DNA of 64,000 nt, taken from Tridacna crocea (taxonomy: Eukaryota > Mollusca > Bivalvia > Cardiida > Cardiidae). Below the pieces are notes generated by a model. That model was not told the origin of the DNA, ran no database searches, and saw only the letters and a program-made list of their open reading frames with translations. Below, in pieces: positions 1 through 64,000 of the stretch. The stretch's first letter is position 1. Each line of letters starts with the position of its first letter. Both the position numbers and the translations under genes were made by a program. The DNA lies in contig OX031063.1 of assembly GCA_943736015.1 (NCBI GenBank), positions 40,316,672 to 40,380,671 on the forward strand, in the 5' to 3' direction.

Positions 1-1389
1 TTCTTTTCCAGTAATGTTTTCTACTATATCATTGATAGATTCTTCAAACTGAGACCATTATCTGTTTTGTCTCTAACCTTTTACCCTTTACCTCAGCATT
101 CCGGGTTTTAAAGACTCAAAGGAAAACATCGTGGGAAAAGAAGAAAATGCTGGTACCAGCATTTTCTTCTTAACCCTCAATGTTTTCTACATTTTCAAAA
201 GTTATCTCATCTTCTGAGTCACGTTCACTTTCTTCTTTTTAAATGCTGTAACTGTGGATGAGTCTAAAATTTTGTCCTTTGGTAGAAGGATGAAGTGGAA
301 AGTATAAATGACAACATAAATAAAAACATTTTTAAAACCGTGCAAAAATAATTGTCGAAAACATCACTGAAAAGCAGGCAATAGCTTTATATCAGGTGTT
401 AACTCTTACCAAGAGACAAAATTTAAACCGGCTAAAACTGAAAGCATTTGCAGAAGACAAACTTAATTTTGCAATAATTAGGAAATTTTCATTCAAAACT
501 GGAGAAAGCATTTTGGTACAGCAGAAAATTGCTGGATACCAATATTATCTCCTTTTCCCACAATATTTCTGAAAGTCCTTACCCTGGGGATGAGCAGGAG
601 GGTTGTTAAAAAGTTAGAATAATGCTCTGTTAAAACCTATAATGATGTATTATTCTTTACAAGCAATCAGCACAACGAATCACCTGGGCCAAGTTTTACT
701 AAGGCAATGGCAGTTATGAACAAAATTTGTGGAAGTTTTATGTAACTATGGTATCATGGCATATTTCTGCCACGATATACAAAACAACTATCATGATTAT
801 TTTAGAAAACTGTTTCCTGGAAATTTTATCTTTTCATTTCATCTAGAAAACTTTGAGTTATCGCACTAATTTTCTGAATAATCATTATACCGGTAGTTAT
901 CTTGTGGCAGAAATATGCCACCTTACTATAGTAACATAAAACTTGCCCATATTTTGTTTGTAACTCCTTTAAATAAAACAGGGCCCAGGTCACATAAAAC
1001 AGAGTAACTGGTAACCAGCATTTCTCCTTTTCCCACAATGTTTTCTTCCCTTCCCAAAACAATTTCCAAATTTTCAGTCACTTTTATTTTGTTGTCTGCA
1101 AATGCTTTCAATTTGGACTGGGCAGTCTAAAATTTTGTTGTTTGGTAATGTGTTTTACTAAATAACACAATTTTAGGCCCACCCACCTTGAAACATTTGC
1201 AGAAAGCATAAAAAATTGGATGCAAAAAACGGAAAAATCATGTTGGGAAGGGGATAAAACAATGAGGGAAAAGGACAAAATACTGGTAACTAGCATTTTT
1301 TCCTTTTCCTACAAAAGGCTTTATCTTGAAGGTTGTTAAACATGAGATTGGTGGTACAGGGTTAATTCTTTATTAGATGACAATATTAA

Positions 1390-1610
1390 CCCTTTACTCC
1401 ATAGATACTCATTTCTACACATTGCTTGTAGGAGCCTTTGGAAAACATTGTGGCAAAAGGTGAAATTGCTCGTCACGAGCAATTTCACCTTTTGTCACAA
1501 TGTTTTCTATGCTATCAAAAGGTATCATTTACACATAAGAAACGGCTTCATCTTTGCTGTTATTGAGGGTCAATTAGAGATACCATAGAAATGCCTTATG
1601 GGGTAAAGGG
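1390..1610. mobile_element. TTAA MITE, GAGCAATTTC-core variant
   Basis: TTAA lies at 1386 and 1611; ends are CCCTTTACTCC and GGGGTAAAGGG. The hairpin centre is ATTGCTCGTCACGAGCAAT instead of the usual GCTGGTTACCAGC, so the apex of the stem was replaced while the outer stem stayed. Confidence 0.8.
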
Positions 1611-2218
1611 TTAATGATTCCTCCATACTGAAGGTGCTTGCCAATGACAAATCAAATGTGACACAGGTCATGGAATTTGTCTGTAAAGGATAGTGAATAC
1701 GGAAACCAGTGAAGCAGACAAAAACATTAAACCAACAAAAAGAAAAGTAACATATCAGAAATAAGATCATATCGTGCGGGTGCCAACACTGGGATGCATG
1801 TGCTTGATTTTCTGTGAAAATTTTAAATGAAAAAAAAGGGAAATAACTGTGCCAAAACATTTTTATAGTTACCTTCCCATGTTGTATGAGTTCCTCTTTT
1901 GAGAGTTACCAACTTGTTCAAGTTTGAAGTGAATATCTTCAATAATAACAGATGTTACAAAATATCAAAGTTTTAACATGACACAGATGATGATTATGAC
2001 ACCAAGGCTTTGACAAATTGAATAACTTGATTTCTTTCAAAACAGCTGAGCTGACAAAAGCTTAAATATGCTGGTTGGAAACTGCAGTGCAGTGAAATGT
2101 GTCTCTGTTGGTGCAGATGTTTGATTTTTAAGTAATTCATATAGATCTATTATGCCATTAACAGTTGCTTTAAAATTGTTTTCCTTTTATCATCTTAGAA
2201 AATCTAAAAGCACCTTAA

Positions 2219-2439
2219 CTCATTAACAACCGACAAAATTTTATTTTTGTCCAAATCGAAAGCATTTGCAGATGACAGAGTAACAGTGACTGAAAATTTG
2301 AAATTTGTTTTGTGAAGGGTAGAAAACATTGTTGAAAAAGGAGAAAATGCTGGTTACCAGCATTTTCTCCTTTTCCCACAATGTTTTCTAAAGGCTTCTT
2401 TCCCAGGGTCGTCAAAAGTAGGAATTGTGTGGTAATGGA
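2219..2439 (+). mobile_element. TTAA MITE, full length
   Basis: TTAA at 2215 and 2440; 221 bp; lies in intron 2 or beyond of the ATP8A-like gene. Confidence 0.88.
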
Positions 2440-2667
2440 TTAACTTGAAGAGTACAAGCTATGGAAATAGCAAGTACTGATGTATAAAACGTGAAAATAG
2501 ATCAATTTGACTGCATGATGTATTTATCTGAAAGTACATTTAATTGTTCAAAAAGGCAAAGCAACCACTAAATATGTTTCAGATTTCTTTTTTGATATTT
2601 GGTTTTGACATTATCTAGGTAGGTGTAGCAACTATCTGCTTAACAAGTACAGAGTAAGCCTGATTTA

Positions 2668-3080
2668 ACCCTTAGGCTGCTAAGCACGACATAAATCACA
2701 GAATGTGCAGTCTGATCTTGGATTTATCCTGTCTGGTAAGGATTTTTTTAACCATAAAAAAAAAAAAATGCCTTAGAAATAGCAATATTTGGGTTGCTGG
2801 TATTTCTATTGGCTTGAAAGTTTCATTTCACCAATTAAGCAGATTAACCCATTACCACACAATCCCTACTTTTGACGCCCCTGAGAAAGAAGCCTTTTGA
2901 AAACACTGTAGGAAAAGGAGAAAATGCTGGTAACCAGCATTTTCTCCTTTTCCCACAGTGTTTTCCACCCTTCCGGTCCCAGAATAAATTTCAATTTTTC
3001 AGTCACCTTAGTTTTGTCGTCTGCAAATGCTTTCAATTTGAACAAATCTAAAATTTTGTCGTGTGGTAAAGAGTTAAGGG
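2668..3080 (+). mobile_element. CCCTTAGGCTGC element interrupted by a TTAA MITE
   Basis: This member of a second TTAA-flanked family has TTAA at 2664 and 3081, left end CCCTTAGGCTGCTAAGC and right end CAGATTAAGGG. Its GATCAGACTGCACA palindrome is half decayed. A 226-bp MITE (2848-3073) sits at the TTAA seven bases from its right end. Confidence 0.7.
2848..3073 (-). mobile_element. TTAA MITE nested in another element
   Basis: TTAA at 2844 and 3074. The copy at 39570-39588 shows the same host sequence without the insert (CAGATTAAGGGTTAA). Confidence 0.88.
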
Positions 3081-3135
3081 TTAAATAGTCTGAAAATATG
3101 AAATTGGCAGTACTACATTTTAGCAGGATACTAAC

Positions 3136-3256
3136 CTTATTTTGTTGGAACAGAATGAAACTTCTTTCTGTCCATTGATATGGATGATTCTCTCATCGCT
3201 AGATGATCCCTCCTCTGATGTTTCACTCTCCCCATCATCTGGCATCTGCTGGTATC
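3136..3256 (-). CDS. ATP8A: ATP8A-like P4-ATPase, second coding exon (partial gene)
   Basis: This internal exon of 121 nt lies between an acceptor (ATGGCAG, read on the minus strand) and a donor (GTTAGT). It encodes YQQMPDDGESETSEEG, an acidic serine-rich stretch, and then ERIIHINGQKEVSFCSNKI. The latter matches the start of the conserved region of ATP8A-class flippases, which typically have RTIxxNxPQxxKFCxNxxS there. The family are P4-ATPases that move phosphatidylserine and phosphatidylethanolamine to the cytosolic leaflet together with a CDC50 partner. The exon begins with the last two bases of a Gly codon and ends two bases into an Arg or Ser codon, so it needs a phase-1 upstream exon. 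The exon at 10414-10423 supplies exactly that, giving MAEGYQQ, similar to the AEGYEK seen in vertebrate ATP8A1. All catalytic and membrane regions would lie left of position 1. The family assignment rests on about 20 residues, so it is good but not certain. Confidence 0.62.
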
Positions 3257-3689
3257 CTGCCATAACACAAAATACAACAAAAAATAATAGAAAATTTAAA
3301 AAAGGATACCAAACAGCCAAAAACTTAATGGGTTATCAAAAAAAGATTTCTAATAAAAATATTCCTGCTTCCGTTATAAAATTTCCTCGTCAAAAAATAC
3401 TTTATCTTAAATGACTTTCAACATCTACTGTACATGTATGACCTTTATCTACACCTCGAATTTAAACCAACTTACCTTAATATAAATGGCAATTTCAAAT
3501 CAAGTGGAGGCCTTGAATTTCAAGACATTGTTTCAAAATGGATTCTTGCAAGTACCTAAGTACTTCATTTTGAAGTAAAAAAAAAAGCTGTTGACTGAGA
3601 AATGACTGAAAAACAGTTTGAACATGGTAGTCCCCATTGTGGACTTCATCTTGGGTAAGCTCCTGGCCATACTCCAATCCTGTACATCA

Positions 3690-3958
3690 AGCCTTTACCA
3701 CACTATGACGACTTTAAACACCCCTGAGAATTATGCCTTTTGAAAACATTGTGAGAAAAGGAGAAAATGCTGGTAACCAGCATTTTCTCCTTTTCCCACA
3801 AAGTTTTCTTCTGAAAATTTGAAATGTTTTGTGAAGGGTAGAAAACATTGTGGGAAAAGGAGAAAATGCTGGTCACCAGCATTTTCTCCTTTTACCATTA
3901 TGTTTTCTAAAGGATTCTTTCTCAGGGTCATCAAAAGTAGGGGTTGTGTGGTAATGGA
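3690..3958. mobile_element. Composite MITE with two hairpins
   Basis: The left half of a minus-oriented copy (to about 3808) is joined to the right two thirds of a plus-oriented copy, giving two complete central hairpins about 90 bp apart. The right TTAA is at 3959; the left is lost. Confidence 0.75.
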
Positions 3959-4118
3959 TTAAGTTATTCTGCCTAACATGAGTTAATGCTCCAAACAAGA
4001 TGATATTTCACAGTACACCTACCAATTCCAATTAAACCTGTGATTCCAAAGAAAAATATCCAAATAACACAGACTGTCCACATCACTCTATTTACTGTTG
4101 CAGGAAATTTCATTTTAA

Positions 4119-4341
4119 CACTTTACCACACAATGACGACTTTTAACACCCCTGAAGGAGAAGACTTTTGAAACCATTGCAGGAAAAGGAGGAAATGCTG
4201 GCTACCAGCATTTTCTCCTTTTCCCACAATGTTTTCTTCCCTTTCAAAGAAAAAATCATTTCATATGAGCCGCATTGAAACTGTCATCAGCAAATGTTTT
4301 CAATTCGGATATGTCCAAAATGATAGTCGTGTGGTAAAGGG
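4119..4341 (-). mobile_element. TTAA MITE
   Basis: TTAA at 4115 and 4342; ends CACTTTACCACACAATG and GTGTGGTAAAGGG. Confidence 0.86.
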
Positions 4342-4736
4342 TTAAACTTTGTGTAACCCTTTATCGACCATCTTCTGCTCTAATAAGATAGAAATCTCTT
4401 AAATGAAAGCAACAATCGGAAAAGTATGACCTCCTCCTGCCTTTACGTTTTCTATTATTTCATGGACAAGTTCAATTATTTGAGCACTTTTAGTTCGTAG
4501 TCTGGGATGGATTTCATTAATAGACAAGTCTAAAATTTTGTCATTTTGTCACAAGTTAAAAATCTGAGCTTCTGAGTAAATGAAATGTACATTTCCCGCC
4601 ATCAAGTATGAAAGATATTTCATTTTCAAGGCTGCTGGTAATATCATGTAATTTTTAATAAATTGTCGTGTCGAGGGACAAAGGTTAGTCTGTGCCTTCT
4701 GTCAGTCAAAAATTTTGTCATGAGGTACAGTGGTTA

Positions 4737-4957
4737 ACCCATTACCAAACGACATATTTTAGACTGGTTCAAATTTAAAGCATTTGCAGACGACAAAATA
4801 AAAGTGACTAAAAATTTGAAATTTGTTCTGGGAAGGGTAGAAAACACTGGGGGAAAAGGAGAAAATGCTGGTTACCAGCATTTTCTCCTTTTCTCACAGT
4901 GTTTTCAAAAGGCTTCTTTCTCAGGGGCGTCAAAAGTAGGGATTGTGTGGTAATGGG
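4737..4957 (+). mobile_element. TTAA MITE, full length
   Basis: TTAA at 4733 and 4958; 221 bp. It interrupts an older decayed copy whose ends remain near 4715 and 4990. Confidence 0.88.
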
Positions 4958-5083
4958 TTAAAACTTGGGTTCCTGTGGTAAAGGGTAACACTGTAAAGAC
5001 TGTGCATAGGATACCATAAGTCAAGTTGTCATATCCTGAAATATTGTTCTGAAGCTGTGCGTCCAAGCCATTTCACCCATTAA

Positions 5084-5304
5084 CCTTTTACCAAAGAATC
5101 CCTGGTTTTTATGACCCTGAGATAGAAGTCTTTTGAAAACATTGTGAGAAAAGGAGAAAATGCTGGTTAACACCATTTTCTCCTTTTCCCACAATGTTTT
5201 CCATGCTGCAGGAAACAAATTTCAGTTTTTGAGTTACATTCATGTTTTCGTCTGCAAGTGCTTTCAATTTGGACCAGTCTAAAATTTTGTTGTTTGGTAA
5301 AAGG
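5084..5304 (-). mobile_element. TTAA MITE, full length
   Basis: TTAA at 5080 and 5305; 221 bp; stem apex TGGTTAACACCA is slightly altered. Confidence 0.86.
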
Positions 5305-5308
5305 TTAA

Positions 5309-5480
5309 CCACTGTACCTCATGACAAAATTCTTGACTTCTTAAAATTGAGAGCATTTGAAGAAGACAACCTCAGTGTAGCCAAAAAGATGATTTATGTC
5401 TTTTAAATGGTAGAAAACATTGTGGGAAAAGGGGAAAAAATGGTTGTCAGCATTCTCTTTTAATTCGGGGCTCCAAGGCT
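5309..5480 (+). mobile_element. Decayed left part of a TTAA MITE
   Basis: It shows recognisable GACAAAATTCTTGAC, GAGCATTTGAAGAAGAC and GAAAACATTGTGGGAAAAG and then breaks off inside the stem. Confidence 0.5.
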
Positions 5481-5529
5481 TACAAACTAGAGATAGTTCG
5501 ATAGATTGTTCACTGAACTTGGCCCAGCA

Positions 5530-5780
5530 GCAGTTCAGTGGTTAGCGAAACCAACATGTGACCCATTGTGACTTTAGTTTAGTTCAAACTCATTAATTTT
5601 ACATCGATTGAGAAACAAGTTCTAACAACTTATACTAATCTCCTTCAATTCTGCTTCCTGGAAACTACACCAGTACTCGCGCTGAACATGTGGGCCAGTG
5701 AAAAAACCTAAAGTTGACACCCGCTCTCGGGTATTGAACTCAGAACCTTATGGTTAGGAGGCCGACGCTCCACCTCACAG
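5530..5780 (-). mobile_element. tRNA-derived SINE remnant
   Basis: On the minus strand this reads like a tRNA-related head (GTGGAGCGTCGGCCTCCTAAC, then a GGTTCTGAGTTCAAT B-box-like stretch and ACCCGAG) with a non-tRNA body. Confidence 0.5.
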
Positions 5781-5991
5781 CCACGGACACCACAACTTTG
5801 TGACTTTAATATCCAGTTTATTGAGTTTAGGCAAACTCTCTTTTCTGACGATTTTCCAATTGTCATCTCTGATACATATGAGGTTAGTATTCAGTGACTT
5901 GAATAGAAAGTTTTGTCAGTACTGATGTAAGAAAGCCAGGATACAAAATCTGTTGGTGCACTGACCGCCATGACATGACCTTAACTGTTAA

Positions 5992-6216
5992 CCCATTACC
6001 ACACAGCATAATTTTAGACTTATCCAAATTGAAACCATTTGCAGACGACAATTTCAAAGTGACTGCATGAAGTCGTGGAATTGTGCTTTGATAGGGTAGA
6101 AAACTTTGTGGGAAAAGGAGAAAATGCTGGTTACCAGCATTTTCTTCTTTTCCCACAATGTTTTCTAAAGGTTTCTTTCTCAGGGGTGTTAAAAGGCGTC
6201 ATTGTGTGCTAAAGAG
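5992..6216 (+). mobile_element. TTAA MITE
   Basis: TTAA at 5988 and 6217; only 7 bp separate it from the next TTAA, which opens the oppositely oriented copy at 6232. Confidence 0.86.
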
Positions 6217-6231
6217 TTAAAACAATGTTAA

Positions 6232-6452
6232 CCCATTACCACACAACCCCTACTTTTGATACCTCTGAGAAAGAAGCCTTTAGAAAACATTGGGGAAAAA
6301 GGAGAAAATGCTGGTAACCAGCATTTTCTCCTTTTCCCACAATGTTTTCTACCCTTCACAAAACAAATTTCAAATTTTCAGTTGCTTTTATTTTGTCGTC
6401 TGCAAATGCTTTCAATTTGGACCAGTCTAAAATATTGTCATTTGGTAATGGG
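6232..6452 (-). mobile_element. TTAA MITE, full length
   Basis: TTAA at 6228 and 6453; 221 bp. It is head-to-head with the copy at 5992-6216. Confidence 0.88.
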
Positions 6453-6799
6453 TTAAACAAAAAAAACAATCAATCAGTCATTCAAGATGATCATTTTTTA
6501 CTATGTTGGTTTGCAGGACAACGCAAAAACGTTGTCGTCAGGAAGTCATATTGTAAATATCTAAGGGTTCACACAATACAAAGGCCATCATATGACTCAA
6601 ATGTCTATGCAACTAAAAAACAAAGGAATGAATATAAGTCATGATCCAGCAAAAGGGAGCTTCAAGTATCTGCATGATTCATGGTACCAAGCAAGCCATA
6701 AAATACTTAATACTAGATCATCAATTGCTACTTTTTTTAACAACCAACTTAATCTTGAGGTAGACTGGTCCTTGTAAATACCGAAAATTGACCAACAAT

Positions 6800-6935
6800 G
6801 AAAAGTTTCAGCCCAGGTAAGCCTGCACCTAGTGCTCAGGCTGACCTGGGTCGATACTTTTGCAGTTGCACAGATGCCTTAAGCCCCCTTTTCACAGAGC
6901 ATGGCTCAATATAATTCATGTACATGTAAGCCATG
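6800..6935 (+). mobile_element. Short palindromic repeat ending CTTTTCACAGAGC
   Basis: An imperfect dyad (CCAGGTAAGCCTGCAC / CTCAGGCTGACCTGGGTCG) is followed by TTAAGCCCCCTTTTCACAG. The same arrangement recurs near 7285, 23255, 24835 and 40700. Confidence 0.6.
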
Positions 6936-6956
6936 GTGTGACATGAGGTGACTTAA

Positions 6957-7179
6957 CTCTTTACCAAACAAGGAAATGTTCGACTGATTCAAATTAAAAG
7001 CAGTTACAGACCACAATTTCAATGTGGCTCAAATGTAGAAAATTGTCCAAGAAAAGGTAGAAAACATAGTGGGAAAAGGAGAAAATGCTGTTTACCAGCA
7101 TTTTCTCCTTTTCCCACTATGTTTTCTAAAGGCTTTCTTCCTCAGGGTCATTAAAAATCTGGATAGAGCGGGTAAAGAG
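6957..7179 (+). mobile_element. TTAA MITE
   Basis: Left TTAA at 6953; right site mutated to GTAAA. Confidence 0.8.
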
Positions 7180-7284
7180 TAAATGCAAATCATCGTACAA
7201 TTCCAGATCCCTAAAATCCATTTCGTCAAATAAACAACTGAACCATCAGTTAGAAATATCCTTTGACAGGCAGAAAATCTAACA

Positions 7285-7620
7285 ACGGGGAAAAAGTTTG
7301 GTCCATGTTAGCCTGCACGGACTGCAAGGCTGACATGAATCGATACTTTTCTCAAATTAATTAACTCATTACCATACGACAATATTTTAGACTGGTCCAA
7401 ATTGAAAGCATTGGCAGACAATAAAAACGACGGAAAATTTTAAACTTGCTTTTGGAAGGGTAAAAAACATTGTGGGAAAAGGAGAAAATGCTGGTAACCA
7501 GCATTTTCTCCTTTTCCCACAATGTTTTCTAAAGGCTTCTTTCTCAGGGGCATCAAAAGTAGGGATTGTGTGGAAATGGGTTAAGCCCCTTTTAACATCA
7601 CATGCTTAACTTCATGAGCA
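7285..7620 (+). mobile_element. Short palindromic repeat split by a TTAA MITE
   Basis: The dyad TTAGCCTGCACGGACTGC / AAGGCTGACATG is followed by a MITE at the TTAA that precedes GCCCCTTTT in the intact copy at 6878. Confidence 0.6.
7365..7580 (+). mobile_element. TTAA MITE nested in the palindromic repeat
   Basis: TTAA at 7361 and 7581. Confidence 0.86.
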
Positions 7621-7887
7621 ATGAACAATGCTCCCTGCATTGATGGATAGAGTAAAATCAAGGAGAAACCGTCCTGTAAGAAAATACCTCACAATATATT
7701 GTATGTTTTTAAGCTAACATTGCACATGTGTACTGTCTGATCATGATCTCCACTCAGCAAAAAAGAAATTTCAGTTTTTCACAGTGCTGGGTTTACTTTT
7801 AGGGTTTACGGAGACTTTCTGTTTCAATTTCATTTCCCACCAAAAGCTGACATAGTAACCCTATGAAAAGCCACTAACAACATTTGA

Positions 7888-8098
7888 CTCATTACCAAAC
7901 GACAAAATTTTAAGCTTGTCCAAATCGAAAGCAACAAAATAAAAGTGACTCAAAGTTAGAAATTTGTTTTGTGAACGGTAGAAAACATTGTGGGAAAAGG
8001 AGAAAATGCTGGTTACCAGCATTTTCTCCTTTTCCCATAATGTTTTTTACAGGCTTCTTTTTCAGGGTGGTCAAAAGTTGGGATTGTACAGTAATGGG
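7888..8098 (+). mobile_element. TTAA MITE
   Basis: The right TTAA is at 8099; the left site has become TTGA. Ten bases are missing from the left arm. Confidence 0.82.
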
Positions 8099-8357
8099 TT
8101 AATGCCTCTTAATTTAGTGTAAATCAAGACTAGGCGGCAATCTATGCTATCTGATCTGGGGTCATTATTGTCAGATACATGTATATTTTAAATCAAAAAT
8201 CTTTACTAGGGTATACTAAAATGAACTGAAATTCTCAGTGAAAGTGAAAGATTAATATTTTGCAGTTTCAAAGAATATCTTATAACAGAATACATGACTG
8301 TATCTACATACATGTACAGCTGGTAAAGTGAAAATAACAATAATACTACATTCTTAA

Positions 8358-8583
8358 CCCTTTACCACAAAGCAGAATTTCAAACTGGTCTTCATTGATG
8401 GGATGGAAATCACAGATGACAAGTCAAATGTTTTTTTATTGATTGTAAATGTTCCTGGGCAGGTTGAAAACATTGTAGGAAAAGGAGAAAATGCTGGTTA
8501 CCAGCATTTTCTCCTTTTCCCACAATGTTTTCAAAAGGCTTCTTTCTCAGGGTTGCTAAAAGTCGGGATTTTGTGGTAAAGAG
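8358..8583 (+). mobile_element. TTAA MITE, diverged left arm
   Basis: TTAA at 8354 and 8584. Confidence 0.82.
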
Positions 8584-8667
8584 TTAAGTGGTTGGAGTTT
8601 GATCTACAATCCTCAACAGCAGCTCAATCCAGAGTTTTAAAAACCCCTAAATGAGACACTTTAACTT

Positions 8668-8874
8668 CTTACGAACGAAGTCCGTAACAAAGAAACAAAT
8701 GAATAAATGCATGGCAGAAATAAGGATCGGAGCGGGATTCGAACTCCGAACTCCCGGACGCAAAGCCAATACCCTAACCACTGAGCCAAAGAGATATCTC
8801 CCTGACGCAGTAGCCAGGTATTGTATTTAAATCGGGAGTATATGCCATGCAGGAAGGAGTGGTCTCCCGTAACA
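8668..8874 (-). mobile_element. tRNA-derived SINE, copy 1
   Basis: On the minus strand it has A-box-like GGCTCAGTGGTTAGGGTATT and B-box-like GGAGTTCGAATCCCGCTCC, then an unrelated body. A 207-bp match lies 316 bp downstream. Confidence 0.7.
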
Positions 8875-8983
8875 CACCCCCTCTTAAAGTCATCATTTAT
8901 TGCTGACTCAAAGCCTTATTAGGCAGGAAGTCCGATTTTGGACAACAAATGGGATTAATGGCTAATCCCGGACGAGCCCCCAT

Positions 8984-9190
8984 CTTACGAACGAAGTCCG
9001 TAACAAAGAAACAAATGAATAAATGCATGGCAGAAATAAGGGTCCGAGCGGGATCTGAACTCCGAACTCCCGGACGCAAAGCCAATACCCTAACCACTGA
9101 GCCAAAGAGATATCTCCCTGACGCAGTAGCCAGGTATTGTATTTAAATCGGGAGTATATGCCATGCAGGAAGGAGTGGTCTCCCGTAACA
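8984..9190 (-). mobile_element. tRNA-derived SINE, copy 2
   Basis: It is nearly identical to copy 1, with a few substitutions in the B box. The two are separated by 109 bp of other sequence, which suggests a local duplication. Confidence 0.7.
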
Positions 9191-9191
9191 A

Positions 9192-9416
9192 ACTAATTAC
9201 TAGATGACATTATTTTAGACCTGTCCAAATCAAAACCATTTGCTGATGACAAAATAAAAGTGACAGATATTTTAAAATTTGTTTTGTGAAGGGTAGAAAA
9301 CATTGTGGGAAAAGGAGAAAATGCTGGTTACCAGCATTTTTTTTTCCTTTTCCCACAACATTTTCAAAAGGCTTCATTTTCAGGAGCATCAAAAGTAGGG
9401 ATTATGTGGTAATGGG
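9192..9416 (+). mobile_element. TTAA MITE
   Basis: The right TTAA is at 9417; the left end abuts the SINE and its TTAA is not intact. Confidence 0.8.
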
Positions 9417-9420
9417 TTAA

Positions 9421-9730
9421 GAAAACACTGTGGGAAAAGCAAAAAATTCCCAAAAATTCTGGTTATCTCCTTTTCCCACAAAATTGTCCAAAATGTTGTT
9501 TTGTAAAGATATATACCCTTTCTCATACCACAACTTTAGAGCTAAGAAAATGAAAGCAACTGAAGATGAAAAACTACATGTAACTCAAAAGATAATTGCT
9601 GTCTTAGTGATGGAAGAAAATTTTGTGTGAAAAGGAGAAAATGCTTGCTAGCAGCCTTTTCTCCTTGTTCTAAAATGTTTCAAAAGTCTTCTTCTTCAAG
9701 TTTATTAAAGCTCAAGATTGTGTGGGTTAG
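9421..9730 (+). mobile_element. Two decayed TTAA MITE fragments
   Basis: A stem fragment (9421-9500) is followed by a diverged copy (9517-9730) recognisable by AAAAGGAGAAAATGCTTGC and its complement. Confidence 0.5.
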
Positions 9731-9795
9731 GGCTGAAATGAACCTCAATATAAGGTCTCAAAGCTGTATGTCATGTTAGTGCAGTCTGATCTTAA

Positions 9796-9932
9796 CTCAT
9801 TACCAAATGACAAAATTTTAGACTGGTCCAAATCAAAAGCATTTGGTTACCAGCATTTCCTCCTTTTCCCACAATGTTTTCTACAGGCTTCTTTCAAAGG
9901 GTCGTCAAAATTAGGGATTGTGAGGTAACGGG
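9796..9932 (+). mobile_element. TTAA MITE with internal deletion
   Basis: TTAA at 9792 and 9933. The copy is only 137 bp because the left half of the hairpin stem is gone. Confidence 0.85.
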
Positions 9933-9986
9933 TTAAATAGCACTGTCTTTACCAGAAAATAGTACATCAGAATCTTCTAAATTTAA

Positions 9987-10207
9987 CCCATTACCAAACG
10001 ACAAAATTTTAGACTGATCCAAATTGAAAGCATTTGCAGACAACAAAATAAAAGTGACTGAAAATTTGAAATTTGTTTTGTGAAGGGTAGAAAACATTGT
10101 GGAAAAAGGAGAAAATGCTGGTTACCAGCATTTTCTCCTTTTCCCACAATGTTTTCTAAAGGCTTCTTTCTCAGGGGCGCCAAAAGTTGGGATTGTGTGG
10201 TAATGGG
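9987..10207 (+). mobile_element. TTAA MITE, reference copy (piggyBac-like, 221 bp)
   Basis: This near-consensus copy defines the dominant repeat of the window. It is 221 bp between two TTAA sites. The left end is CCCATTACCAAACGAC, then ATTTTAGACT, GCATTTGCAGAC and GAAATTTGTTTTGTGAAGGG. The centre is a near-perfect dyad (ACATTGTGG, GGAGAAAATGCTGG, TTACCAGCATTTTCTCC, CCCACAATGTTTTC). The right end is TTCTCAGGGGCG, GTCAAAAGT-like sequence and GTGTGGTAATGGG. TTAA duplication and CCC...GGG ends are the hallmark of piggyBac-type transposition, although Kolobok elements also use TTAA. There is no coding capacity. In all MITE entries here, plus means the ATTTTAGAC end comes first. Confidence 0.9.
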
Positions 10208-10209
10208 TT

Positions 10210-10385
10210 AAAATAAAAGCATTTGCAGGTGATGAGGTGGATGTGGCAATCCTGATGGGGGTTGTCTATAAGAGATTAAAAAAACTTGGGAAAACTAGAA
10301 AATACAGTATACAAGCATTTCCTCCTTTCCCTCAATGTTTTGTAAAAGCCTTTTTCCCATACTACTTTTTGTTAAAGAGTTACTT
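10210..10385 (+). mobile_element. Decayed TTAA MITE
   Basis: It retains GCATTTGCAG, a broken stem, and GTTAAAGAGTTA at the right. Confidence 0.45.
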
Positions 10386-10413
10386 TTAACGATCATAAAG
10401 GAATGAGACTTAC

Positions 10414-10423
10414 CTTCAGCCAT
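10414..10423 (-). CDS. ATP8A: Probable first coding exon of the ATP8A-like gene
   Basis: Read on the minus strand, ATGGCTGAAG is followed directly by a strong donor, GTAAGT. It codes for Met-Ala-Glu and one base of the next codon. That base completes Gly with the GA that opens the exon at 3136-3256, so the junction reads MAEGYQQMPDD. The surrounding 250 bp is free of the repeats that fill both flanks, as expected for a constrained first exon and promoter. Intron 1 would be about 7.2 kb and carries more than 15 MITE copies. The exon is too short for homology evidence; support comes from phase, donor quality and the position of Gly-Tyr in the family. Confidence 0.5.
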
Positions 10424-10640
10424 ATCCTGTTCTAATCACAACTTTTTCACGAATATCAGTGCTGTCAAGGAAGTAACGGTGCATCAGGATTTTCCGAAAA
10501 CGCATATCAGTCTCTCAGTAAACTTTCTTTTTTTCCATTGGCCACACCATAGGCGAATTCTTTTTTTTTTGTTATCTTGTATGTCGATAAGTGACCTATC
10601 CTGCTCTTAAGTGACATCCTGTTCTAGCTCTTACTGAATA
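10424..10640 (-). promoter_or_regulatory. Candidate 5' UTR and promoter of the ATP8A-like gene
   Basis: This repeat-free stretch lies upstream of the proposed ATG. On the minus strand it contains a CCAAT box (plus-strand ATTGG at 10537-10541) and two pyrimidine or purine tracts. No TATA box is obvious. It is inferred from position only. Confidence 0.28.
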
Positions 10641-10643
10641 CTC

Positions 10644-10800
10644 CAACTCTTTACCAGACGACAACTAGGTTTGGTCAATAATTACTGAAAGTATTTGCAT
10701 ACAAAATATTTAATGGCACCAAATTTCTGAGATTTCTTGCAAGAGTAGAAAATGTTTTGGGCAAATCCAGATTATCAGCATTTTCTCATTTTCCCAAGAA
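10644..10800 (+). mobile_element. Decayed, 3'-truncated TTAA MITE
   Basis: It has a CTCTTTACCAGACGACAA end and part of the stem only. It is the first repeat upstream of the repeat-free ATP8A-like promoter region. Confidence 0.5.
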
Positions 10801-10998
10801 AAGAAGTTTTTTACTCATTATATTATCTAGATCCTTAGTAATGCCTGAAAATAGAATTCACTTAGAAGGATTTTTGTCTCATAGGCTTGACTAATCAAAC
10901 AGACAGAATAGATCCAACATCAAACTACACATTCTATGAAGTCTTGTCTTGATCTATGCCATCTTCAAAAGTCCCTGTTTTTGCATATTGGACCTTAA

Positions 10999-11193
10999 CT
11001 CTTTACCAAACAATAAAATTTTAAAGTAATCAAAATAGAAAGCACGTCTTAATTTTTTTTTATTTTGGAAGGGTATAAAACATTGTGGGAAAAGGACAAA
11101 ATGCTGGTTTCCAGCATTTTGTCCTTTTCCTACAATGTTTTCAAAACCTTTCCTTCTCAGGGTCGCTAAAAGTCGGGATTGTGTGATAAAGAG
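10999..11193 (+). mobile_element. TTAA MITE with short left arm
   Basis: TTAA at 10995; TTCA at the right end. Confidence 0.8.
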
Positions 11194-11254
11194 TTCAAGG
11201 TTAAAAACTTTTTTACCAGGGTAGTAAATCACGGCCAGACTGCCGTGACAAAAC

Positions 11255-11860
11255 TATTGTCTCTGAAAGAGTAGAAAACATTGTGGGAAAAGAAGAAAAT
11301 GCTGATAAACATGTTTTCAAAAGCAAATTTTTTCAGGTTTGTCAAAATATGGACTTGGTTTATAAATGGTTAGCCCTTCACCACAATACAGAATTCTAGA
11401 CCTGTTCAAACCAAAGCTTATGCATACTCCAAACTAGATATGGAAAAAATTTTTGAAAACTATTTTTACAGGCCAGTAAACATTACAGGAAATACTGAAT
11501 ACCAGCATTTTCTCCTCTTTCCATTGTGTTTTTAAAAGTTTCCTTTCTCAGTTAAAAGATTGTAAATGGATCATAACCAAAAGTTGTAATTTGAAATCCA
11601 GTGAATCTATAAAAAAAAATCATGACATGCAATTGTTCTTTTCGCCAACTCTTTACCAAACAACAAAAATTTGGATTTTTCAAATTTTAAAGCATTGCAG
11701 ATGAAAATTCAAATATGGCTTGAGTTCTTCTTTTTTGGCTTTGAAAGGGTAAAACACATTGTAGAAAAATGATAGTATGCTTGTTTTCTCCTTATCTTAC
11801 AATCTCTCTAAAAAGCTTTTTTTTTCTCAATGTCAAACTCAGTATTTAACACACATCAAA
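11255..11860 (+). mobile_element. Three decayed TTAA MITE copies in series
   Basis: Fragments lie at about 11255-11372, 11373-11560 and 11648-11860, all in the same orientation, with broken stems and eroded ends. Confidence 0.5.
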
Positions 11861-11894
11861 CTTAAAACAAAGCTGTCTCAGTCCTTCAAATTAA

Positions 11895-12115
11895 CCCATT
11901 ACCACAAAATCCCTACTTTTGATGACCCTGAGAAAGAAGCCTTTAGAAAACATTGTAGGAAAAGGAGAAAATGCTGGTAACCAGCATTTTTTCCTTTTCC
12001 CACAATTTTTTCTACTCTTCACAAAACAAATTTCAATTTTTCAGTCACTGTCATTTTGTCGTCTGCAAATGCTTTCAATTTGGACAAGCCTGCAATATTA
12101 TCATTTGGTAATGAG
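11895..12115 (-). mobile_element. TTAA MITE, full length
   Basis: TTAA at 11891 and 12116; 221 bp. Confidence 0.88.
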
Positions 12116-12399
12116 TTAAGTACACAGACAATTTTCATCTTATCCTATTCCTGCAAAACTGATAAAAAATTATGTTTTTTGCTTCCCATAAATACTTTTT
12201 GGGAAATTGTTGGTTGAAAGACAGAATGAGATGATTGTGTGATACGGGCTTCATGCATACTACCAAGGTATGTTTAAATCCATTTGAAACTATGTTTGAA
12301 AAAAGTTCCGAGAGCAAACAAGAGCTAAATACAGAGATAAGAGGGAAATTTATTAATTGAGGGATAATTCCCTATGTATATATGTATGTCCTTCATTAG

Positions 12400-12620
12400 C
12401 TCTTCACCAAACAACAAAATTCTAGACTGGTCCAAATTGAAAGCATTTGCAGATGACAAAATAAACATAATTCAAACATTGAAATTTGTTTCCAGCATGG
12501 TAGAAAACATTGTGGGAAAAGGAGAAAATACTGGTTACCAGCATTTTCTCCTTTTCCCTCAATGTTTTCAAAGGCTTTCTTTCTCAGGCTCATTAAAAGT
12601 CGGGATTGTGTGGTAAAGAG
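12400..12620 (+). mobile_element. TTAA MITE, full length
   Basis: 221 bp; flanking sites have drifted to TTAG and TTGA. Confidence 0.85.
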
Positions 12621-12771
12621 TTGAGAGTGCCTTTCGCAAATATAGATTACCTTTGCTGCAAGCGTAGATTTTGGGTACAGTTACTCTACAGTAAGTTTAA
12701 GTAAGGCACAGAAAAACTTCCTCCATAATCAGACGGGTCATTTAACGATATCATTCGTTACACATTAAAAT

Positions 12772-12936
12772 CAGCGACGTAGGAAGCATTTCAAGATTGG
12801 GGGAGCTAACTTCGAAATACTGAGATTTTTTGCGTGGTTATTTCATTGCGCTAAGAACTCATATTTTAGTTAAGTATGATTTTCTATTATTGGGGGGCTG
12901 AGCCCCACCCTAGCTCCCCCTGTTCCTACGGGCCTG
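12772..12936. mobile_element. MITE with CAGGCCCGTAGGAA ends, copy 1
   Basis: It is near-identical in sequence to 25953-26118 (AAGCATTTCAAGATT, ACTTCGAAATACTGAG, a GGGGGGCTGAGCCCC centre). No target duplication remains here. Confidence 0.75.
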
Positions 12937-13075
12937 GCTATTGATTGGTCGCCTCCGCACAATAAATGTCAAAATATGAAAAAAAATCACCGTAGCGTCA
13001 CATTTTTGAGTCTATTCGGTGCCTCTAAAATTACAAGATCCTAGTCTTTCACTCTTTGACACAAGTAGCCTACAT

Positions 13076-13320
13076 CAAGGCCGTCGGAAGCGGTCCGGCC
13101 GGTCCGGCCATGGCCGGACCAAATTTCTGCCCGAAAATGAAAAATGGCCAGACCAATTTTCGAAAAAAAAAAAGAGTAATATAAACCTAAAAAAATGTGC
13201 CAGAATGCACCAGAGAGCGTCTTATTTCCAAAATTTTTCCGGACCCCCCTAGCATGGCTTCGCGACTTCGTCGCTCGCCATACTGGCCGGACCAAATGAA
13301 ATTTCCTTCCGACGGGCCTG
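13076..13320. mobile_element. GC-rich short element with related CAGGCCCGTCGGAAG ends
   Basis: Inverted ends CAAGGCCGTCGGAAG and CTTCCGACGGGCCTG are flanked by a 5-bp direct repeat TACAT (13071-13075 and 13321-13325). The interior repeats GGCCGGACC on both strands and is unrelated to the 165-bp family apart from the ends. Confidence 0.65.
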
Positions 13321-13349
13321 TACATGTAACAGTGGCAATGATGCAACAG

Positions 13350-13488
13350 AGGGTCTTTACCAAACGACAAAATTTAAGATTTATCCAACCCGAAACCAAT
13401 TGTAGATGACAAAATAATGCGTCTGAAGAATTGAAATTTGTTTTAAGAAGAAAAGAAAGCATTGTTGGATAAAAGAGAAAATGTCACA
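13350..13488 (+). mobile_element. Left half of a TTAA MITE
   Basis: It starts CTTTACCAAACGACAAAATT and stops inside the stem. Confidence 0.55.
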
Positions 13489-14426
13489 GACGCGTACAAT
13501 TAACCGTTTTTCCCAAATACTGTTTTGATTCTCGCGCCAGTAGGCCTACAACCCGGATCACTTGTACTCTCTACAAAGGAGGTCATGAAATTTTGCAGAC
13601 ACGAAATTTAAAGAAAAATATTCGCCTATCTGGTTTTTCTTTACATCTATTCCTATTTAAAGAAAAGAACTACAAAGATATTCCTATTAGATCTACCCTA
13701 ATTGTAGACTAAAAAGAAATAAGTGGGCCTGCTAATATGCGCTAGCTCGAAACATTCTCTCGTCGTCGTCTGCGCATGTCATATTCTCCGAAGATCTATT
13801 CGGCCTGTCTGCATCACCTATCCACCCCAATACTTGGAAAAAGTAGGGCTTATACCGAAGCTATTAGCCTATATTACCCAAGCATGTGGGGGCTCTTTCA
13901 ATAAATGGCCGATTGTAAATCGGTTATATGCTAGCCGATCAAAGCTAAATGAATGGCACCAGTTAGCTTTTTATTAAGTAAGTTTACGTTTATTTCATTT
14001 GAAATTCAAAGTTAACGGTTGTTGTTGTTATAAAAAATCAACCCTTTTCTGTAGCCAGAATGCCCAAATTAGAACTATGTGTATTTGAAGAATGCCGTCT
14101 GCATGATCTATCGGAAGATCTATAATGATGCGCATGTACGTACAATAAACTGGACCCGTTGTACATTTTCATGTACATACAGATCTATAAACAGAGTAGA
14201 TTAATTTGAGACTGCGCAGTACATGCAGATCTATATTGTCTGTTAAGGCAATATTTTCTAGATCTACTAAAATTAACTTTGAAATGGACAATGGTAGGTT
14301 ATGTATTCTACGTTAATATAGGCCTAGATTAAATGATGATTTCGAGCCAATGATATCTCTACAATCGAATCTTTAACTAAACAGTCTGAACAGCGTTTCG
14401 CAAACAAAGAGTTAAACCTCCTTACC
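13489..14426. other. Intergenic sequence without recognisable repeats
   Basis: No gene, RNA or repeat was recognised. The open frame at 13723-13977 has no homology that I can see. Confidence 0.4.
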
Positions 14427-17102
14427 CACTGTATGGAAACTCTGTACGGGAAATTTCTTAGGTGAATTCAAGATGGCGGATACGTGTTATTGACAAAGTA
14501 AGTGTCGTTTAATTTTGGTCCAAACTTGTTTCAAATTGCATTCCCTACAACGAGTAAGGTACCAATCTAAAGAGCTTTGATTGAAAAATCAGGCGATAGT
14601 AGCTTATGAGAAAACGGGAGTGCCTTTTGTCTGTAATCCCGCGCTGAACATGATGTTTTGATGAAGTTGAAAAACTAAGCGGGAGACCGGAAGAAAACTG
14701 GCTTTATTTCATCGAATAGAAAGCTAATGAAAAAAAGAATGTACCTCGATCGGTGGGGAAATGTCATATTCTTACAACTGTACCAAAATATTTTGCTTAT
14801 ATTTACTGATTTAGCTGTTATAAAGTTTTGAAATTTTGCATGGTGTACTCTTCGGTGCAAACCGAAACTAAACCACTGTACGGTTGGGTGATTGGAATTT
14901 CTGTACGCTTCGGTAACAAATATATAGTCAAAAGTCTGTACGCTTCGGTGAGAATGATTAAAGGAGAAAAATGCTACAACACTCTACCTGTTACATGTAT
15001 TTCTCGCACAGCGTGAATTCCTAATACAAGTACATGTAAATGAAACCTAGTTGTGTCATTTACTCTATATCTTGTTTATTATGTTAAAACTGTATAATGC
15101 CTCAAAAATGAGTCACGCCAGGGTTTCCTGGCTTTGTAAGGATTTGATAGAGATTTCTTTGTTATTCCTATTTTCTAAAGGAAAAGTATGAGTCATTTTA
15201 AAATAGTGTTTAAAATGAGTGTGAATTAAAAAAAAAACTTATCCCCAGATAAAACTACAATGTATCAACGTATTCAGATGAGCTCGATCAAGACCTTTTA
15301 TTCGGGTATACTAAATACCGGAGTGTAACAAAATAAAAATATGTTATTAACAGAATGTAATAAACAATTTTTAAGTTCCATGTATATGATTCTGTAGTAG
15401 AACACTGAAAACAGAAGAAGAAAAAAATCACCAAAGTAGTTCCTCATCCGTGTAACCGAAACATAAAAGTGGGAGTTTATAAATTAAAAGCTTTAAAATG
15501 AAAGCTACAGAATAAAGACAATGTCCCTTGGAAATGCTTACAAAATAAACAAGATATAAAGGGGACGTAATTCAGAAAATTATGTAATGAAGACAGAGTT
15601 GCCTGGGTGTGTTGTATATCATTCAGAGTTTCTAGTCAAAGGATTTGATACTTTGAAAATTAAGGTCGAAATTAATGTTTTTTTTTTTTCCCTAAATGAA
15701 AAGAGAGCCATGGTTCTTCTAGGCTGAATTTCTCATTTCTATCAATGTATGAAAATTGATGGTTTCAATCAATGAAAAAACGCATAATCATGCTAAAGCG
15801 AAACTCTTAAATGTGAATTTAACAACAGGCACACGATTATCCTTTTTAAAAGGTCTCTTAAGGTATAAAGAATAACAAATGATCACTACTGACTAGGCAA
15901 TATTAATGTATATTAAAAAAGAGCTATAGCTACGAGGCAGTGCACAAAGGAGTTTTTTATTGCATTTTTCACTGCCGGTTCTTAGTGTTTGAAAAGTCAA
16001 GCCAAAGCTCAGAGATGTGTCATTGTTTGATACGGGCTTTCTATGACTTTCCAACTGGTTCTGGTCCGATCAACACAAAGTTTGCTCTGAAAGTGCTTCA
16101 ACTGTTCACCAGCACTGAGCTTGGGCTCTAAAAATGCGTCGCCAACAGACATACAAACATAACCAGTGTTCTTTGTGGAATTCTAACCAACACAATCCAC
16201 AAAAAGTTACTAAAAATCTGCATTACCTACTGCGCCACGGAGGACCCCTGATCAATAAATGATGATAGAGGAGGTACGGTTCTATATTTCGCTTTTCACA
16301 TAATGCGTCTTTGCAATTTATACTTTGGATGGCTTCTACATTTTTTGGTTTCAGACCAAGACAAAAACCTTAAGTTTATTATTTTTATTTTAAGGCCTAT
16401 ATATATGTATACAAGATGCTTCTGTTCATGTTGCTCTGCACTTCTCAATAACGAGCCGTTTTAGTGTACGAAGTTGGGGATTTATACATCACGTTTCTTT
16501 GAGTTCAACGTAAAAACATCAAGTAAATGACCCATGTAGGTTGTTCGTACATTTCTTTTTTTCCTCCCTTAATTGTTTTCACTGAAGCGTACAGATTTTT
16601 GACTTCATATTTGTTACCGAAGCGTACAGAAATTCCAATCACCCAACCGTACAGTAGTTTAGTTTCGGTTTGCACCGAAGAGTACACCATGCAAAATTTC
16701 AAAACTTTATAACAGCTAAATCAGTAAATATAAGCAAAGTATTTTGGTACAGTTGTAAGAATATGACATTTCCCCACCGATCGAGGTACATTCTTTTTTC
16801 AATTGCTTTCTATTCGATGAAATAAAGCCAGTTTTCTTCCGGTCTCCCGCTTAGTTTTTCAACTTCATCAAAACATCATGTTTAGCGCGGGATTACAGAC
16901 AAGAGGCACTCCCGTTTTCTCATAAGCTACTATCGCCTGATTTTTCAATCAAAGCTCTTTAGATTGGTACCTTACTCGTTATAGGGGATGCGATTTGAAA
17001 CAAGTTTGGACCAAAATTAAACGACACTTACTTTGTCAATAACACGTATCCGCCATCTTGAATTCACCGAAGAAATTTCCCGTACAGAGTTTCCATACAG
17101 TG
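14427..17102. mobile_element. Foldback element with about 535-bp inverted arms
   Basis: The left arm (14427 to about 14965) begins CACTGTATGGAAACTCTGTA. It is repeated in inverted orientation at about 16566-17102, ending TACAGAGTTTCCATACAGTG, with only scattered differences such as one indel near 14740. The 1.6-kb centre is AT-rich with no convincing ORF. Each arm encodes the same chance reading MKFCMVYSSVQTETK. A target duplication was not found. It could be a foldback transposon or two inverted copies of one repeat. Confidence 0.75.
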
Positions 17103-17118
17103 CTAGAGAACACATGTT

Positions 17119-17322
17119 TTTAACGCTTTACAAAGCGATAAATTGAAAGCACCAGCAGACGATAAAATAAATATGACACAAAAAATGAAACTTGACTTTA
17201 GAAGAGTAAGGAACAATGTGGGAGAAGAAGAAAATGCTGGTTACCAGCATTTTCTTCTTTTCCCACTTTGTTTTCAGACGGCTTCTTCGTCTGTGTCATA
17301 AAACGAAGGATTTTTTGCCAAA
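17119..17322 (+). mobile_element. Diverged TTAA MITE
   Basis: The stem GAAGAAAATGCTGG / CCAGCATTTTCTTC is intact, but the ends are eroded. Confidence 0.65.
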
Positions 17323-17539
17323 GGAAAAATACATTTACAGAAAAAAAAGTTATTGAAAATGCACTGTGGGAAAAGGAGAAATTCTAGATCTATTTAATTG
17401 CTAGCACATCATCATTTTCCCTACACTAATCTCTATCTTTTCAAGGACAAATTCAATCATTTGAACAACATTAAAATACTTGGGTCATGCTCTGTGACAA
17501 GGGAGCTTGATGCATCTACAAAAAGCACCGACTTGGGGA

Positions 17540-17964
17540 AATCTGCTCAGGCAGGCAGACCTATCCCGAACCTTTTTGCTACAGGTCCCGGGATTTCCCA
17601 CATGCCAAGGATCTGTATAGTTCTTTATTAAACGACAAAATTCTAGACTTATCCTGAATGAAAGCATTTGCAGACGACAAAAGACATTCTGCTCAGGCAT
17701 GCAGACCTATACCGGAACTTTTTGCTACTGGTCCATTTCCTACATGTCAAGGACCTGTTTAATTCTTTACCAAACGACAAAATTCTAGACTTATCCAGAA
17801 TGAAAGCATTTGCAGACGACAAAAGAAACTCCGCTCAGGCAGACCTATGCCGGAACTTTTATGGTACATGTCTTTTTCCTACATTTCAAGGACCTGTTTA
17901 ACTCTTTACCAAACGACAAAATTCTGGACTTGTCCAAATTGAAAGCATTTGCAGACGACAAAAG
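17540..17964. repeat. Tandem repeat, about 140-bp period, three units
   Basis: Each unit joins CTCAGGCAGACCTAT...GGACCTGTTTAA to the left end of a TTAA MITE up to GCAGACGACAAAAG. The GACGACAAAAG landmark falls at 17673, 17814 and 17954. The last unit runs into the complete MITE at 17902. Confidence 0.8.
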
Positions 17965-18122
17965 AAACGGAAATCAAATATAGAAATTTGATTTGGTAAG
18001 GGGAAAAAACATTGTGGGAAAGGGAGAAAATGCTGGTTACCAGCATTTTCTCCATTTCCCACCATGTTTTCAACAGGCTTTTTTTTCAGGGTCGTCAAAA
18101 GTTGCGATTGTGTGGTGAAGGG
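17902..18122 (+). mobile_element. TTAA MITE, full length, at the end of a tandem array
   Basis: TTAA at 17898 and 18123; 221 bp. Confidence 0.87.
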
Positions 18123-18305
18123 TTAAGTCAGTATTCGGCTGGTTGTTGGACTAAATTGATTTTATTGGTTCATGATCACGTGATCACTTCCTTGGTATCA
18201 TTCATTAAGACGCATTAATCCTCCTTTTGTCAGAGGATGGGTCACTTAAAACAATCTAGAACAAGTCAATTTTGAGGTCTGGTAAAAGGTTGAAACTCGA
18301 CTTAA

Positions 18306-18526
18306 CCCATTACCACACGGCAAAAGGTTAAACCTATCCAAATTGAGAGCATTTGCAGACGACAGTTTTAGTGTGGCTCAAATGGTGTAATATTTCTTTG
18401 ATAGAGAAGAAAACATTCTGGGAAAAGGCGAAAATGCTGGTTTCCAGCATTTTCTTCTTTTCCCACAATGTTTTCAAAAGGCTTCATTCCCAGGTGCGTC
18501 AAAAGTCTTTATTTTGTGGTGAAGGG
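18306..18526 (+). mobile_element. TTAA MITE, full length
   Basis: TTAA at 18302 and 18527; 221 bp; diverged arms. Confidence 0.85.
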
Positions 18527-18585
18527 TTAACTAGATCTATATAAACGAAGGCCTGCAGTATCGCTCTATTGAATTAGAAATTTAA

Positions 18586-18763
18586 ACCCTTAGGCTGCTT
18601 ACGGGGACTTGCTGATCTTTTGTGGACAGTGTAGATCAAGATCAGACTGCACAGAACGTGCAGTCTGATCTTGGATCTACCATGTCCGATAAGTAGATAT
18701 TTTTTCTTTAAAAAATGCATTTGAAATAGTATTTTTAAGATTATTTATTACAGGATGAGGGGG
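18586..18763 (+). mobile_element. Second TTAA-flanked family with GATCAGACTGCACA palindrome
   Basis: TTAA at 18582 and 18764; left end ACCCTTAGGCTGC. The centre AGATCAAGATCAGACTGCAC pairs with GTGCAGTCTGATCTTGGATC. Confidence 0.7.
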
Positions 18764-18998
18764 TTAACTCGATCAAGTAAAGAGCTACTTTCTGTTTTGG
18801 TTCCGACGCGGAAGACACGATTCATATTTTCCATAAATGTAATCAAAACCGAGGCCTTTTGTTTCCTGGGACATTTCGGGAAAACCATTTTGGTCGCCAT
18901 TTTTTGATATGAGAGTGTTCTCTAAATTCTAATATTGAGGATCATTCCACATAATTCGATTTAAAGACGCGATTTCTGAAATTGAAATTCTGTTAAGG

Positions 18999-19120
18999 AT
19001 GGAAATAAGGCCATCGGACATTCGTTTTTCCCAGGATTCTATCAATAATGTGTTTGACAAGCGATCCCTCCATTCGAATAAACCAATCGGACAAACTTTG
19101 GACGAGCTCTGTGAATACAG
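18999..19120 (+). CDS. Fusion gene, exon 1
   Basis: It encodes 40 complete codons, MEIRPSDIRFSQDS to TLDELCEY, plus AG of the next codon, before the donor GTGAGA. It carries the first ParB-like motif. Confidence 0.72.
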
Positions 19121-22100
19121 GTGAGAAAATAATTCGACGTCTGCTCTGTAAAAGGGGGTTTTCATTCATTTGCAAAAAGAATATTGACCGAAGTTAGCTT
19201 GCGTCGCCATTGCAGACTGACTCGAATCGAAACGATTTTTCTATTGGTTTTGTAAGTGTCAAATGGCCATTCTATCGCATGATGCAGTAGGTTTTTACCA
19301 CAGGAATCTGACATTCTATAACCAAAATAAATGATAAAATATGGAAAAAAATCCCCCCCCCCCCCTATATAATATAAACACAAGGAGTGCAACGTCTCGA
19401 TTGCTGGCGCGAGCACCCGACAGTCTTTCCCAACCAAAATCACCCACGAAACAAACATTGATCATAATCCCCTTCAGCCTAGCGATAGACAAGACATCAA
19501 TGTACCTGCAACATCCGGCGATACCTCAGTAGACACCTTTCAACCGGAGATATCCGTCATGTTTTACAGCTCTATCAGGACATTTTGATTTATCAGGGTG
19601 GCCATTCGCTGACGTCACAGAAAGTAGCAGGTAGCGTATTTTCGTATTACTTATTACTATTATTTTTTTCGTTTTTAAGATACTTATGGACATCACATGA
19701 TACTACAGATTTTTCTAGAATCTTTAGTATCATTTGATGTCCATAAATGTCTTAAAATCGAAAAAAATAATAGCAATAAGTAATACGAAAATACGCTTCC
19801 TTGCACTTCTTGTGACGTCAGCGAATGGCCACCCGGATAAATAAAAATGACCTGATAGAGCTGTAAAACATGACGGATATCTCCGATTGAAAGGTGTCTA
19901 CTGAGGTATCGCCGGATGTCGCAGGTACATTAATGTCTTGTCTATCGCTAGGCTGAAGGGGATTATGATCAATGTTTGTTTCGTGGGTGATTTTGGTTGG
20001 GAAAGGCTGTCGGGTGCTCGCGCCAGCAATCGAGACGTTGCACTCCTTGTGATTATATTATATAGGGGGGGATTTTTTTTCCCCATATTTTATCATTTAT
20101 TTTGGTTATAGAATGTCAGATTCCTGTGGTTTTTACATAAAGACGATCCACCGATCTAGATAGACTATGTGACGACAATGCAATAAAGCCCCTTCCCCCC
20201 TCCCCCACCCCCATCACGCCCCCACAGAGCAATATGCTCATTTGAATGTGCACAACACTAAAAACCTTTCGGGGCCTGAAACAGTAGATGTAAATCTAAA
20301 CAGTAATTCTATTAGACGAAAGCAAAGATTTGTCCATGATAGAAACATTTACAGACAATGAATCGAATGTGACTTAAAAGACGCTATTTTTAACAAGTTG
20401 GCAAAAGAAGCCGGGAGAGGTCAGTATCAATGTTTTCCAATAATTCGTTGGCTTTTAATTGCAATATATTCTGGTAAATGTTAACAAGAAAGTAATAAAA
20501 GCCTCCGCGTAGAAACCTCATATGCTTTACATGAAGGTCATCTGGCCTTCTTGTTGCGTTTTCAAGATCTTGTGTAGCAGTCATCTTTTTCTTTTTTAAC
20601 GAAATTTTCTTATTTTTTCTTCTGCTTAGATTTATTTGCTTAATGAAAAATTACAATTATTTTAGGGGTAATTTGCAGCCATTGCAAATTAATGTAACAA
20701 ATATTTTTTCTGAAATTCGTAATATAAAAACAAACCACGTCTATTTCCTGTTTCGCATTTTTGATTTCGCTTTATTTACAAAACCGTGAGGAAACAGACT
20801 GTGTATCAGAACAATTTCGCTAGAAAAATGGATTTAGACAGCAAATTCTGTGGCAGTCTTGCCTTTTAAACTCACCACTGTTGGAGAGGTCTGATGACCT
20901 CTCCAGTCAGTAGAAAATAAGAAGGATAAAATGCTGTTTACCAATGACTTCATACATGATGATGCAGTGTGTTATTTATGTTAATCTGTGAGTCTGCGTT
21001 TAAAGTTACACTATCGTTGTCGTTAATTTGATTTAAAAAACTACATTTTTCATGTTGAGTCAATTATACATGTCACCAGCAACTGGATAGGTGCAAATAG
21101 ATCCAATAATATGCTACCGATACCGTCAAGAATGAATACCAGCGTAAGCACCGTTTGGATATGAAAATCTTCCATCAGAAGCAGGCAATGTATTGAAAAA
21201 TTGCTTACTAATTGTTGGTAAACACCCCTGTTAAACGCTAGTTTGGTGCCAACACACGGAAAACGCCCAAAGATGATTCTGTGATATTGCAATTTTTGAA
21301 TTTTTCCTACTGACAAATATACTAAATTACATTATTACATAACATATTGGGTAATGTAGATCTACGATTCTGTGAAGTCTGATCTGGGTCAGACGTTCTA
21401 TCCCGCCAACCCTATACCAAACAAGCACGATCCTGTTGACGAAGTCGTTTGAAACACTGTAGAAAATGGAGGAAATGCTAGTAACTAGCATTTCTCCTTG
21501 TTTCCGTAATGCTTTTACCTTTTTAACCCTTAACCAAACGACAAAATTTTAGACTGGTCCAAATTAAAACCACTTGCAGACGATATAGTAAACGTAACTG
21601 AAATATTGAAATTCATTTCCGGCAGGGTAGAAAACGTTGTGGAAAAAGGAGAAAATGCTGGTTACCAGCATTTTCTCCTTTTCCCACAATGTTTTCAAAA
21701 GGCTTCTATCTCAGGGTCGTTAAAACCAGGGATTGTTTAGTAAAGGGTTAAATACAAATCCATCCATTTGGGCCGTATTCACTTTGTTATTTTCGATCTT
21801 AGTTATTTTTGACGAGTCTGAAGTCATGTCGTTTCTGCGTAAGTTCTCTGAATAAGCGTAAAAGTCTTTTTTTTTCCTTGCAGATGTTCTGTGAACGATA
21901 TTCCAAGAATTACTGTCGTGATGGAAGGAGGTAAATGGATAACAGCCGATAATCGCCGCTTGTGGGTATTTCGAGAACTTGAGAGACTTGGGAAATGTGA
22001 AACGGTACCAGTTAATGTTGGATATCACATACCTTTACAAAAGAGAACATCCTACAATAACGGAACATCAATTTTAGTCAGAGGCAACCCAGGTGGAATT

Positions 22101-22757
22101 TGGCACAGGAAACCAACTGTGAGTAGGGAGTTTTCCAGTATTCGTTCGCCGCCTGAGGATAGGTGGATGGGGAGAACGATTTCAAGAAATGATATCAGAA
22201 ATATGCAGCGGCCTCAGAGTCAGTTGAACCGGCCCGTAACTGACTATCGTCAAAGGAGTATTCAAGGTGATTCACTCTTGTCATCGTTGCGCGCCATAGA
22301 AACAAGCTTGAGTTCAATGACGGTTAGAGTACCGAGGTCTTGTGTTACAAGACATTCCTATGGTTTCAATGTTTGGAGAACATTTGTACCTGGAGTTCAC
22401 CCAGAAGAAAGGCGGGTGGTTTCGGATGGTGAGGTCAACTGCTACGGTTGTTTTGATAAATTCATTGCGAAAGACATGTATATTTCGGTTGGAGAGACTT
22501 TTGAACAAAAGACCTATTTAGCGTTTGCTGATACAGTTTCGCTTAAAATCTATCGTTCGAGCAAGGAAAACCCAAAGTTTGTAGATGAACCGGGGTGTTC
22601 CTTTGTGGATGATATAGCTGTAAACTTTACCATGAGCCCAGATCCCAGAAATAGACGCATTTTGGTTGAAGTTGTATATGATGGAATGGACCTTAAAGTA
22701 CAAGCTACGGTACTGGCAACCGGCCGTGTCTTTAAAAAAGAGGTTGAATTTAACTGA
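18999..22757 (+). CDS. ParB-like / HSPA12 C-terminal fusion protein (two exons)
   Basis: The two exons 18999-19120 and 21884-22757 splice at tacag|gtgag and ccttgcag|a to give a 331-residue protein; the split codon makes Arg-41. The start is the first ATG after an in-frame stop at 18936. Residues 1-90 form a ParB/sulfiredoxin-like fold: IRPSDIRFSQDSI, then VVMEGGKWITADNRRLWVFR, where the NRR motif corresponds to the family's nucleotide-binding box. Residues about 90-185 are a basic, Ser/Arg-rich linker. Residues about 190-331 (VPRSCVTRHSYGFNVW, then CYGCFDKFIAKDMYISVGE, ending RRILVEVVYDGMDLKV) follow the pattern of the C-terminal part of HSPA12-type Hsp70s, including the late beta-sandwich repeats. 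The Hsp70 ATPase lobes are absent. Exon 2 is uninterrupted for 874 nt. Intron 1 (2763 bp) holds an 830-bp palindrome and a TTAA MITE. Function is unknown. The ParB assignment is firmer than the HSPA12 one. Confidence 0.72.
19299..20128. mobile_element. 830-bp near-perfect palindrome with 8-bp target duplication
   Basis: The ends are CACAGGAATCTGACATTC and its complement, and the arms match almost base for base to a centre near 19713. Direct repeats GTTTTTAC lie at 19291-19298 and 20129-20136. An 8-bp duplication and CA...TG ends fit hAT-type transposition. No coding capacity was seen; each arm carries the same chance reading. It sits in intron 1 of the fusion gene. Confidence 0.85.
20137..21409. 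other. Intron 1 sequence of the fusion gene
   Basis: AT-rich sequence with one C-rich tract near 20190-20220. No gene or recognised repeat apart from a short GATCTGGGTCAGAC remnant near 21380. Confidence 0.5.
21410..21520 (-). mobile_element. Truncated TTAA MITE
   Basis: The left arm and a variant stem (AATGCTAGTAACTAGCATT) remain; the rest is missing up to the TTAA at 21523. Confidence 0.6.
21527..21747 (+). mobile_element. TTAA MITE, full length, 136 bp from an exon
   Basis: TTAA at 21523 and 21748; 221 bp. It lies just upstream of the acceptor of the fusion gene exon 2. Confidence 0.87.
21884..22757 (+). CDS. Fusion gene, exon 2
   Basis: It starts after a polypyrimidine tract ending CAG at 21883 and ends with TGA at 22755-22757. 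It encodes the DNRRLWVFR half of the ParB-like domain, the linker and the HSPA12-like tail in one open frame with no frameshift or stop, which argues for an active gene. Confidence 0.75.
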
Positions 22758-22897
22758 TTAAAAAAATCACAGTTTCTGTTCGAAGAAACAACTGAATGGA
22801 ATCTGCATAAATCCTTAGTAGATTGTGATCCCTAAAACGAATGCATACGGTCTTTACAAAGCTAACGCTATCTCTTAAGTCTATTTGTTTACGAAGG

Positions 22898-23128
22898 GTC
22901 CTGTGCGGCTCAGTGGTAAAGTGTAAGACTGATGACCTGAAGGCCTTGGATTCGAGCCTCATGTCATGTACTAGGTTTTTCGTCGAAGTGTGGTGGAGCA
23001 AGATACCTCAAAGCTTTGCCTAGCAATACTGGAACACATGAAATACATGAATATGTGAGCTGTGGCGGTAATATGATTTACTGATTTATTTTTAGAAGTG
23101 ATGTAAAATTATCAATCAATCAATCATG
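22898..23128 (+). mobile_element. tRNA-derived SINE
   Basis: A-box-like GGCTCAGTGGTAAAGTGTA, then B-box-like TTGGATTCGAGCC, a non-tRNA body and an (ATCA)n tail near 23113. It lies just downstream of the fusion gene and may overlap its 3' UTR. Confidence 0.68.
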
Positions 23129-23249
23129 CCAAAAGGGTGTTAAATGTTGCTCCATGATCAAGTAGACTAAAAATTATCACTAATTATGGATCTATAAAAA
23201 ACATTTTGTGAAACAAAACTATATCATGAGGTACATGGGTCTGACATGC

Positions 23250-23375
23250 ACAAAAACATCCAATAGCGAAAAATATCGACTCAGCTCAGCCTCCATAGAC
23301 TGTATAGGCTGACCTGAGTCGACACCTTTTGGAGATACATTAAACTCCCTTTTCACAGAGGATGGCTCATATAAA
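23250..23375 (+). mobile_element. Short palindromic repeat ending CTTTTCACAGAGG
   Basis: TCGACTCAGCTCAGCC pairs with GGCTGACCTGAGTCGA, followed by TTAAACTCCCTTTTCACAG. Confidence 0.6.
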
Positions 23376-23469
23376 ATCAACATCCTTCAGGACTGCGTCA
23401 TAAAAGACTTCAGGCGGAAGTCACTGTCTTGAATGCATCATGTTGTTTTACAATAGCTAAGGTTGATAG

Positions 23470-23800
23470 CGATACAAGGGGGCGGTATAGATCAAAGATC
23501 AGACTGCATGTTTTGTGCAGTCTGATCTCGATATATTCCGTCCGCAAAAGTCACTGTTTTCACCATTAGAGCCGAAAGGGTAAGAGTGCCGAATAAACCC
23601 ATCAGCCATTTTTAGTCCGGTCCCTTTTTAGTCGAAAAATAAGACCATAATTATTAGTGATGTCATGGCTGCTTTTGTAAATGTAATGATTTAGGAAAAC
23701 GGACAGTGCAGATCAAAGATCAGACTGCACATTTTGTGAAGTCTGATCTTGATCTACATTGGCCGCAAAGGCAACTATAGTTGTGAAAGGCACTTAAAGG
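23470..23800. repeat. Two GATCAGACTGCACA palindromes
   Basis: Dyads of about 50 bp are centred near 23513 and 23733; outer ends are not resolved. Confidence 0.6.
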
Positions 23801-23922
23801 CTTAACAAATGAAATCTGTTAGAGACTACTTTTATTTCAACTATGCTCTTTGCAAAAAGAGGGGAGGAGGGTTTGATGCGTATCCGTGATACACGATTCA
23901 AAGCAAGTCATCATAGAGTTAA

Positions 23923-24143
23923 CCCATTACCACACAAACCCTACTTTTGACGCCCTTAAGAAAGAAGCTTTTTAAAAACACTGTAGGAAAAGGAGAAAAT
24001 GCTGGTAACCAGCATTTTCTCCTTTTCCCACAGTGTTTTCTTTCCTTCCCAGAACAAATTTCAAATTTTCAGTCACCTTTATTTTGTCGTCTGCAAATGC
24101 TTTCAATTTGAACCAGTCTAAAATTTTGTCGTTTGGTAATGAG
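23923..24143 (-). mobile_element. TTAA MITE, full length
   Basis: TTAA at 23919 and 24144; 221 bp. Confidence 0.88.
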
Positions 24144-24566
24144 TTAATGATTCATAAACCCGTTTTGTCTAGCAACCGATTGTTGGGTAGAATAGTCCTT
24201 GAATATGCAGAAAATTTACAAATATACGTAATGATATACTACTCAAAATTTGTTAGGGATCACCCTAAAAAATTCACCCTAAATATGTATGTAACATGTA
24301 CATTATAATATTATATGGTTTTACAATATGTTACGATTGTCAGACTGATCAATAAAATGACCGGTGGAAATAGATCTTTAAAATAAGCCTGTTTCTTTAG
24401 ATACAGGAGTTAAACAGTAACGTTACATGTCGCACTTTCCTTCGCTGTAAATTATATGCTACGGATTTACTAAAAAATGCTTTAAAACGGCGTTTTCTGG
24501 CTGTTTTTCCATGCAGTAACCATCACTGAAACAATGGTCAGGGTAAGAGAGGAATGAATGACTGAC

Positions 24567-24764
24567 TGTTAAAGACACTGACAAAGAAACCTTTGGAAAA
24601 CACTGTTGGAAAAGGAGAAAATGCTGGATACCAGCATTTTCTCCTTTTACAACGATGTTTTCTACCGTATGACAGACAGCATAGTGCACGTTGCACATAG
24701 TCTTTGGTTAGCAAATGTTTTCAACTTGGACAAATCTAGAGTTTTACAGTATGGTAAAGAGTTT
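24567..24764 (-). mobile_element. Diverged TTAA MITE
   Basis: The stem is intact (apex TGGATACCA); the arms have drifted. Confidence 0.65.
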
Positions 24765-24834
24765 ATGCAGAACTGTTGTAACATATAAACCCATATAGAA
24801 ATATGTAGGTGATCCCTATCAAAGTTTGAGTAGT

Positions 24835-25952
24835 ATATGTTTCGACCCAGGTCAGTCTTTGCGAACTGCGTAAGCTGACATTAGTCGACACTGTTTACAG
24901 ATACATTTCAGCACCTTTTGACAGAGCGTGGCTCATTTATGTTTTGGTCGTTTGTTACCTTTTTACCCTCGGTGTTTTGTCGGTTTTGTTTTGTTGTTTT
25001 TGTTCCCCAATATTTGTAGTTACAGTTTTCTTTATGATACTTTCAGCTCTATGACCTTTTTGTTACTTTTATCAGTCTAGAAAAATGTCCCTTGCCATAT
25101 AAGGATACGTAGATGCGTTTTAAGGTATCACAATTCAGTTTATTTACAAAGTCTGGTTTGACATTTTGATTGCGATTACGAAATACGTTAAGTGGATAAA
25201 CTGATCGGTCATAATTGATACCCAGTCTGCTGCCTGTGATAGACGGATATTCCGTTAAGTTAAGACACCCAGTTCGTGATATCCGAGTACATCTGCTTTT
25301 TTTCTGTAGCCTCCATTTTATGATACTCGTACATATATAGATATATTTTTAAAATCATATTATTCAGTTCATATTATGTTCGTTTGTTTGATTTCTACTG
25401 TGTCCTTGGCGTTGTTTTAAGTCATCTGTCATCCAATTATTGCCGGATAGGAACCTCAATTGTGTCTAAATCTTGAACAAATTTTATCGGGATATTGTTC
25501 CCTTGCATATTTAAGCCTTTACACTTTTTGATTTATATCAGAAGCGGTATTTTAGATGATCTGAACAGAGTGCGGAATATTTTAGTTTAAAATACCGGGC
25601 GTCACAGATCAAAATAAGATTTTGGGTCCATTTATTATTTAGTGTAAGTACGTTTAGCGAATTTAACTGTCTAAATACGCATAAATTAATGGTATTTGCA
25701 TCTAGTTTTCTGTACTTCTATATATGTTGGGTGTGTTGTTTGATATGGTTCCATTTTCCCTTTTCTCCACTTTTTTTGAGATGTATTTACACCTGTCTAC
25801 CCACAGTATACATTTATTTTAGATAGCATACATGTATTTACTTCACAAGTGTACGTTTTTACATGTTCTTTTTGTTTTTCAATAATATATCTACTCATAG
25901 CTTTTTAGCACTTTGTTACGGTTGTTGCTGTTGTTTTATTTCATGTTGATAG
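24835..25952. other. AT-rich intergenic stretch with one short repeat
   Basis: It begins with a decayed short palindromic repeat (24835-24935, CAGAGCGTGGCTCA). The remaining kilobase is T-rich, with no MITE or gene seen. Confidence 0.45.
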
Positions 25953-26118
25953 CAGCCACGTAGGAAGCATTTCAAGATTAGGGGGGCTAACTTCGAAATA
26001 CTGAGATTTTTTGCGTGGTAATTGCATTGCGCTAAAAACTCATATTTTAATTACTATGATTTTCAAAATTATTGGGGGGGCTGAGCCCCCCCTAGCCCCC
26101 CCTGTTCCTACGGGCCTG
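25953..26118. mobile_element. MITE with CAGGCCCGTAGGAA ends, copy 2, 5-bp target duplication
   Basis: 166 bp, flanked by GATAG at 25948-25952 and 26119-26123. Ends are CAGCCACGTAGGAAG and TTCCTACGGGCCTG. The centre is a GGGGGGGCTGAGCCCCCCC dyad. Confidence 0.82.
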
Positions 26119-26283
26119 GATAGTAATTACCATTTGCTTTTAATAATAAAAAAATTGTTCAGATTTGTTTCTTTGATTATTATTGTAGTTGTAGTAGCGA
26201 TGACTGGTAGTATCAATTTCAACCCAAAAATGTATACCCTCGACCAACTGAAAATTGCGATATTGGGCTTCGGTGTTTATTAA

Positions 26284-26501
26284 CTCTTTACCAAACGACA
26301 ACATTTTAGACTTGTCCAAATCGAAAGCATTTGCAGACCACAATATAAACGTCACTCAAAAATTGAAAATGTACTTTAGAACAATAGAAAACATTGTGGG
26401 AAAGGGAGAAAATGCTGGTTACCAGCATTTTCTCCTTTTCCCACAATGCTTTTCAGAAGGCTTCTTCCTCTGGGCCGTAAAAACCAGAGTTTGGTCAAGG
26501 G
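26284..26501 (+). mobile_element. TTAA MITE
   Basis: TTAA at 26280 and 26502; right end GGTCAAGG. Confidence 0.85.
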
Positions 26502-27164
26502 TTAACCTAAGTTACAGGGGTAAAATTGAAATTCCATTTGGCTGTATGAATTATTTAGCTATTGTCCTTCAAGTACACAAGACATGTCCGATTTATTTCA
26601 AATATTCACAAACTTTTATTCAGCGAGCATGACACAGCCGACACAAGGTAGCCAGTTTGTCATACAGGTATGTGCGCGAAAAGTAAGAATAAATCAGTGT
26701 TTAAAAAAAAAACTGACCTTTACACCCCGGTTACACAGACTGTCGGGCTTACATCCATTTCAAATCGGTGTCATTATTTCAATTTTTTTCGCTTTTTTAT
26801 CGGTTGTCATAGGTGACCTTATTTCAAGCTGTTTGTGTAAACGGCGATAAACAGGGGTTCAATCGGTCTTAAAAATATTCCGTCTTGCGCTGGTAGAGGC
26901 CCAATCGGGATCTGACCGGTGATTAAAGATATATACGGCCACAACATCTTTCCTTCACAATGGAGTCTTCTTGGACTTTCAAGACTTCGTTAGAGACAAA
27001 CATAACGGTTTTGCCTTGGTCGACGGATTTCTGGGAGTTCCCTTTGACCGACATACTAAGACAAATCGGAACTTGTCACAGAATTGTTACAGAATCAATC
27101 AGATATGGCGCTGGTGAATTTTTGTGGAAACTGAATTAAAATGCCTGTCGCGCATGTAACAAGT

Positions 27165-27268
27165 ATAAGTTATTGATCATATATTTCATTTGTATGAAAT
27201 TAAATCGGAGGGAGGCGAAGCCGACCGACGATTTAGTTTCATACAAATGAAATATATGATCAATAACT
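27165..27268. repeat. Palindrome opening each tandem unit
   Basis: Arms of about 42 bp (ATTGATCATATATTTCATTT and complement). At units 3 and 4 the dyad extends outward to about 68 bp because the preceding unit ends in AAAGTAGGGCAAACTGTAAG and the next begins CTTACAGTTTGCCCTACTTT. Copies start at 28562, 30007 and 31452. Confidence 0.8.
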
Positions 27269-28059
27269 AACTTACAGTTTGCCCTACTTTCTAATTGACT
27301 GACAGCTAAGGATGGGTGGAAAGAGCCATACAAGAACGACAGAAAGTTCGGTTCGACACGCCTCTTTTGATTGACGGTTGTACGTACGTGCGTTTTCAGT
27401 CGTACGGCGTTAAAACTGTCATTCAGGTTGTCCTTGAACTAGTTTCAGGACGATTGTCTGCAGTCAGGCTCATTCGGCATATCACGGGTGATGGTAGCCA
27501 TTATATCCCTCGTCTTTATCTAGTGGATTGATATGCAGCAGATCGGTACACCCGGAAATACGCCGGTACACCGTCCCGAAAATTGTCAGGCTCTTCTTCC
27601 AAAAGAAAACTTGGGTTTTAATTTTCTATCGAAATCTTTCGAACCATATTTCAGACGATAAACAATTCGTAGATCTACATTACTTTTTTTATCAATTTCG
27701 ATTGAAGTTTTAACCGACAGATAGACAGATGTGAATAATTTCATCGAAGTCGTTTATGTCGTTGCTAAACGAATCACATTGGCCCGCCATGTATAAGATC
27801 ACGTGACTCGCAGTCCAAATGTAAACGACCGTTATACGGACGAGGTTAGATGTAGGTACGGAATCGGCCGAATTTCATGTTCTTTGAAGCGATAGATTCA
27901 GCAATGGATGCATGCTTTGATCCGGTTGAAGACGAGGAATTTTATAAAGAATTTATTTTCGCCGACACAGGCGACGTCTCGCTAACACAACTGTGTAAAC
28001 ACCCATGTCCCTCTAAAGTGGCTCACTGTTCAGAATCTGTTTCATACAAGATAAGCCCT

Positions 28060-28303
28060 CTTTTTTATTGTCCTGAGGCAGAAGGCGCGTGAAAACATTG
28101 CGGGTAGAGGAGAAATTGCTTGTAAGGAGCATTTTCTCCTTTCCTGCTATGTTTCGTTTTTTCTTTCCACAGACAAATCCTTGAACAAGTACCAAGTTGT
28201 TGTCTGCAAACGGTTCCAAATTGGACCCAAGCCAAATTTCCCAGCCTGGTAAAGACTTCCTTACCAGGGTCCTTAAAACCAGAGGCTGTTTGGTAAAGGG
28301 TTA
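28060..28303 (-). mobile_element. Diverged TTAA MITE within the tandem unit
   Basis: GAAAACATTGCGGGTAGAGG, AAATTGCTTGTAAGGAGCATT and TTTGGTAAAGGGTTAA identify it. Matching copies lie at about 29455-29688, 30895-31133 and 32340-32578, so the insertion predates amplification of the array. Confidence 0.7.
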
Positions 28304-31300
28304 AATACCACGTGGCCAAGTACGAATTGTTTAGTCCCGATATTTACGTGGAAATTACGTCACTTTTTTGGCGATGATGCAATTATTTGGAATAGTCCCC
28401 GCCCCTTTTACTACAGTGTATGCATTAGATTGGTATTTACTCTACAAGGACCAGCTAAAATACTGTGGGCGGAGATTCTCGTTAACCGGGATACAACTGT
28501 ATATAGGTCAACCATTTAATGATTAAGTGGTCACATATTGCAACATATTGAGTCTGTATGTATAAGTTATTGATCATATATTTCATTTGTATGGAATTAA
28601 ATCGGAGGGAGGCGAAGCCGACCGACGATTTAGTTTCATACAAATGAAATATATGATCAATAACTAACTTACAGTTTGCCCTACTTTCTAATTGACTGAC
28701 AGCTAAGAATTGGTGGAAAGAGCCATACAAGAACGACAGAAAGCTCAGTTCGACACGCCTCTTTTGATTGACGGTTGTACGTACGTGCGTTTTCAGTCGT
28801 ATGGCGTTAAAACTGTTACTCAGGTTGTCCTTGAACTAGTTTCAGGACAATTGTCTGCAGTCAGACTCATTCGGCATATCACGGGTGATGGTAGCCATCA
28901 TATCCCTCGTCTGTATCTAGTGGATTGATATGCAGCAGATCGGTACACTCGGAAATACGCCGGTATACCGTTCTGAAAATTGTCAGGCTCCTCTTCCAAA
29001 AGAAAACTTGGGTTTTAATTTTTTATCGAAATCTTTCGAACCATATTTCGACAAACAATTCGTAGATCTACATTAATTTTTTTTATCAATTTCGATTGAA
29101 GTTTTAACCGACAGATACACAGATGTGAATAACTTCATTGAGGTCGTTAAGTCGTTGCTAAACGAATCACATTGGCCCGCCATTGTATAAGATCATGTGA
29201 CTCGCAGTTCAAATGTAAACGGCCGTTTTACGGGCGAGATTAGATGTAGGTACGGAAACTGCCGAATTTCATGCTCTTTGAAGCGATAGATTCTGCAATG
29301 GATGCATGCTTTGAACCGGTTGAAGACGAGGAATTTTATAAAGAATTCATTTTCCCCGACAAAGGCGACGTGTTGCTAACACAGGTGTGTACAATAAACA
29401 CCCATGTCCCTCTAAAGTGGCTCATTGTCAAGGATCTGCTTCATACCAGATAAGCCCTCTTTTTTACTGCCCTGAGGCAGAAGGCGCGTGAAAACATTGC
29501 GGGTAGAGGAGAAATTGCTTGTAAGGAGCATTTTCTCCTTTCCTGCTATGTCTCTTTTTTTTCTTTCCACAGACAAATCCTTTAATTTGAGCAAGTACCA
29601 AGTTGTTGTCTGCAAACGGTTTCAAATTGGACCCAAGCCAAATTTCCCAGCCTGGTAGTCAAAACCAAAGGTTATTTGGTAAAGGGTTAAATACCAGGTG
29701 GCCAAGTACGAGTTATTTAGTCCCGATATTCACGTGGAAATTACGTCACTTTTTTGGCGATGATGCAATTACTTGGAATAATCCCCGCCCCTTTTACTAC
29801 AGTGTATGCATTAGATTGGTATTTACTCTACAAGGACCAGCTAAAATACTGTGGGCGGAGCTTCTCGTTAACCGGGATACAACTGTATATAGGTCAACCA
29901 TTTAATAACATATTGCAACATATTGAGTCTGTATGGAATTAAATCCAGCAGTTTTGAACGAAATCCGGCGTTTTCATTGGTTTAGAAAGTAGGGCAAACT
30001 GTAAGTATAAGTTATTGATCATATATTTCATTTGTATGGAATTAAATCGGAGGGAGGCGAAGCCGACCGAGGATTTAGTTTCATACAAATGAAATATATG
30101 ATCAATAACTAACTTACAGTTTGCCCTACTTTCTTATTGACTGACAGCTAAGAATTGGTGGAAAGAGCCATACAAGAACGACAGAAAGCTCAGTTCGACA
30201 CGCCTCTTTTGATTGACGGTTGTACGTACGTGCGTTTTCAGTCGTATGGCGTTAAAACTGTTACTCAGGTTGTCCTTGAACTAGTTTCAGGACAATTGTC
30301 TGCAGTCAGACTCATTCGGCATATCACGGGTGATGGTAGCCATCATATCCCTCGTCTGTATCTAGTGGATTGATATGCAGCAGATCGGTACACTCGGAAA
30401 TACGCCGGTATACCGTTCTGAAAATTGTCAGGCTCCTCTTCCAAAAGAAAACTTGGGTTTTAATTTTTTATCGAAATCTTTCGAACCATATTTCGACAAA
30501 CAATTCGTAGATCTACATCAATTTTTTTTATCAATTTCGATTGAAGTTTTAACCGACAGATACACAGATGTGAATAACTTCATTGAGGTCGTTAAGTCGT
30601 TGCTAAACGAATCACATTGGCCCGCCATTGTATAAGATCATGTGACTCGCAGTTCAAATGTAAACGGCCGTTTTACGGGCGAGATTAGATGTAGGTACGG
30701 AAACTGCCGAATTTCATGCTCTTTGAAGCGATAGATTCAGCAATGGATGCATGCTTTGAGCCGGTTGAAGACGAGGAATTTTATAAAGAATTTATTTTCC
30801 CCGACAAAGGCGACGTGTTGCTAACACAAGTGTGTACAATAAACACCCATGTCCCTCTAAAGTGGCTCATTGTCCAGGATCTGCTTCATACCAGATAAGC
30901 CCTCTTTTTTACTGCCCTGAGGCAGAAGGCGCGTGAAAACATTGCGGGTAGAGGAGAAATTGCTTGTAAGGAGCATTTTCTCCTTTCCTGCTATGTCTCT
31001 TTTTTTTCTTTCCACAGACAAATCCTTTAATTTGAGCAAGTACCAAGTTGTTGTCTGCAAACGGTTTCAAATTGGACCCAAGCCAAATTTCCCAGCCTGG
31101 TAGTCAAAACCAAAGGTTATTTGGTAAAGGGTTAAATACCAGGTGGCCAAGTTCGAGTTATTTAGTCCCGATATTCACGTGGAAATTACGTCACTTTTTT
31201 GGCGATGATGCAATTATTTGGAATAGTCCCCGCCCCTTTTACTACAGTGTATGCATTAGATTGGTATTTACTCTACAAGGACCAGCTAAAATACTGTGGG

Positions 31301-32823
31301 CGGAGCTTCTCGTTAACCGGGATACAACTGTATATAGGTCAACCATTTAATAACATATTGCAACATATTGAGTCTGTATGGAATTAAATCCAGCAGTTTT
31401 GAACGAAATCCGGCGTTTTCATTGGTTTAGAAAGTAGGGCAAACTGTAAGTATAAGTTATTGATCATATATTTCATTTGTATGGAATTAAATCGGAGGGA
31501 GGCGAAGCCGACCGAGGATTTAGTTTCATACAAATGAAATATATGATCAATAACTAACTTACAGTTTGCCCTACTTTCTTATTGACTGACAGCTAAGAAT
31601 TGGTGGAAAGAGCCATACAAGAACGACAGAAAGCTCAGTTCGACACGCCTCTTTTGATTGACGGTTGTACGTACGTGCGTTTTCAGTCGTATGGCGTTAA
31701 AACTGTTACTCAGGTTGTCCTTGAACTAGTTTCAGGACAATTGTCTGCAGTCAGACTCATTCGGCATATCACGGGTGATGGTAGCCATCATATCCCTCGT
31801 CTGTATCTAGTGGATTGATATGCAGCAGATCGGTACACTCGGAAATACGCCGGTATACCGTTCTGAAAATTGTCAGGCTCCTCTTCCAAAAGAAAACTTG
31901 GGTTTTAATTTTTTATCGAAATCTTTCGAACCATATTTCGACAAACAATTCGTAGATCTACATCAATTTTTTTTATCAATTTCGATTGAAGTTTTAACCG
32001 ACAGATACACAGATGTGAATAACTTCATTGAGGTCGTTAAGTCGTTGCTAAACGAATCACATTGGCCCGCCATTGTATAAGATCATGTGACTCGCAGTTC
32101 AAATGTAAACGGCCGTTTTACGGGCGAGATTAGATGTAGTTACGGAAACTGCCGAATTTCATGCTCTTTGAAGCGATAGATTCAGCAATGGATGCATGCT
32201 TTGAGCCGGTTGAAGACGAGGAATTTTATAAAGAATTTATTTTCCCCGACAAAGGCGACGTGTTGCTAACACAAGTGTGTACAATAAACACCCATGTCCC
32301 TCTAAAGTGGCTCATTGTCCAGGATCTGCTTCATACCAGATAAGCCCTCTTTTTTACTGCCCTGAGGCAGAAGGCGCGTGAAAACATTGCGGGTAGAGGA
32401 GAAATTGCTTGTAAGGAGCATTTTCTCCTTTCCTGCTATGTCTCTTTTTTTTCTTTCCACAGACAAATCCTTTAATTTGAGCAAGTACCAAGTTGTTGTC
32501 TGCAAACGGTTTCAAATTGGACCCAAGCCAAATTTCCCAGCCTGGTAGTCAAAACCAAAGGTTATTTGGTAAAGGGTTAAATACCAGGTGGCCAAGTTCG
32601 AGTTATTTAGTCCCGATATTCACGTGGAAATTACGTCACTTTTTTGGCGATGATGCAATTACTTGGAATAATCCCCGCCCCTTTTACTACAGTGTATGCA
32701 TTAGATTGGTATTTACTCTACAAGGACCAGCTAAAATACTGTGGGCGGAGCTTCTCGTTAACCGGGATACAACTGTATATAGGTCAACCATTTAATAACA
32801 TATTGCAACATATTGAGTCTGTA

Positions 32824-32963
32824 TGGAATTAAATCCAGCAGTTTTGAACGAAATCCGGCGTTTTCATTGGTTTAGAAAGTAGGGCAAACTGTAAGGAATT
32901 AAATCCAGCAGTTTTGAACGAAATCCGGCGTTTTCATTGGTTTAGAAAGTAGGGCAAACTGTA
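32824..32963. repeat. 70-bp direct duplication at the end of the array
   Basis: GAATTAAATCCAGCAG...GGCAAACTGTAA occurs twice back to back (32824 and 32895), marking a truncated fifth repeat or slippage at the array edge. Confidence 0.75.
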
Positions 32964-33696
32964 ATGTGTCTCATGGATTCCATATTTTGATTCTTAGCTT
33001 TTTTCACCGGTGATTAGTATCAGTTCATCGATGGCTCTTCGGTGGCTCTTCGGTGGCTTGTCGATGGCCTATAGGTGATATCGGTGGTAGATAAGTTGTC
33101 AATCGGTTATTTTGTAATATTTTCACCGATCGAGAATTTTAAGCATGTTTAAAAATCTAAATCGGTAACTTTTCACCGACGAAATTCATCTTTTCCCGGT
33201 AGCTTTTGATAGGTTGGGAATAGGTGACCAATATGTGACATCGGAGGCAAGTAGGTTTTCGTCGGTTCCCACCCTACTTCGGTTAAAAAGACCACCGATT
33301 TATCAGCGATAGCTCTGTGTAACCGGGGTGTTAATCTCCAATCGTCTAACACAGTTGCGTGACACCCACTGATAGCAAAATTGTGGAAGTATGATAATTT
33401 TCAAATGTTGTTCTGTCTTGAAATAATTTCTAGTTATTTAAAGGAAAGGGTCATTGTGCTAAGGAAACCACTTTTTTTTTATCAAATGAGCTTTTTCAAG
33501 TAGACGATTTGCTTTCTTAGACCTTGTTTTTTTTTATTTTTGCGGATGATAACAGATGATAACAAAATCAACGAATGGTATTACCTCATCAGCCTCGATT
33601 TCGATAAAGTATCATGTGACTTATGAGAAAACAAAATGGTCGCGGACTTCAGGGTATCGGGGATTTGGTTGCGATCATGACGAGGTTCTCGCTTAA

Positions 33697-33938
33697 TCCT
33701 TTCTCAAACAATCACGACTCTTAACGACCATGAGAAAGACGGTTTTTGAAAACACTGTGGGAAATGGAGAAAATGCTGGAGTGTTAACCAGCATTTTCTC
33801 CTTTTCTCACAAAGTTTTCTACACTACAAAGGACAAATAAAATAATCAGTTGGGCCACCTTTAATTTTTTGTCTGCAAATACATGCATGTACTCTCGATT
33901 TGGACCCGTCTGAATTTTTTTGTTTGGTATCTATAGAG
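33697..33938 (-). mobile_element. TTAA MITE next to the mariner remnant
   Basis: Left TTAA at 33693; the right site is TTTA. The stem apex has extra bases (GGAGTGTTAACC). Confidence 0.8.
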
Positions 33939-33942
33939 TTTA

Positions 33943-34615
33943 CCCTAATAGCAACCCGCAATCGCTTGATAAGTTCAGCATAGTAGGCCCCTGTGATGGA
34001 AATACCAGCAGGTTTGCGGCCATAACCTTGCCAGCTCATGGTTGTTTTGAACTTATTCGGAGGGGATGAGCCAGGGCGCTTCCATTGCATGGACTCTTTT
34101 TTAGTATCTAGGTCCCAGTGGTGAATCCATGTTTCATCTCCAGTCACAAGACGGGTATGGAAGTCATCAGCATTAGCATTGTAAACTTCAAGAAGTTCAA
34201 GACTTGACTCTACCCTTTGCTGGCGATCCTGTGGATTCAGGTTTCTGGGGACCCATCTAGCAGATACCTTTGACATACCCAAAAGCTCGTGAATGATGGT
34301 AAAAACACTTCCATGTGAAATACCACACTCTCTTGCAAGTTCATCGAGTTTGATTCTACGATCATTCAACACAAGTCTCTCAACGCGGTCGATCATTTCC
34401 TGGTTGATGACATCAGCAGGTCGACCTGACCGTGGGTCATCTTCCAGGGAGCTGTGTCCCCGTTTAAGTTCAGATGACCATTTTGCCACTGTCGAATACT
34501 GAGGACTACTGTCACCATGCGCGTCAGCCATGCGACGGTGAATTTCTTTGGCATTTGCTCCCCCTTTAGTGAGGAACTTTATAGTAGCTCTAAACTCAAT
34601 GTTCGGATTTGACAT
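33943..34615 (-). pseudogene. Mariner transposase, 3'-truncated and frameshifted
   Basis: Read from the ATG at 34615, the frame starts MSNPNIEFRATIKFL and shows the paired helix-turn-helix region of mariner transposases (YSTVAKWSSELKRG, DDPRSGRPADV, LARECGISHGSV). The catalytic core start VTGDETWIHHWD follows, with the first catalytic Asp. Near 34045 the frame shifts and about 45 bp is missing before SITGAYYAELIKRLRVAI. The match then stops and runs into a TTAA MITE at 33697-33938. The second and third catalytic Asp residues (HDN... and the last D) are gone, so no active enzyme can be made. A full mariner transposase is about 345 residues. No terminal repeat was identified. A 22-bp direct repeat near 34669-34713 lies just upstream. 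Confidence 0.85.
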
Positions 34616-34884
34616 CTTGGCGTATTGGTATAGTGTTTCAACTACAATGCAAGAGCAAACAATGTACGTGTTAACTGTATGGATGTTGTCAGTTAACTGT
34701 ATGGATGTTGTCATACAACTAACAAAAGTTTATACTTAGATGGGGCGAAAAAATATATTTCAAATTATACCAATAAATACCGAGTTCTATGGACTTTTGA
34801 CCTTTCCTCGTATAAGAAAATGCTGTCCAGCATAGCAAACATTCTTGATTATAGGTTGAAAAATAAGTTGAAAAAAAAAAGCAT

Positions 34885-35035
34885 AAATGAAAACATCACT
34901 GAAAAGGTAACTAGCAATTTCTTCATTTCTAACGATGTTTTCTATCATTCAAAGACATATTGCATTATCTCGGTCGCACAAAATATGTCGTCTACAATTT
35001 AGACAAGTCTAAGATTTTATCGTCTGCTATAGAAA
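34885..35035 (-). mobile_element. Decayed TTAA MITE
   Basis: It retains GAAAACATCACTGAAAAGG, GCAATTTCTTC and AGACAAGTCTAAGATTTTATCGTC. Confidence 0.55.
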
Positions 35036-35185
35036 TACGAAAGGTCGAAAATCAGTCCAGATGACGTAATGTAAACCGATCTTTCGTCTGAATATCTCCT
35101 TTACAAGACAATATCGTCGGTTTACTTCAAAAACATCATAACCACAGCTTGAATTGAAACAAGCTGTACTTACCAGATTTTTTAA

Positions 35186-35406
35186 CCCATTACCAAACGA
35201 CAATATTTTAGACTGGTCCAAATTGAAAGCATTTGCAGACGACATAATAAAAGTGACTGAAATTTTGAAATTTGTTTTGTAAAGGGTAGAAAACATTGTG
35301 GGAAAAGGAGAAAATGCTGGTCACCAGCATTTTCTCCTTTTCTCTCAATGTTTTCTAAAGGCTTCTTTCTCAGGGTTGTCAAAAGTAGGGATTGTGTGGT
35401 AATGGG
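35186..35406 (+). mobile_element. TTAA MITE, full length
   Basis: TTAA at 35182 and 35407; 221 bp; close to consensus. Confidence 0.88.
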
Positions 35407-35410
35407 TTAA

Positions 35411-35880
35411 GTAAACCGACGAGAGGTATTTTACAATCGTCCGTGTTACTTTTATGAAGGGGTTCTATCTCAAGGACACAGATGGGTTTATCTGGTAGCC
35501 AATAGCTTTAGACATTACCTCGAAATTCAATCTAACTATAACAGGGAGTATAATCTAAATATCGCGACATATAGCTGGGATTTTCATAAGAAAGATTCTC
35601 CTAATGTCATATATTGTATGTGTTTACAGCAGATTGAAACTTCTCCATTTTCCTGTCCATCATATCCCCATAGGCAAGACATGTAATATAAGTCAACTTC
35701 GACATACAAAATGACCTTTTGCTCTTGCAAGAAAAACAATTAAAAAAAAAAACTGTGACATGTTACTCTTCGTTACGACAATGGCCGTGTTGGAAAGAAA
35801 TCATTAGCTTAGAATAATGACAGATAATCCTGCATGGAGAGGTGCACTTTTCTCACAATGTTCTGTAGCCTTTCAGACAC
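35411..35880. other. Intergenic, no feature recognised
   Basis: No gene, RNA or repeat family was recognised here. Confidence 0.4.
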
Positions 35881-35891
35881 ATTTTATTTTA

Positions 35892-36078
35892 GTTGCTTTA
35901 CCACACAATCCCGACTTTTAACGACCCCGAGGAAAAAAAGCTTTTGCAACCATTGTAGGAATAGGAGAAAATGCTACCCTTCCCTAATTAAATTTCAATT
36001 TTTTAGTTAAGTTTATTTAACTATTTTGTCGTCTACAAGTGCCTCGAATTTGGACCAGCCAAAACTCTATTCTACAAA
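35892..36078 (-). mobile_element. TTAA MITE lacking half of its stem
   Basis: It has the right-type arm CTTTACCACACAATCCCGAC and the GTCGTCTACAAGTGC arm, but the stem's second strand is missing. Confidence 0.6.
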
Positions 36079-36079
36079 A

Positions 36080-37115
36080 CGTGGTCTCGTTAAAGGTGGC
36101 CTTTCAGATATTGGGACGAAAATTTTACAAAAATACAAAAAAATCATCCTTACACTCCCAAAGCCTTATAATTTTCATTCATTAAACCCCAGTAGTCGAA
36201 AACCATCCGACAACTAGATAAATTAGAGATATACTACAGCCCAGGTCAACACTGAAGGGAAACACGGTCTATTTTTACATGAGCAACTCGCTCATTTACA
36301 TACCAGAAATATACAGACGAAGCTTCAAACATAGCATCAAAAGTTCTAGACATTATGGAAAATAATTACATGTTTATTGTGCTATGGAATTTAATAGTCA
36401 TAAGTCACGTGCGAGTCACTTAACATTTCCACGATGATTTTTTGATTTTGGCGGGAAATCTAAAAATAGCTTAAGAGGCTACGTAGCCCTTTAAGGGAAT
36501 ACCATCCAAAAAAATTGTTTTTGTAATTTTATGATTCTTAATTACTGATGATTTGTATTGTTTTTTTATATAAATTTCATTGACATATATATATTTTTTA
36601 ATTTCGTGTGATGTGAAAATTCTAAATACCCACCTTTAAGTGCAGACTATAAAAAGTCAACATTTTCAGTCACCATAGACAAAGACCTGTCATAGCAATT
36701 TTGAAGTCAATGTGCTTAAAATACCCCACGAGGGACACCAAAAAGTGTAGATCTAAGATAAAACTGCGTGTTATTCAGTCTATTTTACAGTCTGTTCTTA
36801 ATCTACGCAATCGCCCTACAAACACCTTGGGGTCATCCCGGTAAACCTATACCTAAATTGTTAATGTACTATGTAATATCCCGTCAGTTTTCGTCAGATA
36901 AAAACAACATATATATATACGGTATATGACAGAATTACGAGTGCAAAAAATACAACTTGCAGTTTACGTGTTATCGAAAGTCGAATTTAGATCTATACCA
37001 TTTTCGGGAAAAAAAAACAACCTGTATTGAGATTTTCCACGAAAGCTTGACAGAAACCTTTTGGTTTACAGGTAAATTTTACGTGGTTGTGAATCTTTTT
37101 TTTTTAAATGGTTGC
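36080..37115. other. Intergenic AT-rich stretch
   Basis: It contains one decayed GATCAGACTGCACA-type palindrome (about 36740-36805). Nothing else was recognised. Confidence 0.4.
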
Positions 37116-37119
37116 GCTA

Positions 37120-37310
37120 ACCCTTTGCCACACCATCTCGAGTTTTATCGACCCTAAGGCTTTAGAAAACATTACGAGAAAGGGGGAAAAAAAAAAACGG
37201 TAACTTTTTCCTCACATTTTTATCTACCCTTTAAAAAAAAAAAGAGTTTCTTCCATGTGAGACCCATTCAAATGTCGGGTGGGGTGGGGGGGGGGGGGGG
37301 GGAAGGAGGG
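37120..37310 (-). repeat. Truncated MITE followed by a poly-G tract
   Basis: The MITE ends near 37275 and is followed by GTGGGGTGGGGGG and then an uninterrupted G run of about 20. The tract could form G-quadruplex and is prone to length errors. Confidence 0.55.
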
Positions 37311-37439
37311 GAGAAAAACAAAATGTTATCGATATAATTGGAGTTGATATGGAGCGAATGTTGAAATATTTCGATAAGAATATAGATTAGGATGTAAATT
37401 TCCTGATTTTTTCTTCTTTCTCCAAATAGATCTACTTAA

Positions 37440-37660
37440 CTCTTAAACAAACGACAAATTTTTGGACTGGTTCAAATTGAAAGCATTTGCAGACGACAAA
37501 ATAAATGTGACTGTAAAGGTAAAATTTGCTATGGGATGGGTAGAAAACATTGTGAGAAAAGGAGAGAATGCTGGTTACCAGCATTCTCTCCTTTTCCCAC
37601 AGTGTTTTCTAAATCCTTCTCTTTCACGGTCGTCAAAAGTCGTCATAATGTGATAAAGGA
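37440..37660 (+). mobile_element. TTAA MITE, full length
   Basis: TTAA at 37436 and 37661; 221 bp. Confidence 0.86.
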
Positions 37661-37757
37661 TTAAGTTGGTCTAAACCATAGCTAAACTGTCAAGAGAACA
37701 ACTAGCATCAGCACATGGCGACAGACATTTTATGCAATGACAATTTTAGCCAATATT

Positions 37758-37879
37758 GTGTTAACTTTTTATCACAATTACAACTTTTGAACGGATTTGA
37801 AAGAAAAAAAAAATTTGCAGCATTCCCCCACATTTCCCACAATGTTTTCCACAGCCTTCTTTCTCGTAATCGCTACAAC
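37758..37879 (-). mobile_element. TTAA MITE with stem deletion
   Basis: Only one strand of the stem remains (CCCACAATGTTTTCC). Its TTAA at 37880 is shared with the next copy. Confidence 0.55.
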
Positions 37880-37883
37880 TTAA

Positions 37884-38097
37884 CCCATTACCAAACGACA
37901 ATATTTTAGGCTTGTCGAAATCGAAAGCATTTGCAGACGACAACATAAAAGTGGCTGAAAATTTGAAATTGTTTTGTAAAGGGTAGAAAACATTGTGGAA
38001 AAAGCAGAAAATGCTGGTTACCAGCATTTTCTCACAATGTTTTCTAATGGCTTCTTTCTCAGGGGCGTCAAAAGCAGGGATTGTGTGTGGTAATGGG
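37884..38097 (+). mobile_element. TTAA MITE
   Basis: TTAA at 37880 and 38098. One strand of the stem has lost the CTCCTTTTCCC segment. Confidence 0.86.
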
Positions 38098-38515
38098 TTA
38101 ATTACGAGATCGTAGGTCGTCTGCTTGTTTGGCAGGTCCAAAAAGTGAAAAAAAAGTATGAGGTACGCAGCAGTTCTGGTTCCTCACTGCCAACCAGACC
38201 ATTAGGGATAGTGAATGATAGATCTTTTTTACAAATTTTTTTTTTTAATTTCGTTTGTGGGGAAAAAAAGGGGGTGGGTGGGGGAGGGGTTGAGACGCGT
38301 GCTTCTACCTATTTTTGTCTAAAGTGGCGATGTGTTCTAAATTTTAACCTTATGGTTTATAGATGAGGATCAAAGTTCTGAAAGTACAGATATATAGGTT
38401 TTTATAATGTATGTAAAATTGTATCTAGATCTATTGTGATCATGGAATCTCCAGAGGGAGGGTCATTTTGTCTTACCCTTCGTTAATACACGAGCAAGAC
38501 ACATTAAAACTTTAA

Positions 38516-38734
38516 CTCATTACCAAACGACAAAATTTTAGGTTTGTTAACAATGAAAGCATTTGCAGATAACAAAAGTGTCTGAAAATTTTAAATTTGA
38601 TTTGTGAAAGGTAGAAGACATTTTTGAAAAAGGAGAAAATGCTAGTTACTATAATTTTCTCCTTTTCCCACAATGTTTTTAAAGGCCTCTTTCTCAGGGT
38701 CGTCAAAAGTAGGGATTGTGTGGTAATTAATGGA
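38516..38734 (+). mobile_element. TTAA MITE upstream of the 77-aa gene
   Basis: TTAA at 38512 and 38735; right end carries an extra TTAA within GGTAATTAATGGA. Confidence 0.85.
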
Positions 38735-38893
38735 TTAATTGCTGAAAAGGTGAAGATGGACACTGGCCATGTTGAGCAATGAAATTGTCTTGTACAAAAA
38801 CTTGTATTTGCAATAATGGCAAGCCTAAATTTTGTCGTCTGGGGATAAGTTTTATCAATTCTCTCTTTGCAGAAGAAACCAGAAGAATCAATC

Positions 38894-39127
38894 ATGGCGA
38901 CTAACGATTCCAAATCCGGAAATGACGTCAACAATACGTACTACACAATCGGAATGGCGGCTTTGTTTCAAAGTGCTTGTTTGCTGGGCGTAACGGCACT
39001 AGGGAAATCTACCTCCATCGGAAAATTCATACCAAAAAACCCTGCAGTTCTTGTAGGTGCTGTATACGGTCTGACAGCCATCGATATACTTTGCTACCAT
39101 TATTACACGACGAAAAAGGCAAAGTAA
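38894..39127 (+). CDS. Small two-pass membrane protein, 77 aa
   Basis: The ATG (context aatcATGGCG) follows a strong splice acceptor, ctctctttgcag, at 38873, so at least one upstream non-coding exon exists but was not located. The 77-residue product has a polar N-terminus (about residues 1-15). Two hydrophobic segments follow, near residues 17-38 (TIGMAALFQSACLLGVTALG) and 51-70 (AVLVGAVYGLTAIDILCYHY), joined by a basic loop containing GKFIPKNP. The C-terminus is lysine-rich (KKAK), which could act as an ER-retrieval-type signal. I do not recognise the family. Its compact architecture resembles small mitochondrial or ER membrane proteins, but no function is assigned. The frame is intact and free of repeat sequence, unlike nearly all other ORFs around it. 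Confidence 0.55.
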   Translation: MATNDSKSGNDVNNTYYTIGMAALFQSACLLGVTALGKSTSIGKFIPKNPAVLVGAVYGLTAIDILCYHYYTTKKAK

Positions 39128-39130
39128 ATC

Positions 39131-39470
39131 TAGACATATTTAAAGATTGACACTCTTTACTGCATGCTCGAAAACTTTCAGTCGCTGTTGTTGTTGTTTT
39201 TTTTTTTACCGAAATAGACATGTTAATTGCGTCATTTTGTTGGTGGGAAAAAAAGTTAATTGATTTATTCTTTTATTCCTGCAGCTAGAACTAATGATAA
39301 ACTAAAAAGATAAAAGATAACAGTAATTCTGTGTCATGTAGTTGTTCTTTTATCCTTAGCCAAAACAATCCCACGTTTTAAACCTTATCTTGCTATATAC
39401 AAGAGAAATGACTTTCAAGCCGATAGTAAAAGCAAGAGTTTGCTATTTCAACTATACTTTCCCGGAATAG
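39131..39470. other. 3' flank of the 77-aa gene
   Basis: No repeat or clear AATAAA was recognised; it probably contains the 3' UTR. Confidence 0.35.
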
Positions 39471-39584
39471 ATATCTTCCTATCAGCCAGTGTAGATCCAA
39501 GATCAGACTGCACTTTATGTGCAGTCTGATCTTGATCTACACTCTCCGCAAAAGGCTTTTAAGTCGCGCTTAGCAGATTAAGGG
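39470..39584 (+). mobile_element. GATCAGACTGCACA element with intact right end
   Basis: The dyad AGATCAGACTGCAC/GTGCAGTCTGATCT is followed by TTAGCAGATTAAGGG and TTAA at 39585. It serves as the empty-site counterpart of 2668-3080. Confidence 0.68.
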
Positions 39585-39613
39585 TTAAAGAGTCTGGGCG
39601 GGTAGACTATTCA

Positions 39614-40050
39614 CCCTTTACCACACAATCCCGACTTCTGACGACCCCGAGGTAGAAGTTGATTGATTGTATGGTGTTTAACGCCGTCTTCAACATTATT
39701 TCAGTTACATAGCGGCGGCCAGTGCACATATCCATGCTTTCCGTGAGTTTCTATTACCAGTACTCTGCACAATACTGTTTCCAAGACACTGGCTGCTTTC
39801 CCACACAACTATCGTCGAAACAACGATCAGCGGTGAGAGGAATGAGAAAGACCTTTGAAAACATTGTGGAAAAAGGAGAAAATTCTGGTAACCAGGATTT
39901 TCCTCTTTTTCCACAATTTTTCCTTCTCTTTCAGACACAGATACAATCATCTGAGCTGCATTCAAAATGTCCTCAGTGTGTTCAAGATTTCAATTTGGAA
40001 CAGTCTAAAATATTGTCTATAATATCGTCCAGGGACTGTTTGCTAAAGGG
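39614..40050 (-). mobile_element. TTAA MITE carrying a SINE insertion
   Basis: The left end CCCTTTACCACACAATCC breaks at about 39655 and resumes at GAGAAAGACCTTTGAAAAC near 39841. Right TTAA is at 40051. Confidence 0.75.
39661..39838 (-). mobile_element. SINE tail with GTTTAACGCC block
   Basis: TTGATTGATTG, GTGTTTAACGCC and TTTCAGTTACATAGCGGC form a segment shared in part with 48501-48770 and, from general knowledge, with tRNA-derived SINEs of molluscs. The tRNA head is missing. Confidence 0.6.
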
Positions 40051-40079
40051 TTAAGCACCTGCAGAAGTTTTAGATTGAT

Positions 40080-40640
40080 ACAAGTAGGTTTTACGTTCTG
40101 TAATAGGGTAGACAACAAATTAAAAGTAGAAAATACTGGTAACTAGTATTTTCTCCTTTTCGAAAACTTTTGGAAGCACATGTATTCTCTTTCATGGTGG
40201 TAAAAACATAGGATTATTTGTCTGCTTGGGGCAAATATAAGCCTTTATCATACTCTGGCCTGTTTAGGGGACTCTGAGGTAAAATATTTTTGAAAACATT
40301 GAAAGAGAAAAAGAAAATGCAGGTAACCAGCATTTACTCCTTTTTCCAAAGTACTTTTGATGAAGATAAATTTTATCAGTCAGTTGTGAATGGTTAAAAA
40401 ATGGAAGAGTCCAAAATTTTGTTTGACAAAAGGTTAATCTTTTACCGTACTATCCTGAGGTTTAACAACCCTGAAAAAGAGGGCTTTTGAAAACAGCATT
40501 TCCCTCGTTTTCAACAATGTTTTCTACCTTACTATATAGCCAGATCAAGCCAACTGAGAGAGAGAGAGATATAATTAGTCCTCTGAAAGTGTTTTAAATT
40601 TGGACTTGTACAATCTTTGTCATGTGGTAAACAATTAAAT
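40080..40640 (-). mobile_element. Three decayed TTAA MITE copies
   Basis: Copies at about 40080-40240, 40245-40436 and 40441-40637 keep parts of the stem. The last one contains a short (GA)n run near 40556. Confidence 0.5.
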
Positions 40641-40694
40641 ACAAACAGTAATGATTATATCTGGCCTGCAACACACAAGAAGGGACATTCGGAC

Positions 40695-40885
40695 ATTTGC
40701 GTAAAGTGTCGTTTCGGATTAGCCTGCGCAGTCTGCGCAGGCTAATCCGAAACGACACCTTCCGTTCTTGTGTGATTTTGTTTCATGCAAGTCTACTGTA
40801 GTAAAAAATCAAATGTAGTTGTAAAGTGTTGTCTCGGATTAGCCTGTGCGGATTGTGCAGGCTGATCCGAGACGACACTTTACTC
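40695..40885 (+). repeat. Two adjacent hairpins of the CCTGCGCAGTCTGCGCAGG type
   Basis: The first is TGTCGTTTCGGATTAGCC and its near-perfect complement (40708-40763). The second is TTGTCTCGGATTAGCCTGTG and complement (about 40827-40882). Confidence 0.75.
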
Positions 40886-41119
40886 AAATATCCGAATAAC
40901 TCTTTTTTCAGGCCATGTACAGAATATTACGCTGTAGTGACTTTTCTGGTGCATGTATTTGAGTTGTGTGAGAAAATTTGATATTGCATGACCAAAGGTC
41001 ATGCGAGACATCAAAGTTTCCTTGTGCCGGGAACAGCAAATACTGGCACCAGAAAAGTTAATACAGCATAATATTCCTTTTATTACATACCTACAACTTT
41101 CAACGAAAAAATGTCGCAA

Positions 41120-41780
41120 TTGTTAATTTTATTCGAAAACGGTTGGCAAAATGAAACATTTAATGGTGTAGTAGCCAATAACTTTGTTTCTACAACTGGC
41201 GGATGAATATTACAGCCGAATATTTTTACCAATCAAAGCACAAATGAATACATACATATTTCACTCATGAGCTACGTCATCTTTACTCTATCATACCATA
41301 TTAGGAACCGTATTTCAGAGTGTCTAGACTCGTATTTTATTTTTTTTTCCTGTACTGTGTGATAGTTTATCCACGTGCAATACATGTATTTTCTCTGGAA
41401 AACTTTCAGGTTTATTAAATAAAGTATATCATGTGATTTAGTATTTTCTTATCAATCCTCAATACTGCCACATATTGGACAACTAAGCTCCTGTGATACA
41501 GTAAAACACACAGTAACAATGTAGTGCTTCCATGGACTTCAAAGAAAAGACGAAGCCGTTTTCTTTTTCAATCTTTAACATGTATATCCCAAACTTTTAA
41601 CCAAAACTAAAAAATTGTTGATGACAAAAAGACATCATTCTGGCATGTTGTCAAATTACAGAGAAATAATCAACGGATTCATTCCTGTGAAATCTGACTT
41701 ACAGGGCTATTAAGCATGCAACTGGAGACAAATTGTCTGCAAATACTTTCAATTTGGACAAGTCTAAAATCTAGAGGTCT
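41120..41780. other. Intergenic, no feature recognised
   Basis: Only a possible MITE end near 41735-41770 (GTCTGCAAATACTTTC) was seen. Confidence 0.4.
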
Positions 41781-41787
41781 GGGTCTG

Positions 41788-41979
41788 TATTCACCAACCA
41801 TTCTTAAAACCATTTTTGGTCTTATTCTTCAAAAATTGTCAATGTGAAAGTAACAGAACTTCTGATTGGCTAAACCAAATGGTTTAGCTAATCAAAAGTT
41901 CTGTTACTTTCACAGTCAGGAAATCTTGAAGAATAAGACAAAGAACGTTCTTAAGAATGGTTGGTGAATACAGACCCTG
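41788..41979. mobile_element. Palindromic MITE with GGGTCTGTATTCACC ends
   Basis: Nearly the whole element is one dyad: GTATTCACCAACCATTCTTA and AGAACTTCTGATTGGCTAAA with their complements. No clear target duplication. Confidence 0.75.
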
Positions 41980-42190
41980 GTAGAGTGTTAACCCGCTACC
42001 ACATAATTGTGACAATGTGAAAGTAACAGAACTTCTGATTGGCTAAACCAAATGGTTTAGCCAATCAAAAGTTCTGTTACTTTCACAGTCAGGAAATCTC
42101 GAAGAATAAGACAAAGAACGTTCTTAAGAATGGTTGGTGAATACAGACCCTGGAAGAGTGTTAACCAGCTACCACATAATTGTGACAATG
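41845..42190. repeat. Tandem duplication, 173-bp unit
   Basis: Units 41845-42017 and 42018-42190 each end in CAATG and contain the right half of the palindromic MITE plus the left end of a TTAA MITE (GTTAACCCGCTACCACATAA). Confidence 0.8.
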
Positions 42191-42375
42191 CAGACCCTAA
42201 GAAAGAAAGCCTTTAAAAAAATTGTGGAAAAGGACAAAATGATTGTAAGTAGCCTTTTCTTCTTTCCCCAAACAGTTTTCTACTCTTTCAAAGCTAAATC
42301 GCATACTTCCAGCCACAATCAAATTGTTGTATGCAAAAACTTAAAATTTTGAAGTCTAAAAATATTTCATTTAGT
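42162..42375 (-). mobile_element. Decayed TTAA MITE
   Basis: It continues from the duplicated left end; the stem is strongly eroded. Confidence 0.5.
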
Positions 42376-42379
42376 ATAA

Positions 42380-43530
42380 TGTAAACAGGATGTAATGTTT
42401 AAAAAGCTCAGATATTACTTCAGTGTTACTTGGCCCTCTATTGCTGAACCTCAATATAATTCCTTATGCGGCCAGTTTAGATAATCAAGAGAGCTATGCT
42501 GGCCCTGTATCACTCCACTGGCTAATAAGTAAAAACACTACATGCTAAATATTACAATCCTTGGCCAATTGGTTTTGAACATGAGACCCATTAAGATTTC
42601 TAAAGTTTTCACTATATAAGAGCATGTATAACTTCTGACCCCTGGAGTAATTTCTATCTAAAATGCACAATTTAAAACTTTGATAGCAACATTTATTGTA
42701 ACAGCACATGAGACAGTAAATCACACTAGTGGAAATTAATATGGGCGAGTTCTTTCTTTTGTTGTAAATTTTTGGGGTAATTAAGTAACCTGGTACAGTG
42801 AAGACCATCCTACCTGGATTACCCATTTCATTTACTTAACATCAAAAAGTTTCGCTTTTTTTTCATGATCATTATCCATCTGTGTAAAATCCTAGAAAAC
42901 TGAGAACATTTGTCAAACTTTTACAGTCAAGAAAAATTTATATTGCAAACTAAATCAATGAAGTTTGTTGTTTATGGCTGAGCCAACAGAATTTATTTTT
43001 GCACTCGAGAAAGCCTGACAATTATAAATATTTTCTTTGGAAATACAACAAAAAAAGATGTCTCTAGTCTGAAACATGATATCATTTTTTCCCTCTCTCT
43101 TCTTCCTTCATGATATCGCCTCTATGATGAGTACAGAGTCTGCAAAAGTTTGCTTCTAATGTTTGTACACTGACTTAAAAGTGGATGTGGTCTGAAAAGA
43201 GAGAAAAATAACATAAAGTGGTGGCCGACACAAACATTTATTTTTCAAGAAGTCTCCGAAAACTTGCCTGAAAAAATAATTGGAACAGAAAACAAAACAA
43301 GACATTGTCTGTTTTGAACTTCTTAGCTCTCCTACAGTGCGAGACAGAAATGTACAAGTTACTGCAAAAATAAACAAATTGCTCAATTTCTATCATTTCT
43401 GTCCTTATAGCTGAAAACCATTTTTACCCCTGTCAATCACTTGTTAGTCTTTTATGTACATGTAATTTCTAACAGTTGCAAGTACATATATGTCTAAAAA
43501 TATCCCAAGCATTTAGGAAGTTAAATGTCA
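42380..43530. other. 3' flank of RanGAP1, no repeat recognised
   Basis: A minus-strand AATAAA lies at 43237-43242, about 560 bp past the RanGAP1 stop. It is a candidate poly(A) signal for the long transcript. Confidence 0.35.
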
Positions 43531-43536
43531 TCTTAA

Positions 43537-43756
43537 CTCTTTCCCAAACAAGCCCTGGTTTTTGCGTGTCTGCAGTACAAGTCTTTAGAAAACACTCTGG
43601 GAAAAGGAAAAATTGCTCGTAACGAGCAATTTCTCCTTTTCCAATAGTGTTTTCTATCCTATTGGAAAAATTTTTGCCAATCTCATCAAACTCAAAATTG
43701 TCATCTGCAAACACTTTGAGTTTGGGACAGTCTAAAATCTGTCATTTGGGAAAGGG
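43537..43756 (-). mobile_element. TTAA MITE, GAGCAATTTC-core subfamily
   Basis: TTAA at 43533 and 43757. Stem apex ATTGCTCGTAACGAGCAAT. Its ends CTCTTTCCCAAAC and GTCATTTGGGAAAGGG match the copy at 46678-46897. It lies 46 bp past the RanGAP1 stop, probably in the 3' UTR. Confidence 0.85.
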
Positions 43757-43802
43757 TTAACAAAGTTCATAATAGATGAAGTTGAAGAAATAAATAAATA
43801 AT

Positions 43803-43931
43803 CTACTTGTCCATAAAAGCTGCTATTATTTTCTTTGCTGGATGAGGGAAATAACTCTGTTTGACAACATGGTCTAATACAATCAATGGGCCTGTTATAT
43901 CATTTGGAGGTCTGTACTTCTTGTCTTCACC
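43803..43931 (-). CDS. RANGAP1: RanGAP1 terminal exon
   Basis: It encodes [14 protein letters not shown] to [13 protein letters not shown] and then TAG at 43803-43805. GE completes the SUMO motif, and the end matches the YFPxxxxxLxxAF tail of the family. Confidence 0.88.
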   Translation of the reverse strand, partial: GEDKKYRPPNDITGPLIVLDHVVKQSYFPHPAKKIIAAFMDK

Positions 43932-46900
43932 CTTAAAAAAAAAATAACATACTTTATAAAACAATTCAGCCTCTTTTAGACCTTGATATCAATGGTTTAC
44001 AAAAATTAGATGGTAGAACATTTTTCAAATACTAGTAATTTGTTTTCTACCTATGACAGACCATTACCAACTCAGTTACATTTATGTTGTCTATACTGCT
44101 AAAGTGTTTGTTGCCTGGTAAAGATTTATTTCAAACAAATGAAACCTGGATAATTCAAATGAGACTTAATAAAAAATATTTTTCACTGACTATCATAAAC
44201 TATAGATCAAAGTATTATTCTGTATACTCTTATCTTAACCAAATGACAAAATTTTAGACAGGTCTAAATTGTAGGCATTTGCAGATGACAAATTAATTTC
44301 ACTCAAAGATTGAAATTTGTTTTGGGAGGGTTGAAAACATCGTGGAAGAAGGTGAAAATGCTGGTTACCAGCATCTTCTCCTTTTCCCACAATGTTTTCA
44401 AAAGACTTCTTTTTCATTGTCGTGAAAACCAGGGAATGTTCGTGAAAGGGTTAAATTACAAAAGTAAGGTAAATTATGGTCTGACATTTAAGTATTAATG
44501 CTTCTTGTTTGAATTTTGGGCTCATTGCCTCATATTATTATAGACCTATTTAATGTTACTGGCAACACACCTGGTTCTGTATTAATCCACATTCTAAATT
44601 CAATTTCATTTCTTAAACTCAAGGAAAGACCTCTGGTTTGCCCGAGATGTTCTGTCAAAGCCAATGAGATGTCTGGTCTTTGCATCAACTATAGCATTAA
44701 TAATAAAGGCAGATGGCTAATAGTACCTCAGTTCTAGCACATTTGTCTTACCTTTAGAACACCAATATAAACCAAAAATGCATTAGCTACCAGTGTCCCT
44801 GTACTCTCTGTTGCATCCTTAAATATGTCTTTCAGCAAAGAATCTGTAAAGTGAAATTTCAAGACACATATTTTCCGATTCTTCAATTGAAGGTGGAAGC
44901 AGCAGCTCTTGTGCACAAATTACCTCAGTAAGCTGCAGGTGCCATTCAACCCAAGGAAAATACTATTTTATTTACCCTAGTATTCCCATGCTTTACTTAC
45001 TATTGTAATATACTCTTATGTGGACACCACAAGAAATTGAACTAAAAAAATTGGACTAGATTTTGATGAAAATCCCAACAAAAAAGGGGGTAGAAACATG
45101 AAAGTAATAGAATCCATGTACTTTTTTTTTCTCTGCAACAGAACAAAATTAGATTCATCAAGTGAACATCATACATAAAATTTTATTGGGTGCCACTACC
45201 TTTTTTATTTTTTAGACTATACTATTTATCCCTTTATCACGCAATCCCAGCTATTAACCCATTACCACACAATCCCTACTTTTGATGCCCCTGAGAAAGA
45301 AGCCTTTAGAAAACATTGTGGGAAAAGGAGAAAATGCTGGTAACCAGCATTTTCTCCTTTTCTCACAATGTTTTCTACCCTTCACAAAACAACTTTCAAA
45401 TTTTCAGTCTCTTTGGTTTTGTCATCTGCAAATGCTTTCAATTTGGACCAGTCTAAAATTTTCTTGTGTGGTAAAGAGTTATCAACCCTAAATTCTGGAT
45501 TACCTGGTAGAGGGTTCAGCTAAAATATACCTTACCTGCAGCTTAATTCATTATCAAACAACAAATGTTTTAGGCTTTTCCATATCGAAAGACAACGTAA
45601 TAGTGACTGAAAATTTGAAATTTGTTTTGTAAAGAGTAGAAAACATTGTGGGAAAAAGAGAAAATGCTGGTTACCAGTAATTTCTCCTTTCCCCACAATG
45701 TTTTCTAAAGGAATCTTTCTCAAGGTTGTCAAAAGTAGGGATTGTGTGGTAATGGGTTAACTCTTTACCGAACAACAAAATGTTTAACTGGACCAATTTG
45801 AAAGAATCGGGAGACAAAAACTTAAAATGTTGCAAACTTTCTGTCTTTAATAGGTTAGAAAACATTGCAGGAATGTTAAAAGTTGGGATGTTGTGGTACA
45901 TGTTGAACTAATTAACCCATTACCACACAATCCCTTCTTTTGAGGCCCCTGAGAAAGAAGCCTTTAGAAAACAATGTGGGAAAAGGAGAAAATGCTGGTT
46001 ACAACCAGCATTTTCTCCTTTTCCCAAAATGTTTTCTACCCTTCGCAGAACAAATTTCAAATTTTCAATCACTTTTATTTTGTCGTCGGCAAATGCTTTC
46101 AATTTGGACAAGTCTAAAATTTTGTCGTTTGATAATGGGTTGAATCCCAACCTGTCATTCAATGTATCAAATTCCCTACCTCTCCTTGTAAGAATTAATT
46201 TTCCCACCCTCAATTTTTTACCTGCACATTCACACACAGATTGTTGTGCCTTTTTGTCATCTTCATTCACCACTGAACAAATCTGCAATGGAAATTTCAC
46301 ATGTTTTGTCTGTTGTTTACTATTGTTTACTACTCTTCATCTCTGTATAAAAGGATAAAATCTAAGGCTTATGTATGGTAAAAACATGTAGATTGGATGA
46401 TTAGACTTATGACTACTTTTGACAACCCTTGGAAACATGCCTTTTGAAAAGATTGTGGAAAAACGAGAATTTGCTGGTAGCCAGCATTTCCACCTATTCC
46501 CACAATGTTTTCCATCCTATCAATAAACAGTTGCATCATTTGAGCCGTATTAAAATTGACGTCTGTAAATGCTTTCAATTTGAAAAGGGCTAAAATTTTG
46601 TTGTCTGGTAAAGGGTTGATATCGTTGTATCAAGTGTTTTGTCCAAATTTCCCTTGCAACTATAATATCTTTCTTAACCCTTTCCCAAACAAATCCTGGT
46701 TTTTAAGTGTCTGCAGTACAAGACTTTTGAAAACACTATGAGAAAAGGAGAAATTGCTCGTAACGAGCAATTTCTCCTTTTCCCACAGTGTTTTCTACCC
46801 TTTAGGAGAACTTTCTACCATTTTCATCACATTTAAAATTATTGTCTGCAAACTCTTTCAGTTTGGAAGAGTCTAAAATTTGTTGTTTGGGAAAAGGTTA

Positions 46901-49900
46901 AAATTGACATCTGCAAATGCTTTCAATTTGAAAAGGGCTAAAATTCTGTTGTCTGGTAAAGGGTTATTATCGTTGTATCAAGTGTTTGTCCAAATTTCCC
47001 TTGCAACTGTAATATCTTTCTTAAAACTGACGTCTTCAAATGCTTTCAATTTGAAAAGGGCTAAAACTTTGTTGTCTGCTAAAGGGTTGATATCGTTGTA
47101 TCAAGTGCTTTGTCCAAATTTCCCATGCAATTGTAATATCTTTATCAAATTTGAATATGTTTCAAGTTCTGTTTCAGTTGTTAACCTAAATACACTATTC
47201 ATTATGTAATGACCTGCCTAGTATAATACATCACAGATATACATTAAATCTTTACCATATGACAAAATTTTAGACTGGTTCAAATTGAAAGCATTTGCAG
47301 ACGACAAAATAAAGGTGACTGAAATTTTGAAATTTGTTCTGGAAAGGGTAGAAAACACTGTGGTAAAAGGAGAAAATGCTGGTTACCAGCATTTTCTCCT
47401 TTTTCCACAGTGTTTTCAAAAGGCTTCTATCTCAGGGGCGTCAAAAGTAGGGATTGTGTGGTAATGGGTTAAAGGCCCTTTTGCCAGCACATGGCCTTTA
47501 ACTTTTTACCACACAATCCCGACTTTTCACGACCCAGAGAAAGAAGCCTTTTGAAAACATTGTGAGAAAAGGAGAAAATGCTGGTAATCAGCATTTTCTC
47601 CTTTTCTCACAATGTTTTCAACCCTTCCCAAGACAAATTTCAATTCTTAAGCCATATTTATTTTGTCGTCTGCAAGTGCTTTCAATTTGGACAAGTCTAT
47701 GTTTTTATCGTTCGGTAAAGAGTTAAAAAGCATGTACATAAGTCCTAAAGTCACAATTCCTATCCTACAGGCTGTAAGATCATAATTTTGCACAAACTAT
47801 TCTCAGAGTAAAAGGTTGATGATTCACCAATTACTGCCATGCACCTTTAAAAATCTATACAGCAAAAAACTGTTTGACAAAAGGTGAAATTGAAAGGTGA
47901 AAATGAATAGCTCTTTAAGCGCACATTTTCCATACAATGTACTTGCAGTGCTTTCATTTCTTTCAAATAGACATATACACATTTCATCTTTTTTTTCTTG
48001 AATAGTATTTGGCTAGGTTTTAGTTTCCTGTGAGATTTGTACACTAAAGAAGTAAAAGTACTTACTCTTACTAAAGTATGAATTACTGTTTCTATATCAT
48101 TGATGGTTGCCTGTAACATACAAAATAGAATGTTTAGTTCCGTCATCGCCCTGAATAAATGTGCAACAGGCTACTTTGAGACCATTGTCATGAGATAATT
48201 CACATGAGATAATTCTCATATTAACCCATTACCACACAATCCCTACTTTTGACGCCCCTGAGAAAAAAGCCTTTAGAAAACATTTTGGGAAAAGGAGAAA
48301 ATGCTGGTAACCAGCATTTTCTCCTTTTCCCACAATGTTTTCTACCCTTCACAAAACAAATTTCAAATTTTCAGTCACTTTTATTTTGTCGTCTGCAAAA
48401 GCTTTCAATTTGGACCAGTCTGAAATATTATCGTTTGGTAATGGGTTAATTCACAACATTCCAGGTTCAATCCTATACTAAATTATCTTGTTTTTTATTT
48501 TGGTTGGTTGGTTGTATTGGGGTTTAACGCCACTTTAACAGCTAAGATCATATCATGGCGATCGGTGACGCACATGTGTGTCCTGACTTTCTCACACCAG
48601 TACTAACACAACTTTCTTTCCAAAGCCAACGACTACTTTTCTCACATGCTTCAGCAGAGGTGAGAGGCAACAATACGCTGGAAAGAAAGTTCACCTCAAC
48701 CGGGTATCGAAATCACAACCACCAGGTCAGGAGTCCGACAGGCTCACCACTGAGCCACCTGGGCGGGCTTGTTTTTTTTTTTTTTTTTAACCTTAACTCT
48801 TTACAGATGATAAAATCTTAGACTATCCATATTATGGCACAAATAATGGTTACAGTTTCTAGCATGCAATCATGGAGAGTGGTTAATATTAGTCTAAGAA
48901 CTTGTTTCACAATTGAAGTGATTTAAGTATGTTTAACCCGCTACCACACAATCCCAAGTTTTCACAACATGAGTATGAAGCCTTTTAGAAACTTGCAGGA
49001 AAAGGGGAAAATCCTGAAAAACATCATTTTCTCCTTTTCCTACATTGTTTTCCATCTTTTCAGAGACAAATTCCACTATCCTAATAACATATAATTTGTC
49101 ATCTTCAAAATATTTTGATTTCAAGGCATCTAAAACCTTGTAATTAGTACAGAATTAAGGTAGAACCGGACTTACCCCTAATTCTTTTTTTACTGAGCTT
49201 GTGAGTGATTTTCCAAACCCATGTAGTTTGGTTGGAGAGGGAAAGGATATAAAATCTCTCACTTTCTGGAATATAAAAGATAACTGTTTGATGTGAATGG
49301 TGTACAGTATACTACATGTGTACAATTCTAGGATCCACCTCTTCAATGCATTGCCAAAGGAAACACTTCATTTTGACCCAAGGCAAATTGGCCATAAAAC
49401 CAAGAACTACTGAATTACATGTATGGAGTGAGTCCAACTGCTAAAATTCCTCTATTTATCCTTTACCACACAATCCCAGCTTTCACTCATTAACATTTCA
49501 ATATGTGAGTTACATTTACATGTATTTGTCTTCTGCATGTGCTTTGAAGTGCAAGTGCTTTCAATTTGGACCAGTCTAAAATTTTGATGTTTGGTAAAGA
49601 GTTAAAATTATGTCGTCTAGTAAACAGCTAACCCTTTAACTCTTTACCAAATGACTAAATTTTAGACTGGTTTAAATTTAAAGCATTTGCAGATGGCAAA
49701 AAAAATGTGAAAATGTAAAGAATTGAATTTGATTTAGGAAGGGAAGAAAATATTGTGAGAAAAGGCTTCTTTTACAGGGGTGTTAAAAGTTGGTACTGTG
49801 TGTGGTAAAGAGTTAAAACACAATCCTGGCTTTTAATAACCCTGAAAGAGAAAGCATTAGAACACATTGTGGGAAAAGGATGAAATACTTGTCAACACCA

Positions 49901-52900
49901 TTTTTCTCCTTTTCCCACAATGTTTTCTACTCAATCATAGACCAAAATAGTAATTTCTACTGTTTTCTACTTCACCAAAGACCAAAATAGTAATTTTAGC
50001 AACATTTATCCAAAGTGAAAGCCTAGATCAAATTTTTGTTATCCGGTACAGAATTAAGCGCAACTTTCAGGCAGATACTAAAATCCAGAATGTTGCTATT
50101 TTAAACTTATCTTTTGCAGAAAAATATCACCTTGTCAGACAGTGTAGATCCAAGATCGGACTGTACAATCTTTGCAGTCTTAACTTGATCTACACTGTCT
50201 GCATTAGGTCAGCAGCCTATCAGTTAACTGTACAAAATGAGACAATTTTGGACTTTTCTGAATTAAAAGTATTCACAGACAATATATATGCGACTCAAAT
50301 CATGAGTCCTTTAAAAGCACAGAAACTTTGTAAGAAAAAGGAAGAAACAGGATATTAGTTTTTTATTTTTTTATTTTTGGTGAAAGTGTTGTTTTCTTTG
50401 GGTGGGCCACTCGTAAAGTATTACAGATGGTGTTCACTCAATGAAATAAATTTCGATATTCACCGAAAAAAAACAAACAAATATTCTATTTATTTCATGC
50501 TTTTAACCCTTTCTAGGAGTAACTTTATCAAAATCCAGTACAGTACGGTATATGACATCATATTTCCCATCTGGTTGTGAGGCATGCAAAATTTACATAG
50601 GCACCAGTGCAAGATCGAAAAATAATTTCACTGCTATCCCTCGATATCCTACCAGAAAGCATGAAATAAACACTGGTTACTAGCATTTTTTTGTCTGCCA
50701 CACTATTTTCAAGGGCCTCCCTCACCAAGACAAGCATGGGCTTGGCTGTTAAAGATTTAATCTTGCTACACAACTCTGGGAAAGATGGCTTTTGAAAACA
50801 CTGTTTGAAAAGGAGAAAAAATTTTAGTAACCAGCATTTTCTACTTTTCTTACAATGATTTCTCGACTTTTGAAAGCATATTTGATTATTGCACTGTTTC
50901 AGTCATTTGTGAATGTATTTTGCATCAAGGAATTATCTTATTCACACATGAAGTATTTTTACAAGTGCTAAGCAAGCAAAATGTGCCTTTGTCTTTGGAC
51001 CATGTTTGGAATCGTAGAACCATTTCCTTACATACTTAAATTCCAAAAATGTTCAAAAGTCCTATTCCTCAGGGTGCTGAAATATAGAATCATTTTGTAG
51101 GCGATCTGATGCAAAAATCATGCATAGATATAGACATCTCTTGATTGAATCCTTGTATGGTTGAAAAACAGAACATACAACAATGACTCAACTAAGCTGT
51201 GACCATTGTAACAGGTGTTCCTTTTGATCTAGATGCTTGAGGATGCCTCCAGATGTAAGAAGGTTCAGGTTTTCACCAAACAATAAAATTTAGACTTATC
51301 TACATTAAGCTTTTACCAAACGATAAAAGTGTAGACTGGTCCAAATTAGATTATGGTATAACCTCTGATATAAAACTGATGAAAAATAAACACAACTCAA
51401 GAATTAAAGTTTGTTTCCAGCAGGGTAGGAAACATTGTGGGAAAAGAAGAAAATGCTGGTTACCAGCATTTCTCTCCTTTTCCCACAATGTTTCAAAAGG
51501 CTTCTATTTCAGGGTCATAACGTAAACAAATTGTTTGATAACCCGTTCAAAGCATTTGAAGACAGCAAATTCAATGTGGTTAATATGAAAGAATTCCTTT
51601 TTGCATACGTCAAAAGTTGGTGGGAAAAGGATAAATTGATGACTATCAATATTTTCTCACTTCCCTTAACCCTTTACCAGATAACAAAATTTAAGCCTTG
51701 TCCAAATTAAAAGCACTTGTAGATGACAATTTCATTGTGGCTCAAACAGTACAATGATTTTTGGTTGGAGTAGAAAACATTTTGGGAATAGGAGAAAATG
51801 CTGATTACGAGCATTTTCTCCTTTTCCCAAAATGTTTTAAAAGGCCTCTTTCCCAGGGTCATTAGAAGTTGTCGTTGTGTGGCAAAGGGTTAATGTTTTG
51901 AAAAGCCCTATTTTATAATTGGCCTTTAAAAAGGAATTAAAAACAAACAGATTGGAAACAAAAATCAAGTTTGCAAAAATTTAAACAGTTTTATTACAAC
52001 CAGCAAAATTGAGCATTTCAAATTACATAAAAGACACAAATGTCTATGAATTTTTTTCCAAGAAAATCAACAATATGAACCATAACTTTTTGGTCAATTG
52101 CCTTGATGGTTTGCATTAATGATGGAAGAATTTTAAGAATAAATATGCATCTGCGAAAAAATTAACTCTGATTCTATGCAGAGTCATGTAAAGTAAGAGG
52201 AAGAGAAATTGACATTTCATTTATAAAAGATTAGAATGTTAAGTATTATGCAGTCTATTAAATACAATTAAAGGAATCGGGATAAATCAACATTTCTAAA
52301 TTAAAAGTCATATAAAAAAAAAAATCACTGCTCTTTAAAATGACATCATAAAAAAAGATTACAACAAAGTTCAGTGCAAAGTTTAAAAAGTGGTCTGTTT
52401 GTACTATGATTCTCACTCTATCACATTATGTGACATAAATACACTTCAGTTTTGTTAACATGAGACTGTGATTAAGAAAGACTTTCAGGGGCAGGATGGA
52501 AACTATTTCTATAGACTTGGTCATGAAAGCTTCATTCTGTCCATTTCTGAGCTCAGGTCATCTGCGGTGACCTGCAAAGAGAGCCAGACATGACAAATTA
52601 AGCCACACTGTTGTAAGTTACAAGTGGGCTATTATTGTTTGCTGTAGGTTTGGAGTAAGACAATGATTAATACTCAGACTCTAAAACAAAAAGGCCTTGA
52701 ATTGCCCATAACAAGTCTTTGATACATTTAATTTTTGTATCCATCTCTGCATATTTAAACAACTAAATAGTGAATAAACAGACTACAATTCATTTAATTC
52801 ATTTTAATAAACCTAGTAACTACTGAAAAAAAACTTGTAGTGATAGTAGATTTGAATTAAAGGGAACAGTGCAGTTTTATATCAGAAGTTATACCATAAT

Positions 52901-55900
52901 CCAATGGTAACTAAAACATATTTTGCCTCTGAGGAATTGTTTCATTAGATGTGATCATCTTATTGCTTAAAATAAAGTAGGTATTAATTTCAATTCAGAC
53001 GGTATTTTAGCTAGGTAAAAGTCCATAATTTTCCTCGGCTTAAGAAATGGAAAAATGTAAAATTTAATCCTTTACCAGGTGACAAAATGAAACACTAATT
53101 CATAATCAAAGCATCTAAAGGATACAAGATAGGCAGACCACTTTCTAAAACCATTGAGGCAAAAGCAGAAATCACTTAACCCATTACCACACAATCCCTA
53201 CTTTTGACGCCCCTGAGAAAGAAGCCTTTTGAAAACACTGTGGGAAAAGGAGAAAATGCTGGTTACCAGCATTTTCTCCTTTTCCCACAGTGTTTTCTAC
53301 CCTTCCCAGAACAAATTTCAAAATTTCAGTAACCTTTATTTTGTCATCTGCAAATGCTTTCAATTTGAACCAGTCTGAAATTTTGTCTTTTGGTAATGGG
53401 TTAAGATTTGAAAAAATTAATCTTAACCCTTCACCAAACAACCTTGTATTTTAGAAACTCTGATGGCAATAGCTTTTGAAAACACTAACCAGCAATTTCT
53501 CCTTTTTTACAGAATGTTTTCTACTACTTCACAGACAAATCTTATTTTTAGCTACATTTTAATCAGTCGTCTGTAATTGCTTTCATTTCAGTCAAACTTA
53601 AGGTTTTGCTGTTTCATGATGAGTGAAGATACAACTCGAGCGCTTAAAAAGAGACTCAATGCAAGTTCATTCACTGGTTGCTCCTCTAACTTCCTTTGGT
53701 CAACCCTTTGTTCCTCACTACGCAATCCTGACTTTAAACGACCCTGAGAGAGAAAGCATTTGAAAACATTGGGGAAAAGGAGAGAATGTTGGTAGCAAGG
53801 ATTTTGTACTTTTCCGGCAAATGTTTTCTATCCTCTTAAATCAAAATTTTAATTTTCAATATATATAATAATCTGCAAATGCTTTCAATTTGGACCAGTC
53901 AAAAGTTTGTCCTGTGGTAAGGAGGTAATCCAGAGTTCTAAAGACCATGACTGATAAGGCTTAAGGTAAGATTGTGGGTATAGGAGAAAATCCTGGTGAT
54001 CAGCATTTTCTTCTTTTCCCACATTGTTCTAAAGGAAACCAATGTAATTTTGCTCACCTGTTGTGGGCTGAGAGCTTTCCCTGTAATTTGTAGTTCTGGA
54101 TCATTGACCTCCTCGCCTTCTTGTACATCCTCTACTTCATCATCCTGTAATGTGCAAGTCATGTTGTACATTTGTTTTACTCATTACCAAATCACAATAT
54201 TTTAGGCTTGTCCAAATCAACAGCATTTGCAGACAACAAAATGAAAGTGACTGAAAAATTGAAATTTGTTTATTGAAGGGTAGAAAACATTCTGGAAAAA
54301 GAAGAAAATGCTGGTTATCAGCATTTTCTTCTTATCCAACAATGTTTGCTAAAGGCTTCTTTCTCTGGATTGTCAAAAGTGGGGATTGTGTGGTAATGGG
54401 TTAAACCCTTTACCACACAATGAAATAAGGCTTTTCTATATTGGGGCAATTTACAGACCATGATACAGATGTTTTCAAAATGACAGTGTATGCTCTTGAA
54501 AAAGCAGAAAACAGAGAAGGAAAATTGCTAGTCACAAGCATTTTCTCCTTTGTCCACAATATTTTTAAAACCTTTCTTTTTTCAGGGTCATCAATTCTGG
54601 TGATTTTGTGGTAATACTTTACGAAACAATCCAACATTCCGAAAAAATTGTACAAAGGTAGAAGGCTTTTAAAAACACTATGAAAAATAAACAATGCCTG
54701 TAACTACGCCAGGGGTTGAACAGATACAGAAAAGACTTAATCTCTGAGCACTTGACCTCTGCCGTGACCTTCCATTCTGAGACTGATCGCTGAAACTTCT
54801 TCTTTTCCCACGTTTTCAAAAACAGTTAACTGCAAATGCAGAGAGTTGATATAAAGATGATAAAATTGTACATTAAATATATACATGAGCCATGCCCAAT
54901 GAAAAGAAGGCTTCATGTATCTGCAACAAGTAACAGCCAATCTGGGCCTATATTTTTTGCTTATAGTAAGTTTTCTGTATAGCCAAGGACCCTTATGCCT
55001 AATGAGGGCTCCCTTTCTAGATAAAATGGATTTTAAGAATCTACAATTTTGACTTGCCTGGTATCATGGATTGTGCAGACACATTAAGTATCCTTTTGCC
55101 AGAGTATTGTTCAAATATTTGTGTGTGCATGTCCTCAAATGATTCCAGTTTAACCCCTCCCCCCCTTTCCACCTCCCGAAAAAATTAAAAGAATCTGAAC
55201 AAAGTACTGATGATAAGCAATACATTTACCTCTTTATCTTCATTATATTCCCCATCTTCCTCATCATCACTCCCCTCGTCTGCACTATAAAAAGAACAAT
55301 ACTGTTTATACATCTGTTGTAAAACGTTTTTTTTACCAGATACATACAAATATGAATGTATCTGATTTTGAAAAAATCATGAGAAAAATAAAATCCAGCC
55401 ATTCCAGTAACATTTTTTTTTCTCTTTCAAAAATAATAACCAATATTTAAACCATATGTCAACTGTTACTGCTGAATAACATCAATATGTTAAAGTATAA
55501 AATGTTCTACTCTTGTAAACACTTATCTCTTTACAGACTATTTCTAGTTTGCTATTCCTACAGAGTATTATACAAAAGTCTCTGTAGGCCACTGACACCT
55601 TCCTCAAATATAGTCCAATGATATTAACACTTTACCCCATAATCTAAAGTTTCAATCATCCCAAAGAAGAAAGCTTTTGATAACATTGTTGGTAATGGAG
55701 AGAATGCTGGTTACCAGCATTTTCTCTTTTTCCCACGATTTTTCAAAAGCCTTATTTCCCAGGGATTGTTTGGTAAAGGGTTAAGCAGTTTATTGTCACT
55801 TTCATCAATACTTACAAAGAGATGACTTCTTAGACCCGTCCAAATTGAATGGATTTGCAGACTACAATATGTACTTGTCTTAAAAAGAGTAGATTTTCTT

Positions 55901-58900
55901 TGAATGGGTGGAAAACATTGCAAGAAAAGGCTTCCACTGCTTATTAGCTTTTTTTTTCTTTACACATTTTTTCAAGAGTTTTTCTTTGGCTAAAACCCGG
56001 GATTGTTTGGTATAGAGTTATGTGCTCTGCCAATTAGAAGGCCAATTATAAAATTTAGAATAAATTTTGAAATAAGAATTTACTATCAAGGAGTTTTTGC
56101 TTCAATTTCTGGGTGTACAAGAACCCTTCAAGCCTTTAATCTGTGTGAAACAACACAACTAATACAGCCATAAATGACTATTGCTTATAACTGAAATTTT
56201 CTGAGAAAGATTATAAATATACTCCTTAAGTTCCAATGTATGGAGATCTAACATGGATTAAGTGTAAAATTCTTACCTCAGAGAACCTAGCTGATCAATT
56301 TTCCCAATAGTTTCTAGGGCTGCTTGTAGAAGTTCTATTCCTTCTTCTCCAATTTGATTTGCTAATTAAAAGAAAGTACAAGACCATAATAAACTTCACC
56401 ATATAACTGGTCAACTACTCAACAGTTTAGAGCAATTGATCCTTTGCAAAACAGTCAAGCCTCGGTAGCTCAGTGTGCTCAGTAACAGGACTTACAAACA
56501 TAGGGTTGCTGGTTTGATCTCTAGCTTAGCTAATTTCTTCTAATGATTGATGAAAGTCACTACAATCAATCTATGCAATCATTCACCAAACAATAGAAAA
56601 ATTTAATCAGGTCCATACTTGCAGCTGGGTATGTACATTCAGTCAAAACTGTCTTAAGCAGCCAACCAAGGGACAAGCCAAAAGTGGCTGCATACGACAG
56701 TTGGCTGTTTAACACAGATCAGATTAGCAAAAATATTTTTGCATTCTTTCACAACAAATTTAGAATTTTTCAATCACATGTATGATTTACATTGTTGTCT
56801 GCAAAAGCTTTCAATTTGGACAAGTCCAATTTTTTTTAAATTCCACTGCCGATGATAACTGTTGAAAACATTGTGGAATGAAAATAGAAATCATTCCTCA
56901 TGAGCGCTTTCACCTCTTCCAGTCTTTCTCTGCTATACATTTTTATTGTAATCAGTAGATTTCCTTCGTTATCCAAGACCCATAACGTGTATACCTGTAC
57001 ATCCGAGGTTGACAGGGTTGACATGCGTGTATTTTAGGTCAATCGAGTTCATTGTTTATAAATAGAAATAAAGGTACACAGTTTTACCCAAGGTCAATCG
57101 ATCGATTTGAAAACGGTCCGAGCAGGTAGGCTACCTGTCAGAGTGGAATTAACGTTGTTCACCTCATGTAGATGTAAGCAGGTAAATTATGTTGTGAATT
57201 TTATCTACAAATGCAAAATAACATATTCATCGCGATCCCAAAAGGCAGACAATAATGAGGGAAAAGTTAATAATCAACAAAAACGATGAGAAAAAGCGAA
57301 GTTTTAAACTCTTGTGCTCAAACTGATCGGTGGAATTCCAATCAATCTAAAAATAGACAACCTGCAAACCTGACATCACTGACGTTCAACGTCGGCAATA
57401 TTCGACGGGTTAGCCAGTGACTTTCAGTATGACAGATTGTCTTGTTTGATCATATTTTTTCTTGTAGACCACAGTATTGGGACACGAAAAAGAATAATTA
57501 TTTTTTACTGTCCCAAAATTTACGCAAATCACGGTACTCGACGCCATTTTGGAAATTGGTAACCTCGTTTCCAATAGTAATGTAAAGCATTGCGGGGAAG
57601 CAGCGTCTATCTGCCGATCGAATAGCAAAGAATAGCCCGCTATAACACCATAATGTGTGACCATTTATACAAAGTGTACACCTACACCATCATGAAGTTC
57701 AACTGTTTATCACACATGTTGATTGGTATAGCGTAGCGGTGTATGCACACAGAGCCAACCGTGTTAATAAATTTTTCACACCACCTGCTAGCAAATTAGT
57801 CGGGTCGCGTGACTACTTTATGGGATATGCTTTAAGTGCAATTAAGATCTTTAAATGTGACCGCTGACCACATATCACAGTTTACCGTTAATTAAAGGAC
57901 TTTAAAGAGTTAATTTGCACGGGCGGGCCTGAACTGACCGTTTAATCACAGATTGGCCGCTACGCACGTATGACCGCTAACTCAGATTCGACTGTACATA
58001 TCAAATAGATAAACTTGTCTTCGCATGATTGAAAAAAAAATGCAGCGGGAAAGGGAGAAGTTGGTAGTGACCAGCCTATAACTTGTTTCCTAAAATGATT
58101 TCCACTGTCTGCTTTGGGGTTGAGAAACAACTGATTATCTGATGAAGGATTCATATCTACCTCAACTTAATTTATTGACTAACATAGACTGCTTCTAAAA
58201 ACTGTTGATTACTTATCAAAGATCTTTCCTATATGCTCCAGATACGGATTTCTTGTTTGACTCAGGTAAAAAAGTCAAGAACAAATATGTACTTACAATC
58301 TAGATCTAAACTTTCCAAGTTATCTTTATTTTCTAAGGCTTCAGCTACAGCCATTGCTCCTGCTTTGCTGATCTCATTTCCAGATAAATTTAGTTCCTAT
58401 AAATGATGGAAAAGAACAAAGAAGAAAGATTTCTGAATGTTTAACTCTTTCAGTACCAAATATGTGAGCCATTCTCTGACAAAAGGTGGTTTAATCTATC
58501 TCTATACAAAACAAGTTATTACATTATTATATTGTTAACTGCTGAGTATAATAGTCCTTCCACTGTTAACTAGGGCTGACTATCTGCCTGAAAAGTGACT
58601 ATCACAATATTTTTACTATCACAGCATTAATATCATGATACTATCACTGTTGAGGGAACCATATTGTGATGCATCACAATACTATTGGGCTGTATAAGAT
58701 CGGCCTTGACACCTGGTCTCAGGCAGTTATATGCAAAGCTTGACAGCAAATGTCGGATTTTTGTCCTGAAAATTTGTCATTTTCCCATTACATTTCAGTA
58801 TCATATAACAAAGTCTACATGCTACTTGCTTTTTATCAACATTCTCTCCCTCTTTAACCCATTACCACTCAATCCCTACTTTTGACGCCCCTGAGAAAGA

Positions 58901-61900
58901 GGCCTTTTGAAAACACTGTGGGAAACGTAGAAAATGCTGGTAACCAGCATTTTCTCCTTTTCCCACAGTGTTTTCTACCCTTTCCAGAACAAATTTCTAT
59001 TTTTCAGTCACCTTCATTTTGTCATCTGCAAATGCTTTCAATTTGGACCAGTCCAAAATTTTCTCGTGTGGTAATGAGTTAACCTATTACCACACAATCC
59101 CTGCTTTTGATGCCCCTGAGAAAGAAGCCTTTAGAAAATTTATTTTATCGCCTGCAAATGCTTTCGATTTGGACATGCCTAAAATATTGACGTTTGGTAA
59201 TGAGTTAAGACATTTGAAATGGGCCCAAACACTGGCCTTTCCAATTTTGTTTTTCATGATCTCAAAATTAGCAACCATCACAGACGACATAAGTACCTAA
59301 TATAGATGCACTTGATTTGTAAGAACGAAAAAGTCATGCAAAATCGATCATGGACATCAAGTAACATTTCCTATCATTTGTCGATTATTCCAGCTATTGA
59401 TTGAGAAAATATGAAAATGAACACAAATCTAAGACAAAACTGAACACCTGTGAAAAAGATAACAGAAATTCTCTTCTGGAATATATGTTACTGATTTTTA
59501 ATGTCCAGAAGGCAAACACAAAAAAACAAAATCAAGCCGGCCTAATAGTTACCATGCAAGAAGCATTGAATCAATCTTTATTCATTCCTTTTATTCTTTC
59601 AAAAAGAACCCCAATCAAACAGTAGATTAGAATGTACATCATTAGAACAGTAGATCACAATGTATTCTACCCCTTCTTAGACAACTTTGCCCTTTTGAAC
59701 CTCATTTCATTTGTCATCAGTAAATGCTTTCAATTTGGAAATGTATAGAGTTGTGTCCTGTGGTAAAGAGTTAAAGAAAGGAAAAATGGGTGGAGAATGG
59801 GGATGTGAGACAAAGGGAGATGAAAATAAAGACAACTTACTCGTAATTTAGTATGTCCATCAGTAATTGATTTGGCTATCACTTTGGCACCTTCAGTTCT
59901 TAACAAACAATCACCAAAATCAATGACTTCTAAATTTTGTAGTTTAGGTAAAGTCTGAAATAAAACATGAACCTTGCAACTGTACTTGATTTTTTTGTAT
60001 TTGAGTTTAGCACTGATGTAAAAGCTTAGGTCATATCGCAGTGGTCAGTACACCTTCTCAAGAGCTTCCAGTGTTCTTTCAGCAGTATGATCATAATAGC
60101 ACCAGTCAGATACGCAACCCACCGAGCTCTCTAGTTTGGCCCAATTATTGTGGTTAAACGATAAATTTCTGAAGAGTTTATAAAAAGTCTGATCAAGAAT
60201 GTTGTTTTCCAAATAAAAATAGCAAATACCCTTTAAAATCAGTCTTAAAAACAAGTATTTTCAAACCAATGTCAAAAGCTATATAAATAGGAAAACAACT
60301 TAATGCCTAATAGTCACTCAAAGTAAGAGTAATAAAATTTTCATGTTATAATAATTTCTTTAAGATTGCCCTACCTTGGCTATTGAGGTTGCTCCCTTTT
60401 CTGTGAAGGTGTTGTCATTTAAGCTCAGAATTCGCAGGTTTGAGTTGTGTGCAAAGGCCTCAGCTAGAGCTGATATACCTTCAGCATTGATTCCATTTTG
60501 TGGCATGCGAACTTCTTCCAAGCTTCCCATCAACTGTAAGAGCATGTCAATTTTTCTTTTCCCTCTCTTTTAGCCTCCTTTTTTTCTTAACCCTTTACTC
60601 TGCAATGACGACTTTTGACGCCCCTAAGGCCTTATTGAAAAATTGTGGGAAAAGGAGAAAATGCCTGTAACCAGCATTTTCTCCTTTTCCCATTATGTTT
60701 TCTACCCTTCCCAAATTAAATTTTGATTTTTCAGTCTCATATATTTTTTCATCTGCAAATGCTTTCAATTTGGACCACTCTATAAATTTGTTGTTTGGTA
60801 GAGAGTTAAGTAACCCTTTACCAAATAATTCTGTATTTTAACAATCCTGAAACTGACTTTTGAAAATATTATGGAGAGTGGAAAAATGCTTGTGACAGCC
60901 TTTTCTCCTTTTTCCTTAATATTTTCCATCCTTCCAAAAGCATTTCCTTTCATCTCAGCATTATTTATTAATAGAATGCAAGTGCTTTCAACTTGACCTG
61001 TTATATTTTTTTTAAATAATTTGGTGAAGAGTTAAGATATGCTACATCAGTTTTCTAGCAAATTACATCAAAACATAATACAGATTACTTACAGGGTTCC
61101 CACAACTTTCTGTTTGCAAAATTCCAGACTTTTTCCAGACTTTTTCCAGGATTTTTTTCAAAATTCAAGGTTTTTTGCAATAGAAGAACTGGAACTGCAA
61201 AATCTTTTGAAAGTTACTTTCTTCCATACATTCCTTGTTTTAATGAAAAATTGATTTTTAACCCATTACCACACAAGCCCTACTTTTGACGCCCCCGAGA
61301 AAGAAGCCTTTAGAAAACGTTGTGGGAATAGGAGAAGATGCTGGTAACCAGCATTTTCTCCTTTTCCCACAATCTTTTCTACACTTAAATGGGCTACATC
61401 ATAAGAAAAAATACTGATAGCTGTTGCCAGTATGAAGATTTTTTTTTTAAATAAGTAACTTATTTAAAAAAAAAAAAAATCTTCATACTGGCAACAGCTA
61501 TCAATATTTTTTCTTATGATGTAGCCCATTTATCAAGTCATATTTGCAGAGGTTGTAGATTATGACCTTACTACAGTAAAATTTCACCTGTTTTTCGTAA
61601 ACAAGGTTCATTTCATGTATAAGGCACTTAAACAGTTAACCCTTTACCATATGGTCCTGAGTTTTAACTCTTTACCAAACAACAAATCCAATTTCAGAAC
61701 ATTTGCAGAAGGCAAAACATATATGAATCACATATTCAAATCTGATTTAGGAAGAGTAGAAAACATTGTGAGAAAAGGAAAAAATGCTGGTAACCAGTAT
61801 TTTCTCCTTTTTCCACAATGTTTTTGTAAGCTGTCTTTTTCAGGGTCATTAAAAGTCGAGGTTGTATGGTAAAGAGTTAATAACCGTGAGGGAAGAGGTC

Positions 61901-62233
61901 TTCAAAATATTGTTAGAAATGGAGAAATTTGTGGGAATCAGCATTTTTTCCGTTTCCAGCAATGTTTTCTGCCCTTTCAGAGAAAAATTCTGTCATTTGA
62001 GAGAGGTTTAATTAGTCATCTGCAAAATTTTAAGAATAGACATGTCCCAAGCTTTTTCTGTGGTAAAAATTAAACAATTACAAATATAAACCGCATACCT
62101 TAAACACTTCAGATAAGGCTGTTGAACCCTCATTCTCTAGCCTCCCTCGTCCCGATACAAACACTTTCAAGGCTAAAGGACTCCCAGCATCTTTGCTTGA
62201 CTTATAACAATCCATCAGGCATTCGGCCAACAT
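43803..62233 (-). CDS. RANGAP1: RanGAP1, Ran GTPase-activating protein 1 (3' part, 12 exons)
   Basis: RanGAP1 stimulates GTP hydrolysis by Ran on the cytoplasmic side of nuclear pores. Twelve minus-strand exons join in frame to 1152 nt (383 codons plus stop): 62233-62099, 60533-60375, 59954-59841, 58396-58297, 56361-56277, 55284-55230, 54144-54058, 49265-49176, 48110-48066, 46282-46222, 44843-44752 and 43931-43803. The first five give leucine-rich repeats ([57 protein letters not shown]), diagnostic of the RanGAP1/Rna1 family. An acidic stretch follows ([11 protein letters not shown]). A C-terminal domain then follows, with [13 protein letters not shown] and YIGVLKGEDKK. LKGE fits the SUMO consensus and aligns with the vertebrate acceptor lysine that docks RanGAP1 at RanBP2. 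The N-terminal repeats, including the catalytic region, are encoded right of the window. Introns are packed with MITEs in both orientations. Confidence 0.92.
44239..44450 (+). mobile_element. TTAA MITE missing its first nine bases
   Basis: TTAA at 44235 is followed directly by CCAAATGACAAAATTTTAG; right TTAA at 44451. Confidence 0.82.
44752..44843 (-). CDS. RANGAP1: RanGAP1 exon ending at the SUMO acceptor lysine
   Basis: It encodes [15 protein letters not shown] to LVYIGVLK. The terminal Leu-Lys forms the first half of the LKGE consensus. Confidence 0.85.
45258..45478 (-). mobile_element. TTAA MITE, full length, nested in an older copy
   Basis: Left TTAA at 45254; the right site is TTAT. 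The older copy shows CCCTTTATCACGCAATCCC just to the left. Confidence 0.86.
45547..45756 (+). mobile_element. TTAA MITE
   Basis: TTAA at 45543 and 45757. Confidence 0.84.
45761..45900 (+). mobile_element. TTAA MITE without hairpin
   Basis: It shares the TTAA at 45757 with its neighbour. The whole central stem is deleted, leaving about 140 bp. Confidence 0.75.
45916..46139 (-). mobile_element. TTAA MITE
   Basis: Left TTAA at 45912; the right site is TTGA. Stem apex GCTGGTTACAACCAGC. Confidence 0.85.
46222..46282 (-). CDS. RANGAP1: RanGAP1 exon in C-terminal domain
   Basis: It encodes [20 protein letters not shown] plus one base. The split codon becomes Asp at the junction with the next exon. 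Confidence 0.8.
46400..46616 (-). mobile_element. Diverged TTAA MITE
   Basis: Its right end (GTCTGTAAATGCTTTC to GGTAAAGGGTTG) is the part repeated in the tandem array that follows. Confidence 0.7.
46551..47146. repeat. Tandem repeat of about 123 bp, three units, split by a MITE
   Basis: Units at 46551-46673, 46902-47020 and 47025-47146 each contain a MITE right end plus ATCGTTGTATCAAGTG and CCAAATTTCCC. A MITE separates units 1 and 2 precisely at TTAA. Confidence 0.85.
46678..46897 (-). mobile_element. TTAA MITE inserted between tandem units
   Basis: TTAA at 46674-46677 and 46898-46901; 220 bp. Ends CCCTTTCCCAAACAA and TTGTTTGGGAAAAGG form the terminal inverted repeat. Core apex ATTGCTCGTAACGAGCAAT. 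Confidence 0.92.
47248..47468 (+). mobile_element. TTAA MITE, full length
   Basis: TTAA at 47244 and 47469; 221 bp. Confidence 0.88.
47502..47722 (-). mobile_element. TTAA MITE, full length
   Basis: TTAA at 47498 and 47723; 221 bp; head-to-head with the previous copy across about 26 bp. Confidence 0.88.
48066..48110 (-). CDS. RANGAP1: RanGAP1 short exon in C-terminal domain
   Basis: It encodes [15 protein letters not shown] (15 codons, phase 0) between TTACAG and GTAAGT. It matches the helix that follows FPSPxKL in position and pattern. Confidence 0.78.
48225..48445 (-). mobile_element. TTAA MITE, full length
   Basis: TTAA at 48221 and 48446; 221 bp; lies 115 bp from the 48066-48110 exon of RanGAP1. 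Confidence 0.88.
48501..48770 (-). mobile_element. tRNA-derived SINE with GTTTAACGCC tail
   Basis: On the minus strand the head reads AGGTGGCTCAGTGGTGAGCC (A box) and TGATTTCGATACCCGG (B-box-like). The body follows, then the plus-strand GGGGTTTAACGCC and a (TTGG)n start. A T-rich run follows at 48770-48788. Confidence 0.75.
48937..49154 (-). mobile_element. Diverged TTAA MITE beside a RanGAP1 exon
   Basis: TTAA at 48933 and 49155. It ends 21 bp from the donor side of exon 49176-49265. Confidence 0.75.
49176..49265 (-). CDS. RANGAP1: RanGAP1 exon, start of C-terminal domain
   Basis: It encodes 30 codons, [18 protein letters not shown] to VKKELG. FPSPxKL is a hallmark of the RanGAP1 C-terminal domain. 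Acceptor is TTCCAG and donor GTAAGT. Confidence 0.88.
49461..49601 (-). mobile_element. TTAA MITE without hairpin
   Basis: It has the CCTTTACCACACAATCCCAG end and the GTGCTTTCAATTTGGACCAG end; the stem is gone. Confidence 0.65.
49640..49812 (+). mobile_element. TTAA MITE with deleted stem
   Basis: TTAA at 49636 and 49813; 173 bp. Confidence 0.8.
49817..50058 (-). mobile_element. Diverged TTAA MITE
   Basis: It includes a 40-bp internal duplication (TTTCTACT...ACCAAAATAGTAATTT twice near 49927-49995). Confidence 0.6.
50135..50215. repeat. GATCAGACTGCACA-type palindrome
   Basis: GTGTAGATCCAAGATCGGAC pairs with CTTAACTTGATCTACAC. Confidence 0.6.
50366..50680 (+). mobile_element. Interspersed repeat, copy 1 of the AAATAAATTTCGAT family
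   Basis: AATGAAATAAATTTC, ATTTATTTCATGCTTTTAAC, TTTATCAAAATCCAGTACAG and CATATTTCCCATCTGGTTGT are shared with 62374-62822. Confidence 0.68.
50681..51664. other. RanGAP1 intron with decayed MITEs
   Basis: Eroded TTAA MITE fragments lie at about 50690-50765, 50770-50900 and 51305-51530. The rest was not recognised. Confidence 0.45.
51670..51889 (+). mobile_element. TTAA MITE
   Basis: TTAA at 51666 and 51890; lies just beyond the poly(A) signal of the short RanGAP1 form. Confidence 0.85.
51894..52520 (-). other. Repeat-free AT-rich stretch, possible 3' UTR
   Basis: Unlike its flanks it carries no MITE. It would be the 3' UTR of the alternative RanGAP1 exon. Confidence 0.4.
51990..51995 (-). 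terminator. Polyadenylation signal for the short RanGAP1 form
   Basis: AATAAA on the minus strand, about 530 bp downstream of the alternative stop. The stretch between them carries no MITE, whereas a MITE begins just beyond it at 51889. Confidence 0.4.
52521..52571 (-). CDS. RANGAP1: Possible alternative terminal exon of RanGAP1 (short isoform)
   Basis: After a good acceptor (CTCTTTGCAG) the frame in phase with the upstream exon reads [16 protein letters not shown] and then TGA. No usable donor precedes the stop, so it would end the protein. About 540 bp of repeat-free AT-rich sequence follows, with an AATAAA signal, as expected for a 3' UTR. The product would lack the SUMO-modified, pore-docking domain and would resemble the domain content of yeast Rna1. 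This is an inference from splice sites and phase only. Confidence 0.5.
   Translation of the reverse strand, partial: VTADDLSSEMDRMKLS
52572..53175. other. RanGAP1 intron, no feature recognised
   Basis: Unique AT-rich sequence with no clear repeat. Confidence 0.4.
53180..53400 (-). mobile_element. TTAA MITE, full length
   Basis: TTAA at 53176 and 53401; 221 bp. Confidence 0.88.
53422..53930 (-). mobile_element. Two diverged TTAA MITE copies
   Basis: Copies at about 53422-53640 (half the stem lost) and 53715-53930 (ends eroded). Confidence 0.55.
54058..54144 (-). CDS. RANGAP1: RanGAP1 exon, acidic segment part 2 and linker
   Basis: It encodes 29 codons, [17 protein letters not shown] to KALSPQQ, in phase 0. 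Its donor GTGAGC can join in frame to the exon at 49265-49176 or to the alternative exon at 52571-52521. Confidence 0.85.
54181..54400 (+). mobile_element. TTAA MITE, 36 bp from a RanGAP1 exon
   Basis: Right TTAA at 54401; the left site is TTTA. It lies on the acceptor side of exon 54058-54144. Confidence 0.82.
54405..54616 (+). mobile_element. Decayed TTAA MITE
   Basis: It abuts the previous copy at the shared TTAA. Recognised by TTTACCACACAATGAA, a weak stem and TTTTGTGGTAATACTTTA. Confidence 0.55.
54620..55225. other. RanGAP1 intron, little recognised
   Basis: No intact repeat. A C-rich run lies near 55155-55170. Confidence 0.35.
55230..55284 (-). CDS. RANGAP1: RanGAP1 exon, acidic segment part 1
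   Basis: It encodes [18 protein letters not shown], the acidic stretch that follows the leucine-rich repeats in RanGAP proteins. Confidence 0.85.
55628..55780 (+). mobile_element. TTAA MITE, shortened
   Basis: TTAA at 55624 and 55781; 153 bp with an intact central stem. Confidence 0.8.
55850..56020 (+). mobile_element. Decayed TTAA MITE
   Basis: GTCCAAATTGAATGGATTTGC, GGAAAACATTGCAAGAAAAGG and GATTGTTTGGTATAGAGTTA remain; half the stem is lost. Confidence 0.5.
56277..56361 (-). CDS. RANGAP1: RanGAP1 exon, last leucine-rich repeat
   Basis: It encodes [19 protein letters not shown] to QLGSL between two split codons and corresponds to the NTLGEEG repeat that closes the LRR domain in vertebrates. 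Confidence 0.88.
56362..58296. other. RanGAP1 intron with few MITEs
   Basis: A tRNA-like fragment is at 56460-56525 (GGTAGCTCAGTGTGCTC, GGTTTGATCTC) and a MITE fragment at about 56760-56850. Positions 56900-58000 are less AT-rich with no recognised repeat. The minus-strand frames at 56836-57024 and 57410-57664 have no visible homology. Confidence 0.4.
58297..58396 (-). CDS. RANGAP1: RanGAP1 exon, ELNLSGNEI repeat
   Basis: It encodes 33 codons plus one base, [15 protein letters not shown] to LESLDLD. The split codon joins the next exon as Ser. Confidence 0.9.
58858..59078 (-). mobile_element. TTAA MITE, full length
   Basis: TTAA at 58854 and 59079; 221 bp. Confidence 0.88.
59083..59204 (-). 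mobile_element. TTAA MITE without hairpin, back to back with the previous copy
   Basis: TTAA at 59079 (shared) and 59205; 122 bp. The central stem is cleanly missing between GCCTTTAGAAAA and TTTATTTTATCG. Confidence 0.85.
59209..59836. other. RanGAP1 intron, one MITE end only
   Basis: A solitary right end lies at about 59710-59777 (GTCATCAGTAAATGCTTTC to GGTAAAGAGTTAA). Confidence 0.4.
59841..59954 (-). CDS. RANGAP1: RanGAP1 exon with FGDCL repeat
   Basis: It encodes 38 codons, [19 protein letters not shown] to GHTKLR, one leucine-rich repeat. It lies between TTTCAG and GTAAGT. Confidence 0.9.
60375..60533 (-). CDS. RANGAP1: RanGAP1 exon with NDNTFTEKG motif
   Basis: It encodes 53 codons in phase 0 with two leucine-rich repeats ([13 protein letters not shown] and [13 protein letters not shown]). 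Flanks are CTTACAG and GTAGGG. Confidence 0.93.
60591..60805 (-). mobile_element. TTAA MITE
   Basis: TTAA at 60587 and 60806; it begins 57 bp from the RanGAP1 exon at 60533. Confidence 0.84.
60813..61031 (-). mobile_element. Diverged TTAA MITE
   Basis: Right TTAA at 61032; stem eroded. Confidence 0.6.
61262..61386 (-). mobile_element. TTAA MITE truncated by a palindrome
   Basis: TTAA at 61258. It ends right after the stem, at CTTTTCTACAC, where the palindrome begins. Confidence 0.78.
61387..61534. mobile_element. Near-perfect 148-bp palindrome
   Basis: AAATGGGCTACATCATAAG and TAGCTGTTGCCAGTATGAAG pair with their complements on the far side of an AATAAGTAACTTATT centre. The dyad runs end to end. 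Confidence 0.8.
61640..62069 (-). mobile_element. Diverged TTAA MITE split by a younger copy
   Basis: TTAA at 61636 and 62070. The left end is CCCTTTACCATATGGTCC; it resumes after 61880 with CCGTGAGGGAAGAGG and a variant stem. Confidence 0.72.
61668..61876 (+). mobile_element. TTAA MITE nested in an older MITE
   Basis: TTAA at 61664 and 61877. Confidence 0.85.
62099..62233 (-). CDS. RANGAP1: RanGAP1 exon (first in window)
   Basis: It encodes 45 codons, [17 protein letters not shown] to [10 protein letters not shown], in phase 0 at both ends. The initial Met is internal to the protein. Acceptor is CTGTAG and donor GTATGC. Confidence 0.9.
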
Positions 62234-62373
62234 CTACAGGATTAAAATACAGGTACTACTTGGATTTTTTTTTACAAATAACATTCTCTGTCATCCAAAC
62301 ATTTTACCATAGACTAATTTTAGGCTACTCCATAATGAAAATACTTGCAGAGGATATATTGAGGATATTTGTT

Positions 62374-62822
62374 TTTTTCGGTGAAAGATCGAAATTTATT
62401 TCATGGAGTGGACACCATTGGTAATATTTTCACAAGTGGTGCAGCCACAAGTGAAAATATTACCAATAGTGTTCATGAGATGAAATAAATTTCAATCTTT
62501 CACCGAAAAAAATAAATATTCTATTTATTTCATGCTTTTAACCCTTTCTAGGAGGAGCTTTATCAAAATCCAGTACAGTTCTTTTCAGTAATTCCCTGTG
62601 GCGTACCCCTCCCGCATAGCAACACATTACAATATTACGTCAAGCACGAGAAATGTAAGGTATATGACGTCATATTTCCCATCTGGTTGTGAAGCACACG
62701 CAATTTACATAGGCAAAAAGAACGTGAAAATCGGTATTTTCACTAGCAGTACCAGTGTAAGATCGAAAAATATTTTCACTACTATTTCTCGATATCCTAC
62801 CGGAAATCATAAAATAATAAAT
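62374..62822 (+). mobile_element. Interspersed repeat, copy 2 of the AAATAAATTTCGAT family
   Basis: It opens with a long dyad (TTCGGTGAAAGATCGAAATT ... TTTCAATCTTTCACCGAA), with AATATTTTCAC/GTGAAAATATT inside, followed by the segment shared with 50366-50680. Confidence 0.7.
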
Positions 62823-63087
62823 GTGGTTTAAGTACCAGTACATGTATGTGTCTTTGACAATTTCTCAAAAGATCTGTAAAACATATACTGGTAAGACAAT
62901 GAACTGGCCAGTATAACCCTTACAATGATGAGTTATTGTAACTCTATTGCAGACCACAAAATTTTTAGATAATTCCATATTGATAGCATTGCAAACCATA
63001 AATTCACCCTTTACAAAAATACAAGTCCAAATTAAATGCATTCGCAAGCAACAAGTGTGGCTCATATACATGTATTTGGATTTTTCT
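62823..63087. other. RanGAP1 intron, nothing recognised
   Basis: No RanGAP1 exon upstream of 62233 was found in the window. Confidence 0.35.
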
Positions 63088-63091
63088 TTAA

Positions 63092-63318
63092 CTCTTCACC
63101 ACATGAGAAAATTTTAGACTGGTCCAAATTGAAAGCATTTGCAGACAACAAAATACATGTAAAGGTGACTGAAAAATTGAAATTTGTTTTGGGAAGGGTA
63201 GAAAACACTGTGCAAAAAGGAGAAAATGCTGGTTACCGGCATTTTCTCCTTTTCCCACAGTGTTTTCAAAAGGCTTCTTCCTCAGGGACGTCAAAAGTAG
63301 GGATTGTGTGGTAATGGG
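63092..63318 (+). mobile_element. TTAA MITE
   Basis: TTAA at 63088 and 63319; carries a 6-bp insertion in the left arm. Confidence 0.86.
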
Positions 63319-63322
63319 TTAA

Positions 63323-63480
63323 CTCTTCACCAAACAACAAAATTTTAGGTTGGTCCAATTTCAAAGCATTTGCAGCCAACAAAAAAAAGCCGACTTAAAA
63401 ATTAAAATTTGTTCTGGGAAGAGTAGAAAATATGGTAGGAAAAGGAGAAAATTCTGGGTACAAGCACTGGTACAAAACAT
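63323..63480 (+). mobile_element. Left half of a TTAA MITE
   Basis: It abuts the previous copy at the shared TTAA (63319). Homology fades inside the stem; the stretch to 64000 has no other recognised feature apart from a few MITE-like scraps. Confidence 0.6.
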
Positions 63481-64000
63481 CCACATTGGATACAAACAGC
63501 TTTTCCTTTTCAAACAGAGATTTCAAAAGCCTTTCCAACCTCAGGTTGAAAAAAACCCTGACCTCCGGTAGATAAGAACATTCCATCAAAACAAAAATAA
63601 ATGAAACCACATGAAAATATTTGAGAAATGTAAATTTTGACATGGCAAACATCAGGAGAGAAGCAACTTTTTTTTATGACCAAGAGCACCATCTGCCACA
63701 TTTTTTCTAGGTGCTGCACAATGCAAAGGTGACTACCATAAGTAATTGCAGCAGATAGCTTTTGAAAAAATCATAGAAAAAGGAGCACAAATATAGCTTG
63801 TCATAATTCTGTGCCATTTTTTCCATGGCTTTTCCATGTCTGATCCAATGCCAAAGGACAAATATTTCTACAAGCCCTTTATGTTCTAGATTTTAGCTTT
63901 AAAAATAACCCTTTCCTAAGAAATCTTGAGTTTCAAGTTATAGAAGCTTTGTGAAAAAAGATAACAAATATTCAAACATCATGTTTGTAATCTGCTATTG

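Follow-up and report, generated by a model that had tools for sequence, protein, structure and literature searches.

Structure of the gene

The window, by which the whole analysed stretch of 64,000 nucleotides from the bivalve Tridacna crocea is meant, carries what its sequence indicates to be a two-domain animal protein-coding gene. The structure of this gene and the two similarities described below can be regarded as established. It comprises the following features.

18999..19120, + strand: exon 1 of the coding sequence, aa 1-40 plus two bases of codon 41, with the first part of the ParBL1-like domain (translation, alignment)
19023-19034, + strand: RFSQ motif in exon 1 (translation, alignment)
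19121..21883, + strand: GT-AG intron, phase 2
19297..20130, no strand: long inverted repeat of the intron; its 353-nt arms are 94% complementary and 7 nt apart, with further, outer arms of 66 nt (91%)
21884..22757, + strand: exon 2 of the coding sequence, from the last base of codon 41 through aa 331, then stop TGA
21884..22088, + strand: second part of the Tox-ParBL1-like domain (which as a whole spans aa 3-109), with the conserved NNGTSILVRG at its end
21948..21959, + strand: DNRR motif at aa 63-66, with each of the four residues invariant among 22 bacterial relatives
22089..22325, + strand: arginine-rich linker, aa 110-188, no family match
22326..22754, + strand: putative HSPA12-type tail, aa 189-331, like the substrate-binding beta domain of Hsp70, not followed by a lid; no ATPase domain was found upstream

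Once joined, the exons make up 996 nt (331 codons and the TGA) with no internal stop. The splice signals are CAG/GTGAGA for the donor and TTTTTTTTTCCTTGCAG/A for the acceptor; in-frame stops lie upstream of the ATG, whose context is AAGG-ATG-G. The spliced translation thus bears out the original prediction of an intact two-exon frame with a GT-AG junction at 19120/21884, and it contains both motifs read there (IRPSDIRFSQ from exon 1 and ADNRRLWVFR from exon 2). The stop-to-stop frame of exon 2 is 301 aa long, which is beyond the range of the longest frames (131 to 224 aa per window) in 60 simulated 64-kb windows (third-order Markov). The residues encoded by the two exons are collinear with the bacterial domain described below, except for an insertion of about five residues in the window protein within exon 1. 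The splice is supported by this collinearity, as it restores the domain in register. A fusion arising through mis-splicing was considered and rejected.

The intron and the flanking DNA are rich in repeats. The inverted repeat of the intron is probably a transposable element and lies outside the protein. Of ten further frames of the window scanned against Pfam, a single one received a name, and it is of mariner type.

The N-terminal domain

Judging from profile comparison, the N-terminal 107 or so residues are related over their full length to the C-terminal domain found in polymorphic toxins of bacteria. An HMM built from 22 bacterial sequences only, the window protein being left out, matched aa 3-109 over HMM positions 3-103 of 104 (54.7 bits, E = 1.1e-13), and neither any of 1000 shuffles nor the reversed protein was matched at E<=10. 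The end motif NNGTSILVRG is conserved with the bacterial domains, though it was absent from the search patterns. Seven of the nine columns that are invariant in the 22 bacterial sequences are retained, the two changes being R to T at 51 and A to L at 73. The retained signature residues are the serine of RFSQ (S11), D63, N64, R65, R66, K94 and R107. In a tree that also took in L023, a relative from a viral contig, the branch of the window protein is very long (3.79). Given this branch and the two changed invariants, activity may have been lost.

Tox-ParBL1 is a ParB-like family with a predicted ParB fold, and its motif consists of an N-terminal [ST] and a [NT][RT][RT] (Zhang et al. 2012, PMC3482391). 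In the window protein, RFSQ supplies the first (S11) and DNRR the second (N64 R65 R66). The domain fits Tox-ParBL1, where it was filed by motif, fold class and context rather than by direct similarity to the type member, Neisseria NGK_2271. Since this family is ParB-like, the label "ParB-like" is right. The direct link to ParB is weak: the profile of the ParBL1-like family aligned with seven ParB sequences with P = 0.0034 and a score of 21.7 (best of 100 shuffles, 17.7), DNRR falling on the GERR of ParB, and the control alignment of this family with the Hsp70 substrate-binding domain (SBD) gave P = 0.066.

A domain related to both ParB and sulfiredoxin had been proposed for this part of the protein. 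Its ParB-related half holds, on the bacterial HMM match and the Tox-ParBL1 motif. Its sulfiredoxin half was dropped, as no match to sulfiredoxin came from the sequence and profile searches of Pfam and PDB by which it was judged. In canonical ParB partition proteins, the ParB domain is followed by DNA-binding and dimerisation parts. An identity as a partition ParB was likewise rejected: no ParB family was matched, and the residues after 109 form the linker and the Hsp70-type tail.

General database searches added little. Pfam gave no family for the whole window protein at E up to 10, and searches with the protein or its halves against Pfam, NCBIfam, PHROGs and PDB sequences returned nothing significant. 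Profile searches of PDB with the N-terminal-domain and tail alignments gave chance-level matches only. When the 23 members of the ParBL1-like alignment were compared with Pfam, six families appeared (best E = 0.025), each in at most two members.

Bacterial relatives and their loci

In all 22 bacterial loci, the ParBL1-like domain lies at the C-terminus of its protein and a small gene on the same strand follows closely downstream. This gene encodes a DUF7660 protein (Pfam) in 18 of them. Among ten relatives that were scanned, four (L003, L009, L020 and L022) carry a PT-HINT domain or an RHS repeat ahead of the ParBL1-like domain. A below-threshold match to PT-TG was seen in L001. From their C-terminal position, the PT-HINT or RHS parts and the neighbouring gene, the bacterial domains look like toxin warheads, and DUF7660 is likely to be their immunity protein. 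On the evidence of the 22 loci, DUF7660 would usually be the immunity partner of this toxin domain, and a Pfam family so far without a known function would gain one.

A plasmid search with a bacterial domain yielded three records, two of them found previously and one from Streptomyces globisporus, which was left out of the 22 loci; the tail had no plasmid match at E<=1. In viral contigs, the N-terminal domain had no relative until a larger profile was used, which retrieved L023 alone (used in the tree only and outside the 22), and the tail had none. Eighteen phage records matched at E 1 to 10, several of them in genes annotated as hypothetical or HNH endonuclease, and were judged to be chance matches.

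The C-terminal tail

The tail of about 143 residues is 30% identical to each of two putative tails of human HSPA12A and HSPA12B, which were written down without a sequence record and after the window sequence was known. A single comparison with the putative HSPA12A tail gave E = 2e-19, with 29% of the residues identical over 140 aa; no HSPA12 entry against which the putative tails could be checked was found in PDB. The window tail alone aligned with a profile of nine Hsp70 SBD-type sequences with P = 7e-4, above the best of 200 shuffles, and together with the putative human tails with P = 1.4e-6, above the best of 100 shuffles, over SBD positions 20-117 of the 138 used. The putative human tails without the window tail gave a weak P = 0.014. 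The nine sequences include L032 (a gene annotated GrpE) and L029 (a record without annotation), which were kept because both matched the DnaK query. Against E. coli DnaK alone, the tail alignment was not significant (hhalign probability 0.4, P = 0.17), and the control against ParB gave P = 0.27.

Of the HSPA12/Hsp70-type beta domain foreseen in the original prediction, the Hsp70 character is supported by the SBD profile, and the HSPA12 type is suggested by the putative HSPA12A tail. The predicted lack of Hsp70 ATPase lobes is supported as well, as no Hsp70 family was matched in the 331-aa protein (Pfam, E up to 10), of which aa 1-109 are occupied by the ParBL1-like domain and not by a nucleotide-binding domain. 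As part of the overall reading set out below, and with the same tentativeness, the tail may represent the substrate-binding beta sandwich of a chaperone of HSPA12 type, separated from its ATPase. The proposal that the fusion arose when a ParB-like gene captured a 3' exon of HSPA12 is weakened because the domain junction (22089-22325) sits within one exon, with no intron at the boundary.

Possible function and alternative explanations

The reading preferred here, at somewhat less than even chances, is that a domesticated Tox-ParBL1 domain is combined with an ATPase-free HSPA12-type tail that acts as an ATP-independent binder and directs ParBL1 activity in stress or innate defence. The process could be viewed as follows: the tail, most likely a module that grips exposed peptides or partner proteins without ATP, would bring or release the ParBL1 domain, kin to the warheads at the C-terminus of polymorphic toxins in bacteria, and this domain would act on nucleic acid during stress or innate defence, probably by cleaving it or by phosphoryl transfer. 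That the domain is enzymatically active and serves in defence is inferred from what is known of the family; the steering by the tail is pure conjecture. The animal may use the fusion to defend itself. That it represents a new animal sensor-effector, in which misfolded or foreign peptides bound by a free-standing Hsp70 peptide-binding module set where or when a toxin-derived enzyme acts, with no ATPase cycle, is unlikely.

It is possible, if on the unlikely side, that the same architecture holds a catalytically dead ParBL1 domain serving as a binding or dimerising scaffold, like the toxin-derived GHH domain in teneurins. Inactive toxin domains have a precedent in animals (PMC3482391), and the long branch and the two changed invariants would agree with such a loss, whereas the family-defining RFSQ serine and NRR are retained, as are D63, K94 and R107. 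A self-restraining effector, whose tail would fold onto or shield the toxin-derived domain in cis until a ligand is bound, as a bacterial immunity protein would in trans, appears distinctly unlikely; it would account for the fused tail of the animal copy in place of the small downstream gene present in all 22 bacterial loci (DUF7660 in 18). It is improbable that the protein is an ordinary chaperone relative, that is an HSPA12 paralogue minus its ATPase with a client-binding tail and an incidental N-terminal leader. HSPA12 genes are reported to be expanded and stress-induced in Mytilus edulis (PMC8774603), but no part of the N-terminal domain is missing, and its conservation extends to the last motif. 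The repeats that fill the intron and flanks might suggest a recently dead or dying gene; this is very improbable, as the 331 codons contain neither stop nor frameshift, the splice sites are clean and both domains are recognisable. Two separate genes or an annotation artefact, with exon 2 belonging to another gene, are hardly conceivable: nothing was found in favour of this, and exon 2 by itself encodes the DNRR half of the N-terminal domain and the entire tail in one open frame.

ParBL1 has been known in animals since 2012 (PMC3482391); what seems to be new is its junction with an Hsp70-type tail, of which no description was found in the literature searched. The terms "hsp70" and "chaperone" have no occurrence in 300,000 of the 357,715 characters of PMC3482391, and the fusion was not met in the parts covered of PMC3710099, PMC11754067, PMC5512222 and PMC12839542. 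Toxin domains recruited by animals became important tools, examples given by Zhang et al. (2012, PMC3482391) being the AID/APOBEC deaminases, the CIDE nuclease and teneurin. ParBL1 is little understood: its fold is predicted, and an animal role was not met in the portions of the literature covered. In the fusion, ParBL1 acquires a partner open to experiment, namely the end of a chaperone that binds ligands, and this suggests that the beta domain of Hsp70 can move between proteins as a recognition module in its own right.

Comparison with known systems

The tail of the protein resembles the putative tails of HSPA12A and HSPA12B. The protein taken as a whole does not count among the HSPA12 chaperones, because no nucleotide-binding domain was found. 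Likewise, the alignment with the substrate-binding beta domain of Hsp70/DnaK covers most of that profile, whereas the lid helices that would follow and an ATPase that would precede were not found. In bivalves, DED-TRADD-N immune proteins carry C-terminal HSP70 domains, as in the oyster Crassostrea virginica (PMC8195603). They resemble the window protein in having an adaptor part followed by a variable C-terminal region that uses an Hsp70-family domain; in contrast, the term ParB has no occurrence in the main text covered of that paper.

A common superfamily has been predicted for Tox-ParBL1, ParB and sulfiredoxin (PMC3482391), and members of the ParB/Srx superfamily nick single-stranded DNA under the control of ATP (PMC12839542). 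The window protein differs from ParB by its weak similarity and by what follows the domain. Tox-ParBL1 is among the closest systems: its own published profile gave an HHpred value of 93% to 1vz0, it has been reported in metazoa, choanoflagellates, plants, fungi and others, and a C-terminal place is not required of the eukaryotic copies (PMC3482391). Shared features are the serine and DNRR motifs and a similarity that extends over the full length of 22 toxin-type domains of bacteria, their VRG end motif included. However, the bacterial copies are C-terminal and neighboured by a small gene, whereas that of the window stands at the N-terminus, is interrupted by an intron and is joined to a chaperone tail.

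Gene structure and surroundings

The gene lies on the plus strand, and its two-exon frame at 18999-22757 is exactly as the original prediction had it, with 331 codons plus a stop, consensus donor and acceptor sites and coding lengths of 122 nt (exon 1) and 874 nt (exon 2). The stop-to-stop frame of exon 2 amounts to 301 aa, as against a longest frame of 131–224 aa in each of 60 windows simulated with the same third-order composition. Since exon 2 alone holds both ADNRRLWVFR and the complete tail, the fusion is independent of the splice. When the joined exons are aligned to the bacterial relatives of the first domain (see below), the splice leaves no break, and the protein has about 5 additional residues within exon 1 relative to most of them. 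The following repeats and one transposase-like frame were found in the intron and elsewhere in the window.

19297-20130, hairpin in the intron: arms of 353 nt, 94% complementary, 7 nt between them
74 places from 119 on (e.g. 21628-21698), palindromic repeat of about 71 nt: at least 60% identity
27157-32796, tandem array: four units of about 1.4 kb each, arranged head to tail
33824-34729, minus strand, 301-aa frame: helix-turn-helix (HTH) domain of a Mos1-type mariner transposase (PF17906, above the Pfam cut-off)

The palindromic repeat, one copy of which also lies in the intron, occurs on average once per 0.9 kb over the 64 kb and has the look of a short inverted-repeat element present in many copies. 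The copies of the tandem array start about 1390, 1445 and 1445 nt apart, and over one compared stretch three of them agree to 99%.

The first domain and its bacterial relatives

The first domain (residues 3-109) matches no family in the family libraries searched. Searching plasmids by tblastn brought up two weak matches (E 0.01 and 0.04), both in toxin-like genes directly followed by a DUF7660 gene. The start of one of these genes is what we take to be the end of an RHS core; the pre-toxin family PT-TG matches the same gene at E 6e-4, short of Pfam's cut-off. An alignment of the window sequence with the two plasmid sequences was then used to search bacterial genomes, and 20 further loci were retained out of 101 pattern-matching stretches. 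An HMM built from the 22 bacterial sequences only matches residues 3-109 of the window protein with positions 3-103 of its 104, scoring 54.7 bits (E 1.1e-13, reckoned for 177,635 library sequences). These figures are not fully independent, because the window sequence helped to collect the bacterial set. None of 1000 shuffled sequences matched this HMM at E 10, nor did the reversed protein. The motif at the end of the domain was absent from the search patterns, yet it agrees: the window has NNGTSILVRG, and most of the bacterial sequences have N-x-G-x-S/T-I-x-V-R-G. The window protein retains 7 of the 9 positions invariant among the 22 bacterial sequences and 11 of the 16 present in 20 or 21 of them. 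Its identity to the relatives, including one from a viral contig, is 29–39%, and no other branch in their tree comes near its own in length, which speaks against a recent transfer.

In all 22 bacterial loci, the domain, 99–106 residues long when counted from its start to the stop codon, forms the C-terminus of the protein, with a small same-strand frame directly after it. Pfam names this downstream gene DUF7660 in 18 of them (both plasmid loci, 8 of 10 and 8 of 10 of the others). The remaining four (L003, L007, L014 and L022) have another type of downstream gene that Pfam does not name; its products are 126–140 aa long and carry a T-T-x-D-C motif. On the viral contig, a frame with V-T-I-D-C (4243-4692) comes after the domain. 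A scan for upstream domains covered ten of the 20 proteins from genome contigs (the last 600 residues at most) and found PT-HINT in two and RHS repeats in three (L003 having both), and neither in six. Taken as a whole, the relatives are built like polymorphic toxins accompanied by their immunity genes. As it adjoins the toxin domain in 18 of the 22 loci, DUF7660 (PF24693, of unknown function) is probably the immunity protein of this ParBL1-like domain.

Tox-ParBL1 is described as a domain with a predicted ParB fold and conserved [ST] and [NT][RT][RT] motifs, present in RHS and HINT toxins and also in eukaryotes including metazoa (Zhang et al. 2012, PMC3482391). The eukaryotic copies are regarded there as acquired from toxin systems, separately from sulfiredoxin, and the immunity partners given are Imm-SUKH and Imm44, not DUF7660, which is a later name. 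By its RFSQ and DNRR motifs, the window domain fits Tox-ParBL1. A profile of seven ParB sequences is matched weakly, with DNRR opposite the GERR box, at P 0.0034 and a score of 21.7, against 17.7 for the best of 100 shuffles. Of the proposed fusion of a ParB/sulfiredoxin-like domain with an HSPA12-like one, a single gene with two domains of recognisable descent stands; Tox-ParBL1 takes the place of the sulfiredoxin label, which none of the searches supported.

The chaperone-like tail

Across 96 columns, the tail by itself matches a profile built from nine substrate-binding domains of Hsp70 type, taken from plasmids and E. coli (P 7e-4; score 26.8, against 22.4 for the best of 200 shuffles), a comparison independent of the human sequences that follow. 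The part of the claim that specifies HSPA12 leans on provisional human tail sequences, drawn up after the window sequence was known, and is a lead only: residues 189-331 share 29% identity over 140 residues with the provisional HSPA12A tail (E 2e-19, single comparison) and 30% with both provisional tails. Adding these tails to the profile comparison gives P 1.4e-6, a probability of 90% and a score of 42.5, whereas the best of 100 shuffles scores 21.6. When the provisional tail was searched against the PDB, no HSPA12 entry turned up to confirm it, and the comparison with E. coli DnaK alone was not significant. The end of the protein coincides with that of the beta domain, and a Pfam search of the 331 residues found no ATPase domain before the tail.

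Possible function and comparison with known proteins

The ParB superfamily is thought to perform metal-dependent phosphoryl transfer, and a figure legend places ParBL1 among the predicted nucleic-acid-targeting toxin domains (PMC3482391); some members of the superfamily nick single-stranded DNA under ATP control (PMC12839542). We infer that the window protein may be a stress or defence effector, in which the tail would recognise a ligand and the first domain would be the effector part. Whether that domain is still an enzyme is the chief uncertainty. Toxin domains in animals often serve in defence or cell death, sometimes in an inactive form (PMC3482391). HSPA12 genes are stress-responsive in the mussel Mytilus edulis (PMC8774603), and in the oyster Crassostrea virginica some immune-type proteins carry Hsp70 domains towards the C-terminus (PMC8195603). 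In the literature searched, including passages of the closest papers, no fusion of ParBL1 with an HSPA12-type tail was found; both parts, Tox-ParBL1 in animals and the tail, are already known.
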